This document shows, piece after piece, positions 1-64,000 of a stretch of 64,000 bases of DNA. The notes under the pieces were generated by a model. It had not been told where the DNA came from. It worked only from the letters and a program-made list of their open reading frames with translations, and made no database searches. This stretch comes from Desulfobacterales bacterium. GTDB lineage: Bacteria; Desulfobacterota; Desulfobacteria; Desulfobacterales; Desulfosalsimonadaceae. The first letter of the stretch is position 1. The number at the start of each line of letters is the position of its first letter. The stretch covers positions 489,001 to 553,000 of the forward strand of contig JAXHNP010000006.1 of the NCBI GenBank assembly GCA_034520365.1, written 5' to 3'. A program made the position numbers and the translations under genes.

Positions 1-977
1 ATATTCGCCCCGATTAATCCTCCGCCGGCGCCGGCTGCCGTGGCCAGCTGCCAGCGGTTTAACCCCAGGATCTGCCAGGTGCGCGAAGAGAATAGGTCTT
101 CATTTAAAATCGACTGCGGCGGCAGCTCCAAATTGAAGATATTATGCTTGAACCGCTTTCTGATGCGTTTGTGCGCGGTCTGCTCCATTTTTTGGATGTC
201 CGCCTGATATTTTTCCGCCAATTCCTGACGCACTTTGCTGATATGTTCCGCATCCCGGCAGGATTTTTTAACCTTATGCCCGGCCGCAGTTTCCACAAGT
301 CCGGTGATGATATCCGCGGTCTCTGCCATGCGCTGGGCCCAGTCCTGCTTGAATGCGTCAATCACATAGGCGAGGGCGGGCTGCCAGTCCGGATCAATCA
401 TTTTAAGGGCCTCCAGCAGTTCGATCCGCTCGGCATAGGTGGCCCGCTGGGCGTCAAATATCCGGATGGCATTGAACTCTTTTCGGGCCGCTGCTTTCCA
501 GTCTTCCAGGTAGGCCATATGGGTTTTGTCTTTGGGATTAATAATGGCCATTCGGGGAAGTCCGGAAAGCCTGAGGATCTCCATTTCCACCTGATCGGTC
601 TTGCGGACCGGCCGGGAGCCGTCTGTTACAAAAATAATGCCCGCCCCGTCGGCAACCGGCGCCAGCAGCTCGCATTCATCGCTAAACTCCGGGTCATTTT
701 GGTGGGTGCGGATGAATTCGGGGATCCGATCGGCCTCGGCGCCTTCAAAACTCTGCATCCAGGCGAGGGTGCGGCGGGGCTGTTGAAAGCCGGGTGTATC
801 AATAAAGCGGATGATTTCCACCCCGTCAATAATTACCGGATATTCCCGGCATTTGCGGGTTTCCCCGGGCGTGGGGCTGATGCGCACGCTGTCGTCTTCA
901 GCTAGCGTGGCCACCACCGATGATTTCCCCTCATTGGGATGACCGAGTATGGCGAAAACAGGGGTTCTATCCGTCAC
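1..977 (-). CDS. GTPase/DUF3482 domain protein (C-terminus beyond window)
   Basis: This gene runs off the left edge, so only about 325 N-terminal residues are present. It starts at a GTG with AGGA about 8 nt upstream. Residues 12-20 form a Walker A/G1 motif (GHPNEGKSS), followed by a G3-like DTPG in 'RFIDTPGF' and a G4-like NPKD, so it is a P-loop GTPase. After the G domain comes a charged helical stretch and, at the window edge, a glycine/alanine-rich stretch that looks like a membrane segment. In many proteobacteria a DUF2868 protein is followed directly by a GTPase with a DUF3482 C-terminus, which is the arrangement here (18 nt gap). The function of the pair is not established; it is probably a membrane-associated GTPase system. 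The reading frame is open to the window edge. Confidence 0.8.
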   Translation of the reverse strand, partial: MTDRTPVFAILGHPNEGKSSVVATLAEDDSVRISPTPGETRKCREYPVIIDGVEIIRFIDTPGFQQPRRTLAWMQSFEGAEADRIPEFIRTHQNDPEFSDECELLAPVADGAGIIFVTDGSRPVRKTDQVEMEILRLSGLPRMAIINPKDKTHMAYLEDWKAAARKEFNAIRIFDAQRATYAERIELLEALKMIDPDWQPALAYVIDAFKQDWAQRMAETADIITGLVETAAGHKVKKSCRDAEHISKVRQELAEKYQADIQKMEQTAHKRIRKRFKHNIFNLELPPQSILNEDLFSSRTWQILGLNRWQLATAAGAGGGLIGAN

Positions 978-995
978 TATATTTCCTTCCAAAGG

Positions 996-2588
996 CTATT
1001 CGCCTAAAACCTCGGCTCTGACATACGGATCACCGAGTTTGGCAATGGCATGTTCCCAGATCATCCGGTCCGTGTCCGCCGGCGGCGTAAATATGGTGTG
1101 CGCCCCGGGCTTGCCGATCAGGCCGATGATCAGGCTGGTTTGGATGCCTGTTTTTTGGCGGATAGCGCCAATCCAGGAAAGCGTTTCCTGAATCGGCGGC
1201 TGCCACGCCTCCTGTATAATGACCCCCCGAATATCCGCCGGATTTAAATCGTCCGGAAGTTTCTCCTTGATCGCCCGGGCATCGGCATTCGGATCAAATC
1301 CGCAGATAATGGCGGTTTTCATGTCAAGCCCGAGCCGTATCTGAATTCGCTCCCTTAACTCATCATCCGGATATAGTCCGGCAAGGTCTTCCGGGATCAG
1401 TACGGCGGCCGGATCCAGGGCCGCCTCGGAAATTTTGGCGGATTTGGTGTCGGCTGATCTGTCATCCGACTCTGCATCGGATGGCTCGGCCCCCGGTTTT
1501 TTATAAGCCCGGCTCCGGGTGGTGATGCGCGGGGTTTTCATGGCTGAGAGCAGTTGGTCGCAGGCCGCATGTTGGAAGGATAGCCGATTTATGGCCCGGT
1601 GCTGCCGGATCATTGTAACCGTAAATATCAAAACCCGCGGGATCAAACCATAGAAGAGGACCGCAAGCAGCAGAAACGGCCACCAGGCCACAAGATCCGC
1701 ATTATTCAGGTGCTGCATGCCTTCTTTTAGTACAAACTGGCTGCCTTCGATTTGCGAAACCGTGGGATGGGAAATGGCCGCCGGAAGAAACCAGGACCAG
1801 GGCAGCGCAATGGTATCCACAATGCGGTAGACGGTTTCCGCTGCCGGCTGCAGGGTGGACTGCCAGCCGAAGGCCAGATCCGTGATGGTAACCCTTAGCA
1901 GCAATACGCCGATGATGCCGGCATTAAAGCATATGCCAAAGATCTGGCCGATGATAAAAATGGGCCGGAACAGAATCGGGCCATAGATTGTCCGGCTCTG
2001 TCCGAGCATGCCGATCACCGCCTCGATCCGGGTCCGTCTGTCGGCTGACAGCGCGTTATACCGTGAATTGATGAGTTTATTGATAAAGCGCCGGAAAATG
2101 CCGATTAATAAGGGGTAAATCCCGCCGATGGATATGCCGGGGGCGATTTTGCGGAAAAGGCTTGATGCGCCGAGCAGGAGAAGCAGAACCAGCTGCGGGG
2201 CAATCATTACCCACAGGCAGGAAAAAATATTAATTGGATCGTCTCCGGCATAGGCCAGGAGCGATCCGCAAAGGCCGGCCCCGAAAAGAATGCCGAAAAT
2301 ACCGGTTATCCAGCGGGTCAGGCCAAGGATTTCCGCTGCCGCCGCTCCCGGCAGCACGGCCGGGTCAATGGCGGAGCTCTTGATTTCTTTGCGTTTCCGG
2401 GACAGCCAATACCTGAAAAGGGCCTTCCGGCGAATCGATTCCGCCTTTTCGGCCATATCCGGATGGTTTTCGATAAACGCCTGATAGATCTGCCGGTCCG
2501 CATCGCCTGTTGCATCATCCAGGTTTTGGCGGAAACGCTCCCGCAGCAGGTATTCAAAATCGATTATATCAGGGACGCGCCATTTCAT
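996..2588 (-). CDS. DUF2868 domain-containing membrane protein
   Basis: This 530-residue protein begins with the DUF2868-like stretch containing 'DFEYLLRER' near residues 10-18. It has several hydrophobic segments: about residues 91-113, 117-145, 215-240 and 295-330. The C-terminal 150 residues are hydrophilic and contain 'GLIGKPGAH', which may form a nucleotide-binding-like fold. It sits 18 nt upstream of the GTPase/DUF3482 gene, its usual partner, and 30 nt downstream of the VOC gene, so the three probably share a transcript. The protein is probably an inner-membrane partner of the GTPase. No enzymatic role can be read from the sequence. Confidence 0.8.
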   Translation of the reverse strand: MKWRVPDIIDFEYLLRERFRQNLDDATGDADRQIYQAFIENHPDMAEKAESIRRKALFRYWLSRKRKEIKSSAIDPAVLPGAAAAEILGLTRWITGIFGILFGAGLCGSLLAYAGDDPINIFSCLWVMIAPQLVLLLLLGASSLFRKIAPGISIGGIYPLLIGIFRRFINKLINSRYNALSADRRTRIEAVIGMLGQSRTIYGPILFRPIFIIGQIFGICFNAGIIGVLLLRVTITDLAFGWQSTLQPAAETVYRIVDTIALPWSWFLPAAISHPTVSQIEGSQFVLKEGMQHLNNADLVAWWPFLLLAVLFYGLIPRVLIFTVTMIRQHRAINRLSFQHAACDQLLSAMKTPRITTRSRAYKKPGAEPSDAESDDRSADTKSAKISEAALDPAAVLIPEDLAGLYPDDELRERIQIRLGLDMKTAIICGFDPNADARAIKEKLPDDLNPADIRGVIIQEAWQPPIQETLSWIGAIRQKTGIQTSLIIGLIGKPGAHTIFTPPADTDRMIWEHAIAKLGDPYVRAEVLGE

Positions 2589-2618
2589 GCGAATGTTTCC
2601 CGGGCAAGCTTTATGTTG

Positions 2619-3233
2619 TTATACACGGATCGTGCGCTTGCCGGTCAGTTTTTGAAGTTTCCCCAAAGTCTTTAAAAGCCTCTTTGGCGGGCCGATGGGT
2701 TTTCCCATCAGGCGCCAGGTGATCAACTCAATGATCATGTTGCGCTTCTCTTCCATGGGCTTCATATAGGCGAAGTCGTACTTTGCCGGCCCTATCTTGA
2801 GCCGGCCCAGCAGCCATAAAGAGGTGCCGGCCATGGTGAGCTGATCCGCCCAGGTTTCCACGTCATCCACTAAAAATCCCAGCTGCTGCACCACAATGCG
2901 GCCGTCCGGATCCAGGCTCCGGGTATAAAATTCCGATCCATCCAGCGGTTCCAGGAGTTCAAGCTCAATGCCCTGATAATAGGCAAGCCCGAGTCTGCCC
3001 TGGATGGCTTTTTTATCCCCCCGTTCCATCCAGAATACCGGTGAGCCGGCGGCAATAAAAAACGGCCCGATGCCTTGGGCTTCCAGCTCTTTGGCGGCGG
3101 CTTCCACATCTTCCACCAAGAGCCCCAGCTGATGGATCTGGGGCAGCCCGTGCGTTTTTCTGAAGTCCGCCGCCAGTTCTTCTACCGCCTGGCGGAAATC
3201 CGTTGCCTTCAGCAGATCATCAAGATAAATCAT
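2619..3233 (-). CDS. VOC (glyoxalase-fold) family protein
   Basis: This 204-residue protein has the paired beta-alpha-beta-beta-beta modules of the vicinal oxygen chelate superfamily. The first module contains 'IHQLGLLVEDVEAA' (about residues 37-50) and 'GIELELLEPLDG'. The second contains 'VVQQLGFLVDDVETW' and 'RNMIIELI'. The first module keeps a His and a Glu at plausible metal positions. In the second, the His is replaced by Gln ('QQLG'), so only a partial metal site is visible. Such proteins range from epimerases and dioxygenases to metal-free binding proteins, so the substrate cannot be assigned. It is the first gene of the minus-strand operon leading into the DUF2868/DUF3482 pair. Confidence 0.75.
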   Translation of the reverse strand: MIYLDDLLKATDFRQAVEELAADFRKTHGLPQIHQLGLLVEDVEAAAKELEAQGIGPFFIAAGSPVFWMERGDKKAIQGRLGLAYYQGIELELLEPLDGSEFYTRSLDPDGRIVVQQLGFLVDDVETWADQLTMAGTSLWLLGRLKIGPAKYDFAYMKPMEEKRNMIIELITWRLMGKPIGPPKRLLKTLGKLQKLTGKRTIRV

Positions 3234-3492
3234 GGCATCGTCCTATACTTAAAAGTCGCAGTTTGGCTTCCGATAACAACAGAAAATACGATACGAGAAT
3301 TACATAACATTTTATAACGCATTGCATCAATGATTAATTCGGAAATGGTTCCGGCCAAAATTAGAATATTTTTGATTGATTCCTCTGGCGTTCATATCTT
3401 ATAACAACCACCAAGGCCACGCCAATAACGAATGAATATCAAATAATTCTAAACACTTTGTATGAGGCCAGATTCCTCATCGGATAAATGTT

Positions 3493-6459
3493 ATGCCAAC
3501 GAGTAGCCAGCGTATCGAATATTACCGTCATGCCGTCGCCCTAATTCCCGAGCCCGGTAATCAGGATCCGGGCGCGGCCATCTGGGTGAGCAGAGAAAAG
3601 GGCGCGGCCGGTTCCATGAACTGCAACTGCCGGGCGTATAAAGAAAACCGCACCTGCGCCCATATCCAAGAACTGTCTCAAATGATTCCGGAAATCGGCA
3701 GCGCGCCGGATTTTGACACCCCGTTTCGACAGAGTACCTGGTGTGAACTGGCGGCTGCGCTGCATGCGGCATTCCGGGTGGAGCCCCGAAATCTGAGTGT
3801 TTTGAATCAGAATGGGTCAGATGAGGAGCGGGAATTGCTTTGTCTGGCCCCGCCAGCCGGCGGCTGGCAGATCGTTTATTTTCCGGGCCATCGGGTTTCC
3901 GACGGCAGTATCACCGAGCGGGATCTTCTGCTCCAGCGCTGCGACCTGCATCCGGAAGAGGCCGATGCGCTGCACCGGGGCCGGATTCTTGGCACGCTGG
4001 CGCGCATGACGCTCACCGAATCTGAGGAGGATATGGCATATGCAGGATTTCAGACCCGTCGGCAGGCCTTTGAGTCCGGTTTTTGGTATCGGTTCGCGTA
4101 TCATTGCTACCGGCTCAGCGGGGATGCCGGGGTTATGCTCAAGGCGGAAAGCAATGAAAAAGACGGTTCAATAGTCATTCGCTGCCTGTATGACAGCCAG
4201 CCGATGTTCGATTTGACCCTGCCCCGGGACCGGGCCCATCGGGTTATTTCCAAACTCGGCTGGCATCTGGAAAACCGCGATGATTTTCAGTTGTATCCCG
4301 AAGCCCTGGCATCCATTGCCTGGGTAACCGCAGACGCCGAACACAACCTCATCATCACCCTCTACTTTCGGCTAACCCTGCCGGACGGCGGCACTGAACT
4401 GATTGAACGCAGGAAACTGAGCAAATTCTGGTATAAGGATGCTGTTTACTTTCCGGAAAAAGGTTTTTTCGCCACCGTCAAAAAGCCTGATCCGCTTTGG
4501 GAGAAATTTGGCGGCAAATACCGTAAAAAGATCAAGAAGCACCGGGTGCCGGAAGTGCTGGATCGAATCGGCACCGACCTGTTTCGCCCGCCGCATATTG
4601 TGGATGACAGCGTCAAACAGATGCAGGTGCACACGGTCTGTCACTCCATTGACCTCTCCCCTGAGGCGCTTGATCGGGATTGGTGCTGGCTCTCCATTGA
4701 TTACGGGTTTGGCGGGGATGCAAAAGTAAGTCTGGCCGAGCTTTATCAGGCCAAAAAATCCGGCAAGCGGTTTCTTCCCGTATCCAATGGCTGGGTGGAT
4801 GCCCGGGCATTTAATCTGGATAACTTGACCGGTCAGCCGGCCAATCCAATTCTCGATCAGCTGGAAAATCCGGCCGATGCCTTGAAGCTTAGCCGACTGG
4901 ATCTGTTCCGGCTCAAGGCGTCCGCGGATGCGGAACTCACGGTTTCAGGGGGTGATTCAGCGGAAAGCCGGGAACTCGCCGACATATTGGAACTAAAGCC
5001 TCCGGCCGCTTATTCCAAACCGGACGGCATGGCATCGGATTTGCGCAATTACCAGAAGGTGGGGACGGAATGGCTCCTGTTTCTTTATGAGAACCGATTC
5101 GGGGGGCTGCTCTGCGATGATATGGGCTTGGGCAAGACCCATCAGGTGATGGCCCTGATGGCCTGGCTTGTGGAAAATCGCGGGGAATCCGCTCCTTTTC
5201 TGGTGGTTTGCCCGACCAGCGTGATCTCGCACTGGGAACGGAAGATAAGCGAGCATGCCCCCGGATTGACGCCAATGGTCTATCACGGGGCGGCCCGGGA
5301 GCTTGACGGTGTCGATCTTCCGGGCCGGGTGCTGATTACCTCATACGGCATCCTTTTCCGGGATATCGCGGAGCTGTCCGGCTATCGGTTTGCCATGGCC
5401 GCGTTTGATGAGGCCCAGGCAATAAAAAATCCAGCCACCAAATCCTATGCTGCCGCCCAGGCCATTAATGCCCGCATCAAACTCGGGGTGACCGGCACCC
5501 CGATTGAAAACCGTCTGTCCGAACTAAAAGCCCTAATGGACCTTTGTCTGCCCGGTTATCTGGGCGCTGATGAGGCCTTTGACTCACGCTACGGAAATCT
5601 TGACGGCCGGGGGCATGCAAAGCGCCGAAAAATCGAATTAAACCGGATGATCGCGCCGTTTACCCTCCGGCGGCTCAAGTCCTCGGTGTTGACCGAATTG
5701 CCGGAAAAAATCGAAGATATCCGCTACTGCCGGCTCACCGGCACCCAGGTCCGGCTGTACCGGGAGGCGGTCAATGATCGGGGCGGAGGCGTGCTCAGCA
5801 GCCTTGAAAAAGCGGATGCGGATATCCCTTATATCCACATTTTTGCTTTGTTAACCCTTCTTAAACAGATTTGCGATCACCCGGCAATTATCGATTCGGA
5901 TCGTTTTCAGACCGGGAAACTGCCGCTGGACTCCGGCAAATGGGAGCTTTTTACGGAGCTGCTTTCCAACTGCCTGGAAACCGGTCAAAAGGTAGTGGTG
6001 TACAGCCAGTTTGTGGCCATGATCCGGATGATTGAATCCTATTTAAAAGACAGCGGCATTGATGGGGTTAGTCTGACCGGTGCCACGCGGAACCGGAAAC
6101 AGGTGATTGACCGGTTCAACGAGGATCCGGCCTGCCGCGTATTTGTCGGCAGCTTAAAAGCGGGCGGCACAGGCATTGATTTAACCGCCGGCTCGGTTGT
6201 GATCCATTACGACCGCTGGTGGAATGCCGCCAAGGAGGACCAGGCAACGGACCGGGTGCACCGGATCGGCCAGAAACGCGGGGTCCAGGTTTTCAAACTG
6301 GTGACCGAAGGCACCCTTGAAGAAAAGATATCGGCCATTATTGCCCGCAAAAAGCATCTCATGGCGGATATTGTAAAAGAAGACGATCCCGGGGTGCTTA
6401 AAACCTTTTCGCGCAATGAACTGATGGATCTGCTGACTGTGCCGGATTCGAATTTTTAG
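3493..6459 (+). CDS. SWIM zinc finger + SNF2-family helicase
   Basis: This 988-residue protein starts with a SWIM-type zinc finger: C44-x-C46-x8-C55-x-H57. A family-specific middle region of about 450 residues follows, then a complete SNF2/HepA ATPase. The ATPase has Walker A 'DMGLGKT' near residue 543, Walker B box 'DEAQ' near 639, motif III 'VTGTPIEN', and the C-terminal helicase motifs ending in 'DQATDRVHRIGQ' near 920. It is an ATP-driven duplex DNA (or nucleoprotein) translocase. Bacterial members of this SWIM-SNF2 group occur singly on chromosomes, and some belong to defence loci. Here it opens a stretch that also carries DarTG, RadC and a type I RM system, which makes a genome-protection role plausible but unproven. 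It is monocistronic, with 259 bp of non-coding DNA upstream. Confidence 0.9.
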   Translation: MPTSSQRIEYYRHAVALIPEPGNQDPGAAIWVSREKGAAGSMNCNCRAYKENRTCAHIQELSQMIPEIGSAPDFDTPFRQSTWCELAAALHAAFRVEPRNLSVLNQNGSDEERELLCLAPPAGGWQIVYFPGHRVSDGSITERDLLLQRCDLHPEEADALHRGRILGTLARMTLTESEEDMAYAGFQTRRQAFESGFWYRFAYHCYRLSGDAGVMLKAESNEKDGSIVIRCLYDSQPMFDLTLPRDRAHRVISKLGWHLENRDDFQLYPEALASIAWVTADAEHNLIITLYFRLTLPDGGTELIERRKLSKFWYKDAVYFPEKGFFATVKKPDPLWEKFGGKYRKKIKKHRVPEVLDRIGTDLFRPPHIVDDSVKQMQVHTVCHSIDLSPEALDRDWCWLSIDYGFGGDAKVSLAELYQAKKSGKRFLPVSNGWVDARAFNLDNLTGQPANPILDQLENPADALKLSRLDLFRLKASADAELTVSGGDSAESRELADILELKPPAAYSKPDGMASDLRNYQKVGTEWLLFLYENRFGGLLCDDMGLGKTHQVMALMAWLVENRGESAPFLVVCPTSVISHWERKISEHAPGLTPMVYHGAARELDGVDLPGRVLITSYGILFRDIAELSGYRFAMAAFDEAQAIKNPATKSYAAAQAINARIKLGVTGTPIENRLSELKALMDLCLPGYLGADEAFDSRYGNLDGRGHAKRRKIELNRMIAPFTLRRLKSSVLTELPEKIEDIRYCRLTGTQVRLYREAVNDRGGGVLSSLEKADADIPYIHIFALLTLLKQICDHPAIIDSDRFQTGKLPLDSGKWELFTELLSNCLETGQKVVVYSQFVAMIRMIESYLKDSGIDGVSLTGATRNRKQVIDRFNEDPACRVFVGSLKAGGTGIDLTAGSVVIHYDRWWNAAKEDQATDRVHRIGQKRGVQVFKLVTEGTLEEKISAIIARKKHLMADIVKEDDPGVLKTFSRNELMDLLTVPDSNF

Positions 6460-6515
6460 AGCGATAGGCTCCGCTTGCCCGTCAGTTTTTCAATCCACGG
6501 CTGGCAGGCTGCTTT

Positions 6516-6908
6516 TCATCTGGCAAATTTAATTAAAAACGCGGCCGCCCATCCCCAGATCAGGTTAAACACGATCACAAACACAGGGGTCAGCAGACCA
6601 AGCTCCAGGCCCAGATAACCCTTATGGGCCTGTATCGGAAAGACCACCAAAAGCTGGGCAATGGTCGGAAATATGCTTAAAAATGCCCCCTTTGCCAATG
6701 GCCGGGCATTCCAGATGGGCAGCAGAAATAAAAAGCCCCAGATCCCGCCCCAGACAATCCGCGGATAGATCCATGCCGGGGTTAATGCGGGCGCCATGGC
6801 CACGCCGAAAACATCCGTGATACCGTATTTTCCGGAAAGCCAGACGACCAGGCTGTTAACCAGCGCCCCTGCGCAGCCGGCAGCAAAGCAGATCATGATT
6901 TTTCGCAT
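6516..6908 (-). CDS. small integral membrane protein, unknown function
   Basis: This 130-residue, very hydrophobic protein has about four membrane segments (residues 5-25, 52-74, 78-96 and 104-127). There is a conserved-looking loop 'PAWIYPRIVWGGIWG'. It starts at an ATG 7 nt after AAAGGGA. I do not recognise the family. The layout resembles small uncharacterised DUF membrane proteins that lack catalytic residues. The gene lies downstream of, and on the same strand as, the quinone-oxidoreductase remnant and the darTG genes. Confidence 0.65.
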   Translation of the reverse strand: MRKIMICFAAGCAGALVNSLVVWLSGKYGITDVFGVAMAPALTPAWIYPRIVWGGIWGFLFLLPIWNARPLAKGAFLSIFPTIAQLLVVFPIQAHKGYLGLELGLLTPVFVIVFNLIWGWAAAFLIKFAR

Positions 6909-6945
6909 ATGGTTTCCCTTTCAAGCAGTTTCACGGGTTTGAAGT

Positions 6946-7173
6946 TCAGGCGGCTGTGTCTGAGACCGTTAAAACAATTTTTCCCTCCACCGCTCCTTCT
7001 TCAATCAGCTCGTGGGCGCGCCTGACGTCTGCCAATGGCATGCGTTCGGAAATGATGACCAGAACTTTGACGCGCACTTCGCCGGGGCCGGGCTCCGGAA
7101 GTTTGTCCGCCTCAACCATTTTAAGTACGTCCCGGCCGCCGAACTGATTGATGATAATCCGTTTATAGCCCAT
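6946..7173 (-). pseudogene. internally deleted quinone oxidoreductase (zinc-type alcohol dehydrogenase superfamily) remnant
   Basis: The 75-codon frame joins the typical N-terminus of an NADPH:quinone reductase (residues 1-38, with 'FGGRDVLKMVE' and 'PGPGEVRVKV') directly to the family's C-terminus ('MPLADVRRAHELIEEG', 'GKIVLTV'). Full-length members have about 320-330 residues, so roughly 250 residues are missing, including the whole Rossmann NADP-binding domain and most of the catalytic domain. The deletion kept the frame open. It cannot be a working oxidoreductase. Its start codon overlaps the last 11 nt of darG. The deletion may have happened when the DarTG module was inserted next to it. 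Confidence 0.8.
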
Positions 7174-8236
7174 TGATTATTCCGGCTGCATTGTTTGGGC
7201 ATGAAAGCCATTGCTTATTGTTTAAAATATTATAGGCAATGCGGATATGTTTTTCTTTGAACATTTTTTTGCGATCTCCCCATTCGTAGGTTTTTTTGGC
7301 AGCTTGATCATAATTAACAGCCCCTTCCTTTGTTACCACCCAATGGACGGTAGATAACAATTCCATGCCAAATGGGGTTTCGAAGCCTTCAATTAATTGA
7401 GAGACCCGGTCCAATCGGCTGTGGCTGTCTTGGTTGGGTTTAAGAAAATCTTCAGCCGCCGCCATCGCTCGGGGGCGGGGTTCAATTGCTTTGTCGGGCT
7501 TATCTTCTGCATCCCCGTATCCATCGATGAAATGTCCTTCAATATGAGACATCACATGGCGCAGGTTTGTTGCGTAGGGTCCGTAGATGCCTTTTTCATA
7601 GCGCAATTGCAAGGGTTGACCGGATTCCTGCATAAAATACATTAACTTGTGAATTTCAAGCAGTGTCACTGAAGGATCCATCAGGGCAGCTAAGTATCGA
7701 CGTACAAGACAAAGCAGAGCGGCCCGGCCTTGGGTCATATTCGGGGATTTAGGTTGTTTGACCATTTCTTTTGCTTCAGGTGTCCCCCGCGGCTCGAAGA
7801 TAACTGTTCGGATGTCATGGAGGTCAGATAAATATTTTATGATAAGGTTTTTTACCGTATCCCAATTCAGACCCCCCAAGCCGGCCCCAAGAGGTGGTAT
7901 GGCGATGGATTCAATCTTTAGGCGCTGAATTTCATCCACTAGAGATTTAAGGCCCGCCTCTATATCCTCGATCCGGCTTTTTCCGCGCCAATGCCTTTTG
8001 GTCGGCACGTTAATGATATAATAAGGCGGAAAAAGACTATTTATTTCATAAGTCAATACCTTGCCCGGCCACAATTCATTCTTATCACAGACTTTTTTGT
8101 AGTATGTGAACATTTCCGGATAGGCCTTTTTGAATTGCAAGGCGATGCCCCTTCCCATGACACCTACACAGTTCACCGTGTTTACGAGAGCATCTGTCTT
8201 TGCTTTCAGAATGTCGCCCTTATGGAATTCAATCAT
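7163..8236 (-). CDS. darG: DarG-type antitoxin: macro-domain DNA ADP-ribosyl glycohydrolase
   Basis: This 357-residue protein has an N-terminal macro domain of about 155 residues. It carries the ADP-ribose loop 'NTVNCVGVMGRGIALQFK' (residues 19-36) and 'IPPLGAGLGGLNW'. A C-terminal domain of about 190 residues follows, as in DarG antitoxins, which both remove ADP-ribose from thymidine in DNA and bind DarT directly. The chosen ATG has GAGGAG 6 nt upstream; an in-frame start 10 codons earlier would overlap darT and has no such site. It lies 17 nt downstream of the darT stop, the standard toxin-first order. The DNA is more AT-rich than the flanks, suggesting horizontal gain. Its 3' end overlaps the start of the oxidoreductase remnant. 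Confidence 0.92.
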   Translation of the reverse strand: MIEFHKGDILKAKTDALVNTVNCVGVMGRGIALQFKKAYPEMFTYYKKVCDKNELWPGKVLTYEINSLFPPYYIINVPTKRHWRGKSRIEDIEAGLKSLVDEIQRLKIESIAIPPLGAGLGGLNWDTVKNLIIKYLSDLHDIRTVIFEPRGTPEAKEMVKQPKSPNMTQGRAALLCLVRRYLAALMDPSVTLLEIHKLMYFMQESGQPLQLRYEKGIYGPYATNLRHVMSHIEGHFIDGYGDAEDKPDKAIEPRPRAMAAAEDFLKPNQDSHSRLDRVSQLIEGFETPFGMELLSTVHWVVTKEGAVNYDQAAKKTYEWGDRKKMFKEKHIRIAYNILNNKQWLSCPNNAAGIINGL

Positions 8237-8253
8237 GCCAGACTCCTCTTTTC

Positions 8254-8904
8254 TCAATAATACCAATCCGGCTCAACCCTTACTGCAGGTTGGTGAAATG
8301 AATCGGCGATTATTTCTTGAACATCATCTGCAACCTTTTGATAAAGCACACCGATTTTTTCAATTAAGTGCCAAGGAAACCATTCATGCATCAAAAATTC
8401 CGCCTGCTTTCCCTCTTTGATTCGGTAGCTCCTAAAATCTGTGGCATTGATGGACTCCCAATTCAATTCATGCAGCTTATCCAAATCGTTTAGAAATTCC
8501 GCATAGTATGCACCGGCATTACAATCGGTAAAAGCCCATTTTTTGTTCACGGATTCGGCCCATTCCACGACATCATGCAAATCCGCCACCAAGTGTACAA
8601 TGGGTCCCTGCCCGCCACTATAACTGAGTTCAGGATAATTCCCCATATGAATAATATAGAGCATGATTGATCGCGGGCAAAAATAGAAGGGGACGTAATC
8701 GCCAACCTTTGTGCCCGGATGGCAGGAAACTTCAATATCATATAGCCGTCGGTGCTTAATATTTGACAGGCCCACAAGTTCACACCCCAGGCCTTGTTGA
8801 AGCCGCATCGCGTCTGACCAGAGCTTATCTGCCTCAATAATGCCCGGAAGATTATTGACATGGGTAATGTGATAGATCTTCGGTTTTTCAGGCGCATTCG
8901 GCAA
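8254..8904 (-). CDS. darT: DarT-type toxin: DNA thymidine ADP-ribosyltransferase
   Basis: This 216-residue protein has the DarT hallmarks. 'IYHITHVNNLPGII' at residues 10-23 is the NAD-binding N-terminus. 'IKHRRL' at 49-54 contains the conserved Arg. 'QAEFLMHEWFPW' holds E169, the likely catalytic Glu. DarT transfers ADP-ribose from NAD to thymidine in single-stranded DNA, blocking replication; DarG next door reverses this. DarTG loci are known as toxin-antitoxin and anti-phage systems. The frame is closed by a stop codon immediately upstream of a TTG at 8904, so that TTG is the only standard start that keeps the conserved N-terminus. No good Shine-Dalgarno precedes it, unlike darG, which may keep toxin translation low. 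The flanks are AT-rich. Confidence 0.92.
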   Translation of the reverse strand: MPNAPEKPKIYHITHVNNLPGIIEADKLWSDAMRLQQGLGCELVGLSNIKHRRLYDIEVSCHPGTKVGDYVPFYFCPRSIMLYIIHMGNYPELSYSGGQGPIVHLVADLHDVVEWAESVNKKWAFTDCNAGAYYAEFLNDLDKLHELNWESINATDFRSYRIKEGKQAEFLMHEWFPWHLIEKIGVLYQKVADDVQEIIADSFHQPAVRVEPDWYY

Positions 8905-9087
8905 TTATAATATTTATCCCCATTAGCTGGTGTCACCCTCGAATTAATAATCGATATCTTGGCACCGGTTTATATTTTTTAGAATATCGATTTTATAATG
9001 ATGTTTCAATTGTTTATGTCTAAACTGCGTTGTATCCTGAAGCATTAAACCCGCAGTTGCAAATTTGCTATGGGTTTAATCGTTGTT

Positions 9088-9756
9088 TCAATTTTGCAGC
9101 TCGCTGTTTTCCAAAAAACTGTAATGCCCTTTTCGGCCGAAAATAATATGGTCCAGCACATTAATGCCGAGGGTTTCGCCGGCCTCTCTTAGTTGAGAAG
9201 TAAGCAGCATATCCTCCCGGCTGGGGGTGAGATCGCCGGCGGGATGATTATGCGCAATAATCACGGCCGAGGCCCGATCCGTTATGGGATCGGCAAAAAC
9301 TTCCCGGGGATGGACATGCGTCTTGTTGACCAGACCGATCGAAACGACCCGGGTGGCAATCACTTCATTGGCGCCGTTCAGGGAGATACAGAGAAAGTGC
9401 TCCTGCTTGCGGTCACTGTAATGGCGGATCAGGGGCAGCACGTCGATCGGCGAGTTGATCTTTATACCTTCCGGCCGGATACGCCGGCGGGCAAATTCCA
9501 GGGCAGCCGCAATAAGCGCCGCCTTGGCCGGCCCCACCCCTTCTAACCGCTGAAAATCGGCCAAAGCCGGTCTGCCCTGATGGTCATCCACGAGTTTGAC
9601 AATCCGCCTGGCGATGGTCATGACATCATGCCCCTGTGTACCAAAGCCCAGCAATACGGCCACCAGTTCTTCGTCAGATAAGGCCCCGGCGCCTTTTGTG
9701 TGGATTTTTTCCCGAGGCCGGTCATTTACCGGCAAGTCAGCGATGCGTTTGGCCAT
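9088..9756 (-). CDS. radC: RadC family protein (JAB/MPN metalloprotease fold)
   Basis: This 222-residue protein has the full RadC layout. The N-terminal UPF0758 region contains 'LPVNDRPREKI' and 'LSDEELVAVLLGFGT'. A helix-hairpin-helix stretch 'LEGVGPAKAALIAAALE' follows. The C-terminal JAB domain has the metal-binding motif H-x-H-x10-D ('HNHPAGDLTPSRED'). Despite its name, a DNA-repair role is doubtful in the family, and RadC-like genes are frequent in genomic islands. It starts 19 nt after the hsdR stop on the same strand, so it may be cotranscribed with the type I RM operon. Confidence 0.93.
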   Translation of the reverse strand: MAKRIADLPVNDRPREKIHTKGAGALSDEELVAVLLGFGTQGHDVMTIARRIVKLVDDHQGRPALADFQRLEGVGPAKAALIAAALEFARRRIRPEGIKINSPIDVLPLIRHYSDRKQEHFLCISLNGANEVIATRVVSIGLVNKTHVHPREVFADPITDRASAVIIAHNHPAGDLTPSREDMLLTSQLREAGETLGINVLDHIIFGRKGHYSFLENSELQN

Positions 9757-9775
9757 TTACATTCCCTCATTTCCC

Positions 9776-12700
9776 CTATGCCGCCCATTTCCGACCGGTG
9801 CTGGCATACTGAACCATCATATCGAACACAATGTCGCATTTTTTCTTGAACAGCCCCCGGTCATAGCTGGCCGGCAGTTTTTTGTCCAACACTTCTTCAA
9901 CCGCAGAACGCACAACGGATTTGGTGTGGGAATCCTTATGCCAGTCCTGGACAAGCACCCTGGGATGTTCCTCAAGAAGCCGGTGCAACAAAGATTTGGC
10001 GGCCAGTTTCACCTTTTTCTTTTCTTCCTTGGTCATTTTGTCTTTTTTCAAAAAATCATAGAGTTCCAGTTCGTCCTCGGTTAAACCTTCCCGAATATGT
10101 CGCTCGTCTTCATCCTTTATCTCCCGGGTCAGGTCGACCAGGTCATTGTAATAATTCTCAGTGGACGAGCCGCCGGCATTATAGGTATCAATGATCTCCT
10201 GCAGTTTCTGGGCAAAATCCGTCCGGGTCATATTCTGCTTGAGCATCTGCTCGATTTTGGTCGCAATAAACTTACGCAAATCCGCGATTTCAATATTTTT
10301 ATAGGCAGCGTGCTGAAAATCGGCTTTCAACTTTTCAAAATCGATTTGACTGAGGTCCCATGTTTTCCCGGTCTGAACAATTTGATAGGACGGCTTGTTC
10401 TGAGCGGCGACAAATGCTTCCGGATTGTCCACCACCACGCTTTCGTCCAGGAGTTCCCCAATCCGCAGTCCTACGGCCTCGATATCCTCCTGGTCGATGA
10501 TGCTGTCCATGACGCCCCGCAAATACTGAAACACCGCAACCATGCGGCCGGTATCATAACCCAGAATCTCGGGCTTACAGGCATCATAGAGGGAAGAAAT
10601 GGTATTCTCATAAACATTGAAGGTCTTGCGCCATTCATCATTACCCAGCAGGATGTCGGCATATTGGTTGAAAAGCCCGATGTTTTTAAAAACATCCTGA
10701 ATTTCCAATATCCGGGCCATATCGATGTCCCGCTCCCGGCAGAAGGCCAAGGCCTGCTCAATGGCCTCATCCAGCAGCCGGAACAGTTCCTTTTTGTCTG
10801 TTACCGGGGGCGTCTCCAGTCCGTCCTCACCCTGGGCATATTCTTTCAGCGCCTTTTTCATGTTGCGAAAGACGTTGTAATAGTCGATAATTTCCCCGTT
10901 TTTCTTTTCCACCCTATTGATTTGAAAGTCCGTTACCCGGTTGGCGCGGGCAATGGCCTGCATCAGGGTATGATCCTTCATGGGCTTGTCCAGATAAAGG
11001 GTGGAAACGGTGGGCGCATCAAAGCCGGTCAGCCACATGGCACAGACAAACACCAGCTGCAGGGGATGGGTCGGGTCCTTGAAGTTGTATTCAATGTCGT
11101 GGCCCTGGGCGTCCACCTGTTCCATCCGGGTCCGGTGGAACTTGATGGTCAGGCCCTGGGCTTTGAATTTCTCTTCCTCACCGTTTTCTGCGCTCACCAC
11201 CACCGCCATCTCAACCCCGTGCATGTAATCGAGTATCTTTTTTAACCGGTGCGTTTCCACATCATTGCCGGATTTTTTAATCCGGCCGCGCAGTGTCTTG
11301 ATCTCATTTCGCCAGAGGCGCTGCACCTTGTCATACATTTTGACCGCCGTGAACTTGTCCACGGAAACGACCATGCCCTTGCCCAGGTAGCCCCTCCGGG
11401 GAAAGTGATAGACAATGTCCCGGGCAATGGTTTCCAGCCGGTCGTCACGCTTGATCACTTCAATTTCTTTGGCGAATCTTCTTTCCAGCTTGGCCTGCTG
11501 GGCGGGCTCCAGGTTTTCATGCTCCAGGATTTCGTAGAACTCTTCGCTCAAATCTTCGTTCTGGAGCAGGACTTCGGGCACCCGCTTTTCATAGTAAAGG
11601 GGCACCGTGGCTCCTTCATCCATGGACTGCTGGAAGTTGTATTCACTGATGTAGTCGCCGAACCAGGCATTGGTCTTGCGCTGACGGCCCAGCAGCGGTG
11701 TTCCGGTAAAGGCGAGATATTGTGCATGGGGCAGCCCTTGCCGCATATTTTCCGCCAGGGTCTCATACTGGGTCCGGTGGGCTTCATCCACGATCACGAC
11801 GATATCCTCCCGGTCCGAGAGCAGCGGATACGGCTTGCCTTTGTCGTAGCGGAATTTTTGAATCAGGGTGAAGACAATGCGCTTGTTTTGGCTCAGGTAA
11901 CGGCGCATTTCCTCACTGTTTCCGGGCTGAGCCGCTTCGTGTTTGCTGACGGTGCCGGTATTTAGAAAATTGCGGTAGATTTGGCCGTCCAGATCCTCCC
12001 GGTCGGTAATCACCAAAAAGGTATAGTTGCCGGGGCGTTTACGGAAGATCTTACGCACGTAGAAAATCATGGAAAAGCTTTTGCCCGCCCCCTGGGTATG
12101 CCAGAAAACACCGAGCTTGCCTTTCCGCTGCTCGCGATCCAGAAAGGCCCGATAGGCATTGTTAACCCCCATGAACTGGTGGTTCATGGCGATGATTTTC
12201 TGGTTTTCAAGATAGTAAATGATGAAATTTTCAATGTAATCAAGGAGCCGGCCCGGTCTGCAGAGCCCGGCCACCACGTACTCCATACTGGTGCCGAGCT
12301 GCCGGATTTTTTCCGTATCCACCTTCTCCCTTTCATCATCCACCCGCAGCCACTTGAAAAAGTGTTCCCAGCTGGCGGTGAAGCTGCCTACGCGGGTTTC
12401 AATGGCGTTGGAGAGTATGCAGAATGCATTGGTCAGAAAAAGCTGGGGAATATCGGACTTGTAGTTGGTGAGGTTGTCGTCAAAAGCGGATTTGAGCTTC
12501 ACGTTTGAGTTTTTCAGCTCGATGAAAACCAGCGGAAGGCCGTTGACATACAGCAGAATATCCGGCCGCCGGAAATACAATTCGCCTTTGATCCACAACT
12601 GGGAGACGGCGAGAAACCGGTTTTCCGACGGATTGTCAAAGTCAATGACCCGGACATATTCATGGACCTGCCGGCCCTCGTTGTCTTCAAAAACCACCGG

Positions 12701-13006
12701 TATACCGTCTCGGATCAGGGTATCCACTTCGCGGTTGGCGGCAATGGGGGACACGGCCTGGCGCCTGTCGGCGAGGCCCGCCAATGCTTGATCAATGGCT
12801 GATTCCGGGACCTCCGGATTCAGACGGATGGCGGCTTGCCTCAACCGGTCCTTCAGGATCACATCCCGCTTGTCGGTGCGGTTCGATCCGTCATTCATCT
12901 CCTTCGGATCAGTGGTATGGCAATTGAGCCGTTCGTAGCCATAGTCCTGATGAAGCTTCTTCAGAATGGCCTGTTCAATCTGATCTTCGGAGATGAAGTT
13001 AGGCAT
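9776..13006 (-). CDS. hsdR: Type I restriction enzyme, R subunit
   Basis: This protein has 1076 residues from the ATG at 13006, which overlaps the hsdS stop by 8 nt; an upstream in-frame start would lie deeper inside hsdS. The N-terminal nuclease domain has the PD-(D/E)xK residues D149 and E163-x-K165 ('RPDILLYVNG', 'FIELKNS'). The SF2 translocase domain has Walker A 'TQGAGKS' at 304-310, 'DEAH' at 407-410 and 'TGTP' near 434. A helical C-terminal region ends with a stretch of charged residues. HsdR cuts unmodified DNA after ATP-driven translocation, in complex with HsdM and HsdS. Length and motifs are intact, so the enzyme is probably functional. Confidence 0.95.
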   Translation of the reverse strand: MPNFISEDQIEQAILKKLHQDYGYERLNCHTTDPKEMNDGSNRTDKRDVILKDRLRQAAIRLNPEVPESAIDQALAGLADRRQAVSPIAANREVDTLIRDGIPVVFEDNEGRQVHEYVRVIDFDNPSENRFLAVSQLWIKGELYFRRPDILLYVNGLPLVFIELKNSNVKLKSAFDDNLTNYKSDIPQLFLTNAFCILSNAIETRVGSFTASWEHFFKWLRVDDEREKVDTEKIRQLGTSMEYVVAGLCRPGRLLDYIENFIIYYLENQKIIAMNHQFMGVNNAYRAFLDREQRKGKLGVFWHTQGAGKSFSMIFYVRKIFRKRPGNYTFLVITDREDLDGQIYRNFLNTGTVSKHEAAQPGNSEEMRRYLSQNKRIVFTLIQKFRYDKGKPYPLLSDREDIVVIVDEAHRTQYETLAENMRQGLPHAQYLAFTGTPLLGRQRKTNAWFGDYISEYNFQQSMDEGATVPLYYEKRVPEVLLQNEDLSEEFYEILEHENLEPAQQAKLERRFAKEIEVIKRDDRLETIARDIVYHFPRRGYLGKGMVVSVDKFTAVKMYDKVQRLWRNEIKTLRGRIKKSGNDVETHRLKKILDYMHGVEMAVVVSAENGEEEKFKAQGLTIKFHRTRMEQVDAQGHDIEYNFKDPTHPLQLVFVCAMWLTGFDAPTVSTLYLDKPMKDHTLMQAIARANRVTDFQINRVEKKNGEIIDYYNVFRNMKKALKEYAQGEDGLETPPVTDKKELFRLLDEAIEQALAFCRERDIDMARILEIQDVFKNIGLFNQYADILLGNDEWRKTFNVYENTISSLYDACKPEILGYDTGRMVAVFQYLRGVMDSIIDQEDIEAVGLRIGELLDESVVVDNPEAFVAAQNKPSYQIVQTGKTWDLSQIDFEKLKADFQHAAYKNIEIADLRKFIATKIEQMLKQNMTRTDFAQKLQEIIDTYNAGGSSTENYYNDLVDLTREIKDEDERHIREGLTEDELELYDFLKKDKMTKEEKKKVKLAAKSLLHRLLEEHPRVLVQDWHKDSHTKSVVRSAVEEVLDKKLPASYDRGLFKKKCDIVFDMMVQYASTGRKWAA

Positions 13007-14273
13007 AGGCGGCTTCCCGGATCTCGGGGGGTTCATCCAGCATGCTTGGCGGAAACTGTATGTCAAGGTCTTCGACGGAGTGTTTGCCGGAGATGAGGCG
13101 GGGCAAAAGCAGCGCTCTTGTTTTTTCTAAATGTTTAAGAATAAAATATTTTTTCTTGATTGCGTTAAGTATGGGCCGAACAATTTTTTCAAAGGATTTG
13201 AGGACTGCTTTTTCAGGATAGAGAACCTGCATTCTTTCCATTGCTTTATTCCACACAACATACGGCCGATCTGATCCATTACATATCATGGTTGCGTAAT
13301 CTACACTGAAAGCTTGAAATAGGGTCAGAAAGACATATGCATAATCTTCCTCATCATACGGTCGGATCACAAAACAAGTCGTTCTTGTAATGCCTTTGAA
13401 TGGCGCAATGGCGACTTTATGAAGGTAAGGTCGCATAGCCCCAAACAGAATATCGCCTTCCTCAAAAGTCGCCAAACTACTTTTAGCTTCCGTGTAGTCT
13501 AAGTGCCCGGCAGGAAGTATTCTTTTGGTATTCAATAAATCAAGCGGCAAATAGAACCTGTTCGACAAATGCTCACCCGGTTTTGTGCTTTTAGAGGCTT
13601 CATAGGCAATATTTTTCAATTCAATGACATTCCAATTTGCAGGCACCCCTTTCTCAAATTTAACTTTTTCATGACCAGGAAACCGGAAGCGCACAAACCA
13701 CTCCCGGTAGATTTCCTCAGCCATGTTTTCCAGTATCGCGATGCGGCGCTTGTTGTTTTCGATTAAGTCGTCGTAGGCGGAAAGCACAGCGGCGATTTTT
13801 TTTTGGGTTTCTGGCTTAGGAATTTTTATTGGGAATTTTTTCAGGTTTGTGGCATTCAAATTTTGTTGTGAGCCACCAAGTTTAAGGTTTATCAGGTTGT
13901 TATAATTCCCCTTTAAGTAATAATAGATAAATTTATAATAGGCCTCATTGCTGTCGATTATGAAATTACAACAGGCTTGATTCGTTGATAGTGGTATTTT
14001 ATTGATGGCCACATGTCCGGCTGTATTACCATCTCCATACATTGCCACAATTATACTATTTTCAGGAATAAGCTTAGCAGAGGATTCTTGGAGGCCTTTC
14101 TCGGTTATTTTTTCCTCTGTTTCATAAATTAAGGTTTTTTTGACTTCGCTGGTCTTGAGCCAAGGTATTTTTCCATTTTTATAGTAATCAGCCACTGTTC
14201 TCAGAGGTGTCCCGCCCGAAATCACAGAGGTACATAAATCCTGTAGTTTCTTATTTGCCCAGTTTTTCATCAT
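12999..14273 (-). CDS. hsdS: Type I restriction-modification specificity subunit
   Basis: This 424-residue protein has two target-recognition domains separated by conserved helical spacers. TRD1 covers about residues 5-150. The first spacer (about 155-200) contains 'ETQKKIAAVLSAYDDLIENNKRRI' spread over the helix. TRD2 runs to about residue 370, and the second spacer includes 'KTRALLLPRLISGK'. It recognises a bipartite DNA site for HsdM and HsdR. The start codon overlaps the hsdM stop by 4 nt (ATGA). Both TRD-coding stretches, notably 13100-13560 and 13800-14280, are visibly more AT-rich than hsdM and hsdR, as expected if TRDs were exchanged by recombination. The recognition sequence cannot be read from the protein. 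Confidence 0.93.
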   Translation of the reverse strand: MMKNWANKKLQDLCTSVISGGTPLRTVADYYKNGKIPWLKTSEVKKTLIYETEEKITEKGLQESSAKLIPENSIIVAMYGDGNTAGHVAINKIPLSTNQACCNFIIDSNEAYYKFIYYYLKGNYNNLINLKLGGSQQNLNATNLKKFPIKIPKPETQKKIAAVLSAYDDLIENNKRRIAILENMAEEIYREWFVRFRFPGHEKVKFEKGVPANWNVIELKNIAYEASKSTKPGEHLSNRFYLPLDLLNTKRILPAGHLDYTEAKSSLATFEEGDILFGAMRPYLHKVAIAPFKGITRTTCFVIRPYDEEDYAYVFLTLFQAFSVDYATMICNGSDRPYVVWNKAMERMQVLYPEKAVLKSFEKIVRPILNAIKKKYFILKHLEKTRALLLPRLISGKHSVEDLDIQFPPSMLDEPPEIREAAYA

Positions 14274-16348
14274 GTTTCCCCTGTAATTTGTTTAATATTT
14301 TGATTTATTATTGTTTTAAGAGTGTTGTCCTCATAATTTAGTCGGTTTAGTTCATCATTCATTGCCAATAAGTCTTGAATAAACTCTTCTTCTGTCTTCC
14401 CATCCTCCTCAACCACCACGCCCACATAACGCCCGGGGTTAAGGGAGTATTCCTGCTCTTTAACCTCCTCCATTGTAGCCCGTTTACAAAGCCCGGTCAC
14501 GTCTTCATATTCAGCATGGGGAAAGCGATCCTGCAGCCACTGGATATGCGCAAAATAGTTTTCCGCATTCTTGACCCCCTCCTGCAGTTCTTCCAATGCG
14601 GCTTTTAGCGCCTTGATCTTTTTGTCCGCCGCCTGCCGTTTGTTCGCCTTCTTGGCGGCCTCGGTCCGCGCCTTTTCATGGCGGCGCACGATCTTGCCGA
14701 GCTGCTTCAAGCCGTCGTGCAGCCCGGTAAAAAACGGATCAAATGCCTGCCGCAGCGCATGCTGGGCGGTATTTGTCCGGCTTACAGATGATGCAGCTTC
14801 CGATTGCTTATCCAGATACGCCTCATATTGGGTTTGCAGGTGCCTGAGGCCATCCCATTGCGCTACCAGATCCGCCACGGCCTGCTTTCCGCCGTTGTTT
14901 TCCAGCACTTCCAGCAGCTGCTCGGATACCGGTTCCACCTTTTCCTTGTTTTCATAAAGTGCGGCCATGCCCTGCGCAAAATAATGGTCGACCAGTTGAA
15001 CGAATTTACGCCGTTTGCCCCGGTGCAGGTGGCTGATGACGGCGATATTGTTGATCTGCGCCTCGGAAAACTTCCGATGGGCGCGGTCGATCTGGGTATA
15101 AATGTTGCGGGCGTCGATGAACAAAATGCGGTCATCCGGCTTGGCCTTGTCAAAAAACCAAAGGGTGGCGGGCAGGGTGACGGTATAGAACATGTTGGAA
15201 GGGAGCGTGAGCATGCCGTAGATCAGGTTGCTTTCGATCAGGTTCCGGCGGATGTCGGCCTCGGAATGCCGGGCGTCGGATGCGGAATTGGCCATAACCA
15301 GGGCGGCCCGGCCTTTTTCGTTGAGGGATGTGGCAAACAGATTGATCCACAAATAGTTGGCATTGGGAACGGTCTGCTTGCCCTGATCGCTCTTTTTGGT
15401 CTTGGTTTTCTTGCGGGGAATGCCGTAGGCATTAAAGCGCGGATCCTTTTCCACGCTGCTGAGGCTGACGTCATCCACATTAAACGGCGGATTGGTCAGT
15501 ACATAGTCAAACCCCCCGAAACTGCCGTAGGGGTCCTCGTAGTAGGTGTTGGCCTGCCGGATATCGCCGCGCAGACCGTTGACCGCCAGATTCATTCTGG
15601 CCAGCTTCACGGATTCCAGTGTCTTTTCCTGGCCGTACACATAGATGTCGCCGCCGTTGCCGTTAGACAATTCCTGCCGGTGGCGGTCGATGAACTTGAC
15701 GGACTGGACGAACATGCCGCCGGAACCGCAGGCCGGATCAAAAACCTGGCCGCCCCAGGGCTCGATGATTTCCACCATCAGCCGCACCACCGACCGGGGC
15801 GTAAAAAACTCGCCCCCGCCCTGGCCCTCGGCGAGGGCAAAGTTGCCCAGGAAATATTCATAGATCTGCCCGAAAATATCGCCTTCCGCATCTGCCGGGA
15901 TGTTGGAAAAATTCTTCAGGAGTTGACCCGGGATGGTTTTGTCCGTTCGGGTAAGCCGAAAATACTCATCCTGCGGCAGAATGCCGCGCAGCTCCGGCTT
16001 GTATTCTTCGATGGCCGCCATGGCATTTTTGATGGCCTTGGCCTTGTCCGCTTCTTCCGGAAGGTTCAACAGGTAGTCATACCGGGCGTGTTCCGGCAGA
16101 TAAAACCCGCATTTTTCAATGGCGATATCGCTCAACGGCTTTTCCCGGCGGGTCCCTTTCAGCCGGGTATATGTTTTCAGGATTTCCTTTTCAAACCGGC
16201 GATATCGGTTATCGGCAAATTTAAGAAAAATAAGCCCCAGCACCGGTGTGGAATACTCGGTGGATTTCAGGTCGGAGTTGGCCCGCAGCGTGTCCGCACT
16301 GCGCCAGAGATCGTCTTCAAGCTGCTTCAGGTCGTGGGTCTTCATCAT
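14270..16348 (-). CDS. hsdM: Type I restriction-modification DNA methyltransferase subunit
   Basis: This 692-residue protein has the N-terminal helical HsdM domain ('LEDDLWRSADTLR') followed by an N6-adenine methyltransferase domain. SAM motif I is 'DPACGSGG' at residues 204-211, and catalytic motif IV is 'NPPF' at 286-289. It is longer than many HsdM proteins (about 500 residues). The extra C-terminal part, from about residue 480, is rich in Ala, Lys and Glu and looks coiled-coil. It forms the modification enzyme with HsdS. It is the first gene of the hsdM-hsdS-hsdR operon. ATG codons at 16348 and 16345 are both possible starts. Confidence 0.95.
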   Translation of the reverse strand: MMKTHDLKQLEDDLWRSADTLRANSDLKSTEYSTPVLGLIFLKFADNRYRRFEKEILKTYTRLKGTRREKPLSDIAIEKCGFYLPEHARYDYLLNLPEEADKAKAIKNAMAAIEEYKPELRGILPQDEYFRLTRTDKTIPGQLLKNFSNIPADAEGDIFGQIYEYFLGNFALAEGQGGGEFFTPRSVVRLMVEIIEPWGGQVFDPACGSGGMFVQSVKFIDRHRQELSNGNGGDIYVYGQEKTLESVKLARMNLAVNGLRGDIRQANTYYEDPYGSFGGFDYVLTNPPFNVDDVSLSSVEKDPRFNAYGIPRKKTKTKKSDQGKQTVPNANYLWINLFATSLNEKGRAALVMANSASDARHSEADIRRNLIESNLIYGMLTLPSNMFYTVTLPATLWFFDKAKPDDRILFIDARNIYTQIDRAHRKFSEAQINNIAVISHLHRGKRRKFVQLVDHYFAQGMAALYENKEKVEPVSEQLLEVLENNGGKQAVADLVAQWDGLRHLQTQYEAYLDKQSEAASSVSRTNTAQHALRQAFDPFFTGLHDGLKQLGKIVRRHEKARTEAAKKANKRQAADKKIKALKAALEELQEGVKNAENYFAHIQWLQDRFPHAEYEDVTGLCKRATMEEVKEQEYSLNPGRYVGVVVEEDGKTEEEFIQDLLAMNDELNRLNYEDNTLKTIINQNIKQITGET

Positions 16349-16357
16349 CCGTTTTGA

Positions 16358-16486
16358 TCAGACTTTAGTAGTGAAGAGTGGTTTGGCATATTTCGCGATC
16401 CAATCAAAAGTTGTCTTCCATTGATTCAATTCAGGAATAATCTGGAATTTATAATTTTTCCGTATCGCGGCAGGCAAATGATTCAA
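16358..16486 (-). CDS. possible small ORF or gene remnant upstream of hsdM
   Basis: A 42-codon minus-strand frame from a TTG ends 9 nt before the hsdM start. The peptide has a protein-like composition, with 'NQWKTTFDWIAKYAK' in its second half. It is closed by a stop immediately upstream of the TTG and has no evident ribosome binding site. It may be the surviving 3' end of a gene destroyed when the restriction operon arrived, or a chance frame. I do not recognise the family. Confidence 0.3.
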   Translation of the reverse strand: MNHLPAAIRKNYKFQIIPELNQWKTTFDWIAKYAKPLFTTKV

Positions 16487-16600
16487 TTATATATTAATAT
16501 TATGCAGCGCGTAATATGTCAACCGTACTTATCCATGATGCGTTGGATAGGCTTATAGATGGGGGAATATGGTTTGTTTTTAATGAGAGCGCTTTGTTGA

Positions 16601-17236
16601 CTATAGCTCGATCACCTTGCCGGCCCCGCCCGGGGTAGCGATCTGGGGGAAGCGGGATTGGATTTCCTGTTTGTGCTGGGTGCAGTGGGTGGCGCAGACC
16701 ATGTCCAGTGAATCAAGGGCCTCGAAATTGCTGAAGCCGTGAAGGCCGCCGATTAAGGCGGAGACATCGCCGATTTCGGATGCTGATTTGAGGATGGTAT
16801 CCACAGCCGGGTGCGAGCAGCCGACAATGACAACGACCTTGCCGTCCTGCTGGATGCACATGGCCTGTTCGATGTTTTTGAGCGTGCCGGTGGAATAGAT
16901 ATGTTTGTGAAGTTTGGTTGACAGGCTCATCGGGATGGTCTCCCTGGCTGGCAGGGCTGCCGAGATGGTATCCGGCACGTAGACGCGGACCGGCTTCTTA
17001 TCCAGTATGGATAGCAGACCGCCGGTATGGTCCCAGTGATCGTGGGAGATAAATATTTCTTCGATGGATTCCGGCGAAATGTTGAGTTTTTTCATGTTGT
17101 CTAAGAGGAGCTCTCCCTTGGCGCCGGTGTCAAACAGGATGGTATGGCCGAAGGCTTCAATCAGGGCGGCAAACCCCCAGTCCGGTTCCAGGCGGGTATC
17201 CCAGGCGTCATTGTCGTATAAGATAGTGATTTTCAT
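16601..17236 (-). CDS. metallo-beta-lactamase-fold hydrolase (COG1237-like)
   Basis: This 211-residue protein has the metal-binding signature H-x-H-x-D-H in 'SHDHWDHTGG'. Downstream are a Cys-Ser-His ('VGCSHPAVD') and a late His ('ATHCTQH') at the expected ligand positions. Overall it resembles the group annotated as 7,8-dihydropterin-6-yl-methyl-beta-ribofuranosyl-aminobenzene-phosphate synthase-like proteins, though its true reaction in bacteria is unknown. It has an AAGGAG site upstream of the ATG. It is the last gene of the NifX-like/DUF5320 cluster but is separated from it by a strong hairpin. Confidence 0.85.
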   Translation of the reverse strand: MKITILYDNDAWDTRLEPDWGFAALIEAFGHTILFDTGAKGELLLDNMKKLNISPESIEEIFISHDHWDHTGGLLSILDKKPVRVYVPDTISAALPARETIPMSLSTKLHKHIYSTGTLKNIEQAMCIQQDGKVVVIVGCSHPAVDTILKSASEIGDVSALIGGLHGFSNFEALDSLDMVCATHCTQHKQEIQSRFPQIATPGGAGKVIEL

Positions 17237-17265
17237 AGGGCACGGCTCCTTTTTTGATTTTTAAA

Positions 17266-17296
17266 TCAGGCCGCCGGCCGAATGCCGGCGGCCTGA
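17266..17296 (-). terminator. perfect 13-bp stem hairpin between DUF5320 gene and MBL gene
   Basis: Arms at 17266-17278 and 17284-17296 pair perfectly over 13 bp (GC-rich, TCAGGCCGCCGGC) around a 5-nt loop. On the minus strand the stem is followed by a short T/A-rich stretch (TTTAAAAA). It is a likely intrinsic terminator or attenuator after the DUF5320 gene, and would reduce read-through into the MBL gene. Confidence 0.65.
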
Positions 17297-17311
17297 TCAT
17301 TATGGTATTTC

Positions 17312-17677
17312 CTATGCGGATGGGGATTCGAGTTCCGAAATCCGCTGGTTGATGTTATCGAGTTCCGCTTTCAGGTTTTCGGATTCCTGTCGCAGCACAT
17401 TGAGTTCATCCTGCGGTCCCGGGGCGGCCGGGGCCGGATAATAGCCGTATCCGGGGGAGGGCGCCCCCCATCTTGCACCGAATCCGAAACCACGGTCGAA
17501 GCCGGGGCCCCGGCCGCCCCTGAATCCGAGACCGAATCCGCGGCCGCGTCCGAAACCTCTGCCCCGGGCAAATCCTGGATTGGCGTATCCCGGAGCGCCA
17601 TAACCGGCGCAGAATCCGGCTGCGCGGCCGGTCATCGGGCCATAGCCCACTGGTCCTGTACTATCTCCTGCTGGCAT
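17312..17677 (-). CDS. Gly/Arg-rich DUF5320 domain protein
   Basis: This 121-residue protein begins with the DUF5320 signature 'MPAGDSTGPVGYGPMTGR'. A run of G-F-R-G repeats follows (residues about 35-70) and then a short C-terminal coiled coil ('NVLRQESENLKAELDNIN'). The ATG at 17677 has GGAGGTGAG just upstream; an ATG 15 nt earlier actually overlaps that site and is rejected. DUF5320 proteins are common in anaerobes beside NifX/NifB-like small proteins and Mrp/ParA-like ATPases. A metal-cofactor or Fe-S-related role is assumed but not shown. Confidence 0.85.
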   Translation of the reverse strand: MPAGDSTGPVGYGPMTGRAAGFCAGYGAPGYANPGFARGRGFGRGRGFGLGFRGGRGPGFDRGFGFGARWGAPSPGYGYYPAPAAPGPQDELNVLRQESENLKAELDNINQRISELESPSA

Positions 17678-17732
17678 AATGCTCACCTCCATTTGTTTTA
17701 ATTCTATTTATTAATGCGCTGTTTCGTATTTG

Positions 17733-17984
17733 TCATGCGCTCTTTCTCCCGCGCCCGCCGCTGGGTCGGCCGTTGCCGCCCCGGGCGCGCTGTCTGAGAT
17801 TGTTGAATCCGGTGGCAATCCGTTGACCCAGGCTGCGGCCCTGTCCGCCGCCTTGTCCGCGTCCGGCCCCCTGGCCGGGACGCCGGGATTTCGGCCGGCG
17901 GTCGGTGTTCCCGCCGCATTGGCCCATACCTCTGCCGGTCATCGGGCCTTGCCCTTCCGGTCCTGTTCCGTCGCCTCGTGGCAT
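17733..17984 (-). CDS. small basic DUF5320-like protein
   Basis: This 83-residue protein starts with 'MPRGDGTGPEGQGPMTGRGMGQC', the DUF5320-type N-terminus, and continues as a Gly/Arg/Gln-rich low-complexity tail. The ATG at 17984 has AAGGAGGTG upstream. It is a shortened paralogue of the next gene in the operon and lacks that gene's coiled coil. It has a single cysteine, in 'GQCGG'. Confidence 0.8.
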   Translation of the reverse strand: MPRGDGTGPEGQGPMTGRGMGQCGGNTDRRPKSRRPGQGAGRGQGGGQGRSLGQRIATGFNNLRQRARGGNGRPSGGRGRKSA

Positions 17985-18009
17985 AGTGTTCACCTCCTTA
18001 AAGTATATA

Positions 18010-18381
18010 TTAACGCTTTCGGCCCCTACGTCTTCTGCGGCGCCGGCTGCCGCATCCCGGCATCATAAAACCCGGTGCCGGCAGCTGGCGTCTTGCATAG
18101 GCCTGGAGGACTTCGTCCACCTGGCCGGTAATAAATGGAATCAAGCGGATGCCCGCCCCTTCAATCATATTTGCCGGGACTTCAGAAACCGCTCCGCAGA
18201 TTAGAACCTGAACGCCGGCCTGACGAAGTGTTTCCACCTGATGCGCCGGCGATCCGGGGTATAGCTGCATTCGCTCCTGATGAGTAATGCGCCCGGCGTT
18301 CATGTCTGCCACAAGCAATGTGTTGGCAGCATCAAATACCGGTGATATAATATTTCCCCAGACAGTTACCCCGATTCTCAT
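18010..18381 (-). CDS. NifX/NifB-like dinitrogenase iron-molybdenum cofactor-binding family protein with Arg-rich tail
   Basis: This 123-residue protein has the RNase-H-like NifX/NafY fold: 'MRIGVTVWGNIISPVFD' at the start, 'GRITHQERMQL', and 'GVQVLICGAVSEVPANMIEGAGI'. Homologues carry iron-molybdenum cofactor or related Fe-S clusters. There are no nitrogenase genes here, so the role is probably a general Fe-S/metal one. The end of the protein is unusual: after 'MMPGCGS' come seven consecutive arginines and a basic tail. The ATG at 18381 follows AGGAGAAACGC. It is the first gene of the operon with two DUF5320 genes. Confidence 0.85.
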   Translation of the reverse strand: MRIGVTVWGNIISPVFDAANTLLVADMNAGRITHQERMQLYPGSPAHQVETLRQAGVQVLICGAVSEVPANMIEGAGIRLIPFITGQVDEVLQAYARRQLPAPGFMMPGCGSRRRRRRRGRKR

Positions 18382-18664
18382 GCGTTTCTCCTTTGTATAA
18401 GTGGATTTGCATTTAATATGCCAATCCTGCAAATATGACTGGTTAAATATTTAAATATAATTATATCAATAACTTGTTTTATATACAGGTAAGCTGGCGT
18501 GGCGGAAACGGGTGTATTTTAGTTGCAATTATGCGATGGTATTGCCGGGATCAATGCCATTCTGCGACCTTTTAAGCTGCATTTGAAAATTTGATTGAAA
18601 AATCGGTCCGCCCCGTTTAAGTACGGAACTTCATGTTTTTTAAAGATAATAAGGAACAATCTTC

Positions 18665-19876
18665 ATGCACCATCATACCGACATGCATCCAGGCGAACTC
18701 GATTTGCCGCAAAATCCATGCGATCCGCCGGAAGTAAAGGAACTCAAGCGCCGCTGGCCCATTGCGCGAAGCGAGCTGGCAGCCCTTTTACACAGGGTGC
18801 GGGATATCCGGCGGGCCAACCCGGAATCTTTGCACACCGAGATTTCATCGGTTGAGAAAAGACTGCTGCGAAAAGGGATTATGCAGGCGTTGATAAAGGA
18901 GGAGCCCAAGGGGCTGAAACGCTCCGTGGCCCGGCGCATGGCGGATAAAATCGGGGATTACCTGTTGTGGCGGCGGGAGACGACCGTGCCGGTGATCCAT
19001 GAACTGATCGTGCTTCTGCCCTGGTGGATCAGCCATCTGCCCGGAGAAACGATTACCAGGCTCCGGGATATCGGCCTAAACTATATCCTGAACGGCCGGG
19101 TGCTGCCGATCCAGGAGGTGTGGCAGGACATTTTAAGGGCCAGTCCGGTATACATCGGCCACTGCGCCTGTCGGAGCGCCGGCATTGTGGACGATTTAAA
19201 AAAGGACGGCAAAGTCTTTAACATGCTTTCGGGAAAAGACAGCCGCCGGTTGCTGGATCGGCTCATGGCCCGGTATGAGTCACTCAGGCGCCGTTATGGA
19301 AAACTGCCGGATACGGATGCCAAATATACGGAACTTTTTGAGCGGCTCCGCTTACTTCGCAAAAACGGCGCCGAAGAATACCGGATAGAAACTTTGCTTG
19401 AGGCCACCTATCCGGATTGGGAGATTCTGCCGGTGACCGGCAAGTATACGCCTACCTGGATCCGGTCCATGCATAAGAACAACAAGGCCCATCTGCTGCA
19501 CAAAGAGCTTGCCTTTGAATTCGCCAACATCCAGTATCTGGCCCGGGGTACCATTTTTTCATCCATGAAGTTTTTTGATACGCCCTATACCATCTGCTCC
19601 TGCCCGAGCCCGGAACTCGGCGGGGGCTGCACCCTGACCAACTGGTATTATTACGGGATGTCCAATACCTCGCTTTTGCCCAACGAGGATTTCCATGGAC
19701 GGCGCCGGGATGAGACGGGGCAGGGGCTTCCGTGCCGGTTTTTTCCGGTCCGGTCCCAGCGGGAATGCCTGGGCTGCGGCTGCGACCATGAGTTGGAGAA
19801 TCCGCGGGAGCTTGATCATGTGCTTGCAAAGGCGGATGCGGCCTATCGGAAATATATTGAGGCGTGGGTGGTATAG
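18665..19876 (+). CDS. cysteine-rich protein of unknown function, possible Fe-S protein
   Basis: This 403-residue soluble protein is one I do not recognise. The first half is helical and basic. Cysteines are clustered: C167-x-C169-R ('GHCACRSAG'), C311-x-C313 with C322 ('CSCPSPELGGGC'), and C357, C368, C371 and C373 ('CLGCGC'). The last set could ligate an Fe-S cluster or zinc. CxCR motifs similar to the first occur in some ferredoxin-like redox proteins. The ATG at 18665 follows AAGGA. Its neighbours are the divergent NifX-like operon and, beyond a bidirectional hairpin, the sigma-54 activators. No signal peptide or membrane segment is evident. Confidence 0.75.
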   Translation: MHHHTDMHPGELDLPQNPCDPPEVKELKRRWPIARSELAALLHRVRDIRRANPESLHTEISSVEKRLLRKGIMQALIKEEPKGLKRSVARRMADKIGDYLLWRRETTVPVIHELIVLLPWWISHLPGETITRLRDIGLNYILNGRVLPIQEVWQDILRASPVYIGHCACRSAGIVDDLKKDGKVFNMLSGKDSRRLLDRLMARYESLRRRYGKLPDTDAKYTELFERLRLLRKNGAEEYRIETLLEATYPDWEILPVTGKYTPTWIRSMHKNNKAHLLHKELAFEFANIQYLARGTIFSSMKFFDTPYTICSCPSPELGGGCTLTNWYYYGMSNTSLLPNEDFHGRRRDETGQGLPCRFFPVRSQRECLGCGCDHELENPRELDHVLAKADAAYRKYIEAWVV

Positions 19877-19885
19877 AAATCCCCC

Positions 19886-19916
19886 TAAGTCCCCCTTTTG
19901 GGAAAAGGGGGACTTA
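19886..19916. terminator. bidirectional hairpin between convergent genes
   Basis: A perfect 14-bp stem (TAAGTCCCCCTTTT and its complement) surrounds a 3-nt GGG loop. It sits between the convergent cysteine-rich gene (plus) and the sigma-54 activator (minus). A T-rich stretch follows on the plus strand. The C5T4/A4G5 design resembles a repeat seen between genes in many bacteria, so it may be a dispersed element serving as terminator. Confidence 0.65.
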
Positions 19917-19959
19917 AAGGAGCAGGTCTTTCTTATTCTTAAAAAGAAGCCGTCTTTCT

Positions 19960-21354
19960 TTACCCGCTCCGGCTGGATCGGCCGTCCGTCTCGGGTAGAT
20001 CAATTTCTAAAGCCTTGATTTTTCGGAACAGGGTGCTTTTGTGGATGCCCAAATCCCGGGCCGCGGCCTGGCGGTTATAGTTGTTTCGCTCAAGGGCGTC
20101 GATAATGGCCTGGGCCTCCACGGAGCGTTTGGCCGCCTGCATGGTGCCGGTGTCCACCGCGCAGACATCCTGCCGGCCGGGCCGCAAATGCTCGGGCAGA
20201 TGGGCCGGCATGATCATTTCATCCGCGCACAGGATAAAGGCATGCTCAATGATGTTTTCAAGCTCCCGGATGTTTCCGGGATAATCATAGGACATTAACA
20301 CGGCCAGGGCCTCCTGGGAGATACCCGTCACAGCGCGCCCCCGCATTCGGTTCATCCGGGCGATGATCCGCTCGCACAAAAGCGGAATGTCCTCTTTTCG
20401 ATCTCTCAGCGGGGGCAGGGCCAGGGTGACCACGTTGATCCGGTAATACAGGTCCTGCCGAAATCGGCCTTCCGCGACCATCTTTGATAAATCCTGGTGG
20501 GTGGCGGCAAGCACCCGGAGATCGGTGGTATGCGTCTCTGTGGAGCCCAGGGGTTGATAGGTTTTATCCTGGAGCACACGCAAAAGCTTTACCTGGAAGG
20601 CCGGGCTGATATCGCCGATTTCATCCAGAAGGAGGGTGCCGCCATTGGCAGCGGAGAAATGGCCGGGCTTGTCTTTTACCGCGTTGGTGAACGCGCCCGC
20701 TTTATACCCGAAGAGCTCGGATTCCAGCAGGGTATCCGGCAGGGCGCCGCAGTTGATGGCCACAAAGGGCTTGTCCTTGCGGTGGCTTTGTTCGTGGATG
20801 GCGCGCGCCAGAAGCTCTTTGCCGGTGCCGGTCTCGCCCCGGATCAGCACGGTGCTGTCGCTTGCCGCAACCTGGGGGATCAGGGCGAAAATTTTTTGCA
20901 TCCCCGGACTCCGGCTTACCATGTCGCCCATCTGGTAGCGGCCGTCCAGTTCTTTTCTCAGCTCCTCCACCTGGCTCACATCCCGGAAGGTTTCCACCCC
21001 GCCGATGACGCTGCCGTTTTCATCCCGAAGGACCGCCGTGGAGACGGTCACCGGGATGCGGCGGCGCTCGTTGTTGATAAAATAGGTGGAGGAGTTGACA
21101 ATCGGGGTGCCCTCGGCCATGGTCCGCCGCAGTGCGCAGGCGGACTCGCACATGTTGGACCGAAACACCTCCCAGCAGTGCTTGCCGATGGCCTCCTCCC
21201 GGGGGACCCCGGTGATTTCCTCGGCCGCCCGGTTAAAGGAGGTTATCCGCCAGTTTTTATCCACGGTAAACACCCCTTCGGAGATGCTCTCCAGAATAAT
21301 CTCCGTGACGTTTGGGGGCAGCTCGGCACGGATTTGATTTTTGATATCAGTCAT
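19960..21354 (-). CDS. PAS-containing sigma-54-dependent activator (GAFTNA variant)
   Basis: From the ATG at 21354 this protein has 464 residues. Alternatives are an ATG at 21441 (extra 29 residues, with AGGAGG only 2 nt away) and one at 21408. The order is: N-terminal PAS domain with three cysteines ('HCWEVFRSNMCESAC'); AAA+ domain with Walker A 'GETGTGKE' and Walker B 'LLLDEIGDI'; and a Fis-type HTH ('NRQAAARDLGIHKSTLFRK'). The sigma-54-contacting loop reads GAFTNA where GAFTGA is usual. It activates -24/-12 promoters in response to a signal sensed by PAS, possibly through a metal or Fe-S cofactor held by the cysteines. It lies downstream of a paralogous activator on the same strand. Confidence 0.9.
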   Translation of the reverse strand: MTDIKNQIRAELPPNVTEIILESISEGVFTVDKNWRITSFNRAAEEITGVPREEAIGKHCWEVFRSNMCESACALRRTMAEGTPIVNSSTYFINNERRRIPVTVSTAVLRDENGSVIGGVETFRDVSQVEELRKELDGRYQMGDMVSRSPGMQKIFALIPQVAASDSTVLIRGETGTGKELLARAIHEQSHRKDKPFVAINCGALPDTLLESELFGYKAGAFTNAVKDKPGHFSAANGGTLLLDEIGDISPAFQVKLLRVLQDKTYQPLGSTETHTTDLRVLAATHQDLSKMVAEGRFRQDLYYRINVVTLALPPLRDRKEDIPLLCERIIARMNRMRGRAVTGISQEALAVLMSYDYPGNIRELENIIEHAFILCADEMIMPAHLPEHLRPGRQDVCAVDTGTMQAAKRSVEAQAIIDALERNNYNRQAAARDLGIHKSTLFRKIKALEIDLPETDGRSSRSG

Positions 21355-21521
21355 TGATGACTCCGCTTCAGGGGTTTCGGTATCCCCGAAGCTATTTAAA
21401 TTTGGCATATAAATTGCCTGTACTATTATCGGGCTTGGCATTACCTCCTAACTTGTCACCCTCCGAATCAGCAGATGGACGGGCCGCTGCATGCCCGTTC
21501 ATCTGTTGATTCCACGATGCC

Positions 21522-22919
21522 TTAGGCATTGGGCCCGTCCAAAGGGATATCCCATTTTTTCATATACTTCCATATCGATGTGCGGCTGCGGCCAAGCTGC
21601 CGGGCCACTTCCGCTTTGTTCCAGTCGCATTCATGAAGCAGTTCCAGCAGAAGCGTTTTTGTGATCTTTTGCTGCGGCCGGGGCTTGTAATTCGGCGTTT
21701 CCGCAGGACGGACGGGGTAATATTCCATTTGCCGGATTTCCACGGGCAGATCAAAAATACCGATCTGGTCCCCGCCGGCCAAAACAAAGGCGTGCTCAAT
21801 GGCGTTTTCAAGCTCGCGGACATTGCCCGGCCAGTTGTAATCCATGAGAATCCGCATGGCATCCGGCGACAAATCCTGGATCTGTTTGCCGGTTTTTTTA
21901 TTGAATTTCTGAATGAAGTGCCGGGTCAAAAGCGGTATGTCCTCCCGGCGGTTTCGAAGCGGTGGAAGATAGATGGGGAAGACCTTCAGCCGGTAATACA
22001 GGTCCTCGCGGAAATTGCCGGTCTGGACCAGGCCGTAGAAGTCTTTGTGCGTGGCGGTGATAATGCGGATGTCCACATTTCGCTTCCGGGATTCGCCCAC
22101 CCGCTCGATCTGCTTTTCCTGAATGGCCCGAAGAAGCTTTAACTGGATGAACGGGCTGATATCGCCGATTTCATCCAAAAATATGGTGCCGGTGTCCGCC
22201 TCTTCAAAGCGCCCGAGCCGGTCCCTATGGGCGCCGGTGAACGCGCCCCTGACATGGCCGAATAGCTCGCTTTCCAGCAGGGATTCCGAGAGTGCGCTGC
22301 AGTTGACCGTTACCATGGGGCACTGCCCGCGCTCGCTATTGTAGTGGATGGCGCTGGCCACAAGCTCTTTGCCGGTGCCGGATTCGCCCTGGATCAAGAC
22401 GGTGGCGTCGCTTTTGGCCGCCACCCGGATGGCGTTAAAGATTTCCTGCATGGCGTGGCTTTTGCCGATAATATTGCCGAACTGGTAGACTTCAAGGAGC
22501 TTTCTCTGGGCCTCTTCAACCTTCTGCCGCGCCTGGGTGAGTTCGGTGAGATCGGTAACCGTCTCCACCACACCGATGGGTTGCTCCTGCTGGTTTTTCA
22601 CCACCCGGGCATTTTTGATGATGGAGATGAACCGGCCGTCTCTATGCTGAAGCTGACATTCAGTGGGATCCACCGTCCCCTTTTTGAAAATGCCGCATTC
22701 CGAGATCGTGGACGGGCAGGTCCGGTCAAAGCATTTTGAGAATTTCAGGAGCTGGCAGGACTGGCCGATGGCCTCAGCCGGGGTATAGCCGGTGATCCGC
22801 TCCATGGCCGGATTCCAGGAGGTGATCCGGCCCTCGGTGTCCAGGGTAAACACGCCTTCGGCCATGGAATCGAGCAGGCGCTCTGCAAACCGGTCGCTCC
22901 AAACGCTTTTATTCTGCAT
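21522..22919 (-). CDS. PAS-containing sigma-54-dependent activator
   Basis: This 465-residue protein has a PAS domain (about residues 10-125) with cysteines in '[15 protein letters not shown]' and another in 'SEC'. The AAA+ domain has 'GESGTGKE', the canonical 'GAFTGA' sigma-54 loop and 'IFLDEIGDI'. The C-terminal helix-turn-helix is '[22 protein letters not shown]'-like. It is divergent from the thioredoxin/corrinoid-activator operon. The space between them carries both a candidate sigma-54 promoter and helically phased GTTAC boxes, so this protein is the most likely activator of that operon, and may also control itself. Confidence 0.92.
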
Positions 22920-22944
22920 GTCTGCTTCCTTTACAGGGTGAGTC

Positions 22945-22979
22945 GTTACACTTTGTTACATAACGTTACGAATCGTTAC
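22945..22979. promoter_or_regulatory. four GTTAC boxes at exact 10-bp period, candidate activator-binding array
   Basis: GTTAC occurs at 22945, 22955, 22965 and 22975, each start exactly 10 bp after the last, so all boxes lie on one face of the helix. The third is part of the palindrome TAACGTTA. The array is 26 bp upstream of the start of the sigma-54 activator and about 74 bp upstream of the candidate -24 element of the divergent operon, a normal distance for an enhancer-like site. Confidence 0.6.
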
Positions 22980-23052
22980 CTGTCTTGTCAATCGTTCATT
23001 GATTTTTTTTTACCTTTACCCATGATCCCCGATATATGAGTTTTTATGGAAC

Positions 23053-23068
23053 TGGCATAAATGTTGAA
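23053..23068 (+). promoter_or_regulatory. candidate sigma-54 (-24/-12) promoter
   Basis: TGGCATAAATGTTGAA matches the TGGCAC-N5-TTGCA pattern, with GG and the -12 dinucleotide correctly spaced by 10 nt. The -12 dinucleotide is GA where GC is usual. Transcription would start near 23080, leaving a leader of about 100 nt before the thioredoxin-like gene. The adjacent sigma-54 activator gene supports the call. Confidence 0.5.
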
Positions 23069-23183
23069 TATAGTAATCATTTAAGATTTGATCGGTTTAA
23101 TCCGATTTCAGCGGAAGGTTAGAATGCCTTGAAGTTGCCAGCCCGCGTCGACTTTATGCGGGATTGTCGAGTTTCGATGGATT

Positions 23184-23513
23184 ATGACAACTGAAACCCT
23201 GAAAAATGAAAGCAGTTTTGATCCGTTAATCGCCGGCGGCATCTGCCTGGCCTGTTTTGAAACCCCCTGGTCAGCGCCGTGCCGGGCTCAGGTGGACATT
23301 CTGGATCGGCTGGACCGCCGCTACGGCAATCGTATCAAGCTGCTGGAGGTAAATATTGATCAGCTTGAGCGTTTAAGGCGCCGCTTTGATGTGCATAGTA
23401 TCCCGACCATGATTTTATTCAATCGCGGCACAGAATGTCATCGGCTGGTGGGGGTGCATCCGGAAGCGGAGCTCTGCAAGGCCATTGATCAAGAGCTGAA
23501 GCGCGGCAGATAG
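23184..23513 (+). CDS. thioredoxin-fold protein with SAPC active site
   Basis: This 109-residue protein has the thioredoxin fold ('FETPWSAPCRAQVDIL', cis-Pro loop 'VHSIPTMILFNRG'). The usual WCGPC is WSAPC, with C33 kept and the nucleophilic first Cys replaced by Ser30. Two other cysteines lie just upstream (C21 and C24, a CxxC in 'GICLACFE'). It therefore cannot run the normal CxxC chemistry at its usual site, though C21/C24 may substitute. It is the first gene of a probable sigma-54-driven operon with the corrinoid activator. Confidence 0.8.
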   Translation: MTTETLKNESSFDPLIAGGICLACFETPWSAPCRAQVDILDRLDRRYGNRIKLLEVNIDQLERLRRRFDVHSIPTMILFNRGTECHRLVGVHPEAELCKAIDQELKRGR

Positions 23514-23555
23514 GCGCAAGGGTAGTTTTATTTTTTTAATATTGGAGGCGAATTT

Positions 23556-25655
23556 ATGGGTAAGTGCGTGAACCATCCAGAGAGAGAAACCAGCTACAAA
23601 TGCATGAAGCACAATATCTATCTGTGCGATGAATGCATGGCGTGCCGGGACCCGGAACTTTACTGCAAATACCGGAGCGCGTGCCCCATCTGGTTTATGA
23701 ACAAGGGGGCGAAAAGACTCAATGAATCCGATGAAGCGGCCCAAGCTTCCGGCGAATATAGGGTGACATTCCAGCCCGATGACAAGTCGGTTGAGGTCGA
23801 GGCGGGCGAAACTCTGCTGGATGCAGCCCGAAAGGCGGATGTCTACATCAATGCTTCGTGCAACGGCAAGGGCGCATGCGGCAAATGCAAACTGATCATT
23901 GAGTCCGGGGAAATTGAAAAAACAGAGACGGCGCTCCTTTCAGATCGGGAAAAGCAGAAGGGGTATGTGCTGGCCTGTCAGACGCGGGTAAAAGGCCCGG
24001 CGTCTGTGCGCGTGCCGGAAGAGACCATTGAGCGAAAGCTCAAGGTGGCCGGCATGGGCGAGGAGGTGACGAGCAAGCTCCATGGCCTGGTAACGGATAT
24101 CCAGCCCATGCTTGAAAAAATTCCGATGGAGCTGAGTCCGCCCACCCTGGATGATTCGGTGAGTGATCTGGATCGCCTGCGGCGCGGACTTGCGCAGAAA
24201 GGCTTGGATACCAGCCGCCTCAGCATTGGGCTTGAAGTGATGCGGGAGCTGGCAGCCAGCATGCGGAATGAAAACTGGCATGTGACCGCCTCGATTATTC
24301 ACAAATCCTGCTCAAGCGAGGTGGTTGCGGTGGAACCCGGGGATACCAGCCAATCCAGCCTGGGGCTGGCCATTGATATCGGCACCACCACCATTGTCGT
24401 CTATCTGGTGGACATGACCGACGGCCGCATTCTGGCGGCTACCTCCGAGCACAACCGCCAGTCCGCCTGCGGCGATGATGTGATCAACCGCATCGTGTGT
24501 GCGGAGAAAAACGGTGTGAAAAAGCTGAGCACCCTGGCGCTTTCCACCATTAACACCCTGATTAAGGAGGCGGTAGACGGTGTGGGCGCGGATGCCAAAC
24601 AAATCCATAACATCGTGGTTTCCGGCAATACCACCATGACGCATCTTTTGCTTAAAATCGAGCCCCGCTATATCCGGCGTGAGCCATATATCCCGTCGAT
24701 TTCCGAGTTTCCGGTGTTAAAGAGCGGCAATATCGGCTTAAAGGCCAATCCCAATGCCGCGGTATATGTGATGCCGGGGCCGGCCAGCTATGTGGGCGGG
24801 GATATCGTCTCCGGTGTCCTCTATTCAGGGCTCCATAGGGAAGCGGAAATGACCCTGTTCATCGATGTGGGCACCAACGGCGAAATTGTGCTGGGCAATC
24901 AAGACTGGCTGATCTGTGCGTCCTGCTCGGCCGGGCCGGCGTTTGAAGGCGGCGGCATCAGGTGGGGGATGCGGGCTGAGGAAGGCGCCATCGAAGGTGT
25001 GTCAATTGACCGAAATACATTTGAGCCTCAACTGAAAACCATTGGCGGCCATGCGCCCAGAGGGATTTGCGGCTCCGGAATGATTGAGCTTTTATCCGGG
25101 ATGATGCTTACCGGCATTATCGATCAGCGGGGCAAGTTTCAATTGCCGCCGGACCATCCCCGGATGGGGGCGGTCGGTGATGAGCCGGCTTATGTTCTGG
25201 CCTATGCCGATGAGACGCCCATGGAGGAGGATCTGGTCTATACCGAATCGGATATCGACAACCTCCTTCGCTCAAAGGGCGCGGTCTATGCCGGATTCAC
25301 CGTGCTTTTAAACCAGGTGGGGGTGACTTTTGATATGATTGACCGGGTCATTATCACCGGCGGATTCGGCCAGTTCCTGGATATCGGAAAATCGGTGGCC
25401 ATCGGCCTGCTGCCGGACATTGCGCGGGATAAATTCCAATACGATGGCAACAGCAGCATTGGCGGCGCATATATGGCGCTTCTCTCGGATGCGCACCGAA
25501 AAACCGCCAAAGAAATCTGCCATGCCATGACCTATCTGGATTTTTCAACCAACACCAGTTTCATGGACGAGTTTACCTCAGCCCTGTTTCTGCCCCATAC
25601 CAACATGGAGCAGTTTCCCAGTATCATGAAGCGGCTAAAAGAAACGGCCAACTAG
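23556..25655 (+). CDS. corrinoid-protein reductive activator: zinc finger + [2Fe-2S] ferredoxin + ASKHA (DUF4445) domain
   Basis: This 699-residue protein has three parts. Residues 1-45 form a Cys/His-rich B-box-like zinc finger (C4-x2-H7, C16-x2-H19, C24-x2-C27-x2-C30). Residues 68-145 are a plant-type [2Fe-2S] ferredoxin with C102, C108, C111 and C141. From about residue 268 there is an ASKHA ATPase ('AIDIGTTT', 'VVSGNTTMTH', 'IDVGTNGEIV', 'ITGGFGQF') of the RACE/DUF4445 family. Such proteins use ATP to reduce inactive Co(II) corrinoid to Co(I) in methyltransferase systems. No corrinoid protein or methyltransferase is encoded in the window. The zinc-finger extension is additional to the usual layout. 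It has GGAGG 7 nt before the ATG. Confidence 0.9.
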   Translation: MGKCVNHPERETSYKCMKHNIYLCDECMACRDPELYCKYRSACPIWFMNKGAKRLNESDEAAQASGEYRVTFQPDDKSVEVEAGETLLDAARKADVYINASCNGKGACGKCKLIIESGEIEKTETALLSDREKQKGYVLACQTRVKGPASVRVPEETIERKLKVAGMGEEVTSKLHGLVTDIQPMLEKIPMELSPPTLDDSVSDLDRLRRGLAQKGLDTSRLSIGLEVMRELAASMRNENWHVTASIIHKSCSSEVVAVEPGDTSQSSLGLAIDIGTTTIVVYLVDMTDGRILAATSEHNRQSACGDDVINRIVCAEKNGVKKLSTLALSTINTLIKEAVDGVGADAKQIHNIVVSGNTTMTHLLLKIEPRYIRREPYIPSISEFPVLKSGNIGLKANPNAAVYVMPGPASYVGGDIVSGVLYSGLHREAEMTLFIDVGTNGEIVLGNQDWLICASCSAGPAFEGGGIRWGMRAEEGAIEGVSIDRNTFEPQLKTIGGHAPRGICGSGMIELLSGMMLTGIIDQRGKFQLPPDHPRMGAVGDEPAYVLAYADETPMEEDLVYTESDIDNLLRSKGAVYAGFTVLLNQVGVTFDMIDRVIITGGFGQFLDIGKSVAIGLLPDIARDKFQYDGNSSIGGAYMALLSDAHRKTAKEICHAMTYLDFSTNTSFMDEFTSALFLPHTNMEQFPSIMKRLKETAN

Positions 25656-25873
25656 TGCGGAGCAAGGGCCTGGCCAACGAGAATTTCCCCAAGCATACGG
25701 GCGGGGCCATGGTGCTCGACGGCATCGGGTGCATGGATGAATACATGGCCGAGCATGTCGAGGAACTTTTGGAATATTCGGACTGGATGGGGATTCCCAT
25801 CCAGCCGTATCCCGTTGCCCTGGACCGTTTAAAATCGCTTTTAATCGAGCAGGCGGAAAAGCTTGCCGGCTGA
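25655..25873 (+). CDS. small protein of unknown function, translationally coupled to corrinoid activator
   Basis: This 72-residue frame starts at a GTG whose first base is the last base of the preceding stop codon, so translation is probably coupled. The sequence is protein-like ('GGAMVLDGIGCMDEYMAEHVEELLEYSDWMGIPIQPYP'-type content, acidic helix then Pro-rich turn). I do not recognise the family. The coupling argues for a small partner of the activator. An alternative is that it is the surviving end of a longer gene. Confidence 0.55.
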   Translation: MRSKGLANENFPKHTGGAMVLDGIGCMDEYMAEHVEELLEYSDWMGIPIQPYPVALDRLKSLLIEQAEKLAG

Positions 25874-25956
25874 ATCCGGTTAGATTTCCCGCTGCCGCCC
25901 GAAATGACAGCATGGGAGGAAGGGGCAGGCGCCGGCAGCAGTTGGCAGGATGGGGC

Positions 25957-27954
25957 TTATTGGTTGCCATCTATTACTTCTCTTACCTTTTTCGACAACT
26001 GGATCAGATTAAAAGGTTTTTGGATAAAACCGCTGCAGCCTTGTCTCATTAGTTCACTGGCCGCCCCGTTTATGCTGTAGCCGCTTGAGAGCAGGACATT
26101 GATGTCCGGGTCGGTCTCTTTTAGGGCCAAAAACGTCTCCCGGCCGCTCATGTTCGGCATGATCATATCCAGAATCACCAGGGCGATCCGGTCTTTATGC
26201 CGGGCATAGGTTTCAATGGCGGCCTGGCCGCTTAGCGCGGTTAAAACCGTGTATCCCAGCTCTTCGAGCATGATCTGCCCGGTTTCCGCGATAATTTTTT
26301 CATCATCCACCACCAGAATGGTCTCAGCGCCTTTGAGCAGGGTGTCGATGACCTCTTTTTCCTCGGCCGGCGCTTTTTGTGTGGCCGGCAGGTAGATGTT
26401 AAACGTGGTGCCCTTGCCGATTTCGCTGTATACGGTGACGTAGCCCGCGTGGTGCTTGACGATGCCATAAACCGAGGAAAGCCCCAGGCCGGTACCCTCG
26501 CCCTGCTGTTTGGTGGTAAAGAAGGGCTCAAATATTTTCTGCTGGATTTCTTCATCCATGCCGATCCCCGTATCTGTGACGGAGATTTTGACATAGCTGC
26601 CGGGCTTTGCCTGAAAGGCGGCCAGCTGGAATTCGCTGAGTGTTATATTTTCGGTCTGGATATATATCTCGCCTTTATCGGACATGGCCTGGCAGGCATT
26701 AACAAAGAGGTTAATCAGCACCTGCTCAATCTGTCCGGGATCCGCCTCCACGGACCATATATCCGGCTCCAGGCGCGTGCGGCAGGTAATTTCTTTGCGG
26801 GTGGAGGAAAGCATTTTGGCGCTCATGCGGATCAGGGGGTTTAAATTCAGGGGTTTGACCTGATACTGGCCGCGCCTGGCAAAGCCCAGCAGTTGATTGC
26901 TTAGTTCAGAGCCGTACTGGATATGGCGTTCAATGGTTTTAAGCTTCTTGTGGTTGGGGTCATCAGGCGGCGTTTTCATTAACATCAGCGACGTATTGCC
27001 CTGGATGGCCATTAACAGATTGTTGAAATTATGGGCAATGCCGCCGGCCAGGGTGCCGATGGCCTCCATTTTTTCAACGTGCTGCAAGTGCTCCTTAAAT
27101 CGCTTTTGCAGGGTAATATCCCGGATAATCCCCTGGTAGCCGTAAATGCTTTCATCTTCCCCCATCCAGAGCGTGGCCGTAATGAGGCAGTCAACGCTGG
27201 TGCCGTCTTTTTTGCGAAACCGCAGGTCATAATCGTGCACCTCGCCTTTGGCTTCGATTTCCTGGATGAATTGGGCCCGTTCCTCCGGGTTTTCGTATAG
27301 GTCCAGGATGTTTAGGCCGATGATTTCCTCCCGGCGGTATCCGAAAAGCTTTTCCCCGGCCGGGTTGATGTCAATAAATTCTCCGGATCTGGCGGTGATG
27401 TAAATGGTGTCGCGGGAATCCTCAAAAAGGGCCCGGTATTTGGCTTCGCTTTTTTCAAGCGCCCGCTGGGCGGCCACCCGGTCCGATATATCCCGGGAAA
27501 CTCCGATTATCCGGGTCATTTCATCGTTTTCATCCATTATAGGCCGGGCGGTGACTTCCACCCATACCGTTGAGCCGTCCTTGCGAAGATATTCCAGCTC
27601 CAGTTTATGAGTTTTTTGGTCGGCCCCTTTTTTGTCTTTAAACTCCCGGCTCGCGGCGGCAAAATATCGGGTCGCATATTCAAATGATTCAGGCGTGATA
27701 ATTTCGGAAAACGGCTTTTTCAGGATCTCTTCCAGGCTATAGCCGAGCATCTGCTCCGCAGACGGGCTTAAGTAATGGAGCGTTAGTTTCTCCGTGGACA
27801 TGATCCATATCATGTCCGGCACATTTTCAACCAGCAGGCGATAGGTCCGGGCGTTTTGTTTGAGGCTGTTGATTTCAGACTGACAGCTCTCAACCTGGGC
27901 TTCCAGCTCTTTTATTCGTTTCTGCGGGGATTCCGGGTTTTTGGGATCAATCAT
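25957..27954 (-). CDS. PAS hybrid sensor histidine kinase with receiver domain
   Basis: This protein has 665 residues from the ATG at 27954, which overlaps the upstream stop as ATGA. An N-terminal coiled coil is followed by two PAS domains (about residues 35-170 and 175-285). Next is a HisKA-type H-box ('GGIAHNFNN', H near 308), then HATPase_c with an N-box ('[10 protein letters not shown]') and G boxes ('TGIGM', 'GTGLGL'). A C-terminal receiver has 'VVDDEK' near 548 and phospho-acceptor Asp in 'LVILDMIMP' near 594. There are no membrane segments, so it is a cytosolic sensor. Its target is unknown, and no response regulator gene is adjacent. It is coupled to the endonuclease III homologue. 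Confidence 0.92.
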
Positions 27955-28622
27955 GGCAAAGACTCCATCGGGCCGCTGCACTGGTCTGCCAGCGGGCACT
28001 GGGCACAGATCGGCTGCCGTTTTTTGCATATCCGGTTGCCCAGATGCACGATCTGGGCATGATAGTCATTGAATAATGCGACGTCTTGGGGAAGCCGGGA
28101 CATGAAAAACGCCTGGTATGCCTGGTAAGACCACCCCGCTTCAGTCAGGCCCAGCCGTTCAAAGATCCGCCGGGTGTAGGCGTCAATGACAAAAATCGGC
28201 TTCTCCGCGGCATAAAGCAGGATGGAATCCACGGTTTCTCCGCCGAAGCCCTTTAATTTGAGCAGGGCCTTTCGGGCCGGGGCAGGGTCTAAACCAAACA
28301 ACGCATCCAAATCCCCGTCAAACTGGTCGAATAACAGGGTGGTGAAATTTTTGAGCCGTTCGGCCTTTTGGTGATAGAACCGGGAAGAGCGGATCAGCGG
28401 AGCCAAATCTGAAGTGTTTGTCTGGTGGATGGCAGAAAGGGACAGGAGACGGTGCTGATTGAGGGCTTCCATGGCTTTGCGCGCGTTTTTCCAGGCCACG
28501 TTCTGGGTTAGTATCGCCCCGATGACCACTTCCTCGGCGGTATCTGCCGGCCACCAGTGCCGGGGGCCGAAGGCGGAGAGCAGTTTTTGATATATGGATT
28601 CCAGGTGCGCGCCGGTTGTCAT
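27951..28622 (-). CDS. endonuclease III-family DNA glycosylase, probably monofunctional
   Basis: This 223-residue HhH-GPD protein has the hairpin 'LKGFGGETVDSIL' (about 123-135), the catalytic Asp D147 ('VIDAYTRR') and a C-terminal [4Fe-4S] cluster motif C199-x6-C206-x2-C209-x5-C215. At the position of the lyase lysine of E. coli Nth (G-x-x-K-T-A) it has Glu. It is therefore probably a monofunctional base-excision glycosylase of the COG2231 type (related to 3-methyladenine glycosylase MagIII), and not a bifunctional AP lyase. The DNA substrate is not evident. Confidence 0.88.
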   Translation of the reverse strand: MTTGAHLESIYQKLLSAFGPRHWWPADTAEEVVIGAILTQNVAWKNARKAMEALNQHRLLSLSAIHQTNTSDLAPLIRSSRFYHQKAERLKNFTTLLFDQFDGDLDALFGLDPAPARKALLKLKGFGGETVDSILLYAAEKPIFVIDAYTRRIFERLGLTEAGWSYQAYQAFFMSRLPQDVALFNDYHAQIVHLGNRICKKRQPICAQCPLADQCSGPMESLP

Positions 28623-28672
28623 CGGTGATTTCCTAAAAAATTCGTAGCATTTTTAAGCGCGGGCCACAGCAG

Positions 28673-29656
28673 TCAATCCCCATAGCCTTTATAGGTCTTT
28701 ATTAACAGGGGAATAAAGGTGGTCAGGTCCTCGATAACACAGATATCCGCCGCATTGCAGATGGCGGCCCGGGCATCCTTGTTAATGGCCACAATGGTTT
28801 TGGTCTGCCGGATGCCGGCCAGATGCTGGCTGGCGCCGGAGATACCGCAGGCGATATAGAGCCTGGGGCTGACAATCGCGCCGGTCACGCCCACCTGCCG
28901 GCTGTGGGGCAGCCAGTTCTTGTCGCAAACCGGGCGGGAGCCGCAGACCGCGGATTTGGCAAAAAGGGCGGCCAGTTGATGGATAAGCTCCAAATTTTCC
29001 GGCTCCTTAACACCGTTTCCGGCGGCTACCAGCACATCCGCCTGATCCAGAGAGGCTGTGTCCGCAGATTCTTTGAAAATTTCCTTAAATCGGGAGCGTT
29101 TTTTGGCTGTTTCGACATGGCGAACCGAGTGCGCGCCGGCTGTCTTAGAGGCTTGGGGCTCAGCGGCAAAAGCGCCGGTTTGAGCAGTGATCACAGCATT
29201 TTTCGTTTCAGGGGTTAGACGGGCTGTGAGTTTGCCGTTAAAGATTTCCCGGGTAAAGCAGATGCGACCATCCGCTGTTTCAATTTTTTCAACCCCGGTT
29301 ATGCAGGCCGCACTTAACTTTACGGCCAGTGCCGGCGCGGCATCCAATCCGGCGGCGGTATGCGGCAGGACAATCCATGCAGGGGCTGTCTCTGCAGCCA
29401 TATCCGCAAGAACGTCGCTAAAGACTTCCGCCGTAGCCGCTTCAGGGCGCTCGATCGGTACGGTTAAGACATCAATGCCAGTTTCGTCAGCAATTTTTTG
29501 GCCGTCTACCATACCCTGAAAACCGACACTTAGCATCCGAATCGGTGTTTCGGTAAGCGCCTGAAGCCTTCGGGCGCACGCCACCAATTCAGAAACCACG
29601 CCTTCTGATGCTGTATGCGGGGGTATGGCAATGATGATCGACATAATATTATCCAT
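28673..29656 (-). CDS. etfA: electron transfer flavoprotein alpha subunit (orphan)
   Basis: This 327-residue protein has an N-terminal alpha/beta domain and the C-terminal FAD-binding ETF-alpha domain. The FAD domain includes 'GSRPVCDKNWLPHSRQVG', 'YIACGISGASQH' and 'TIVAINKD'. ETF passes electrons from acyl-CoA dehydrogenases to quinone or bifurcating systems as an alpha-beta dimer. No etfB is adjacent, so the partner must be elsewhere or the protein works differently. A second ATG 4 codons downstream (29644) is also possible. It is divergent from an SDR gene across a repeat-rich space with back-to-back promoters. Confidence 0.9.
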   Translation of the reverse strand: MDNIMSIIIAIPPHTASEGVVSELVACARRLQALTETPIRMLSVGFQGMVDGQKIADETGIDVLTVPIERPEAATAEVFSDVLADMAAETAPAWIVLPHTAAGLDAAPALAVKLSAACITGVEKIETADGRICFTREIFNGKLTARLTPETKNAVITAQTGAFAAEPQASKTAGAHSVRHVETAKKRSRFKEIFKESADTASLDQADVLVAAGNGVKEPENLELIHQLAALFAKSAVCGSRPVCDKNWLPHSRQVGVTGAIVSPRLYIACGISGASQHLAGIRQTKTIVAINKDARAAICNAADICVIEDLTTFIPLLIKTYKGYGD

Positions 29657-29697
29657 CCATATGTTGTAAATACCCTAATCTGTGCAGAAAAGCACCA

Positions 29698-29842
29698 AAT
29701 CTCAAATTACAAATTACAAACAATAATCAAATCTCAATGACCAAAATTTCAAACAACAAGCGAGGCCGAATGGGGTTGTTTGGAAAATTGGTGCTTGGAA
29801 TTTGGGATTTGTTTGATATTTGGGATTTAGAATTTGGAATTT
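29698..29842. repeat. AT-rich imperfect inverted repeat (AAATTACAAA ... TTTGGGATTTG type)
   Basis: The left side is built of variants of CAAATYWCAAA, and the right side of TTTGGGATTTG/TTTGGAATTT. Together they form a long imperfect palindrome of short units around 29770. It occupies the etfA-SDR intergenic region. A minus-strand frame across it looks like repeat translation and is not a gene. Similar low-complexity palindromes are scattered between genes of other deltaproteobacteria, from memory. Confidence 0.6.
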
Positions 29843-29860
29843 AGCGGTCGCGTGCGGGAT

Positions 29861-29929
29861 TGTCAATTTAAAAAAGCGAACAATCGCTCGGTTTTTTAAA
29901 TTGACACAAAATCTGCCGGATCGTATGAT
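29861..29929 (+). promoter_or_regulatory. perfect 15-bp palindrome overlapping a strong sigma-70-type promoter
   Basis: The arms TGTCAATTTAAAAAA (29861-29875) and TTTTTTAAATTGACA (29892-29906) are exact reverse complements. The right arm ends in TTGACA (29901-29906), which has TATGAT exactly 17 bp downstream (29924-29929), a near-consensus promoter for the SDR gene. The left arm gives a TTGACA facing etfA, with TAAATT 17 bp away. The site can act as an operator for two divergent promoters. Confidence 0.6.
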
Positions 29930-30010
29930 GAACCTGAATTTGATGGTCCATAGACGGCACAAGCTTTTGGGGTGCGAAATATAGTCATTGGTAAATGAAA
30001 GGAGACAGGT

Positions 30011-30769
30011 ATGGTCGATTTTTCCCTAACTGACAAAATTGCACTGATTACCGGCGCAAGCCGGGGCATCGGCGAATCCATCGCCAAAACCCTGGCCGCC
30101 CAGGGGGCCAAATGCATACTGGTGAGCCGAAAGCCCGAGGCCCTTGACAGGGTGGCCGGTGAAATCAACCAGGCCGGCGGACAGGCGGAAACCATGGCCT
30201 GCCATGCCGGGTATCTGGATCAGATCCAGGCCCTTTTCGATAATGTCAAAGAAAAGCACGGCAAGCTGGATATTCTGATCAATAACGCGGCCACCAATCC
30301 CCACTTCGGGGAACTGACCTCCGCGGAGGAGAGTCACTGGAATAAGATCATGGATGTCAACCTGAAGGGGCCGTTTTTCATGATCCAGAAAGCCGTTCCC
30401 TTGATGGAGGCGGCCGGCGGCGGGGCCATATTAAACGTGTCTTCGGTAAATGGTCTGCGTCCGGCTTTTCTGCAGGGCGTCTACTCCATATCCAAGGCGG
30501 CCCTGATATCCATGACCAAAGCCTATGCCAAGGAACTGGTAGCCAAGCAGATTCGGGTCAATGCCCTGCTGCCGGGGATTACGGATACCAAGTTTTCCCA
30601 GGCCATTCTTGGCAATAAGGAGATCCATGATTATGCTATTCAACAGATCCCCATGGGCCGGGCAGCCCAGCCGGATGAAATGGCCGGAGCGGCCCTGTAT
30701 ATGGTTTCCAATGCGGCCTCATTTACCACGGGCACATGCATCGTCTGCGACGGCGGCATGCTGGCGTGA
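30011..30769 (+). CDS. short-chain dehydrogenase/reductase
   Basis: This 252-residue classical SDR has the coenzyme motif 'TGASRGIG' (residues 15-22), 'NNAA' near 93, the catalytic Ser in 'NVSSVNG' and Tyr-x3-Lys in 'YSISK'. The C-terminus is 'GTCIVCDGGMLA', as in oxidoreductases of the FabG-like group. It uses NAD(P) to reduce or oxidise a carbonyl/alcohol; the substrate cannot be told. AAAGGAG lies about 8 nt before the ATG. It may relate to acyl or fatty acid metabolism given the divergent etfA, but that is inference. Confidence 0.9.
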   Translation: MVDFSLTDKIALITGASRGIGESIAKTLAAQGAKCILVSRKPEALDRVAGEINQAGGQAETMACHAGYLDQIQALFDNVKEKHGKLDILINNAATNPHFGELTSAEESHWNKIMDVNLKGPFFMIQKAVPLMEAAGGGAILNVSSVNGLRPAFLQGVYSISKAALISMTKAYAKELVAKQIRVNALLPGITDTKFSQAILGNKEIHDYAIQQIPMGRAAQPDEMAGAALYMVSNAASFTTGTCIVCDGGMLA

Positions 30770-30794
30770 GAAAAAGGCAGGGTATAGGGGATAG

Positions 30795-30903
30795 GGTGTA
30801 AGGTGTAAGGTGCAAGGTGCAAGGTTAAGGGGGGCAGGAATAAGGACGAAGCAGGGGCATGCCCTAAACCCTGGACCCTAAACCCTGAACCTTGAACCCT
30901 GCA
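30795..30903. repeat. inverted pair of 7-bp minisatellites (GGTGYAA x4, CCCTRAA x6)
   Basis: Four consecutive heptamers GGTGTAA, GGTGTAA, GGTGCAA and GGTGCAA cover 30795-30822. Six heptamers CCCTAAA, CCCTGGA, CCCTAAA, CCCTGAA, CCTTGAA and CCCTGCA cover 30862-30903. The two arrays are of opposite sense, so a transcript could fold into a long imperfect hairpin. It fills the SDR-DUF2520 intergenic space. Confidence 0.75.
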
Positions 30904-30940
30904 CACTAGAATCGCGTAGCAGGACAAAAAAGGTGTGTTC

Positions 30941-31825
30941 ATGAAACCCTCATTTGCCGTTATCGGGTGCGGGCGGGTCGGTACGGCGCTCGCCCGCCAT
31001 CTGTCTAAAGCCGGGTATCAGCCGGCGGGTTTTGCCAGCAGAACCCGGGAATCGGCCCTTCAGGCGGCCGAAGCCGCTGGTGCGGAAGGCGCCGTGTACG
31101 ATCATGCCTGGGAGGCTTCCGCCAAAGCGGATGTGGTTTTTATCAGTACACCGGATCAGGCCATCGCCCCTGCCTGCGAAGAGATTGCCGAAAACCGGGG
31201 GTTTCAGGAAAACGCGGCGGTGCTTCACTGCTCCGGGGCGTTTTCCTCCGACATCCTTACTGCTGCCAGGCAATGCGGGGCGGCAATTGGCTCCATGCAT
31301 CCGCTCCAGAGCTTTGCCGCGGTCACGGAGGAAAATCCGTTTGCCGGCATTAAAATGGCCATTGAGGGAGACGCCGGGGCAGCGGATCAGGCATGGCAGA
31401 TGGCCGAGGCGCTCGGTGCCGATCCCGTCAGCATCCTGACCGAGGGCAAAACCCTTTATCATGCCGCGGCGGTGGTGGCCTCAAACTACCTGGTTACCCT
31501 GATGCGGCTTTCATTCGATCTGCTGAAAGCTTCGGGTGTGCCCGAATCCGAGGTGTATGGGGTGCTAAAGCCGCTGATCAGCGGAACTTTGAAAAATATT
31601 GAACAGGCAGGCATCCCCGACGCCCTGACCGGCCCGATTGCCCGGGGGGATGTGGCCACGGTCGCGGACCATTTGGCCGCCATCCGGGAAGTATCGCCCG
31701 AGGCAGCCGAGCTCTATACCCGCCTGGGGCTTGCCACCATTGATATTGCAACGGCCAGGGGCACACTGTCCAAAAATGCCGCTGAGCAGCTGGCCGGCTT
31801 GCTAAACGGACAGACGGGGCAGTGA
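30941..31825 (+). CDS. Rossmann-fold / DUF2520 domain protein
   Basis: This protein has 294 residues from the ATG at 30941, which follows AAAAAAGGTG; a GTG two codons earlier is less likely. It has an N-terminal NAD(P)-binding Rossmann domain ('FAVIGCGRVGTALARHL') and a C-terminal helical DUF2520 domain containing 'HPLQSFA' and 'YHAAAVVASNYLV'. The architecture resembles ketopantoate and pyrroline-carboxylate reductases, so it is probably an NADP-dependent oxidoreductase with unknown substrate. It lies on the same strand as, and downstream of, the SDR. Confidence 0.88.
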   Translation: MKPSFAVIGCGRVGTALARHLSKAGYQPAGFASRTRESALQAAEAAGAEGAVYDHAWEASAKADVVFISTPDQAIAPACEEIAENRGFQENAAVLHCSGAFSSDILTAARQCGAAIGSMHPLQSFAAVTEENPFAGIKMAIEGDAGAADQAWQMAEALGADPVSILTEGKTLYHAAAVVASNYLVTLMRLSFDLLKASGVPESEVYGVLKPLISGTLKNIEQAGIPDALTGPIARGDVATVADHLAAIREVSPEAAELYTRLGLATIDIATARGTLSKNAAEQLAGLLNGQTGQ

Positions 31826-31848
31826 GTTTGGTTCAGGTTTCAGTGTTC

Positions 31849-31883
31849 AGGTTTCAGTGTTTCAGTCCTGAAGACTGAAACCT
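31849..31883. repeat. GTTTCAG-type inverted repeat
   Basis: AGGTTTCAGT (31849-31858) and ACTGAAACCT (31874-31883) are exact reverse complements. More GTTTCAG/GTTCAG units lie just upstream. The same repeat family occurs at 45742-45790. It lies between convergent genes and could act as a terminator. Confidence 0.6.
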
Positions 31884-31890
31884 TAGAGTT

Positions 31891-34884
31891 CTAAATCCGT
31901 CTGAGCGCCAGCGGTTTTTCCTTTAGCTGCCGGTTGGCCTCCTTGAGTGCGGCTTCATTTGAGATCACCGCCACAGCAATGGGGCCTCCTTTATTTTCTC
32001 CAAAGTATTTTTGGGCGGTTTCAACGACGGTGTCGCGATCCAGCTGCACCAATTTTTCCTTGAACGCCCGGCGCGTGTCATCACTTAGGTTGATCAGTCT
32101 CCGGTAAAAGTCCTTTGAGGCCGCCCCGCCGGGTGCATCCGGCCGGTCAATGTCCGCACAGGTCTGGAGGATGGCCTCCTGGATGTTCTCATCCGAATAA
32201 TCGCCGGAAGTAATAAAACGCGCGGCCGCGTCGTAGACCTTGAGGGTGTTTACGATATGCGGATCCCGGTATGAGCCGAAGTAGAACAGACCGCTCTCGG
32301 CCTGGTATGCGGCGAATCCCCCGTATGCGCCGCCCTTCTCCCGGATTTCCCGATGGATAAACATGGAGCGCAGGGTTTTGCTGATCACCGCAAGCGCCGG
32401 GGCGTCCGGATGATCCATTCGGACGGTTTCAAAAGCGCTGGCCACAAAAGAGACCGAAGAAGAGGTGCTCCACCCCTCCCGGGGGATGTCTCCGGGCATC
32501 TGGATAGGCGGGGCGCGGAATGTATCCGCCGGTTTTTTGCCGAGTTCCCGGACAAGTGCCTGCATATGCGGCATGGCCTGATCCAGATCAGGGGGCTCGC
32601 CGATAAGCGCAACCTTCATTTTGCCCGCTCTGAACAGATTGTCCCGGATCTGGTGAAGATGGTCGGCAATGGCGTGGAGCTTGTCTTCGGATAAGTCCTC
32701 GCTTAAATTCTTGATGGTTTCAAGTTGATGGATGCCGTGCCAGGCTTCATTTAAGGTGTTGGTCAGGGTGAAGTTTCGGGCGGCCAGTGAAATGGCAAAC
32801 CGGTGGCCGTTTGCCACAATCGCGGATTCCATCTCTGCCCGGTATTCCAGGAGCAGCCGCTTTAGCAGGCCGGTATCCGTGAATTCAACGTTTTTAAGCA
32901 CCTCGGTCACCAGCTCAAACATTTTTTCCTGGTTCCGGGACAGGCACTTGGAATTAAAGCTCACCATCGGCAGGCAGTTGTTCTCCCCGCCGTCACCAAA
33001 GCGGGTGCCGGCATTAACGCTTAGCCCCATACCGCCGGTATATAAATCAATTAATTGGGCAAGTTCCGAGTAATCGTAGTACTTGGTGCCCAGGCGGGTG
33101 AGGGAATAGCAGAAAAAGGGAATAATCGGCAGCATGTCCGAAGGCATCGTCTCAATATCCATGACCGCCGAAAGATAGACAATCCCCAGCGTAGGCTGCG
33201 CATACTGATAAACCGGCGGATTTTCATGTTCGCGGGGCGGATCCACGGTATTGACGTCAGGCGATATGTCCTCGCGCGCCAATGTGGGCAGGCAGGAAAG
33301 ATCTTCCTTAGCCTCCTGGAGTTCGACTAGGGACTGCGTGTCCTGCTGGATGGTTTCGATATCCTCAGGTGTGAGCTCTTTTTCGAGCGTCGCCAGTTCT
33401 TCGGCAGTGCGCCGGTTTTCTTTTTCCGCCTGCTCCGGATCCGGGCGAAGCAGCAAACGGACCCGGTGCGGGTTGTCGAGAAAATAGGCTTTGATTTTTG
33501 ATTCCAAAAAGCCCTTATTTTTCATCTCGGCATTCAGCCGCTCCAGCAGGGAGTCAAACTGCAGGATCACCGCCGGATCACCGCCATGCAGCCAGTCCCC
33601 GCAGAAGCGGAGCAGAAGTTTCAGGCCATAGGGAAAGGGCGAGTTGGTGACTTCCTTTCGATAAAATTCGATCTGGTGGATGGCGGATTCCACCAGCCGG
33701 TCGTCAATGCCGGTGTCCACGATTTCCTGCAGAGTGTCAAATATAAGGGCTTCGATCTCCTCCCCCGCGTCCTGGGCCACGTCCTTTAACCCGCAGGCAA
33801 ACATGGTATCCTTGTTTTCCCCGTCAAATCCCGTGCCATCCGATAGGGTGCTGCCGATTTCGGAATCTAGCAGCGCTTTTCTAAGCGGGGAGCCGGGGTT
33901 TCCCAGCAGAATCTGCTCGAGTATGGTAAGCACCAGAATTTCAAATGCATCCCGTATATCCGCCGTCAGCCAGGCCAAACAGATCTGGCATTTTTTGCCG
34001 TCATCTTCGGCCGGATCAATGGGATACGTATATTCGGCGGTCTTTGGCGCCTGCCAGCGCGGCTGGGTGGGCACATCCGTGTCCGGGTCAATGGCATTGA
34101 AATGGGTGAGAATGGTCTCATCTATATATTTTAGGTGCGCATCCAGCGGCATGCTGCCATAGGTGTAGAAATAGGCATTGCTCGGGTGATAGTGGCGCCG
34201 GTGGAATGCGATGAGCTGTTCATGGGTGAGATTGGGGATCTCGGCCGGGTTGCCGCCGGAATTATACCCATAGGTGGTATCCGGATACAGGGCGTTTAGA
34301 ATGGAGCGGGCCATGACCTGGTCCGGGGAGGAGAGGGCACCCTTCATTTCATTGTAGACCACGCCTTTGTAGGCCAGGCGCAGCTGGTTGGGGTCGCTGG
34401 GATCCGGCTCGAATTCCAGGCGGTGCCCCTCCTGTTTAAAGCTCAGCCGATCCAGTTTGGGGAAAAAGACCGAGTCCAGATAAACCGCCATGAGATTGTA
34501 ATAATCCTTGCGGTTCTGCGTACAAAAGGGATACATGGTCCAGTCCGAGGCGGTGAGCGCGTTCATGAAGGTGCTCAGGCTCCGCTTCATCATGGAAAAA
34601 AACGGATCCCGGACCGGATAGTTAATGGATCCGCACAAAACCGTATGCTCAAGGATATGGGCCACTCCGGTGGAGTCCCGGGGGACGGTTTTTAATGCCA
34701 CGCAAAACGTGTTTTCCGTATCATTGTTGCTGATATGGATATGCCCGGCCCCGGTGCGGGTATGGGTCAATTCATAGTAGATGGATTTGATTTCCGGCAG
34801 TTCGGCGATTTTTTGGACGGTATAGCCGGCGATTTCTGTTCCTTCAAATAAGCCGGGATTGTTGGGGTCTTTGGGCTGCTTCAT
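31891..34884 (-). CDS. PreP-type M16C metallopeptidase
   Basis: This 997-residue protein has the inverted zinc motif H76-x2-E79-H80 ('HILEHTVLCGS') near the N-terminus, then the M16C-associated middle region and a second inactive M16 half. Length and layout match presequence protease/falcilysin, which degrades short unfolded peptides inside a closable chamber. There is no signal peptide, so it is probably cytosolic. It ends about 65 nt before the DUF2520 gene's end, convergently. Its start is followed upstream by the repeat-rich four-helix-bundle region. Confidence 0.93.
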   Translation of the reverse strand: MKQPKDPNNPGLFEGTEIAGYTVQKIAELPEIKSIYYELTHTRTGAGHIHISNNDTENTFCVALKTVPRDSTGVAHILEHTVLCGSINYPVRDPFFSMMKRSLSTFMNALTASDWTMYPFCTQNRKDYYNLMAVYLDSVFFPKLDRLSFKQEGHRLEFEPDPSDPNQLRLAYKGVVYNEMKGALSSPDQVMARSILNALYPDTTYGYNSGGNPAEIPNLTHEQLIAFHRRHYHPSNAYFYTYGSMPLDAHLKYIDETILTHFNAIDPDTDVPTQPRWQAPKTAEYTYPIDPAEDDGKKCQICLAWLTADIRDAFEILVLTILEQILLGNPGSPLRKALLDSEIGSTLSDGTGFDGENKDTMFACGLKDVAQDAGEEIEALIFDTLQEIVDTGIDDRLVESAIHQIEFYRKEVTNSPFPYGLKLLLRFCGDWLHGGDPAVILQFDSLLERLNAEMKNKGFLESKIKAYFLDNPHRVRLLLRPDPEQAEKENRRTAEELATLEKELTPEDIETIQQDTQSLVELQEAKEDLSCLPTLAREDISPDVNTVDPPREHENPPVYQYAQPTLGIVYLSAVMDIETMPSDMLPIIPFFCYSLTRLGTKYYDYSELAQLIDLYTGGMGLSVNAGTRFGDGGENNCLPMVSFNSKCLSRNQEKMFELVTEVLKNVEFTDTGLLKRLLLEYRAEMESAIVANGHRFAISLAARNFTLTNTLNEAWHGIHQLETIKNLSEDLSEDKLHAIADHLHQIRDNLFRAGKMKVALIGEPPDLDQAMPHMQALVRELGKKPADTFRAPPIQMPGDIPREGWSTSSSVSFVASAFETVRMDHPDAPALAVISKTLRSMFIHREIREKGGAYGGFAAYQAESGLFYFGSYRDPHIVNTLKVYDAAARFITSGDYSDENIQEAILQTCADIDRPDAPGGAASKDFYRRLINLSDDTRRAFKEKLVQLDRDTVVETAQKYFGENKGGPIAVAVISNEAALKEANRQLKEKPLALRRI

Positions 34885-34984
34885 GGCGTTGATCCTTTTG
34901 TTAAAAATTTAAGCAGACAATATAACGGCTTAAGGATGTTTACGCAATGGAAATTGCCTGATAAACAGGGCTAATTTGTTCTGT

Positions 34985-35154
34985 ATCCAAATCGAAATCG
35001 CTATCGGGATCGGGATCGAAAAAAATATGACCCTTGGACGCGAAAAACTGGACGTCTATCGCCTTTCAATAGGCTACGTTGCATGGGTTTACGAGAAGGC
35101 CCACAGCCTGAACGGAGTCCATCGGCCCGCCCGGGATCAATGGCTTCGGGCCAG
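34985..35154 (+). pseudogene. truncated duplicate of the 5' end of the four-helix-bundle gene
   Basis: The 170 bp here repeat 35155-35335 (181 bp), including the hexamer leader, the ATG (35027) and the first 42 or so codons. Differences are two hexamers and a one-base change in the A-run, plus a few substitutions, for example His for Asp in 'EKAHSLNG'. After the copy the frame runs into the second leader and is shifted by one relative to the intact gene. The fragment is thus a non-functional tandem duplicate. Confidence 0.8.
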
Positions 35155-35202
35155 ATCCAAATCGAAATCGCTATCGGGATCGGGATCGAAATCGAAATCG
35201 AA
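35155..35202 (+). repeat. eight-unit ATCGNN hexamer array before the four-helix gene
   Basis: Consecutive hexamers ATCCAA, ATCGAA, ATCGCT, ATCGGG, ATCGGG, ATCGAA, ATCGAA and ATCGAA end 5 nt before the ATG at 35208, where a ribosome binding site would be expected. A shorter version stands before the duplicate at 34985. Inverted units (35586-35609) end the gene. Confidence 0.8.
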
Positions 35203-35207
35203 AAAAT

Positions 35208-35630
35208 ATGACCCTTGGACACGAAAAACTGGACGTCTATCGCCTTTCAATAGGCTACGTTGCATGGGTTTACGAGAAGGCCGACAGCCTGAACGGAGTC
35301 CATCGGCCCGCCCGGGATCAATGGCTTCGGGCCAGCCAGTCGATACCGCTCAATATCGCCGAAGGTAATGGCAAGACCGCGGAAGCCGACCGAAGGCGTT
35401 ATTTCGAAATCGCTCGTGGCTCCGCGCTTGAGTGCGCGGCGATTCAAGATGTGCTGGTTGTCGGCAAGGCGCTGGACAAGATGGAAAGCCGGAACCGCAA
35501 GGATGAACCCGACCGTATGGCCGCGATGCTCAGCCGTCTCGGCGGAAGAGGATACCAAGTTCGAGAGGATCAGGAAGTCTACAGCATCGATTTCGATCCC
35601 GATAGCGAAGAAAAAGAATCCCAACCTTAG
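35208..35630 (+). CDS. four-helix-bundle protein of the 23S rRNA intervening-sequence (IVP) family
   Basis: This 140-residue protein has the family features 'EKLDVYRLSIGYVAWVYE' at the start, 'RPARDQWLRASQSIPLNIAEGNGK' in the middle and 'RRYFEIARGSALECAAIQDVL'. The family was named from sequences inserted in 23S rRNA genes and includes Avd-like accessory proteins of diversity-generating retroelements. The biochemical role of stand-alone members is unknown. The start has no Shine-Dalgarno but directly follows a hexamer array. The last residues ('SIDFDPDSEEKE') are encoded by inverted hexamers of the same type. Its 5' portion is tandemly duplicated upstream. Confidence 0.88.
   Translation: MTLGHEKLDVYRLSIGYVAWVYEKADSLNGVHRPARDQWLRASQSIPLNIAEGNGKTAEADRRRYFEIARGSALECAAIQDVLVVGKALDKMESRNRKDEPDRMAAMLSRLGGRGYQVREDQEVYSIDFDPDSEEKESQP
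35586..35609 (-). repeat. inverted hexamers at the 3' end of the four-helix gene
   Basis: Read on the minus strand, the four units are TTCGCT, ATCGGG, ATCGAA and ATCGAT. This is the same order of variants (CT, GG, AA) as in the upstream array, so the two arrays form terminal inverted repeats of a roughly 450-bp unit. The units are in frame and encode part of the acidic tail. Confidence 0.7.
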
Positions 35631-35809
35631 CGTTAACAGGACCGGGGGTATGGATTTTGCGGTTAGAACAAATTAGCCGTGGCCGGATAAAGCGGTCGCC
35701 CAAAATGGTGGAAAAGTATGGCGCGGCTGGCAGGTACTGGCTTGCTATCCTGCTCCAAAAGCCGCAGGGCAGAAAAATGGCGGAAACGTGATGGGGCCGG
35801 ATGGGGGGC

Positions 35810-36190
35810 TTAAGCGGGAATATAAATTCCCCGTTTTTTGTTTTTTATCTTGCCGAGTTTGCCCAATCGGTAAATAATGTTTCTCAGTTTCTTGTCGTTA
35901 AAACCGGTTTTCGCCTTGATCTCGGGGAAATTGATGCCTGTTTTGGCCTCGGTAATCACGTCAAGCACCGCATCCGAGGCGTTCTGCTGGGTCAGATCGA
36001 CTTTTTTCCTACTGGGCGATTTTTTCGCAGCGGGCTTCTGCCGGGTCGGCAGCACTTCTTTGATCGATTTTTCAAGCTCATCGATTTTATCGATGAGCCG
36101 GTTGATGTCCTGCTTTGTCGCAAAATTGTAATGCTGCTGGAAGAATTTGACCATGGCATCAAAGCTAGGAGAGCGCTTTTGTTTTGTCAT
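35810..36190 (-). CDS. small basic protein with C-terminal winged-helix-like domain
   Basis: This 126-residue protein has an N-terminal helical/coiled-coil part ('INRLIDKIDELEKSIKEVL'), a Lys/Pro-rich linker (residues 48-64, 'RQKPAAKKSPSRKK') and a C-terminal domain. The last domain ('GINFPEIKAKTGFNDKKLRNIIYRLGKLGKI') reads like a winged helix. It is probably a DNA-binding or nucleoid-associated protein. AGGAGG lies 5 nt before the ATG. I do not recognise a named family. Confidence 0.7.
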   Translation of the reverse strand: MTKQKRSPSFDAMVKFFQQHYNFATKQDINRLIDKIDELEKSIKEVLPTRQKPAAKKSPSRKKVDLTQQNASDAVLDVITEAKTGINFPEIKAKTGFNDKKLRNIIYRLGKLGKIKNKKRGIYIPA

Positions 36191-36351
36191 AAAACCTCCT
36201 GATGGGAGTTTTAAGGGATCTACAAAATAAAAATAAGAAGTTATAAGCCAAATTAGTTAGGGTGGGTTGAAAAGTCAAGCAAAAGCATGAAAAATTAGAA
36301 AGATGAGAAGAAAAAAATAGCTATCCGTTTGATTAGGGAGCATTTGTTCGG

Positions 36352-36373
36352 CCTAAATTGAGCGATTTCCAAG
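36352..36373 (-). repeat. copy of dispersed repeat CCTAAATTGAGCGATTTCCAAG
   Basis: This copy, upstream of rsmA, matches the reverse complement of the repeat at 49551-49576 and 38448-38473 (core ATCGCTCAATTTAGG). It lies in the 220-bp gap before rsmA and may belong to its leader. Confidence 0.55.
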
Positions 36374-36410
36374 TGATCGCAGCTTGGAATAAGAGGAAAG
36401 TATATAGTCT

Positions 36411-37274
36411 ATGTCGAATGCACCATGGAAATTATTAGCTGAATACGATTTGCGCCCTAGAAAAGCCCTGGGACAAAATTTTTTAACCGACCCGTCGACA
36501 GCGGAGATGATTATCCGCAAAAGCGGGGTGGGCCGGTCGGATACGGCGGTCGAAATCGGCGCCGGTTTAGGGGCGCTGACATTTCCGCTGGCCGGGGCTG
36601 CCAGAGGGGTCTACGCAATCGAAAAAGATCCCGAAGTGGCCGGAATTCTTGACGGCGCTTTAAAGGAGAGAAGCGTTGATAATGTTTTGCTTAAAAACCA
36701 GGATATATTTGATATCGACCTGGCTGCGATTGCCGGCTTTGAAGGCCAGAGGCTCCGGATTTTCGGGAATCTCCCGTATTATATCTCCTCCCAGGTGCTT
36801 ATTTACCTGATCAATGCGCGCACAGCCATTCACCAGGCGGATCTCATGTTTCAAAAGGAGGTGGCCCGGCGGCTGCTCGCCGGCCCGGGCGGCAAATCCT
36901 ACAGCCGGCTGACCGTGATGCTTCAGTACTACACAGAGATTTGTCGGACCGCCACGGTTAATGCCCACCTGTTCTGGCCGGTGCCCAAGGTGGATTCGGA
37001 GGTGCTGCAGTTTCGGTTCAAGAAACGCCTGCAGCCCGAACTTAAAGACCACGCGCTTTTTGCTGAAGTGGTTAAGGCCGCTTTTGGCAGGCGCCGAAAA
37101 ACCCTGCGAAACGCTTTGTTATCCGGCAATCTGGGGGTTCGGGGGGCGGATCTGGACGGCATGTGCAGGCAAAGCGGGATTGATCCGCAGAAGCGGGCGG
37201 AAACTTTGCCGGTTGAGCGGTTTGCCTATCTGGCCAACGCAATTTATGAATACCGCGAAGGCGGCTGCCTCTGA
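36411..37274 (+). CDS. rsmA: 16S rRNA (adenine1518/1519-N6,N6)-dimethyltransferase
   Basis: This 287-residue protein has the family entry motif 'LGQNFL' (20-25), SAM motif 'VEIGAGLGALT' (47-57) and the catalytic 'NLPY' (120-123). RsmA (KsgA) dimethylates two adenines in helix 45 of 16S rRNA during small-subunit maturation. Length is normal (about 270-290). AGAGGAAAG precedes the ATG. It is a single gene between a small DNA-binding-like protein and a convergent lipoprotein. Confidence 0.96.
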   Translation: MSNAPWKLLAEYDLRPRKALGQNFLTDPSTAEMIIRKSGVGRSDTAVEIGAGLGALTFPLAGAARGVYAIEKDPEVAGILDGALKERSVDNVLLKNQDIFDIDLAAIAGFEGQRLRIFGNLPYYISSQVLIYLINARTAIHQADLMFQKEVARRLLAGPGGKSYSRLTVMLQYYTEICRTATVNAHLFWPVPKVDSEVLQFRFKKRLQPELKDHALFAEVVKAAFGRRRKTLRNALLSGNLGVRGADLDGMCRQSGIDPQKRAETLPVERFAYLANAIYEYREGGCL

Positions 37275-37286
37275 TTTTTTTGCTTT

Positions 37287-37694
37287 TCAGGAACCGCCGA
37301 GGCGTTTTTTGACCCGGTAGTCCAGCTCAACCTCGTCATAGTCGTAGGCTACGATTCGGTTGTGGCGGATCCAGACCACATGCATGTCCGGACCGATGTA
37401 TTTGCCATTGGCATTTTTCACGTCAAACGTGATAAAGATTTCCCATACCTTCTGGCCTTCATATAGCGGGATAAAACCGTAGTAGGTGTCCAATGTGACG
37501 ATTTCCGCCGGTTTCAGGGCGTTAAAATCCTTCAGGCTCTCCGGGTTTTGAAGGGTTTGCCCAAGATAGCCTTTGATCATTTCCCGATAGTTTTCCGGGT
37601 AAGGGCCGGCATTCTGGATAACGGCTTCATGGGGCGGGGCGGCACAGGATACCAGGAAAAGCAGGCATATAGAGATAAGCGTATATTTTTTCAC
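37287..37694 (-). CDS. small lipoprotein of unknown function
   Basis: This 135-residue protein has a lipoprotein signal peptide with lipobox LVSC (Cys17). The mature part is mixed alpha/beta ('ENYREMIKGYLGQTLQNPESLKDF', 'TFDVKNANGKYIGPD'), resembling small periplasmic lipoproteins of unknown role. It is convergent with rsmA, with 12 nt between the stops. Confidence 0.75.
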   Translation of the reverse strand: MKKYTLISICLLFLVSCAAPPHEAVIQNAGPYPENYREMIKGYLGQTLQNPESLKDFNALKPAEIVTLDTYYGFIPLYEGQKVWEIFITFDVKNANGKYIGPDMHVVWIRHNRIVAYDYDEVELDYRVKKRLGGS

Positions 37695-37863
37695 GAGCGG
37701 CTCCTTATCGGATTAATCGTTGTGGTTAAACAGGTTCTTTGGTATTGTTTATAAATTCATTTTTCATTTTTTTGAGCAGTTTTTAAGCATTAAACATGTT
37801 CTACTGATATTCAAAAACCTTGTCAATTCCTTTGACCCTGAATTGCCAGTGAAAGGACCGGTC

Positions 37864-38472
37864 ATGAAAAAATCCGTTTTACGGTGCTGCATCATCTTAA
37901 TATTGGCCACCACCATGGGCTGCTCGAGTGTTTTGACGTATCTGGGTCCGTTAAAATCGGAGCTCAAGGATGGTGAAACCACGGTTGGGGATTTGAGCCA
38001 TTATCAATATGGCTACCACGCCATTAAAAACACCATCACCCTTAAAAAAATTCCCATGTGCGACCAGATGCGGCAGAAGCTTCGGGTGATGCAGAAGCAG
38101 CGGCGGGGCTTATATATGGCGCTTCTGGAGATGCCGTTTTTCGGGCTCGGGCTTTTTGACATGCTGCGATCCTATGCCATTGTCGATGAAAGCCGCCGGG
38201 TCCTTCCCCTGGCCAAATACCCGACCGGCGAGACGGTCCAGTGCGGCAAAGAAATGCCGGCTGCTGATGAATCCCTGATTATCAAAAATGAAGAAAAGGG
38301 TATTGAGGTAAGGGCAAAGACCGATCCCTCGGGTGAAGTGGATTTAAGCATGGTGCTGCCGGAGGTGTCCGGTGCCGTGGAACTTGAGATCCAGCTTGAA
38401 CAAAAGCCTGAATTTTCCTTTTCCTATTTGTATAACGCGGATTTGAGCAAACTTGAAAATCGCTCCATTTAG
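37864..38472 (+). CDS. lipoprotein of unknown function; stop codon inside a dispersed repeat
   Basis: This protein has 202 residues from the ATG at 37864, which is preceded by AAAGGA; longer in-frame starts would destroy the signal peptide. The lipobox is TMGC (Cys20). The mature part contains a membrane-like patch 'GLYMALLEMPFFGLGLF' and then a beta-rich C-terminus. The last codons (SKLENRSI and the stop) are encoded by a copy of the 26-bp dispersed repeat, so the natural C-terminus may have been replaced by repeat sequence. The family is not recognised. Confidence 0.7.
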   Translation: MKKSVLRCCIILILATTMGCSSVLTYLGPLKSELKDGETTVGDLSHYQYGYHAIKNTITLKKIPMCDQMRQKLRVMQKQRRGLYMALLEMPFFGLGLFDMLRSYAIVDESRRVLPLAKYPTGETVQCGKEMPAADESLIIKNEEKGIEVRAKTDPSGEVDLSMVLPEVSGAVELEIQLEQKPEFSFSYLYNADLSKLENRSI

Positions 38473-38473
38473 G
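38448..38473 (+). repeat. copy of dispersed 26-bp repeat overlapping a gene 3' end
   Basis: This segment differs from 49551-49576 by a single base (TCC for TCA). It encodes the last residues and the stop of the lipoprotein gene. Confidence 0.65.
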
Positions 38474-38525
38474 TTAGAATATTCGGTTCGTTTGGCGGTT
38501 TGCGGCCGGCTGTATCCAGCTGATA

Positions 38526-39176
38526 TCAGGATATTTGAAGCTGTCCGCGATCCATCTTCAGGATGCGGCCGCAAACGGAGCTTAGCCAGGCATGGTCGTG
38601 ACTGACCAGAATCAGGGCGGTGCCCCATTTCTTTTGGGCGAACAGGGCAGCCGACCGGATCTTTCCGGCACTTTTTTCATCCAGATAAGCGGTGGGTTCA
38701 TCCAGGAGCAGGGCTCTGGGCTGAAGAACCAGCCGGGCGGCCAGGGCCACGCGCTGCGCCTCTCCGCCGGATAGTTCATACCACATTCTGCCGGAAAATT
38801 CCTGCGGATCCAGGCCGACCATGCTTAATGCCCGGCGGCTTTTACTTTTTTTATCAGAGATCCCGCGGATTTTTAACCCATACGCGACATTGTTGAGCAC
38901 AGACCGTTTCAAAAGATAGGGGGACTGCGAAAGCAGGGAGATCTGTCTTCGAAAGTCTAGTGTGTTCGGATGAACCGTCCTGCCTTGAAATAAAATCCTG
39001 CCGCCAATCGGAGCTTCCACAAGCGCCATTGTTTTGAGCAGGGTGCTTTTGCCGCTCCCGTTTGGACCGTAGATGCCAATGATTTCCCCCTCGTCTACGA
39101 CCAGGTGTTCGATATCCAGAACCACCCGTTCGGCATAGATCTGCCTGATATTTTCGAGTTCATACAAGGGGGGCAT
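38526..39176 (-). CDS. tupC: tungstate ABC transporter ATP-binding protein
   Basis: This 216-residue ABC ATPase has Walker A 'GPNGSGKST', Q-loop 'SLLSQSPYLL', signature 'LSGGEAQR', Walker B 'ALLLDEPT' and an H-loop in 'LVSHDHAW'. The ATG overlaps the permease stop by one base (TGATG); a longer in-frame start would lie within tupB. It powers TupB in import of tungstate bound by TupA. Assignment to tungstate rests on the TupA neighbour. Confidence 0.88.
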   Translation of the reverse strand: MPPLYELENIRQIYAERVVLDIEHLVVDEGEIIGIYGPNGSGKSTLLKTMALVEAPIGGRILFQGRTVHPNTLDFRRQISLLSQSPYLLKRSVLNNVAYGLKIRGISDKKSKSRRALSMVGLDPQEFSGRMWYELSGGEAQRVALAARLVLQPRALLLDEPTAYLDEKSAGKIRSAALFAQKKWGTALILVSHDHAWLSSVCGRILKMDRGQLQIS

Positions 39177-39871
39177 CAGGCTTGCGTCCTTTTCTTGAGT
39201 ATATTGAGCGCCAGGTTGACCACAAAAGCGATCAGCAGGAGCACGATGCCAAGCGCGATGCCGAAGCTGAAACGGCCCTTGTTGGTTTCTAAGGCAATGG
39301 CCGTGGTAATGGTCCGGGTGTACCACTTGATATTGCCGCCGACCATCATTGAAATGCCGACCTCGGAAACGATACGGCCGTAGGCGGTCACTGCCGCAGC
39401 CAGCAGGCTGAACCTGGATTCCCAGACCGTGGTTAAAAGCATTTGTTTTCGGCTCGCCCCGAGGGTCAAAAGCAGCGGGGGAAGCCGTTGATCCAGGGAT
39501 TCCACGGCAGCGGCGGTCAGGGCCATGACAATCGGGAGCCCGAGTATGGTCTGCCCGATACAGATGGCAGGAAGGGTGTAGAGGAATCCAAGTTCGCCCA
39601 AAGGTCCCTGTCTGGAAAGCAGGGTGTACACCAGCAGTCCGATGACCACGGTGGGAAGGGAAAGAAGCGTATCCACAAGCAGCCTGGCGGCATTTTTGCC
39701 GGCAAAATCATAGTGGCCGAGCAGAAATCCGGAAGGGATGCCCAAAATCAGACTGAACAGGATAGATGCTGTGGAGACCCGGAGGGTCACCCAAATGGCC
39801 GAATAGGTTTCCGGGTCTCCCTGAAGCAGTAAATTCAGGGCTTGAGCGAGCCCCTCTCCGATATAATCCAT
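39176..39871 (-). CDS. tupB: tungstate ABC transporter permease
   Basis: This 231-residue protein has about five membrane segments and the cytoplasmic coupling loop 'TLGASRKQMLLTTVWE', which contacts the ATPase. It matches the short TupB/ModB-like permeases. It lies 20 nt downstream of tupA and overlaps tupC by one base, so the three are cotranscribed. Confidence 0.88.
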   Translation of the reverse strand: MDYIGEGLAQALNLLLQGDPETYSAIWVTLRVSTASILFSLILGIPSGFLLGHYDFAGKNAARLLVDTLLSLPTVVIGLLVYTLLSRQGPLGELGFLYTLPAICIGQTILGLPIVMALTAAAVESLDQRLPPLLLTLGASRKQMLLTTVWESRFSLLAAAVTAYGRIVSEVGISMMVGGNIKWYTRTITTAIALETNKGRFSFGIALGIVLLLIAFVVNLALNILKKRTQA

Positions 39872-39891
39872 GTTTAAAAGTTTTTTTCCTG

Positions 39892-40716
39892 TTACTTCCC
39901 GGCGTTGGGTGTGAATAAGGGCTTGCCGAGCAATTTGTAGTTAGCGATGAAATTCTGAGTCCGCTTTGACGTAATCCAGTCTATGAACTTTTGGGCCGGA
40001 TCGTATTTGACATTTTTGCAACGGGCCGGGTTTATGGCAATGGCACTGTACTGATTAAACAGTACCGGCTCCCCCTGAACAAGGATTTTCATTGACGGGT
40101 TACCGCCCTGAATGTGGGCATGCTTGATATAAGTGCCCCGGTCGGTGAGCGTATAGCCGTCACGTTCCAGCGCAACGCGGATGGTGCTGATCATTCCCTG
40201 GCCGGTTTCCAGATACCATGGCTCGTTGACGGGAATTTGCACACCCGCTTTTTCCCATAGGGAGAGTTCTTTTTTGTGGGTTCCGGAGGCATCCCCCCGG
40301 CTGACAAACAAAGCCTTTTCCCCGGCGATTTTCTGCAGGGCCGCAGTCACCGGCAGGCCTTTAATCCCTGCCGGGTCCCTGGCCGGACCGATCACCACGA
40401 AGTCATTATACATTATTTGTGTCCGGTCTATCCCATATCCCTTTTTAACAAATTCTTCTTCCGCCCCGGGGGCGTGCACCATTAACAGGTCAACATCACA
40501 GTTGCGGCCGATCTCAAGGGCCTTGCCCGTTCCGACCGCTGTCCATTTCAGCGTGATGCCGGTATCTTTTTTAAACTGGGGGGCCAGCTCGTCGAGAAGC
40601 CCCGTGTTGTCTGTGCTGGTGGTGGTGGCCATCATCAGGGTTTGGGCCGTCACAAGCGCGGGAAATGCCAGTAAAAAAGAAAGAAACAGGATTAGATAGA
40701 TTTTAAGCGAACGCAT
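39892..40716 (-). CDS. tupA: tungstate-binding periplasmic protein
   Basis: This protein has 274 residues from the ATG at 40716, with AAGGA about 9 nt upstream; a GTG two codons earlier is possible. An N-terminal signal peptide ends at 'LVTAQ'. The oxyanion-binding motif 'TTTSTDNTGLL' is the TupA signature, as in WtpA/TupA-type proteins that bind tungstate over molybdate. Tungstate serves W-dependent formate dehydrogenases and aldehyde oxidoreductases common in sulfate reducers. The gene is divergent from an HTH/periplasmic-binding-like regulator. Confidence 0.92.
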   Translation of the reverse strand: MRSLKIYLILFLSFLLAFPALVTAQTLMMATTTSTDNTGLLDELAPQFKKDTGITLKWTAVGTGKALEIGRNCDVDLLMVHAPGAEEEFVKKGYGIDRTQIMYNDFVVIGPARDPAGIKGLPVTAALQKIAGEKALFVSRGDASGTHKKELSLWEKAGVQIPVNEPWYLETGQGMISTIRVALERDGYTLTDRGTYIKHAHIQGGNPSMKILVQGEPVLFNQYSAIAINPARCKNVKYDPAQKFIDWITSKRTQNFIANYKLLGKPLFTPNAGK

Positions 40717-40747
40717 TACCACACATCCTTATTAAGTTGCCGTTGGC

Positions 40748-40774
40748 ATCTGTGCGGCCAATCGCACCGCAGAT
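40748..40774 (-). promoter_or_regulatory. leader hairpin upstream of tupA
   Basis: ATCTG/CAGAT (5 bp) and TGCG/CGCA (4 bp) pair with a small bulge, about 30 nt before tupA. It could belong to a longer structured leader (possibly metal-cofactor sensing) but no known riboswitch fold can be claimed. Confidence 0.3.
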
Positions 40775-40902
40775 ATTGATTTTTTCCTCTAAGCCGGGTA
40801 AAAGAAGGCTTTTAAGGGGAAAATGCGATAGGCGCAGGAGAAAAATCTTGTCCATCAGAACTTGCCATAACTTGCTCGTTGGCACTTAGAGCACGAAATA
40901 AT

Positions 40903-40936
40903 GGTTATTTTTTATCACTTTTAGTTATTTTTTGTC
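40903..40936. promoter_or_regulatory. 20-bp-spaced direct repeat (GTTATTTTTTRTC), candidate operator
   Basis: GGTTATTTTTTATC (40903-40916) and AGTTATTTTTTGTC (40923-40936) lie exactly 20 bp apart, on one face of the helix, in the divergent space between tupA and its likely regulator. A TTGACA lies at 40961-40966, but I see no convincing -10 at 17 bp. Confidence 0.45.
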
Positions 40937-41027
40937 AATTTTTGATTGGATATTTTTGGCTTGACACTATCTCTTACAGGCGCAGGCTGCTAAAAACAGG
41001 AAGCCTTTGAAAAGGGGATCGGTGCCC

Positions 41028-41945
41028 ATGAAAAAGCTTTTGTCAACAAAGGAAGTTGCCGAATTCTTGGGCGTTAATGAAAAGATGGTGTATTCACTCG
41101 TTGCGGAAAAGGGCCTTCCGGCAACCAAGGTAACCGGCAAATGGCTGTTTCCGCTTGACCTGGTGGAGCAGTGGATTGAAACCAATACTTTGAATTATCC
41201 GCGGGCGACCGCCTCGCTGCCCTCTTACGAAGGCCTGCTGATCATAACCGGCAGCAATGATCTGCTGCTGGAGCGAACCATCGCCCTGTTTAACAAGAGC
41301 TTTCCGGAAGAAATCGCCGTGTTTGCCAATATCGGGAGTATGGGCGGCCTGCGGGCCCTCCGCCGGAATCTGTGCCATATGGCCGGCAGTCATCTGCTTC
41401 AGGAAAACGGAACTGACTATAATTTTGATTTCGCAGGCCAGGAATTCGCTCAACTGCCGGCCGTGGTTAATTTCTGCCGCCGGGAGCAGGGGATTCTCAT
41501 TCAGCCGGGCAATCCCAAATCGATTCAGTCGGTAAAGGATTTGGGCCGGGCCGGCATCAAAATTGTCAACCGGTCCCTGTCTACCGGAACGCGATTGCTC
41601 CTTGACCGGGAACTCAAAAAAGAGGGAATCCGGGTCGGGAAAATAGCCGGCTACGACCATGAAGTGGCAAGCCACATGGACGTCGGTATTGCGGTTTTAT
41701 CCGGCAGAGCTGACGCGGGGCCCGGCATACGGCCCGCAGCTTCACTTCTGGGGCTCGATTTTATTCCGATTCGCTGGGAACGCTACGATCTTTTGATTAC
41801 CCGGGAGCGGTTTTTTGACAAAGGAGTCCAGAATTTCCTGGGGCTTCTTCTGAGCCCTGAATTCAAAGATATGGCCCAGTCCATTGACGGCTATGATGTG
41901 GGGAGAGCCGGCAAGATGGTGTATTCCCAGGAGAGCAAGGAGTAA
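41028..41945 (+). CDS. HTH + periplasmic-binding-like transcriptional regulator, probably tungstate/molybdate responsive
   Basis: This protein has 305 residues. An excisionase/MerR-like helix-turn-helix at 1-45 ('LLSTKEVAEFLGVNEKMVYSLVAEKGLPATKVTGKW' region) is followed by a domain similar to periplasmic oxyanion-binding proteins (about 65-290; COG1910-like, with 'TGSNDLLLE' and 'STGTRLLLDREL'). It lies head-to-head with tupABC. It probably senses tungstate or molybdate in the cytoplasm and represses or activates tup. The ATG at 41028 follows AAGGGG; an upstream TTG start is less likely. It differs in layout from ModE, which has TOBE domains. Confidence 0.82.
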   Translation: MKKLLSTKEVAEFLGVNEKMVYSLVAEKGLPATKVTGKWLFPLDLVEQWIETNTLNYPRATASLPSYEGLLIITGSNDLLLERTIALFNKSFPEEIAVFANIGSMGGLRALRRNLCHMAGSHLLQENGTDYNFDFAGQEFAQLPAVVNFCRREQGILIQPGNPKSIQSVKDLGRAGIKIVNRSLSTGTRLLLDRELKKEGIRVGKIAGYDHEVASHMDVGIAVLSGRADAGPGIRPAASLLGLDFIPIRWERYDLLITRERFFDKGVQNFLGLLLSPEFKDMAQSIDGYDVGRAGKMVYSQESKE

Positions 41946-41952
41946 AGTCCTC

Positions 41953-42008
41953 CCTCAGTGCCTTAGTACCTTAGTGCCTTAGTACCTTAGTGCCTCAGTA
42001 CCTCAGTG
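41953..42008. repeat. 8-bp minisatellite, seven units (CCTYAGTR)
   Basis: Seven consecutive octamers are CCTCAGTG, CCTTAGTA, CCTTAGTG, CCTTAGTA, CCTTAGTG, CCTCAGTA and CCTCAGTG. The last base alternates in the inner units. The array directly follows the regulator stop, in the gap before nifJ. Confidence 0.8.
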
Positions 42009-42066
42009 TATTTACCTCACAGCAAAAGTTACTTACAGGTTCGGCGCTGGATTTCAAATTTTATGC

Positions 42067-42120
42067 TTTACACAATTGGACAATTTGGCTAATTTTATTA
42101 GCTTTAAGGTATTGTGTAAA
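42067..42120. promoter_or_regulatory. nested palindromes in the nifJ leader
   Basis: The outer arms TTTACACAAT (42067-42076) and ATTGTGTAAA (42111-42120) are exact reverse complements. Inside lies GCTAATTTTATTAGC (42088-42102), itself a perfect hairpin. They are 57 bp before the nifJ ATG and may bind a redox or carbon regulator; TTGTG-N-AA resembles, but does not match, Rex sites. Confidence 0.5.
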
Positions 42121-42161
42121 ATTTATCAGGATTAGAAAATTTAACCGCTTAACAGCAATAA

Positions 42162-45731
<3,570 letters not shown>

Positions 45732-45741
45732 ACGTAATAAA

Positions 45742-45790
45742 GGTTTCAGTGTTCAGGTTTCAGGTTTCAGGGCCTGAACGCTGAAACCTC
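45742..45790. repeat. GTTTCAG-type inverted repeat after nifJ
   Basis: AGGTTTCAGTGTTCAGG (45742-45758) pairs with CCTGAACGCTGAAACCT (45774-45790) with one mismatch over 17 bp. It belongs to the same family as 31849-31883 and probably serves as terminator. Confidence 0.65.
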
Positions 45791-45862
45791 CTCTATTCAT
45801 GACGATATAATAAATAATTGCGCATACAGCGCCATTAACTTAAGAGTGAAATTCGGTTCGGT

Positions 45863-45943
45863 TGTCATTTCGAGCGCCAGCGAGAAATCTTATAATTATT
45901 AGTTTTTCAAGATTTCTCGTCACTGGCGTTCCTCGAAATGACA
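45863..45943. repeat. palindromic intergenic element (TGTCATTTCGAG...CTCGAAATGACA)
   Basis: TGTCATTTCGAGCGCCAGCGAGAAATCT is mirrored by AGATTTCTCGTCACTGGCGTTCCTCGAAATGACA, separated by a short AT-rich centre. Together with the previous element it fills the 255-bp gap between nifJ and the YkgJ-family gene. Such TCATTTCGAG palindromes are widespread REP-like units in bacteria. Confidence 0.75.
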
Positions 45944-45986
45944 GCATCGAAAGGCTAAAATTAATGCCCTTTTTATATAGCGGACA

Positions 45987-46631
45987 ATGAAGAACCCATC
46001 TCAGCAAAACCATAAAGTCTGTCAGCGCTGCGGCGAATGCTGCATGCGGGGCGGGCCGGCACTTCATGAGTCGGACGCTGAATTGATTCTAAACGGCAGC
46101 ATTCCGTTAAACTGTCTCTATACCATCCGACCGGGCGAGCGCGCCTATGATAACGTAAACGGCGGCCTGTTTCAGGTCACCACCGATATTATTAAAATCA
46201 AAAGCCGGGCGGATGACACCGCCTGTGTTTTTTATGATGACACCAATCACGCCTGCAGGATCTATGATAGCCGCCCCATGGAATGCCGGCTGCAGGCCTG
46301 CTGGGATAATACCGCGCTCCAGGAAGCCTATGCCGGGGAGCGCCTGTCAAGACGGGAGATTCTTGTCAATTCGGAGTGGCTCCGGGAGCTGATTATCGCC
46401 CATGAGGAGCGGTGTCATTTTCAGTTTATCCATGAACTGGTGGAAAAGCGGGAATCCGGGGACGCATCCGCTGCCGCCGAATTAACCGAGATCATTAATT
46501 ATGACGCCCAGCTTCGAAACCTTGCCGTTGATAAGGGCCATGTGCCCGCGGATCTGCTGGATTTTCTGCTGGGCCGGCCGCTGGCGGAGATCCTGCAGAA
46601 GCAGTTCGGGGTCAAGATTGAGCGGACCTGA
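45987..46631 (+). CDS. YkgJ family cysteine-cluster protein
   Basis: This 214-residue protein has the YkgJ/UPF0153 zinc/iron-chelating motif: 'CQRCGECC' at residues 12-19, followed by a Cys in 'ACVFYDD', 'ACRIYDSRPMECR' and a later Cys in 'QACWDN'. These proteins probably bind Zn or an Fe-S cluster; the function is unknown. The C-terminal helical part is specific. The final 20 nt overlap the end of the convergent RND gene. Confidence 0.85.
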   Translation: MKNPSQQNHKVCQRCGECCMRGGPALHESDAELILNGSIPLNCLYTIRPGERAYDNVNGGLFQVTTDIIKIKSRADDTACVFYDDTNHACRIYDSRPMECRLQACWDNTALQEAYAGERLSRREILVNSEWLRELIIAHEERCHFQFIHELVEKRESGDASAAAELTEIINYDAQLRNLAVDKGHVPADLLDFLLGRPLAEILQKQFGVKIERT

Positions 46632-49239
46632 AAATCCGGTCCGGCCGGTCCAGATCAATGCCCGTCAGCCGGATGGCTGCCGGAATCAGCAGAATTGAGC
46701 CGATGGTCGTGTTGATCATGGTCAGCGCGATCAGCAGGCTGAACAGGATGATCGGCAGAAAATTGGAGGTTACCATGGAGAGGAAGCCAAAGGTCAGGGC
46801 CAGGGAAGTGAACACGATGGCCTTGCCGGCCACAAACAGGGTTTTCTCGATTGTTTCCGCAACATTCGAAGTACGCGGGTGATAGGCCCGGTAAGTATTG
46901 AGGAAATGAATCGTATCATCCACCCCAATGCCGATGGTGATGGTGGCAATCACCGAGGTCACCATGTCCAGCTCGATTCCGAACCAGCCCATGATGCCGA
47001 AGTTGATCAGGATGGTGACCCCCATATCGATTAATGCCAATGGGCCGGCCGTGATTTTTCGAAACAAGACGATGATCACGCCCATCACAAACACCAGGGA
47101 TAAAGCAAGCCCCCAGAGCTGACCCATCACCACGTAATGGGCGAGTTTGACGTTTATCGCCGGATAGCCGGTCACGGTGTAAGTATAATTGGCCGGCAGG
47201 TGCTTATCCAGATGCGCCTCCACCTTGCTCAGAATGTATTGTATTTCCGTGGTGCCCAGCCGGTCCGCCTGCTTCCGGGTCAGGCGCGCCAGCACATTGG
47301 TCTTTTGGTAGAAAACATCCACAAAGGATTCAAAATCATCATATACCCCGTCCGAGTCTTTATCCTCGCCGGCGTAGATTTCCAAATAATCCATGATGGT
47401 CAGCCGGTTGTTCGGAATCCTGAAATAGGAGCGGTCCCCGTTATTCATGGCCATGTGCATGCGCTTGATAAAATCGGTGAATGCGTCCGTACGGCCGATG
47501 TTTAAATCGGCATTTTTTTCGGAAACCAGCCAGCTGCGCAGGTTTTCAATGGTTTTTAAAAACTTTGGCGACTTGACGCCGTTGGTTTCGCCGGAATCAA
47601 TGATAATGTTAAACCCCCACCCGCCGCCGAATTTATCCCCGATTATTTCGCCGTTCTGGCGCACCGGATCACTTTCCCTAAAGTAGTGGAGGAATTCCGT
47701 ATCCACCCGCAGGTGCGTCATGCCGGCAATGGAAACCGCGAGGATGAGGAAAACCACCGCATAGATTTTTTTATAATGATATACCGCCCCGCGGGCTGAA
47801 GCCGCCAGCAGACGGTCCACCAGGGTGGGGCCCGTGGATATTTTTCTGCTGATAAACCGGGACGGGTAGCGATGGGGCAGATAGGCGAGTAAGGCGGGGA
47901 TCAGGGTGATGGCGATAAAAACGGCAAACATGATTCCCACCCCGGAAAAGATCGCCCACTCCTGGATCGCGCTCACCTGGCTGGAAAGCAGGGTAAAAAA
48001 CGCCGCCGCGGTTGTCAGGCCGGCCAGGGTGACGGTCACGCTGATGTGTGACATGGCGGTCCGCAGTCCCTCTCGCTTGGTCTGCGGCGAGATCAGGTTG
48101 AAATCCGCGTAATATTGATTGAGCAAGTGGATGGCGTAGGAGCTTCCCACCGCGATCAAGAGCGGCGGCAGGGTGATGCCGATGGCGGTGATGGGCCGGC
48201 CTAGATGGCCCATCAGCCCCAATGTCCATATTTCAGCCATCGTCAGCGTGGCCAGCGGCAGGATAACCCCTCGAAAAGACTTGAAGTTCAGGAAAAAAAT
48301 CAGGGTGACCACAAGCAGCACCAACGGGGTGGTGCGATACAGGTCGTTCTCCATATAGGTATTGAACTGCCGGCTCACATAGGGGACACCGGACATGACA
48401 ATATCCAGGCGGTCATGAAATTCTGTGATCTCGATGATTTCACCCACCATTGCCGGTCGGTTTTCAGTTTTGGCGAATTTGACAACTACCCCGAAATCCG
48501 TGATTTTCCCGGTCTCCGGGTCAGCGGCGTAAATGCCGTTTTTAAACGCCGGGTTCCGTTTCAGGCGCTCTTTAAACCGGGTGATTTCTTCACGGTTCTG
48601 GGGGATGACGCGCTCGCCCGGATCGTTTTTGCCCAGCAGATGGTAGGTCTCCAGGATATCGTTTTTTCCGGTAATATCGTTTGAGGTAAAAGGCGATAAA
48701 ACGGTGTCGATCATCTCGGCCCGCCGGAGTTCAAAATCCTGGCGGAGGGCCTGTTCGAGCCGGCTGATGGCTTTCGGCGGAAGGGGCTGATTATTTTTCC
48801 ACTTGCCTGGCGTTTTTCGTTTAAGCAGCCGCACAAACCCCGGATCATCCGAAAAGGCGGCAATGATATTTTTGAAGGAGACATCCGGCCGGCGGATGAT
48901 TTGATTAAACCGTTCAATCTGTTCTTCGGCCGTTTCTTGGTTAAATTCCTTGTAGGCCTCAATATCCTTCAGGAACCGGTGGAATGCTTCAAATGCCGGA
49001 ACCGACCAGAGATCCTTGTGGGTGACCGCCATGATCAGAAACCGGCTGTTGTCGCCAAAGGTTTTTTTCGCCTGCTCATATTCAATGTATTCCGGATCAT
49101 CTTTGGGCATGAAGGCTTCGATGGAATGATCAAACCGGAGATCTTTCAGGCCCGTTAAAAGGAGGGCGGAGATCAGCAGCAGCAGCAGAATAAACAGGGC
49201 GGGGGCCCTGAGCACCAGTTTTAGATAGGCATTAATCAT
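46612..49239 (-). CDS. RND superfamily exporter (MMPL-type), first copy
   Basis: This 875-residue protein has the RND pattern: TM1 at 10-30, a periplasmic loop of about 240 residues, five TM helices, a second TM1-like segment near 480, a second loop and five further TM helices. Sterol-sensing-like 'AVGSSYAIHLLNQYYADF' and its later counterpart 'TIGIGVDDTIHFLNTYR' are conserved. The 'IGVDDTIHF' motif carries the proton-relay Asp pair. It is most likely a proton-driven exporter of hydrophobic or lipid-like molecules (hopanoid, lipid or drug). It is a paralogue of 49968-52706 and is divergent from it. Confidence 0.9.
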   Translation of the reverse strand: MINAYLKLVLRAPALFILLLLLISALLLTGLKDLRFDHSIEAFMPKDDPEYIEYEQAKKTFGDNSRFLIMAVTHKDLWSVPAFEAFHRFLKDIEAYKEFNQETAEEQIERFNQIIRRPDVSFKNIIAAFSDDPGFVRLLKRKTPGKWKNNQPLPPKAISRLEQALRQDFELRRAEMIDTVLSPFTSNDITGKNDILETYHLLGKNDPGERVIPQNREEITRFKERLKRNPAFKNGIYAADPETGKITDFGVVVKFAKTENRPAMVGEIIEITEFHDRLDIVMSGVPYVSRQFNTYMENDLYRTTPLVLLVVTLIFFLNFKSFRGVILPLATLTMAEIWTLGLMGHLGRPITAIGITLPPLLIAVGSSYAIHLLNQYYADFNLISPQTKREGLRTAMSHISVTVTLAGLTTAAAFFTLLSSQVSAIQEWAIFSGVGIMFAVFIAITLIPALLAYLPHRYPSRFISRKISTGPTLVDRLLAASARGAVYHYKKIYAVVFLILAVSIAGMTHLRVDTEFLHYFRESDPVRQNGEIIGDKFGGGWGFNIIIDSGETNGVKSPKFLKTIENLRSWLVSEKNADLNIGRTDAFTDFIKRMHMAMNNGDRSYFRIPNNRLTIMDYLEIYAGEDKDSDGVYDDFESFVDVFYQKTNVLARLTRKQADRLGTTEIQYILSKVEAHLDKHLPANYTYTVTGYPAINVKLAHYVVMGQLWGLALSLVFVMGVIIVLFRKITAGPLALIDMGVTILINFGIMGWFGIELDMVTSVIATITIGIGVDDTIHFLNTYRAYHPRTSNVAETIEKTLFVAGKAIVFTSLALTFGFLSMVTSNFLPIILFSLLIALTMINTTIGSILLIPAAIRLTGIDLDRPDRIFRSAQS

Positions 49240-49369
49240 GGGCGGATTCAGTTTTTTTCGGGTTGTCAGGCAAGCCGGCGGTCATCCGCATAAAACCGGC
49301 GATTAGATAGTCCGCAAAGAAGCAATACTTTCTTATATCAGATCAAGCGCTTATTCGTCTATGAGAATA

Positions 49370-49576
49370 CCTAAATTGAGCGTTTCAAATTTTTGAAAAT
49401 TTAATTTTTACATTAACCTTAAGGTATTGAATCATTTTCAGTTCAAAAATTTGAAACCCTCCGGGATTTTCAATTTCACCGCATCTACTGCGTCAAATGA
49501 TGTCTCACATAGGCCACTATAGCTCGACATCATTTTCCTTGTATCTGCGGCAAACTTGAAAATCGCTCAATTTAGG
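49370..49576. repeat. 207-bp segment bounded by inverted CCTAAATTGAGCG arms
   Basis: CCTAAATTGAGCG (49370-49382) and CGCTCAATTTAGG (49564-49576) are perfect reverse complements, and inside lie TTTCAAATTTTTGAAA and GTTCAAAAATTTGAAAC, so the whole behaves like a small MITE-type element. Its right end is a copy of the 26-bp dispersed repeat (49551-49576). No gene is seen in it. Confidence 0.6.
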
Positions 49577-49589
49577 AATAAAAAAATAT

Positions 49590-49607
49590 TGACTGACGTA
49601 TCAGTCA
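49590..49607. promoter_or_regulatory. TetR-type operator, copy 1 (TGACTGACGTATCAGTCA)
   Basis: Perfect 7-bp arms TGACTGA/TCAGTCA surround a 4-bp centre. The same sequence, with one different centre base, occurs at 49931-49948. TetR-family regulators bind palindromes of this length and symmetry. The site is 351 bp upstream of the minus-strand RND start. Confidence 0.6.
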
Positions 49608-49710
49608 TTGATAATAAGAAGTATTCCCCCCGGGCCGTGCGCCCGGGACCGAGCCTAAAAATAACTTTAAAGGCACTGAGGCACGGTAAATTTGTTCTAT
49701 CTATTTTTCA

Positions 49711-49782
49711 GGCGGGCACGGTGGCTCGCCCTACGAATGGGGGAAAACCCGATTCATCGTAGGGTCGGCCACCGTGCCGACC
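49711..49782. repeat. palindromic intergenic element (GGCACGGTGGC / GCCACCGTGCC)
   Basis: GCACGGTGGCTCGCCCTACGAAT and ATCGTAGGGTCGGCCACCGTGC pair with few mismatches around a short centre. After it, 49802-49834 repeats CCTAATAC units. With the elements at 49370 and 49590 this accounts for most of the 728-bp gap between the two RND genes, in which I see no gene. Confidence 0.65.
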
Positions 49783-49930
49783 ATAAATTCTTGATTTCAT
49801 TAACCTAATACCTAATACCCAAAACCTAATACCCGTGAAGTTACTTAGAAGGTTCGTTCAAACATGTAAAATATATACATAGGTGTAATTAATGGGCTGG
49901 CGGGAAAGCCGATTTTTTTGTGGAAATCTA

Positions 49931-49948
49931 TGACTGACGGATCAGTCA
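49931..49948. promoter_or_regulatory. TetR-type operator, copy 2 (TGACTGACGGATCAGTCA)
   Basis: Same palindrome as 49590-49607. It ends 19 nt before the ATG of the second RND gene, just upstream of its GGGAGG ribosome binding site (49957-49962), so a bound regulator would block transcription of the operon. No TetR gene is present in the window. Confidence 0.65.
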
Positions 49949-49967
49949 TAATCCTCGGGAGGTTCAT

Positions 49968-52706
49968 ATGAACCGATATATCCGTTTTGTGTTAAATCAC
50001 CCCATTGCCATGCTGGCAGGCTGTATGATCATTACGCTGGTTCTGGCGGCAGGCATTGCCAATTTGCGGTTTGACACCTCCATTTCCACATTTCTGCCCA
50101 AAACCGATCCGGCCTATAAGCATTACGAACAGGTCAAAGAGATATACGGGGATGTGGATACATTCGTGATTTTATCGGTATCCCACAAAAATTTATGGCA
50201 GCATGAGACCTTTAAAAAAATCAACCGGTTGCTGATCGATCTCGAGGCTTACCAGGATTATGACGAAAACCTGGAGGCGCGCCGAATGGAGCGGTTAAGC
50301 GCGGTCCTTGCAGACGTCCCGATGACAGAGGCGGCATTTTTGGACCGGTTTTCAGGTGATCCCGCTTTTCAGCGCCTTCTGCGGCGAAAGCTCTCCGTCC
50401 TTGGCTGGGATGGCGGAATGGTGGGCGCCCGCATGGCCGGCCGGTTAAAACAGTCGGCGGCTTCCGCCAGAGAGCTAAAATCGCGGGAAATGATCGATGA
50501 GATCATCTCCCCGCTTACCGTCCGCGACATCTCCGGGGCAAATGATATGCTGGAAGAGGTCCGGCTGATTGAAACCGACGCGCACGGCAACCGGATACTG
50601 CCCGATACCGCCGCTATGTTCAACACCTTTATCTCCAGCCTCAAGCGCAATCCGGTATTTGAAAAAGGGATTTACGCCACGGATGAAAACGGCAGCATCA
50701 CGGATCTGGGCTTTATCATCCGGTTTCCGGACATCTCAAACTCTGACCCGATTGCCCGGGAAATCCTTGAAATCGTTAACAGCCATGACGAACTCGATAT
50801 TATTGCCCAGGGCGAGCCCATTGTCTATATCTGGATGAACAATTATATGCAGCGGGATCTTTCCCGGCTGGTGCCCCTGGTCATGCTGGTGGCGGTGATC
50901 ATTTTCTTCATCAACTTCAGGTCATTGCGGGGCGTTGTGCTCCCGTTTCTCACCCTGTCCATGTCAACGATCTGGATCCTTGGCCTTATGGGGTATCTCG
51001 GGGTTAATATCACCACCGTGGGGGTCTCGATTCCGGTGTTGATGATCGCGGTGGGCAGTTCCTACGGGATTCATATTCTGAATCAGTATTACGCGGAGTT
51101 TGATCAGATCACCCGAAAAGGCAAAAGGGCCGGGCTCCAGCATTCCATGAGCCATATTTCGGTCACCGTGCTGCTTACCGGACTGACCACATTTGTGGCC
51201 TTTATGACCCTTGCGACCCATCAACTGAGCGCCATCCGGGACTGGGGGATTTTCTGCGCTTTGGGGATTATGTTTGCCGTATTGATTTCCGCAACCATTA
51301 TTCCGGCCGGCCTGGAACTCATGCCCCACCGGGCGGGCGTAAAGCTTAAAAAGAAGCGGGACAAGGCCGGCGGGGCTTCAGTTATTGATGGGGTGATCAG
51401 GCTCATGGTGAAGGCTTCTGTCGCCCACTACCGTAAAGTATTGGCGGTTGTGCTGATTTTAATCATTGCCTCGGTTTTCGGCCTCACCAGGCTTAAGGTG
51501 GAAACCGAACTGCTCCAGTATTTCAAGACGGAGGACCCGATCCGCACCACTGCCAAAATTATCGGGGATAAATACGGCGGCCGGTGGGGGTTTATGATAC
51601 TAATCGACTCAGGCGAAATAAACGGCGTCAAGTCGCCCGAGTTTTTGCAGACCGTTGAAGAGTTTCGCAGATGGCTGGAAGCGGAATCCAACTCGGATCT
51701 TTGCATCGGCCGGACCGATGCCTTCTCCGATTTTATCAAAACCATGCACATGGCCATGCACAATGATGATCCGGCATATTTCAGGATCCCGGAAAATAAA
51801 TGGGATGTGATGGACTACCTGGAAATTTTCTCCGGGACGGATGCCAATTCAGACGGCCGCGTGGACCGGTTTGAGCCCTATGTCGATCCGTTTTTCCAGA
51901 CCTCAAACGTCATTGCCCGTTTAAACCAGAAAAACGGCCAGCTCATTGGGTCTGCGGGACTCAAGCATATTTTCAGCCGCATATCGACCCATCTCGACCA
52001 GACGCTTCCCAAGGGGTATGATTACGAAATTACCGGGCATCCCAAGATGCTTATAAAAAGCATCGACTATATCGTGGGCGGCCAGCTCCAGAGCCTGTTT
52101 CTGACCTTTGGGGTGATCGCCGTTGTGGTGCTTTTGCTCTTAAGAAATTTCCGGGCGGCACTGCTTTCCTTGATTCCCCTGAGCGTTGCTGTTATGATCA
52201 ATTTCGGTATTATGGGCTGGTTCGGGATTCAGCTGGATATCGCCACGTCGATTATCGCCGCCATCACCATCGGTATCGGGGTGGATGACACCATTCATTT
52301 TTTAAATACGTTCCGTTGTTACCGGAAATGGGGGGAGGATGTGGACACGGCCATTCGGAAAACGCTCGAGGTCGCCGGTAAAGCGATCATATTCACCTCG
52401 CTGGCGCTTATATGCGGATTTTCCGTGCTGGAGCTCTCCCCGTTCAAGCCCCTGATGCTTTTCGGCCTGCTGATGGCCGTTACCATGGTGGCCACCACAC
52501 TGGGCGCGCTGGTGGTCCTGCCGGCGGCCATCAAGCTCACCGGTGTAAAACTGACCGGCAAGGCGATCTGCCCGATGCCGGTACCTTCGTCCGGAGATGT
52601 CCCCGCCGCGCGGCCGCTGCAGCCATCGCCCCATTATGCCGCTGCGCAGGTGAGTTTAATCGCATTCATCCGTCATCAATTCAAGGAGGGCAGCAATGAG
52701 AAATAG
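49968..52706 (+). CDS. RND superfamily exporter (MMPL-type), second copy, first gene of an export operon
   Basis: This 912-residue protein has the same layout as 46612-49239: TM1 'MLAGCMIITLVLAAGIANL', periplasmic loop, five TM helices including 'AVGSSYGIHILNQYYAEF', and a second half ending with 'TIGIGVDDTIHFLNTFR'. A hydrophilic tail of about 45 residues follows the last TM. It is paralogous to the other RND gene. Its downstream partners (LolA-like protein, DUF1302-like barrel, repeat lipoprotein) suggest envelope export, for example of lipid or lipoprotein cargo. A TetR-type operator lies immediately upstream. GGGAGG is 5 nt before the ATG. It overlaps the next gene by 11 nt. Confidence 0.92.
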   Translation: MNRYIRFVLNHPIAMLAGCMIITLVLAAGIANLRFDTSISTFLPKTDPAYKHYEQVKEIYGDVDTFVILSVSHKNLWQHETFKKINRLLIDLEAYQDYDENLEARRMERLSAVLADVPMTEAAFLDRFSGDPAFQRLLRRKLSVLGWDGGMVGARMAGRLKQSAASARELKSREMIDEIISPLTVRDISGANDMLEEVRLIETDAHGNRILPDTAAMFNTFISSLKRNPVFEKGIYATDENGSITDLGFIIRFPDISNSDPIAREILEIVNSHDELDIIAQGEPIVYIWMNNYMQRDLSRLVPLVMLVAVIIFFINFRSLRGVVLPFLTLSMSTIWILGLMGYLGVNITTVGVSIPVLMIAVGSSYGIHILNQYYAEFDQITRKGKRAGLQHSMSHISVTVLLTGLTTFVAFMTLATHQLSAIRDWGIFCALGIMFAVLISATIIPAGLELMPHRAGVKLKKKRDKAGGASVIDGVIRLMVKASVAHYRKVLAVVLILIIASVFGLTRLKVETELLQYFKTEDPIRTTAKIIGDKYGGRWGFMILIDSGEINGVKSPEFLQTVEEFRRWLEAESNSDLCIGRTDAFSDFIKTMHMAMHNDDPAYFRIPENKWDVMDYLEIFSGTDANSDGRVDRFEPYVDPFFQTSNVIARLNQKNGQLIGSAGLKHIFSRISTHLDQTLPKGYDYEITGHPKMLIKSIDYIVGGQLQSLFLTFGVIAVVVLLLLRNFRAALLSLIPLSVAVMINFGIMGWFGIQLDIATSIIAAITIGIGVDDTIHFLNTFRCYRKWGEDVDTAIRKTLEVAGKAIIFTSLALICGFSVLELSPFKPLMLFGLLMAVTMVATTLGALVVLPAAIKLTGVKLTGKAICPMPVPSSGDVPAARPLQPSPHYAAAQVSLIAFIRHQFKEGSNEK

Positions 52707-53436
52707 GATTTTTCTGGTTTTAATTTTGGTTTTTTTCATGGCCCAGTCCGCTTCTGCCATGACCGGCCGGGAGATTATGGAAAAAAGCGACGACCTGCCG
52801 GAGGCGGATACCGCGGCCAGTAAAATATTAATGCTGATTCACAAGGGCGGGCGCGTTTTGGAAAAGGAATTTATCCTGCAGATGAAGCAGTATGAAAATG
52901 ACGAAGACAAGGCGCTGATCGAGTTTATTCGGCCCACCAAGATAAAACTTCTGACCCATTCCTATAAAGGCAAGGATGATGATCAGTGGCTGAGGCTCTC
53001 CTCCGGACGGGTAAAACGGATTGCCTCTTCAAGCAAGGGCAAACCGTTTGTCAACTCCCATTTCTACTATGAGGACCTGACCTCTGTAAAGATCGACGAT
53101 TATGAATTCGAAAAAATCGGCGAGGCAGAGGCAGTGGGCGAGCCCTGCTATAAGGTGGCGGGTGTGAAAAAAGTCGGGGAGAAAGTCTACGATAAGGTGG
53201 TCTTCTACCCCCGCAAATCGGACTATTTCGTCAGCCGCATCGATTTTTATCTGGACGGGGAGTTCCACAAGTTTCTGGAAAACCATCATGTCAAAAAAAT
53301 TGACGGCATCCTCACCCCCCATAAGGCCGTTATGAAGCGGGCGGACGGCAAGGGCCGGACGGAATTGATTTTAAAGGGAATTAAGTATAATATCGATATT
53401 GATGACATAAAATTTAAGAAAGAGGCGCTGCGGTAA
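52696..53436 (+). CDS. LolA-like outer membrane lipoprotein-sorting family protein
   Basis: This 246-residue protein has an N-terminal signal peptide (cleavage after 'SASA', residue 21). It has a beta-rich half-barrel fold typical of 'outer membrane lipoprotein-sorting' proteins ('EKEFILQMKQYENDEDKALIEF', 'LTHSYKGKDDDQWLRLSSGRVKRIASSSKG', 'VFYPRKSDYFVSRIDFY'). Such proteins accompany RND/MMPL exporters and may carry a hydrophobic cargo across the periplasm. It overlaps the RND gene by 11 nt, so translation is coupled. Confidence 0.88.
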   Translation: MRNRIFLVLILVFFMAQSASAMTGREIMEKSDDLPEADTAASKILMLIHKGGRVLEKEFILQMKQYENDEDKALIEFIRPTKIKLLTHSYKGKDDDQWLRLSSGRVKRIASSSKGKPFVNSHFYYEDLTSVKIDDYEFEKIGEAEAVGEPCYKVAGVKKVGEKVYDKVVFYPRKSDYFVSRIDFYLDGEFHKFLENHHVKKIDGILTPHKAVMKRADGKGRTELILKGIKYNIDIDDIKFKKEALR

Positions 53437-53471
53437 AAAAAGTCCATACCAACCCGCCCGCGGCTTAAGAT

Positions 53472-55109
53472 TTGCCGGGGGCGCACCATACTCAGCGGGG
53501 AGAATTGGCCATCCATACCAGCCGGACCAGCCGGGAAACATCATTGCGGGGGCGATTCCGTCGATCGATTGAATGCCGGCGCAGTCTGCGGGTTTTTCTT
53601 TTCTTGTGGCTGGCGGCTGCTCTGATGTTCTTACCGCAAAGCGCCGCGCAAGAGTTATCCCTCCCCGATTCATCAGACAGCACCCGCCTGTATGCCCAGG
53701 ATGACGGTGAATCCGGGGAATCCTGGGATTATGATGAGGACTGGGATCTGGAATCCGATTTCTCAGTCACGGATGATTCCCCGGATTTGACCTGGCGCGT
53801 TGAGGTGGCGTTTGAGAATTATGTAAACACCAACCGCGAGCTTCATTTTGAGGATGCCTATGAAAAGCAGGAAGTCCACACGCACCTGGATCTGAAATAC
53901 GGCACCGGCGACCGGTATCTTAAATCCATCACAGATATCTATTTCTTTCCCACCTTCTTAAATGAAGATGTCGGCGATGACTATCCGTATTCCACGGAAA
54001 CCCGGACCCATCGCAATTTAAGAATTTCCAGCGAATCGAGCGAGATCATATTCCGGGAACTCTACTATAACTGGCTGATCGACAAATACCGGATTCGGAT
54101 CGGCAATCAGGTCTATCCCTGGGGGACGGCGGATTTTTTAAACTCCACATCCTATCTAAACCCCAATGACCTCCGCGAACTGATTCTAAAGGAATCGGAT
54201 GAAGTGCGCCTCGGCGTACCCTCGGCCTCGGCCATGCTATTTTTCCCGGATTTTACCATGGAGCTCGTGTTTGTGCCGGTCCACACAGCGGCCGCCATTC
54301 CCTCCACCGGCCATTTCTGGGCAGTAAAGGAGGTGGAAGGCCAGTTTCCGGTCTATTTTGACGACTCCGACCCCATGGATGCCAGCAGCGAGAATTTCGG
54401 GTATGCCGCGCGGATCAGCAAGACCTACCGGGGCATGGACTTTTCTTTAAGCGGCTATCACGGCCCGGATAATGATCAGCTGCTGGTGCCGGTGCGAACG
54501 GTGCTTGAGCCCAATCAAACGGTGGGCGTCATGCTTGAACCCCGGTATTTTGTGGTGGATTATGTGGGCGCGGATTTTTCCACCACTTACGAGGACTTTG
54601 CCTTTAACGTGGAGGCCGCCTATTCGCCGAATAAGCACGGCATTATCGAGCAGAATACGGATAAGCCCCAGACTCTGGAATTTCCCTATGACACGGAGAG
54701 GACCGATTACCTGTCCTATTCAATCGGGCTCAATTATTTCATCCCTATGGAAAAGCTTTTGCCCGGCCATGCCGGAGACAGCCTGTTTACCATGGAGTGG
54801 TACCAGGCCACTTATTTTGACGACCAATTCGATTCCCCGCAGATCACCGATCTGTTGAGTTTTCAGTTTCAGGACAGCTACTTTGACAAGCGGGTGAATG
54901 TCTGGCTGGCCACGGTATTTGAAACCCGCCGCGGCGGGATGATCTTCTGGCCCAAGCTGGGGTATGACTTTAAAAACGGCTTTGAAGTCGAAGTGGGCTA
55001 TGTGGGCATTAACGGACAGGGTGAAGGCGATTATGACGAAGACTCGATTTTTTATTACTACCGGGACAATGATATCATTATGGTAAATTTCACCTATGCG
55101 TTTCCTTAA
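53472..55109 (+). CDS. outer membrane beta-barrel protein (DUF1302-like)
   Basis: This protein has 545 residues from a TTG; the start is uncertain because there is no ATG before the signal peptide. A second TTG at 53544 with GGGA upstream would give 521 residues. The signal peptide is Arg-rich then hydrophobic ('RVFLFLWLAAALMFLPQSAAQ'). The mature part opens with an acidic Asp/Ser region. It then has alternating amphipathic strands and ends with Phe-like 'VNFTYAFP', as in barrel proteins folded by BamA. DUF1302-like barrels often sit beside RND transporters and LolA-like proteins. It overlaps the next gene by 14 nt. Confidence 0.8.
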   Translation: MPGAHHTQRGELAIHTSRTSRETSLRGRFRRSIECRRSLRVFLFLWLAAALMFLPQSAAQELSLPDSSDSTRLYAQDDGESGESWDYDEDWDLESDFSVTDDSPDLTWRVEVAFENYVNTNRELHFEDAYEKQEVHTHLDLKYGTGDRYLKSITDIYFFPTFLNEDVGDDYPYSTETRTHRNLRISSESSEIIFRELYYNWLIDKYRIRIGNQVYPWGTADFLNSTSYLNPNDLRELILKESDEVRLGVPSASAMLFFPDFTMELVFVPVHTAAAIPSTGHFWAVKEVEGQFPVYFDDSDPMDASSENFGYAARISKTYRGMDFSLSGYHGPDNDQLLVPVRTVLEPNQTVGVMLEPRYFVVDYVGADFSTTYEDFAFNVEAAYSPNKHGIIEQNTDKPQTLEFPYDTERTDYLSYSIGLNYFIPMEKLLPGHAGDSLFTMEWYQATYFDDQFDSPQITDLLSFQFQDSYFDKRVNVWLATVFETRRGGMIFWPKLGYDFKNGFEVEVGYVGINGQGEGDYDEDSIFYYYRDNDIIMVNFTYAFP

Positions 55110-58100
55110 ATTCCATGTCGGCATATTATGCTGCCTGGTGCTTTTGATTGGCGGCTGCGGGGATGACCCGGATCAACAGGAGATTATTCTTTCCGGAACC
55201 CTGGGGCTGCCGCCGGCGGCCATGGAGACGGATGCGCCGGTCCTGGTGGCGGTGACCAATACCGTGGATGCGCATATTTTAGATAATCGGCCCAAAGAGG
55301 CGGTGATCGACTACATAACAGCGGATAAAAAAGCGGCCGGGTTCCGCGTCGACTTAACCGATAAGGGGGTTAAGCCCGGGGATGAGGTCTTTTTGGTCGC
55401 TTTTGTGGATAACAACTATACCGGTGATGTGCCGTTTCCGGACAAGGGCGACATGATCGGGATTTATGTGGAAGAAGGCCGGATTACGCCGGCCTACGAA
55501 GTCCAGGCCGGTGAAAACACCGGCATCCATATTGATATTACCCGCGAGGTCTTTGATTTTGAGGCCCGAATATCCGGTGAAATTTTAGGCGATGAGGCCG
55601 GTTCGGTGGTTTTGGTGGCCTATGCGGGCGAGATCACTTCCTCTGATTTTACGGCCCTGGACTTTGACCAGGTGATAGGGTTTACGACCGTCTCCAAAGA
55701 AGCGGGCTCAACCGCCTATACCCTGGATATCCTGCCCTATGGCAAAGACGTGCCCATTGAAAACGTGCAGGTATTTGCGCTTTTGGATAAAAATGGGAGC
55801 GAAACCGTGGACCCGGGCGATCAAATCGGGTTTTTCAGCCAGGGCGAAGATTTTTCCACGCCGTTTACTGTCACGGAAGGCGAAACCCCGGGTATTGATC
55901 TGGAATTTAAGTTCATCGTGGAGGAACCCTCGGGCGATGATGTGTTCATCAGCGGCAGCTACCGCCTGCCGGCAGGCGAGGCTTCGAAGGACGCACCGGT
56001 CTATATCGCGGTGTTTGACGGGGAAGATGCGGAATCGATACTGGATAACCCGTTTGCCGCGGTACGCTATTTTAGGCGGATCCCGGCCGGCGAGACGGAA
56101 TTTACGCTGGATCTGGCTGATACCGGCCTTTCTGCCGGCGATGAGGTCCTCGTGATCGGGTTCTGGGATAAAGACTATAACGGCGCGATCCCGGCGCTTT
56201 CTGTGGGCGACGTGATAGGGGTCCATGCCGGGCCGGGAGAGATCACCCCGGCCATTGAACTGGCAGATGGCGGCAATACCGGCATTGAAATCAATATCAG
56301 CCGCGAGGTGTTTGATTATGAGGCGTCCATATCCGGCGAGATTCTGGGTGATGAGACCGGTCCGGTGACGCTTGTGGCGTATGCGGGCGAGATTACATCG
56401 TCGGATTTTACAACCCTTGATTTTGATCAGGTGGTGGGGTTTACGACAGTTAGCAAGGAAGCCGGAGCAACGCCCTATACCCTGGACATCCTGCCCTATG
56501 GCAAAGACGTGCCCATTGAAAACGTGCAGGTATTTGCGCTCTTGGATAAAAACAACAGCGAAACCGTGGACCCGGGCGATCAAATCGGGTTTTTCAGTCA
56601 GGGCGAGGATCTTTCCACCCCGTTTACTGTCACGGAAGGCGAAACCCCGGATATTGATCTGGAATTCAAGTTCACCGTGGAGGAACCCTCGGGCGATGAT
56701 GTGTCCATCAGCGGCAGCTACCGCCTGCCGGCAGGCGAGGCTTCGAAGGACGCACCGGTCTATATCGCGGTGTTTGATGGGGCGGATGCGGAATCCGTAC
56801 TGGATAATCCGTTTGCCGCAGTGCGCTATTTTAGGCGGATCCCGGCCGGCGAGACGGAATTTACCCTGGATTTGACCGATACCGGCCTTTCTGCCGGCGA
56901 TGAAGTGATCGTGTTCGGGTTCTGGGATAAAGACTATAACGGCGCGATTCCGGCGCTGTCTGTGGGCGACGTGATAGGGGTCTATGCCGGGCCGGGAGAG
57001 ATCACCCCGGCCATTGAACTGGCAGATGGCGGCAATACCGGCATTGAAATAAACATCAGCCGCGAGGTGTTCGACTTTGAGGCGTCCATATCCGGTGCGA
57101 TTTTAGGCGATGAGACCGGTCCGGTGACGCTTGTGGCCTATGCGGGCGAGATTACCTCATCTGATTTTACAGCCCTTGATTTTGACCAGGTGGTGGGGTT
57201 TACCACGGTGACCAAGGAAGCCGGAGCAACGCCTTATAACTTGGATATACTGCCCTATGGCAAGGACGTGCCCATTGAAAACGTGCAGGTGTTTGCGCTG
57301 TTGGACAAAAATAGGAGCGGCAGGGTTGACGGGGGCGACAAAATCGGATTTTTCGGGGAAGGCGATCAGTTCTCCACACCGTTTACCATCCCTGAAGGCC
57401 GGATCGGAGGCATAGACATTGAATTTAAATTCGAAGTGGCCCAACCCTCCGGCTTTGATATCTCGCTTGCCGGGACGGTGCCCGGACCGGCGAACCGGAC
57501 AAAGCCTGTCTATATCACGGTATTTGACACTGATAATCCGAATGAAGTGGTTGAAGATCCGTTTGCCGGGATCAAATATTTTTACAAAGTGCCGCAGACC
57601 GTGGTTAATTATACGATCGATCTGTCGCGAACCGATATTTATCCCGGGGATAGTGTTTTAGTCGCGGCATTATGGGACAGGGATTTTTCCGGCGGGGTTC
57701 CCGAGCCCTCGCGTGGTGATAAATTGGGCATTGTCCAGAATAAGGCGAGCTATGAATTCACGACAACTTTAAACTGCGGCACCAATGTGATGCCGCCCCC
57801 TGATTTTGAGTTTAAACTAAATAAGAATGTCTTTGAATTCGACGCCTCAATCGAATATGGACTGGATCTAACCGATGCCGGCCAGTTCGGGCAGGAAAGC
57901 CGGATCATCGTTTTGACCATTCATGTGGATGGTGTTGACGTCAGTGTTTCAGCCGCCGGACAGATTGACTTGAATATTGACATCGATTATCTGCTCGGGG
58001 TTGATATCCTGCCGGCCACGGAATACGATTTTATCGGTATCGATGAAGCCGGTTCATCCATGTTTTCTCCGGTATCAGCCGAATATAAGCGGCTGCCCAT

Positions 58101-58479
58101 CTTAACCGCGATTTATGAAAAAGTTCTGGTAAAGGAGAACAGCCAGCCGCCGGAGCCTTTGATCAAAGGCTATGATCACGGCAATGCCAAGGAACGCACC
58201 GCCTATCTGGTGGCCATTTTGGATAAAAACGGCAATGCCCGCCTGGACCGGGGCGATGAGATCGGCTATTACAGCTGTACGCAAATCAGCGTCAATGAGA
58301 ATGATGAGCGGGTCATCGATTTGCCCTGCTGCCCGGAAGGGATCCGGATCCCGGACTGGTTTACCGGCATACTGCATTTCCCCACCCCGATTCCCCGCAT
58401 TACCAAGGGGATAAATCGCGAAGCAAGAAGCGACGGCTCCCAGGGGCCGTACTGGATTTCGCATTTTATTGAGCCTTAG
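55096..58479 (+). CDS. large lipoprotein with four two-module repeats and EF-hand-like loops
   Basis: This 1127-residue protein has a lipobox LIGGC (Cys21). The body alternates two module types (B: 'ISGSYRLPAGEASKDAPVYIAVF...'; A: 'ISGEILGDE...LDKNGSETVDPGDQIG...') in four B-A pairs. The middle pairs repeat at exactly 759 bp (253 residues; starts 55570, 56329, 57088) and are nearly identical. The DxNxSxxxDxGD loops look like EF-hand/dockerin calcium sites; a similar loop with D-K-D-Y-N-G occurs in the B modules. It is probably a surface- or outer-membrane-anchored protein with calcium-stabilised beta domains. It is the last gene of the RND operon. I do not recognise the family. Confidence 0.75.
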   Translation: MRFLKFHVGILCCLVLLIGGCGDDPDQQEIILSGTLGLPPAAMETDAPVLVAVTNTVDAHILDNRPKEAVIDYITADKKAAGFRVDLTDKGVKPGDEVFLVAFVDNNYTGDVPFPDKGDMIGIYVEEGRITPAYEVQAGENTGIHIDITREVFDFEARISGEILGDEAGSVVLVAYAGEITSSDFTALDFDQVIGFTTVSKEAGSTAYTLDILPYGKDVPIENVQVFALLDKNGSETVDPGDQIGFFSQGEDFSTPFTVTEGETPGIDLEFKFIVEEPSGDDVFISGSYRLPAGEASKDAPVYIAVFDGEDAESILDNPFAAVRYFRRIPAGETEFTLDLADTGLSAGDEVLVIGFWDKDYNGAIPALSVGDVIGVHAGPGEITPAIELADGGNTGIEINISREVFDYEASISGEILGDETGPVTLVAYAGEITSSDFTTLDFDQVVGFTTVSKEAGATPYTLDILPYGKDVPIENVQVFALLDKNNSETVDPGDQIGFFSQGEDLSTPFTVTEGETPDIDLEFKFTVEEPSGDDVSISGSYRLPAGEASKDAPVYIAVFDGADAESVLDNPFAAVRYFRRIPAGETEFTLDLTDTGLSAGDEVIVFGFWDKDYNGAIPALSVGDVIGVYAGPGEITPAIELADGGNTGIEINISREVFDFEASISGAILGDETGPVTLVAYAGEITSSDFTALDFDQVVGFTTVTKEAGATPYNLDILPYGKDVPIENVQVFALLDKNRSGRVDGGDKIGFFGEGDQFSTPFTIPEGRIGGIDIEFKFEVAQPSGFDISLAGTVPGPANRTKPVYITVFDTDNPNEVVEDPFAGIKYFYKVPQTVVNYTIDLSRTDIYPGDSVLVAALWDRDFSGGVPEPSRGDKLGIVQNKASYEFTTTLNCGTNVMPPPDFEFKLNKNVFEFDASIEYGLDLTDAGQFGQESRIIVLTIHVDGVDVSVSAAGQIDLNIDIDYLLGVDILPATEYDFIGIDEAGSSMFSPVSAEYKRLPILTAIYEKVLVKENSQPPEPLIKGYDHGNAKERTAYLVAILDKNGNARLDRGDEIGYYSCTQISVNENDERVIDLPCCPEGIRIPDWFTGILHFPTPIPRITKGINREARSDGSQGPYWISHFIEP

Positions 58480-58673
58480 CCCCGCTTTAATCGTCCCACC
58501 TCTGACACCCGAAACCAATTATAAAGTTGAATGAAATCCAAAATTGTGTCATTCTAACTTTTGCTTAGTTAATGTTCGATATCAATTAAAGCGGATCTTT
58601 TAATACCCGTCATTCTGGACCTTCATTGGCTGAATTTTAGAATAAACCTTTCGGCAAAAAGGAGAAAACCCGC

Positions 58674-59552
58674 TTGAAATCTTCGATTTTAAGACTCGTA
58701 TGGCTCTTCCTCCTGCCGGCAGTACTGTTGTGTGCCGGCTGTTCCCCGACCCGCTTTATGGTCAATCAGATGGACCCGCTGATGGAAAAGATGAATACCG
58801 CGGTCTACAAGAACAGCGATGTGGCAATGATCAAGGACGCCCTGCCGGCCCTGCTGGTCCAGATGGACGGGCTGATCGAGGTCTCCCCCAACAATGCCAG
58901 CCTGTTGATCCGGGCCGCAGAAGCCTACTACGGCTACAGCTTCGTGTTTGTGGAGGATGCGGACAAGGCCCGGGCCGGCCGGCTTTATGACAAATCCTTC
59001 CGGTACGCGGCCCGGGCGCTTAAACAGAATAAAAAGATGAAGGCCGCGTTTGACGGCAAAATGTCAGAATTTAATGAAGGACTGGCGGATCTGGATCAAT
59101 CGGATGTGCCGGCCTTGTTCTGGGCGGCCAATGCCTGGTTAAGCTGGGTGGGCATGAATGTGGATGATCCGGAGATTTTTCTGGCCCTGCCCAAAATCCG
59201 GGCCATGCTGAAGCGCGTCATTGAACTGGATGAAACCTATCAGTATGGGGCGGCCCATGCCTCGCTCGGCGTGCTGCATGCGAGCCGGGCGCCGGCCCAG
59301 GGCGGAAAGCCGGAAAAGGCAAAGGCCGAGTTTGACCGGGCCTTTGAGCTGTCCGATAACAACATGCTGCTCTTTCATCTCATGTATGCCAAATATTATG
59401 CCTATCAGGTGCAGGACCGGCAGCTTTATGTGGACACGTTAAACCAAATTCTCTCCACCCCGGATGATATGTTTCCTGAGATGGCATTTATCAACGCTGC
59501 AGCCAAAAACAAAGCCCGGCAAATGCTAGACAATGTCCACCAGGTATTCTAA
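58674..59552 (+). CDS. TRAP transporter TatT component (lipoprotein)
   Basis: This protein has 292 residues from a TTG that follows AAAAAGGAG. It has a lipobox 'LLCAGC' (Cys23) and then an all-helical TPR-like body ('FRYAARALKQNKKMKAAFDGK', 'AHASLGVLHASRAPAQGGKPEKAKAEFDRAFEL'). TatT proteins associate with DctP-type binding proteins in TRAP systems of anaerobes and may assemble multi-subunit binding complexes. It lies 12 nt before dctP. The 194-bp gap upstream shows nothing I can name. Confidence 0.88.
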   Translation: MKSSILRLVWLFLLPAVLLCAGCSPTRFMVNQMDPLMEKMNTAVYKNSDVAMIKDALPALLVQMDGLIEVSPNNASLLIRAAEAYYGYSFVFVEDADKARAGRLYDKSFRYAARALKQNKKMKAAFDGKMSEFNEGLADLDQSDVPALFWAANAWLSWVGMNVDDPEIFLALPKIRAMLKRVIELDETYQYGAAHASLGVLHASRAPAQGGKPEKAKAEFDRAFELSDNNMLLFHLMYAKYYAYQVQDRQLYVDTLNQILSTPDDMFPEMAFINAAAKNKARQMLDNVHQVF

Positions 59553-59564
59553 CAGGCGGAAAAT

Positions 59565-60620
59565 ATGATAAAAAAATTATTTGTTGGCGGATTGTTGGCC
59601 GCCGCCGTTTTCTTTGGCGGCAGCCCGGCGGGTGCCCAGGAAGCGCCGGATATCATGATAAAGCTTGCCACCATCGCCCCGCGCGGCTCCTATATCATGA
59701 ACCGGATGAATGAAATAAACGCCGAGATAAAGGCCAAAACCGATAATGCCGTGGGGATTAAGATTTATTACGGCGGGGTGCAGGGCGATGAAAAGGACGT
59801 GCTGCGAAAAATCCGCCTGGGCCAGCTTCACGGCGGGATGTTCACCGGCCACGGCCTGGGCCAGATTGTTCCGCAGGTGCGGGTCACCGAAGTGCCCTTT
59901 GTCTTCAAAAATCACGCAGAAGTCGAATATGTGCGGGAACAACTGGCCCCCACCATGCGGGAGCTGTTTAAAGAGGCGGGCTATATTGTTTTGGGCTGGA
60001 ACGAAGTCGGGTTTGTCTACAATTTTTCAAAAGTCCCCATAACTTCCATCGAGGTCGCCAGAGATCAGAAATGGTGGATGTGGAAGGGGGATCAATTGAG
60101 CCGGGCCATGTTCGAGGCCATCGGTATCACGCCTGTGCCGCTGTCCTTTACGGATGTCATGACTTCGCTTTCCACCAAGCTCATTGATACCGCCAGTATC
60201 ACGCCATACGGGGCGGTGGCTTACCGCTGGCATGAGCGGTTCGACTATATGAGCGAGTACCCCACCACCAACGTCCTGGGCGCCACCATTGTCACCCGCC
60301 GGATATGGAATAAAATTGAACCGGCGCATCAGCAGGCGATTCTGGAGACCTGTTCGCCCTATTTTGAGAAGATAAATGCGCACATGCGCCAGCAGGACCG
60401 CAAGTCAATTGAGATCCTGAAAAAATCCGGTATTGAAGTGGTGCCGTTTGATCCGGAAAAGAACCGGGAACAGTTTGAATTCATCTTTGAGGCTTCGCGT
60501 AAGGCGCGCGAGAATCTGGTCGGAGAAATGTATTCCAGGGAACTGCTGGAAAAAACCCTTGCCATTTTGGAAGAATACCGCAATGCCCATCCAAACAGCA
60601 CGGTGGAAAAAGTGCGCTGA
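59565..60620 (+). CDS. TRAP transporter substrate-binding protein, DctP family
   Basis: This 351-residue protein has a signal peptide cleaved near 'SPAGAQ'. It has the DctP fold with 'IKIYYGGVQGDEKDVLRKIRLGQLHGG' and 'VTEVPFVFKNHAEV', and the long alpha-helix 'QQDRKSIEILKKSGIEV'. It captures a carboxylate (or related anion) for the DctQM permease. The carboxylate-coordinating Arg is probable in 'GATIVTRRIWNK'. Adjacent TatT marks it as a TatT-linked subtype, which may bind a hydrophobic acid. The stop overlaps the next ATG (TGATG). Confidence 0.9.
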   Translation: MIKKLFVGGLLAAAVFFGGSPAGAQEAPDIMIKLATIAPRGSYIMNRMNEINAEIKAKTDNAVGIKIYYGGVQGDEKDVLRKIRLGQLHGGMFTGHGLGQIVPQVRVTEVPFVFKNHAEVEYVREQLAPTMRELFKEAGYIVLGWNEVGFVYNFSKVPITSIEVARDQKWWMWKGDQLSRAMFEAIGITPVPLSFTDVMTSLSTKLIDTASITPYGAVAYRWHERFDYMSEYPTTNVLGATIVTRRIWNKIEPAHQQAILETCSPYFEKINAHMRQQDRKSIEILKKSGIEVVPFDPEKNREQFEFIFEASRKARENLVGEMYSRELLEKTLAILEEYRNAHPNSTVEKVR

Positions 60621-61177
60621 TGCAATGCCTGAAATGCGGTTCTGAATTCGATCCGATTCGCTTTGAATGTCCGGTATGCGCGGCCCAAAAACCGGGCGGC
60701 CCCATCAGCCGCTATGTCAACCGGGCAGAGGACATTTTGATCGAGGCGGTGCTGTTTTTGATGGTGGCCATGGTCCTGGCCCAGATTCTTCTGCGCAATA
60801 TTTATCAAACCGGCATTCCGGGCGGAGATGATCTGATACGGCACCTGGTGCTGTGGCTCGGGTTTTTGGGGGCTGCCATTGCCACCCGGAGCAGCTCTCA
60901 TGTAAAAATTGATGTGGCTGCCCGGCTGCTGCCGGACTTCTGGCGCCGGCTGTCCGGGGCGGTCACCAATCTCTTCTCCTTTGCGGTTTGCGGCATCCTG
61001 ACCTGGGCTTCAGCCACATTCGTACACATCGAATATCAGGTCCATGCGCACAGCCAGTTCTTGAACCTCCCGGTATGGGTACTGCAGATAATTCTGCCGG
61101 CCGGCTATCTGATCATCGGCCTTCGTTTTGCCAGAAACGGCATCGGCTTAATCGTCGAACTTTACCGGGGGCAATGA
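60620..61177 (+). CDS. TRAP transporter small permease DctQ with N-terminal zinc ribbon
   Basis: This 185-residue protein begins with a zinc-ribbon-like segment C3-x2-C6 ... C17-x2-C20 ('MQCLKCGSEFDPIRFECPVC'), not typical of DctQ. Then come four membrane helices of the DctQ family ('AEDILIEAVLFLMVAMVLAQILLRN' and others). It pairs with DctM in sodium-driven import. The ribbon may bind metal at the cytoplasmic side, or be a fusion remnant. Confidence 0.85.
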   Translation: MQCLKCGSEFDPIRFECPVCAAQKPGGPISRYVNRAEDILIEAVLFLMVAMVLAQILLRNIYQTGIPGGDDLIRHLVLWLGFLGAAIATRSSSHVKIDVAARLLPDFWRRLSGAVTNLFSFAVCGILTWASATFVHIEYQVHAHSQFLNLPVWVLQIILPAGYLIIGLRFARNGIGLIVELYRGQ

Positions 61178-61178
61178 T

Positions 61179-62456
61179 TTGACGGCCGCCCTGATCGGAC
61201 TCATCATTTTTATGGCCGCGCTCGGCGCCCCGGTTTTTATCGTGGTCTCCGCCTTTGCCATGCTCGGCTTTTATGCGGCGGATATCCCGTTTGCCGCCCT
61301 GGTGGTGGACACCTACAACAAGTTTGCCAATAACCCGGTCCTCTACACCATCCCCCTGTTTACGTTTGCCGGCTTTATCCTGGCGGAAAGCCGGGCCTCG
61401 GTTCGAATCGTAAATTTTTCCCGGGCGGTGCTGGGGTGGCTGCCCGGGGGGTTTGCCATCGTGGCGCTCGCGGCATGCGCTTTTTTTACCGCCTTTACCG
61501 GCGCCTCCGGGGTCACCATTATTGCCCTGGGCGGGCTTTTATATCCGGCCCTGATCAGTGAGCGCTACCCGGAACGGTTTTCCCTGGGGCTTTTAACTTC
61601 ATCCGGCAGCCTGGGCCTGCTTTTTCCGCCCTCTTTGCCCCTTATCATATTCGCGGTAATTGCTGAAACCAGCGTCAACCAGCTCTTTGTGGCGGGTCTG
61701 TTGCCGGGGCTGCTCTTGATTATGCTGCTTTCCATCTATAGTGTGGTGACCGGGACGCTCGCCGCTGTGCCCCGCCAGAAGATCTCCGCCAGGGAAGTCG
61801 TAAAGACCGCGTATGCGGCCAAATGGGAGCTTCTGATCCCGGTCATCGTGATTGTCGGTATTTTTGGGGGTTATGTGACGCTGGGTGAGGTGGCCGCCCT
61901 GATCGTACTATACAGCCTGATCGTGGAAGTGTTGATCCACCGCGAGATCAAGCCGGCGCATCTCCCCGCGGTCATGAACCAGAGCATGGTTTTGGTGGGC
62001 GGTATTCTGATTATTTTAGGCTCTGCCCTGGCGCTGACCAACTACCTCGTTGACGCGCAGGTGCCCATGCACATCCTTGAGACCATGCAGAGCTTAATTA
62101 AGTCCAAATGGGTGTTTTTAATCGGCCTAAATATTTTTCTGCTGATCGTGGGCTGCCTCATGGATATTTATTCCGCGCTTTTGGTGGTGGTGCCCCTGAT
62201 TCTGCCCATTGCCATCAGCTACGATATCCATCCCATCCATTTGGGCATCATCTTTCTCACCAATCTGGAGATCGGCTACTCCACGCCGCCGGTGGGGATG
62301 AACCTCTTCATTTCATGCTTCCGCTTCAATAAATCCGTGCTGTCGCTTTATATGGCGGCGATTCCGTTTCTGCTGATCCTGCTGGTGGGATTGATGATTA
62401 TCACCTATGTGCCGGAGCTGAGTCTGGGGTTGATCTCAATTTTAGGAATTCGCTAG
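61179..62456 (+). CDS. TRAP transporter large permease DctM
   Basis: This 425-residue protein has about twelve membrane helices and the family signature 'AFFTAFTGASGVTIIALGGLLYPAL' and 'SGSLGLLFPPSLPLIIFAV'. It starts at a TTG 1 nt after the dctQ stop, preceded by GGGGG. DctM forms the translocation channel with DctQ. It completes the tatT-dctP-dctQ-dctM operon. Confidence 0.92.
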   Translation: MTAALIGLIIFMAALGAPVFIVVSAFAMLGFYAADIPFAALVVDTYNKFANNPVLYTIPLFTFAGFILAESRASVRIVNFSRAVLGWLPGGFAIVALAACAFFTAFTGASGVTIIALGGLLYPALISERYPERFSLGLLTSSGSLGLLFPPSLPLIIFAVIAETSVNQLFVAGLLPGLLLIMLLSIYSVVTGTLAAVPRQKISAREVVKTAYAAKWELLIPVIVIVGIFGGYVTLGEVAALIVLYSLIVEVLIHREIKPAHLPAVMNQSMVLVGGILIILGSALALTNYLVDAQVPMHILETMQSLIKSKWVFLIGLNIFLLIVGCLMDIYSALLVVVPLILPIAISYDIHPIHLGIIFLTNLEIGYSTPPVGMNLFISCFRFNKSVLSLYMAAIPFLLILLVGLMIITYVPELSLGLISILGIR

Positions 62457-62466
62457 CTTATAGTTC

Positions 62467-62618
62467 ATGGACTCGTAAAAAGTCGATTCCGGGACGGCAA
62501 AGAAAAAAGTTCAAGATCGCGGCGCGCAAATCCCGAGGAATGCAGCGTACTTACTCGTACGTGAAATTTCGAGGGATGCAGCGCAACAAAGATATTGGAC
62601 TTTTTACGAAGCCGTCAT
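62467..62618. repeat. dispersed palindromic repeat (GACTTTTTACGAGTCC-type), copy 1
   Basis: The ends resemble each other in inverted orientation (TCGTAAAAAGTC at left, GACTTTTTACGA at right). Internally ATCCCGAGGAATGCAGCG and ATTTCGAGGGATGCAGCG form a direct repeat. Positions 62558-62617 recur in inverted orientation at 63941-64000 with 2 differences. The right end supplies the TGA stop of the nitrilase gene. Confidence 0.7.
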
Positions 62619-63424
62619 AGGTGGTAAAGCTCCGGCCGCCGGTTCGGCAGAAAATAGCGCATCCGGTGGCCTCTCACATTGGACAGGTCCCTTTCCTTCA
62701 GATCAGTTACGATCATATGCTCCGCCGCGCCGGCATAAGATTCCATGACCCCGCCTGCCGGACCGATCACTACACCCGCCCCCGGAAATGACAGTCCGCG
62801 GCCGTTTTCCCCGGTCTGGTTGCAGGCGATGATGAAAATGCTGTTGTCAAAGGCGCGGGCCGGCAGATGCCGCATCCAGGAGCTGAGCTTGGTATCGGGC
62901 TTATCCCCGGGCGAGGCATGCGGGATAAATATGGCATCACCGCCTTTAAGCGCCATAGACGTGGCAAGTTCCGGAAAATGGCTGTCATAGCAGAGCTGTA
63001 TACCGAAACGGAAATCCCCGGCTGAAAATATCGGGATGTCCTGGTCGGGGGTATAAACCGCTTTCTCCGGGGGACCGAGGTGAAGCTTCCGGTATTTGCC
63101 GGCAAGGCCCTCCGGCCCAATGACCAATTGCGCGGCATATATACTGCCTTTGGCATCGGTTTCCGCCAGACCGGCCAGGATGGTGAGACTGTGCTCGCGG
63201 GCAAGATCCTCTAAATACCGGCTGGCCGGCCCGGGCACCGGCTGGGCAAATTCCTTGATATCAGCATGAATGTGGTAGCCGGTGACCTGCATCTCCGGAA
63301 AGCAGACGATGGCTGCCCCTTCTGCGGCGGCTTTTTCCACCCAGCGGGAAATTTTTGAGAGGTTTTCTTCCGTGCGGCCGACCCGGGCGTTGGAGATAAT
63401 GACAGCGATGCGGATGTCTTGCAT
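62615..63424 (-). CDS. carbon-nitrogen hydrolase (nitrilase superfamily)
   Basis: This 269-residue protein has the catalytic triad E44 ('FPEM'), K113 ('KYRKLHLG') and C145 ('QLCYDSHFPE'), so it hydrolyses an amide, nitrile or ureido bond. The substrate is unknown. It starts immediately after the stop of the AhbA-like gene, so both are cotranscribed. The last codon and stop lie at the edge of a dispersed repeat. Confidence 0.9.
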   Translation of the reverse strand: MQDIRIAVIISNARVGRTEENLSKISRWVEKAAAEGAAIVCFPEMQVTGYHIHADIKEFAQPVPGPASRYLEDLAREHSLTILAGLAETDAKGSIYAAQLVIGPEGLAGKYRKLHLGPPEKAVYTPDQDIPIFSAGDFRFGIQLCYDSHFPELATSMALKGGDAIFIPHASPGDKPDTKLSSWMRHLPARAFDNSIFIIACNQTGENGRGLSFPGAGVVIGPAGGVMESYAGAAEHMIVTDLKERDLSNVRGHRMRYFLPNRRPELYHL

Positions 63425-63883
63425 TTATAAATTAAACTGCGCTTTTATCTTGAAGACCCTGGTCGCCGGCAGGCTGATGAGGCTGGTCACGCCGGTTTTT
63501 TCAGCGATTTCAGCCAGGCTCTGGTCAATCTCATCCATAGACGGGGCGATCATGGTAAACCAGATATTATAGGTGTTGTCCCGCACATAGTTGTGCGTTA
63601 CCCCCCGGTATTCATTGACGATCCCGGCGAATTCGTCGATTTTTTCCTCCGGTACCCGGCCGGCGCACAGGGTGCTCACAAATCCGAGCTTGCCGGGCAC
63701 GAAGTTGCCGCCGATCCGGCGGATTATGCCTGAGTCCTTGAGGCTGCGGATACGCTTGATCACCTCGGCCTCACTCAGTCCAAGTTCCCGGCCGATGGCT
63801 TCATAGGGCTGCCCGGTGATCGGAAAGTCAGACTGGATGTGGTTGAGTATTCTTTTATCGGTTTCGTCTATGGCTGGCGTCAT
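63425..63883 (-). CDS. Lrp/AsnC-type siroheme decarboxylase subunit (AhbA/AhbB-like)
   Basis: From the ATG at 63883 this protein has 152 residues; an ATG at 63937 is possible, and further upstream the frame runs into a repeat. It has an N-terminal HTH ('DETDKRILNHIQSDFPI', 'IGRELGLSEAEVIKRIRSL') and a C-terminal alpha-beta domain ('HNYVRDNTYNIWFTMIAPS'), as in AhbA/AhbB. Those proteins decarboxylate siroheme to didecarboxysiroheme in the alternative heme pathway of sulfate reducers. A related Lrp regulator role cannot be excluded. The true partner subunit would lie outside the window. It is directly followed by the nitrilase gene. Confidence 0.75.
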   Translation of the reverse strand: MTPAIDETDKRILNHIQSDFPITGQPYEAIGRELGLSEAEVIKRIRSLKDSGIIRRIGGNFVPGKLGFVSTLCAGRVPEEKIDEFAGIVNEYRGVTHNYVRDNTYNIWFTMIAPSMDEIDQSLAEIAEKTGVTSLISLPATRVFKIKAQFNL

Positions 63884-63940
63884 TCTTGTAATGTCGATGA
63901 GCCCGGTTTTTTGCCAGGATTTAACTGAGATTTTCATTGT

Positions 63941-64000
63941 TGACGGCTTCGCAAAAAGTCCAATATCTTTGTTGCGCTGCATCCCTCGGAATTTCACGTA
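63941..64000. repeat. dispersed palindromic repeat, copy 2 (inverted, cut by window edge)
   Basis: This is the reverse complement of 62558-62617 with 58 of 60 positions identical. It lies upstream of the AhbA-like gene. The rest of the element is beyond the window. Confidence 0.75.

Follow-up and report, generated by a model that had tools for sequence, protein, structure and literature searches.

Taken as a whole, the observations are best explained by a reading that we consider quite probable, in which four GTTAC boxes in the window (the whole 64,000-nucleotide stretch of DNA analysed here) are the operator of a divergently encoded sigma-54 activator, cover this activator's own predicted promoter, and serve to activate a thioredoxin-RACo operon through sigma-54. 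An earlier note on this DNA proposed that the adjacent activator acts on the array as an enhancer. The part of that proposal concerning binding is strengthened, as the box changes with the recognition helix of the activator and the array and promoter are kept in the genus, such that the activator very probably binds the GTTAC array. The other part needs amending: the array overlaps the predicted promoter of the activator itself and is probably not an enhancer only. The features concerned are the following:

21522 to 22919, minus strand: sigma-54 activator of PAS-AAA+-HTH architecture, 465 aa, with a Cys-rich PAS (Pfam; PAS cysteines in 122 aligned homologues)
21552 to 21656, minus strand: Fis-type HTH of the activator, aa 422-456 (Pfam HTH_8)
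21579 to 21581, minus strand: codon of Thr447, the recognition-helix residue covarying with the box (covariation, tree, sequence)
22945 to 22979, plus strand: putative operator/UAS, four GTTAC boxes at 10-bp steps (sequence, genus conservation, covariation with the activator HTH)
22960 to 22964, minus strand: inverted half-site ATAAC abutting box 3 and forming TAACGTTA (sequence; commonest pair geometry of Thr-type loci)
22963 to 22968, minus strand: predicted -10 hexamer TAACGT, a weak match (3/6), with a 17-bp spacer, inside the array (sequence)
22986 to 22991, minus strand: predicted -35 hexamer TTGACA of the activator's sigma-70-type promoter (sequence; TTGACA in 83/128 array-bearing loci)
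23053 to 23068, plus strand: predicted -24/-12 sigma-54-type promoter TGGCATAAATGTTGAA (sequence; 16 bases identical across the four genomes of the genus)
23184 to 23513, plus strand: thioredoxin-like protein with WSAPC rather than WCxPC, first gene of the target operon (domain match, motif comparison)
23556 to 25655, plus strand: RACo/AcsV-like ASKHA protein with Fer2, second gene of the target operon (RACo domains; NCBIfam AcsV 696 bits, below the cut-off of 800)

The boxes start at positions 22945, 22955, 22965 and 22975, with the exact 10-bp step that had been read from the sequence before. Four-fold repeats of any 5-mer at a constant step of 8 to 14 bp are found in two places in the 64-kb window, one of which is the GTTAC array, and 40 first-order Markov simulations of the window produced none. 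The other place holds an 8-bp tandem repeat (41961-41991) in four copies, with CCTTAGT constant in the unit. Throughout the 4.33-Mb genome, GTTAC-N5-GTTAC-N5-GTTAC has two overlapping matches, both of which are the array at 22945, versus none for the reversed-pattern control. A search of orthologous loci, proposed as a check in the earlier note, found the array kept, in part in degenerate form, in three of three other genomes of the genus (G021, G022 and G023), all of which have a thioredoxin orthologue with the array upstream of it: four GTTAC boxes at 10-bp steps in G022, three GTTAC and one GTTAT in G021 and, in 10-bp phase, GTTAC, a lost position, GTTAT, GTTAC and GTTAC in G023. The activator had no match on the short contig of G023.

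That the divergent gene encodes a sigma-54 activator, as first described, is confirmed by its domains, which comprise a PAS, a sigma-54 activation (AAA+) domain with GAFTGA at aa 225 and a Fis-type HTH (Pfam). All 122 aligned homologues have Cys55, Cys63 and Cys75 of the PAS; Cys88 is kept in 121 and Cys68 in 116. Given these conserved cysteines and the redox targets described below, thiol, metal or iron-sulfur sensing would be the likeliest input. Of 389 genomes sampled from the order, 136 contain a close homologue (E-value of 1e-150 or better). Outside the order such homologues look rare, with matches at 1e-140 in 14 of the 395 genomes of a phylum sample, six of them labelled 'same phylum' and not nearer kin. 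Among solved structures, a single distinct sequence, that of the sigma-54 regulator 7vbs, matched the HTH profile, and the PAS region weakly matched other PAS-containing proteins; on viral contigs, no match to the HTH profile was confirmed. Just downstream of the activator gene (19960-21441) lies a gene for a second PAS-AAA+-HTH sigma-54 activator, whose PAS bears a C-x3-C motif and of which an 85%-identical copy is found 3' of the first activator in G021.

The type of box found upstream of the activator follows a single residue of its recognition helix. This was seen in 150 de-duplicated activator loci (214 activator hits, of which 48 were dropped as duplicates, 10 because their HTH was not readable and six for having less than 80 bp upstream), which combine a part of the order-wide activator matches, picked by eye for spread, with named reference-genome loci. 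Loci with Thr at this position (Ser-Arg-Thr helix, n=111) have GTTAC in 90 cases, GCYAC in two, a tie in one and no called box in 18; those with Ala (Ser-Arg-Ala helix, n=36) have GCYAC (GCTAC or GCCAC) in 35 cases, GTTAC in none and no called box in one. The one locus with Ser after Ser-Arg has a GCYAC box, and the two Ser-Arg-Val activators (L102 and L112) have dense clusters of six and five GTTAA boxes upstream, a third box type. The reference genomes, for instance those of Desulfosarcina widdelii and Desulfobacter vibrioformis (Desulfobacterales), supplied at least 79 named loci, which also include some records labelled Desulfobulbaceae, one labelled Desulfohalobiaceae and one labelled SAR324. 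Twenty-six named-genome loci, scored apart and later merged into the 150 (42 duplicates and seven short loci were dropped from that sample), gave 18 GTTAC, one GCYAC, one tie and five without a called box for Thr, and one GCYAC out of one for Ala. In shuffled upstream regions, two GTTAC boxes were reached in 3.4% and two GCYAC boxes in 6.2%.

The Fisher p of 3e-29 obtained on the Thr and Ala cells of the 150-locus table ignores relatedness and is not independent evidence, because the switches behind it are few (three events, with one supported independent Thr/Ala pair). A tree built without the HTH, in which rows were counted if the body was sufficiently long and the box had been called, places on its branches two Thr/Ala switches and one Thr/Val switch, with the boxes switching each time, and a change from Ala to Ser at which the box stays the same. 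One of the two Thr/Ala switches rests on branches without strong support; independent Thr/Ala pairs number one on supported branches and two on all branches, and the independent-pairs sign test has no power as the switches are too few. As we read the tree, the weight of the covariation lies in the persistence of the matching box after a switch, seen in all 17 members of one Ala/Ser clade and in 19 of the 20 of the other (GCYAC); for GTTAA the same holds in two of two. Counting against the rule are the 18 of 111 Thr-type loci without an upstream box pair, two Thr-type loci with GCYAC pairs (L144 and L195), which is near the chance rate, and the box lying in the -35/-10 spacer of Ala-type loci with TTGACA, which departs from the rule, being GTTAC in 14, GCYAC in seven and neither in eight. 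Since the box type can be read from the HTH, regulon prediction becomes possible for this regulator, and the covariation turns a single odd intergenic array into a candidate protein-DNA recognition code testable with one substitution.

Phasing by one helical turn is a trait of the family and the exact tetramer is not, as follows from the runs of same-strand boxes at 9- to 11-bp steps in the 111 Thr-type loci: runs of at least two boxes occur in 59, of at least three in 20 and of at least four in three, with steps of 10 bp (44), 11 bp (29) and 9 bp (9), and the operon strand carries 49 of the 59 runs. The exact 10-bp tetramer described in the earlier note is not the conserved form, being found in two of the 111 loci, those of the source genome and G022, which belong to one genus; a third tetramer (locus L048) has 9-bp steps. 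GTTAC pairs on the same strand, counted in 70 Thr-type loci, are most frequent at spacings of 10 bp (35) and 11 bp (24) versus a shuffled mean of 0.03 per spacing, with a second peak at 20-22 bp; in these loci no pair arrangement is commoner than TAAC placed directly against GTTA (60 pairs). The dominant geometries, same-strand boxes 10-11 bp apart and inverted halves abutting at 4-5 bp, are thus unlike classical dyads; the operators of dyad-type activators such as NtrC and NorR are inverted repeats whose half-sites lie about one turn apart. GTTAC differs from its own reverse complement in the middle base alone and is therefore nearly symmetric, so that a symmetric dimer could still occupy neighbouring boxes in the manner of a dyad. 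No unique dimer model was obtained for the DNA face occupied per half-site.

The earlier description of a -24/-12 promoter at 23053 deviating in its -12 dinucleotide holds for the match itself and has to be narrowed for the deviation, which concerns one base of the dinucleotide (GC to GA). Within 500 bp of 96 loci (99 records less three with under 200 bp upstream), TGGCAY-N5-[TA]TG is present on the divergent strand in 57 and on the other strand in seven, and 39 have no -24/-12 match over this distance. The -12 base of the 57 is A in 30, T in 14, C in nine and G in four. In the source genome, TGGCAY-N5-TTGMW has 34 sites versus two for the reversed pattern, with C at -12 in 18 and A in 16, the pattern admitting A or C alone, and a genome scan with the stricter TGGCACG-N4-TTG showed no enrichment (eight matches versus six reversed). 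The Desulfovibrio consensus is given as tGGcacg/tTGCt in PMC4641369. As A at -12 is common in genome and family sites alike, the deviation is not peculiar to the promoter at 23053, and the notion of a unique non-canonical promoter was rejected on these counts. By sequence, 116 bp separate the array from the -24/-12 promoter here; in the 65 loci with both elements within 330 bp, the distance from the array centre to the sigma-54 element is 115-284 bp.

The array also overlaps a promoter-like sequence on the minus strand, TTGACA-17-TAACGT, which is absent from the earlier note, as is the ATAAC half-site. An exact TTGACA is found near the activator in 83 of 128 array-bearing loci (45 are without), and in these 83 the best -10 has 4.4 of six matches versus 2.7 in controls; in 75 of them, again by sequence, the region from -35 to about +20 holds two or more boxes. 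The activator's TTGACA keeps a constant distance from the last box in G021, G022 and the source genome. Such an overlap of the array with the predicted activator promoter, shared by many relatives, suggests that the activator represses its own synthesis, and autorepression is likely.

The operon downstream carries the genes that had been ascribed to it, for a thioredoxin-like protein and a corrinoid-reactivating ASKHA protein, the latter with RACo domains and Fer2. The RACo operon contains no gene for a corrinoid protein or methyltransferase, the next gene (25957-28029, minus strand) encoding a histidine kinase. The nearest divergent genes in 99 activator records include one for a thioredoxin in at least 38, a flavin disulfide oxidoreductase in at least 22, RACo in at least 21, an SCO4226-like protein in at least 11, DUF1638 in at least 10 and OsmC in at least eight, all of them lower bounds as contigs are often short and divergent targets alone were counted. 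The claim that the target is specifically a corrinoid operon is therefore too narrow: RACo accounts for fewer of these records than thioredoxin, and the neighbours are mostly thioredoxin and redox genes. The genus thioredoxins (source genome, G021 and G022) have WSAPC and have thus lost the first active-site cysteine, the other 34 of 37 divergent thioredoxins having WCxxC. Pyrrolysine read-through in thioredoxin hits flagged 'TAG' was considered and rejected; in the six examined, TAG ends the thioredoxin gene and a thioredoxin-reductase-like frame comes next.

A possible second array in the source genome, made up of three GTTAC at 11-bp steps and an inverted GTAAC, lies upstream of an octaheme cytochrome gene and is accompanied by TGGCATCCAGCTTGAA, which is of the TGGCAT...TTGAA type and resembles the promoter at 23053. 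Taken alone, the case for this array is weak. Loose pairs in the source genome number seven versus 49 for the reversed pattern, which counts against it, and across 36 family genomes a loose triple pattern has 15 matches, of which 10 fall at activator loci and five elsewhere, versus seven for the reversed pattern. Speaking for the array, seven other family genomes (G008, G010, G012, G013, G027, G028 and G035) have an orthologue of the cytochrome no more than about 5 kb from the activator or its thioredoxin gene. Speaking against it, roughly 500 bp upstream of the orthologue in G021 contain no array; the G023 contig starts 105 bp before the TGGCATGCTACTTGATA site, leaving no room for an array search. 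The cytochrome gene (L266 in G000:C3, start at about 1013) and its orthologues (L267-L275) carry an in-frame TGA at the same spot in 10 of 10, in the context NN[FY]-TGA-V.I.SN, owing to which the product is probably a selenocysteine protein; an octaheme cytochrome of the tetrathionate-reductase family (TIGR04315) is tabulated as a GenBank-annotated selenoprotein in a 2026 review (PMC13188914).

We propose that the Fis-type HTH of the activator encoded at 21522-22919 would read GTTAC, the Ser-Arg-Thr447 stretch of its recognition helix probably contacting the variable box bases, and that several protomers would sit one turn apart on one face of the helix. On binding, the activator would mask the sigma-70-type promoter of its own gene between the spacer and about +12, thereby limiting its own synthesis. 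Upon a signal from the Cys-rich PAS, probably of redox or thiol/metal state, the AAA+ domains would form a ring which, by looping over about 116 bp, may reach the sigma-54 holoenzyme at 23053 and turn on the thioredoxin-RACo operon. The same activator would act on the unlinked octaheme cytochrome gene through the possible second array.

Other readings of the array account for parts of these data. Slippage could create 10-bp units, and the array might then be a chance or mutational tandem repeat without function; this we regard as practically out of the question and have rejected, as the 5-bp spacers differ between boxes while the boxes are conserved, the array is kept in three of three other genus members and recurs as a variant in 128 of 150 loci, the simulations yield no such array and the 4.33-Mb genome holds no second exact triple. 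OmpR/PhoB-type boxes are direct repeats about 10-11 bp apart. The direct repeat, its 10-11-bp step and its strand polarity resemble the sites of such winged-helix response regulators, and the spacer box fails to track the HTH class of the activator, as noted. That the repeats belong to a regulator of this type is nevertheless very unlikely in our view, since each of the three switches in the HTH of the adjacent sigma-54 activator is accompanied by a change of the boxes, and none of the seven neighbouring proteins scanned is of the OmpR/PhoB type.

It could further be argued that the array solely represses the activator's own promoter, the divergent operon being driven by another regulator or a sigma-70 promoter. 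The location of the array over the activator promoter, seen in 75 of the 83 loci that have an exact TTGACA, and the lack of a clear -24/-12 element in 39 of 96 loci would both fit. We find this improbable given the enrichment of the -24/-12 element on the divergent strand (57 versus seven of 96) and its identity across the genus, the boxes of L041 and L050, where activator and thioredoxin are co-oriented and the boxes fall between them, at a distance from the activator promoter, and the possible second array, which precedes an unlinked gene with its own TGGCAT...TTGAA.

The operator reading preferred here, in which the activator both covers its own promoter and activates the operon, invites a generalization that we offer tentatively and think rather unlikely to hold in full: the Cys-rich-PAS sigma-54 activators widespread in Desulfobacterales would not bind as dimers on dyads but line up head to tail on a polar pentamer array, all on one face of the helix; the box would be set by one residue of the recognition helix (Thr for GTTAC, Ala/Ser for GCYAC, Val for GTTAA); and one array would both shut the activator's promoter and seed the ring activating sigma-54 transcription. 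A polar, helically phased operator of this kind would provide a system for asking how activator rings load on DNA.

In autorepressed modules of the NtrC/PspF/XylR type, upstream sites also overlap the activator's own promoter, and the classical sites are dyads. The overlap of site and promoter is thus shared with the present locus, whereas the box type and the recognition-helix switch differ. The sites of NorR are GT-N7-AC dyads, in contrast to the same-strand pentamers one helical turn apart found here. Like the present activator, NorR is a one-component sensor-AAA+-HTH protein with several intergenic sites upstream of a sigma-54 promoter, three enhancer sites between norR and norVW that aid formation of a higher-order oligomer, yet its regulatory domain is a GAF responding to NO (PMC2941729) instead of a Cys-rich PAS. 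DVU2956 of Desulfovibrio vulgaris is likewise a deltaproteobacterial sigma-54 activator, with a gel-shift-tested site of three conserved half-sites; unlike the activator described here, it is presented as having no N-terminal sensor domain in PMC4641369, the text of which gives neither sequence nor spacing of the half-sites. DVU3142, a one-component activator predicted in the same paper (PMC4641369) to control the ohc octaheme cytochrome operon, as proposed here for the second array and several relatives, may be a relative of the present activator. The main texts of PMC4641369 and PMC6615313 mention neither GTTAC nor direct repeats, and no description of this operator was found among the literature matches listed. 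Judged from its sequence, the locus is in outline an ordinary divergent sigma-54 module, set apart by an unusual polar operator and an apparent one-residue specificity switch.
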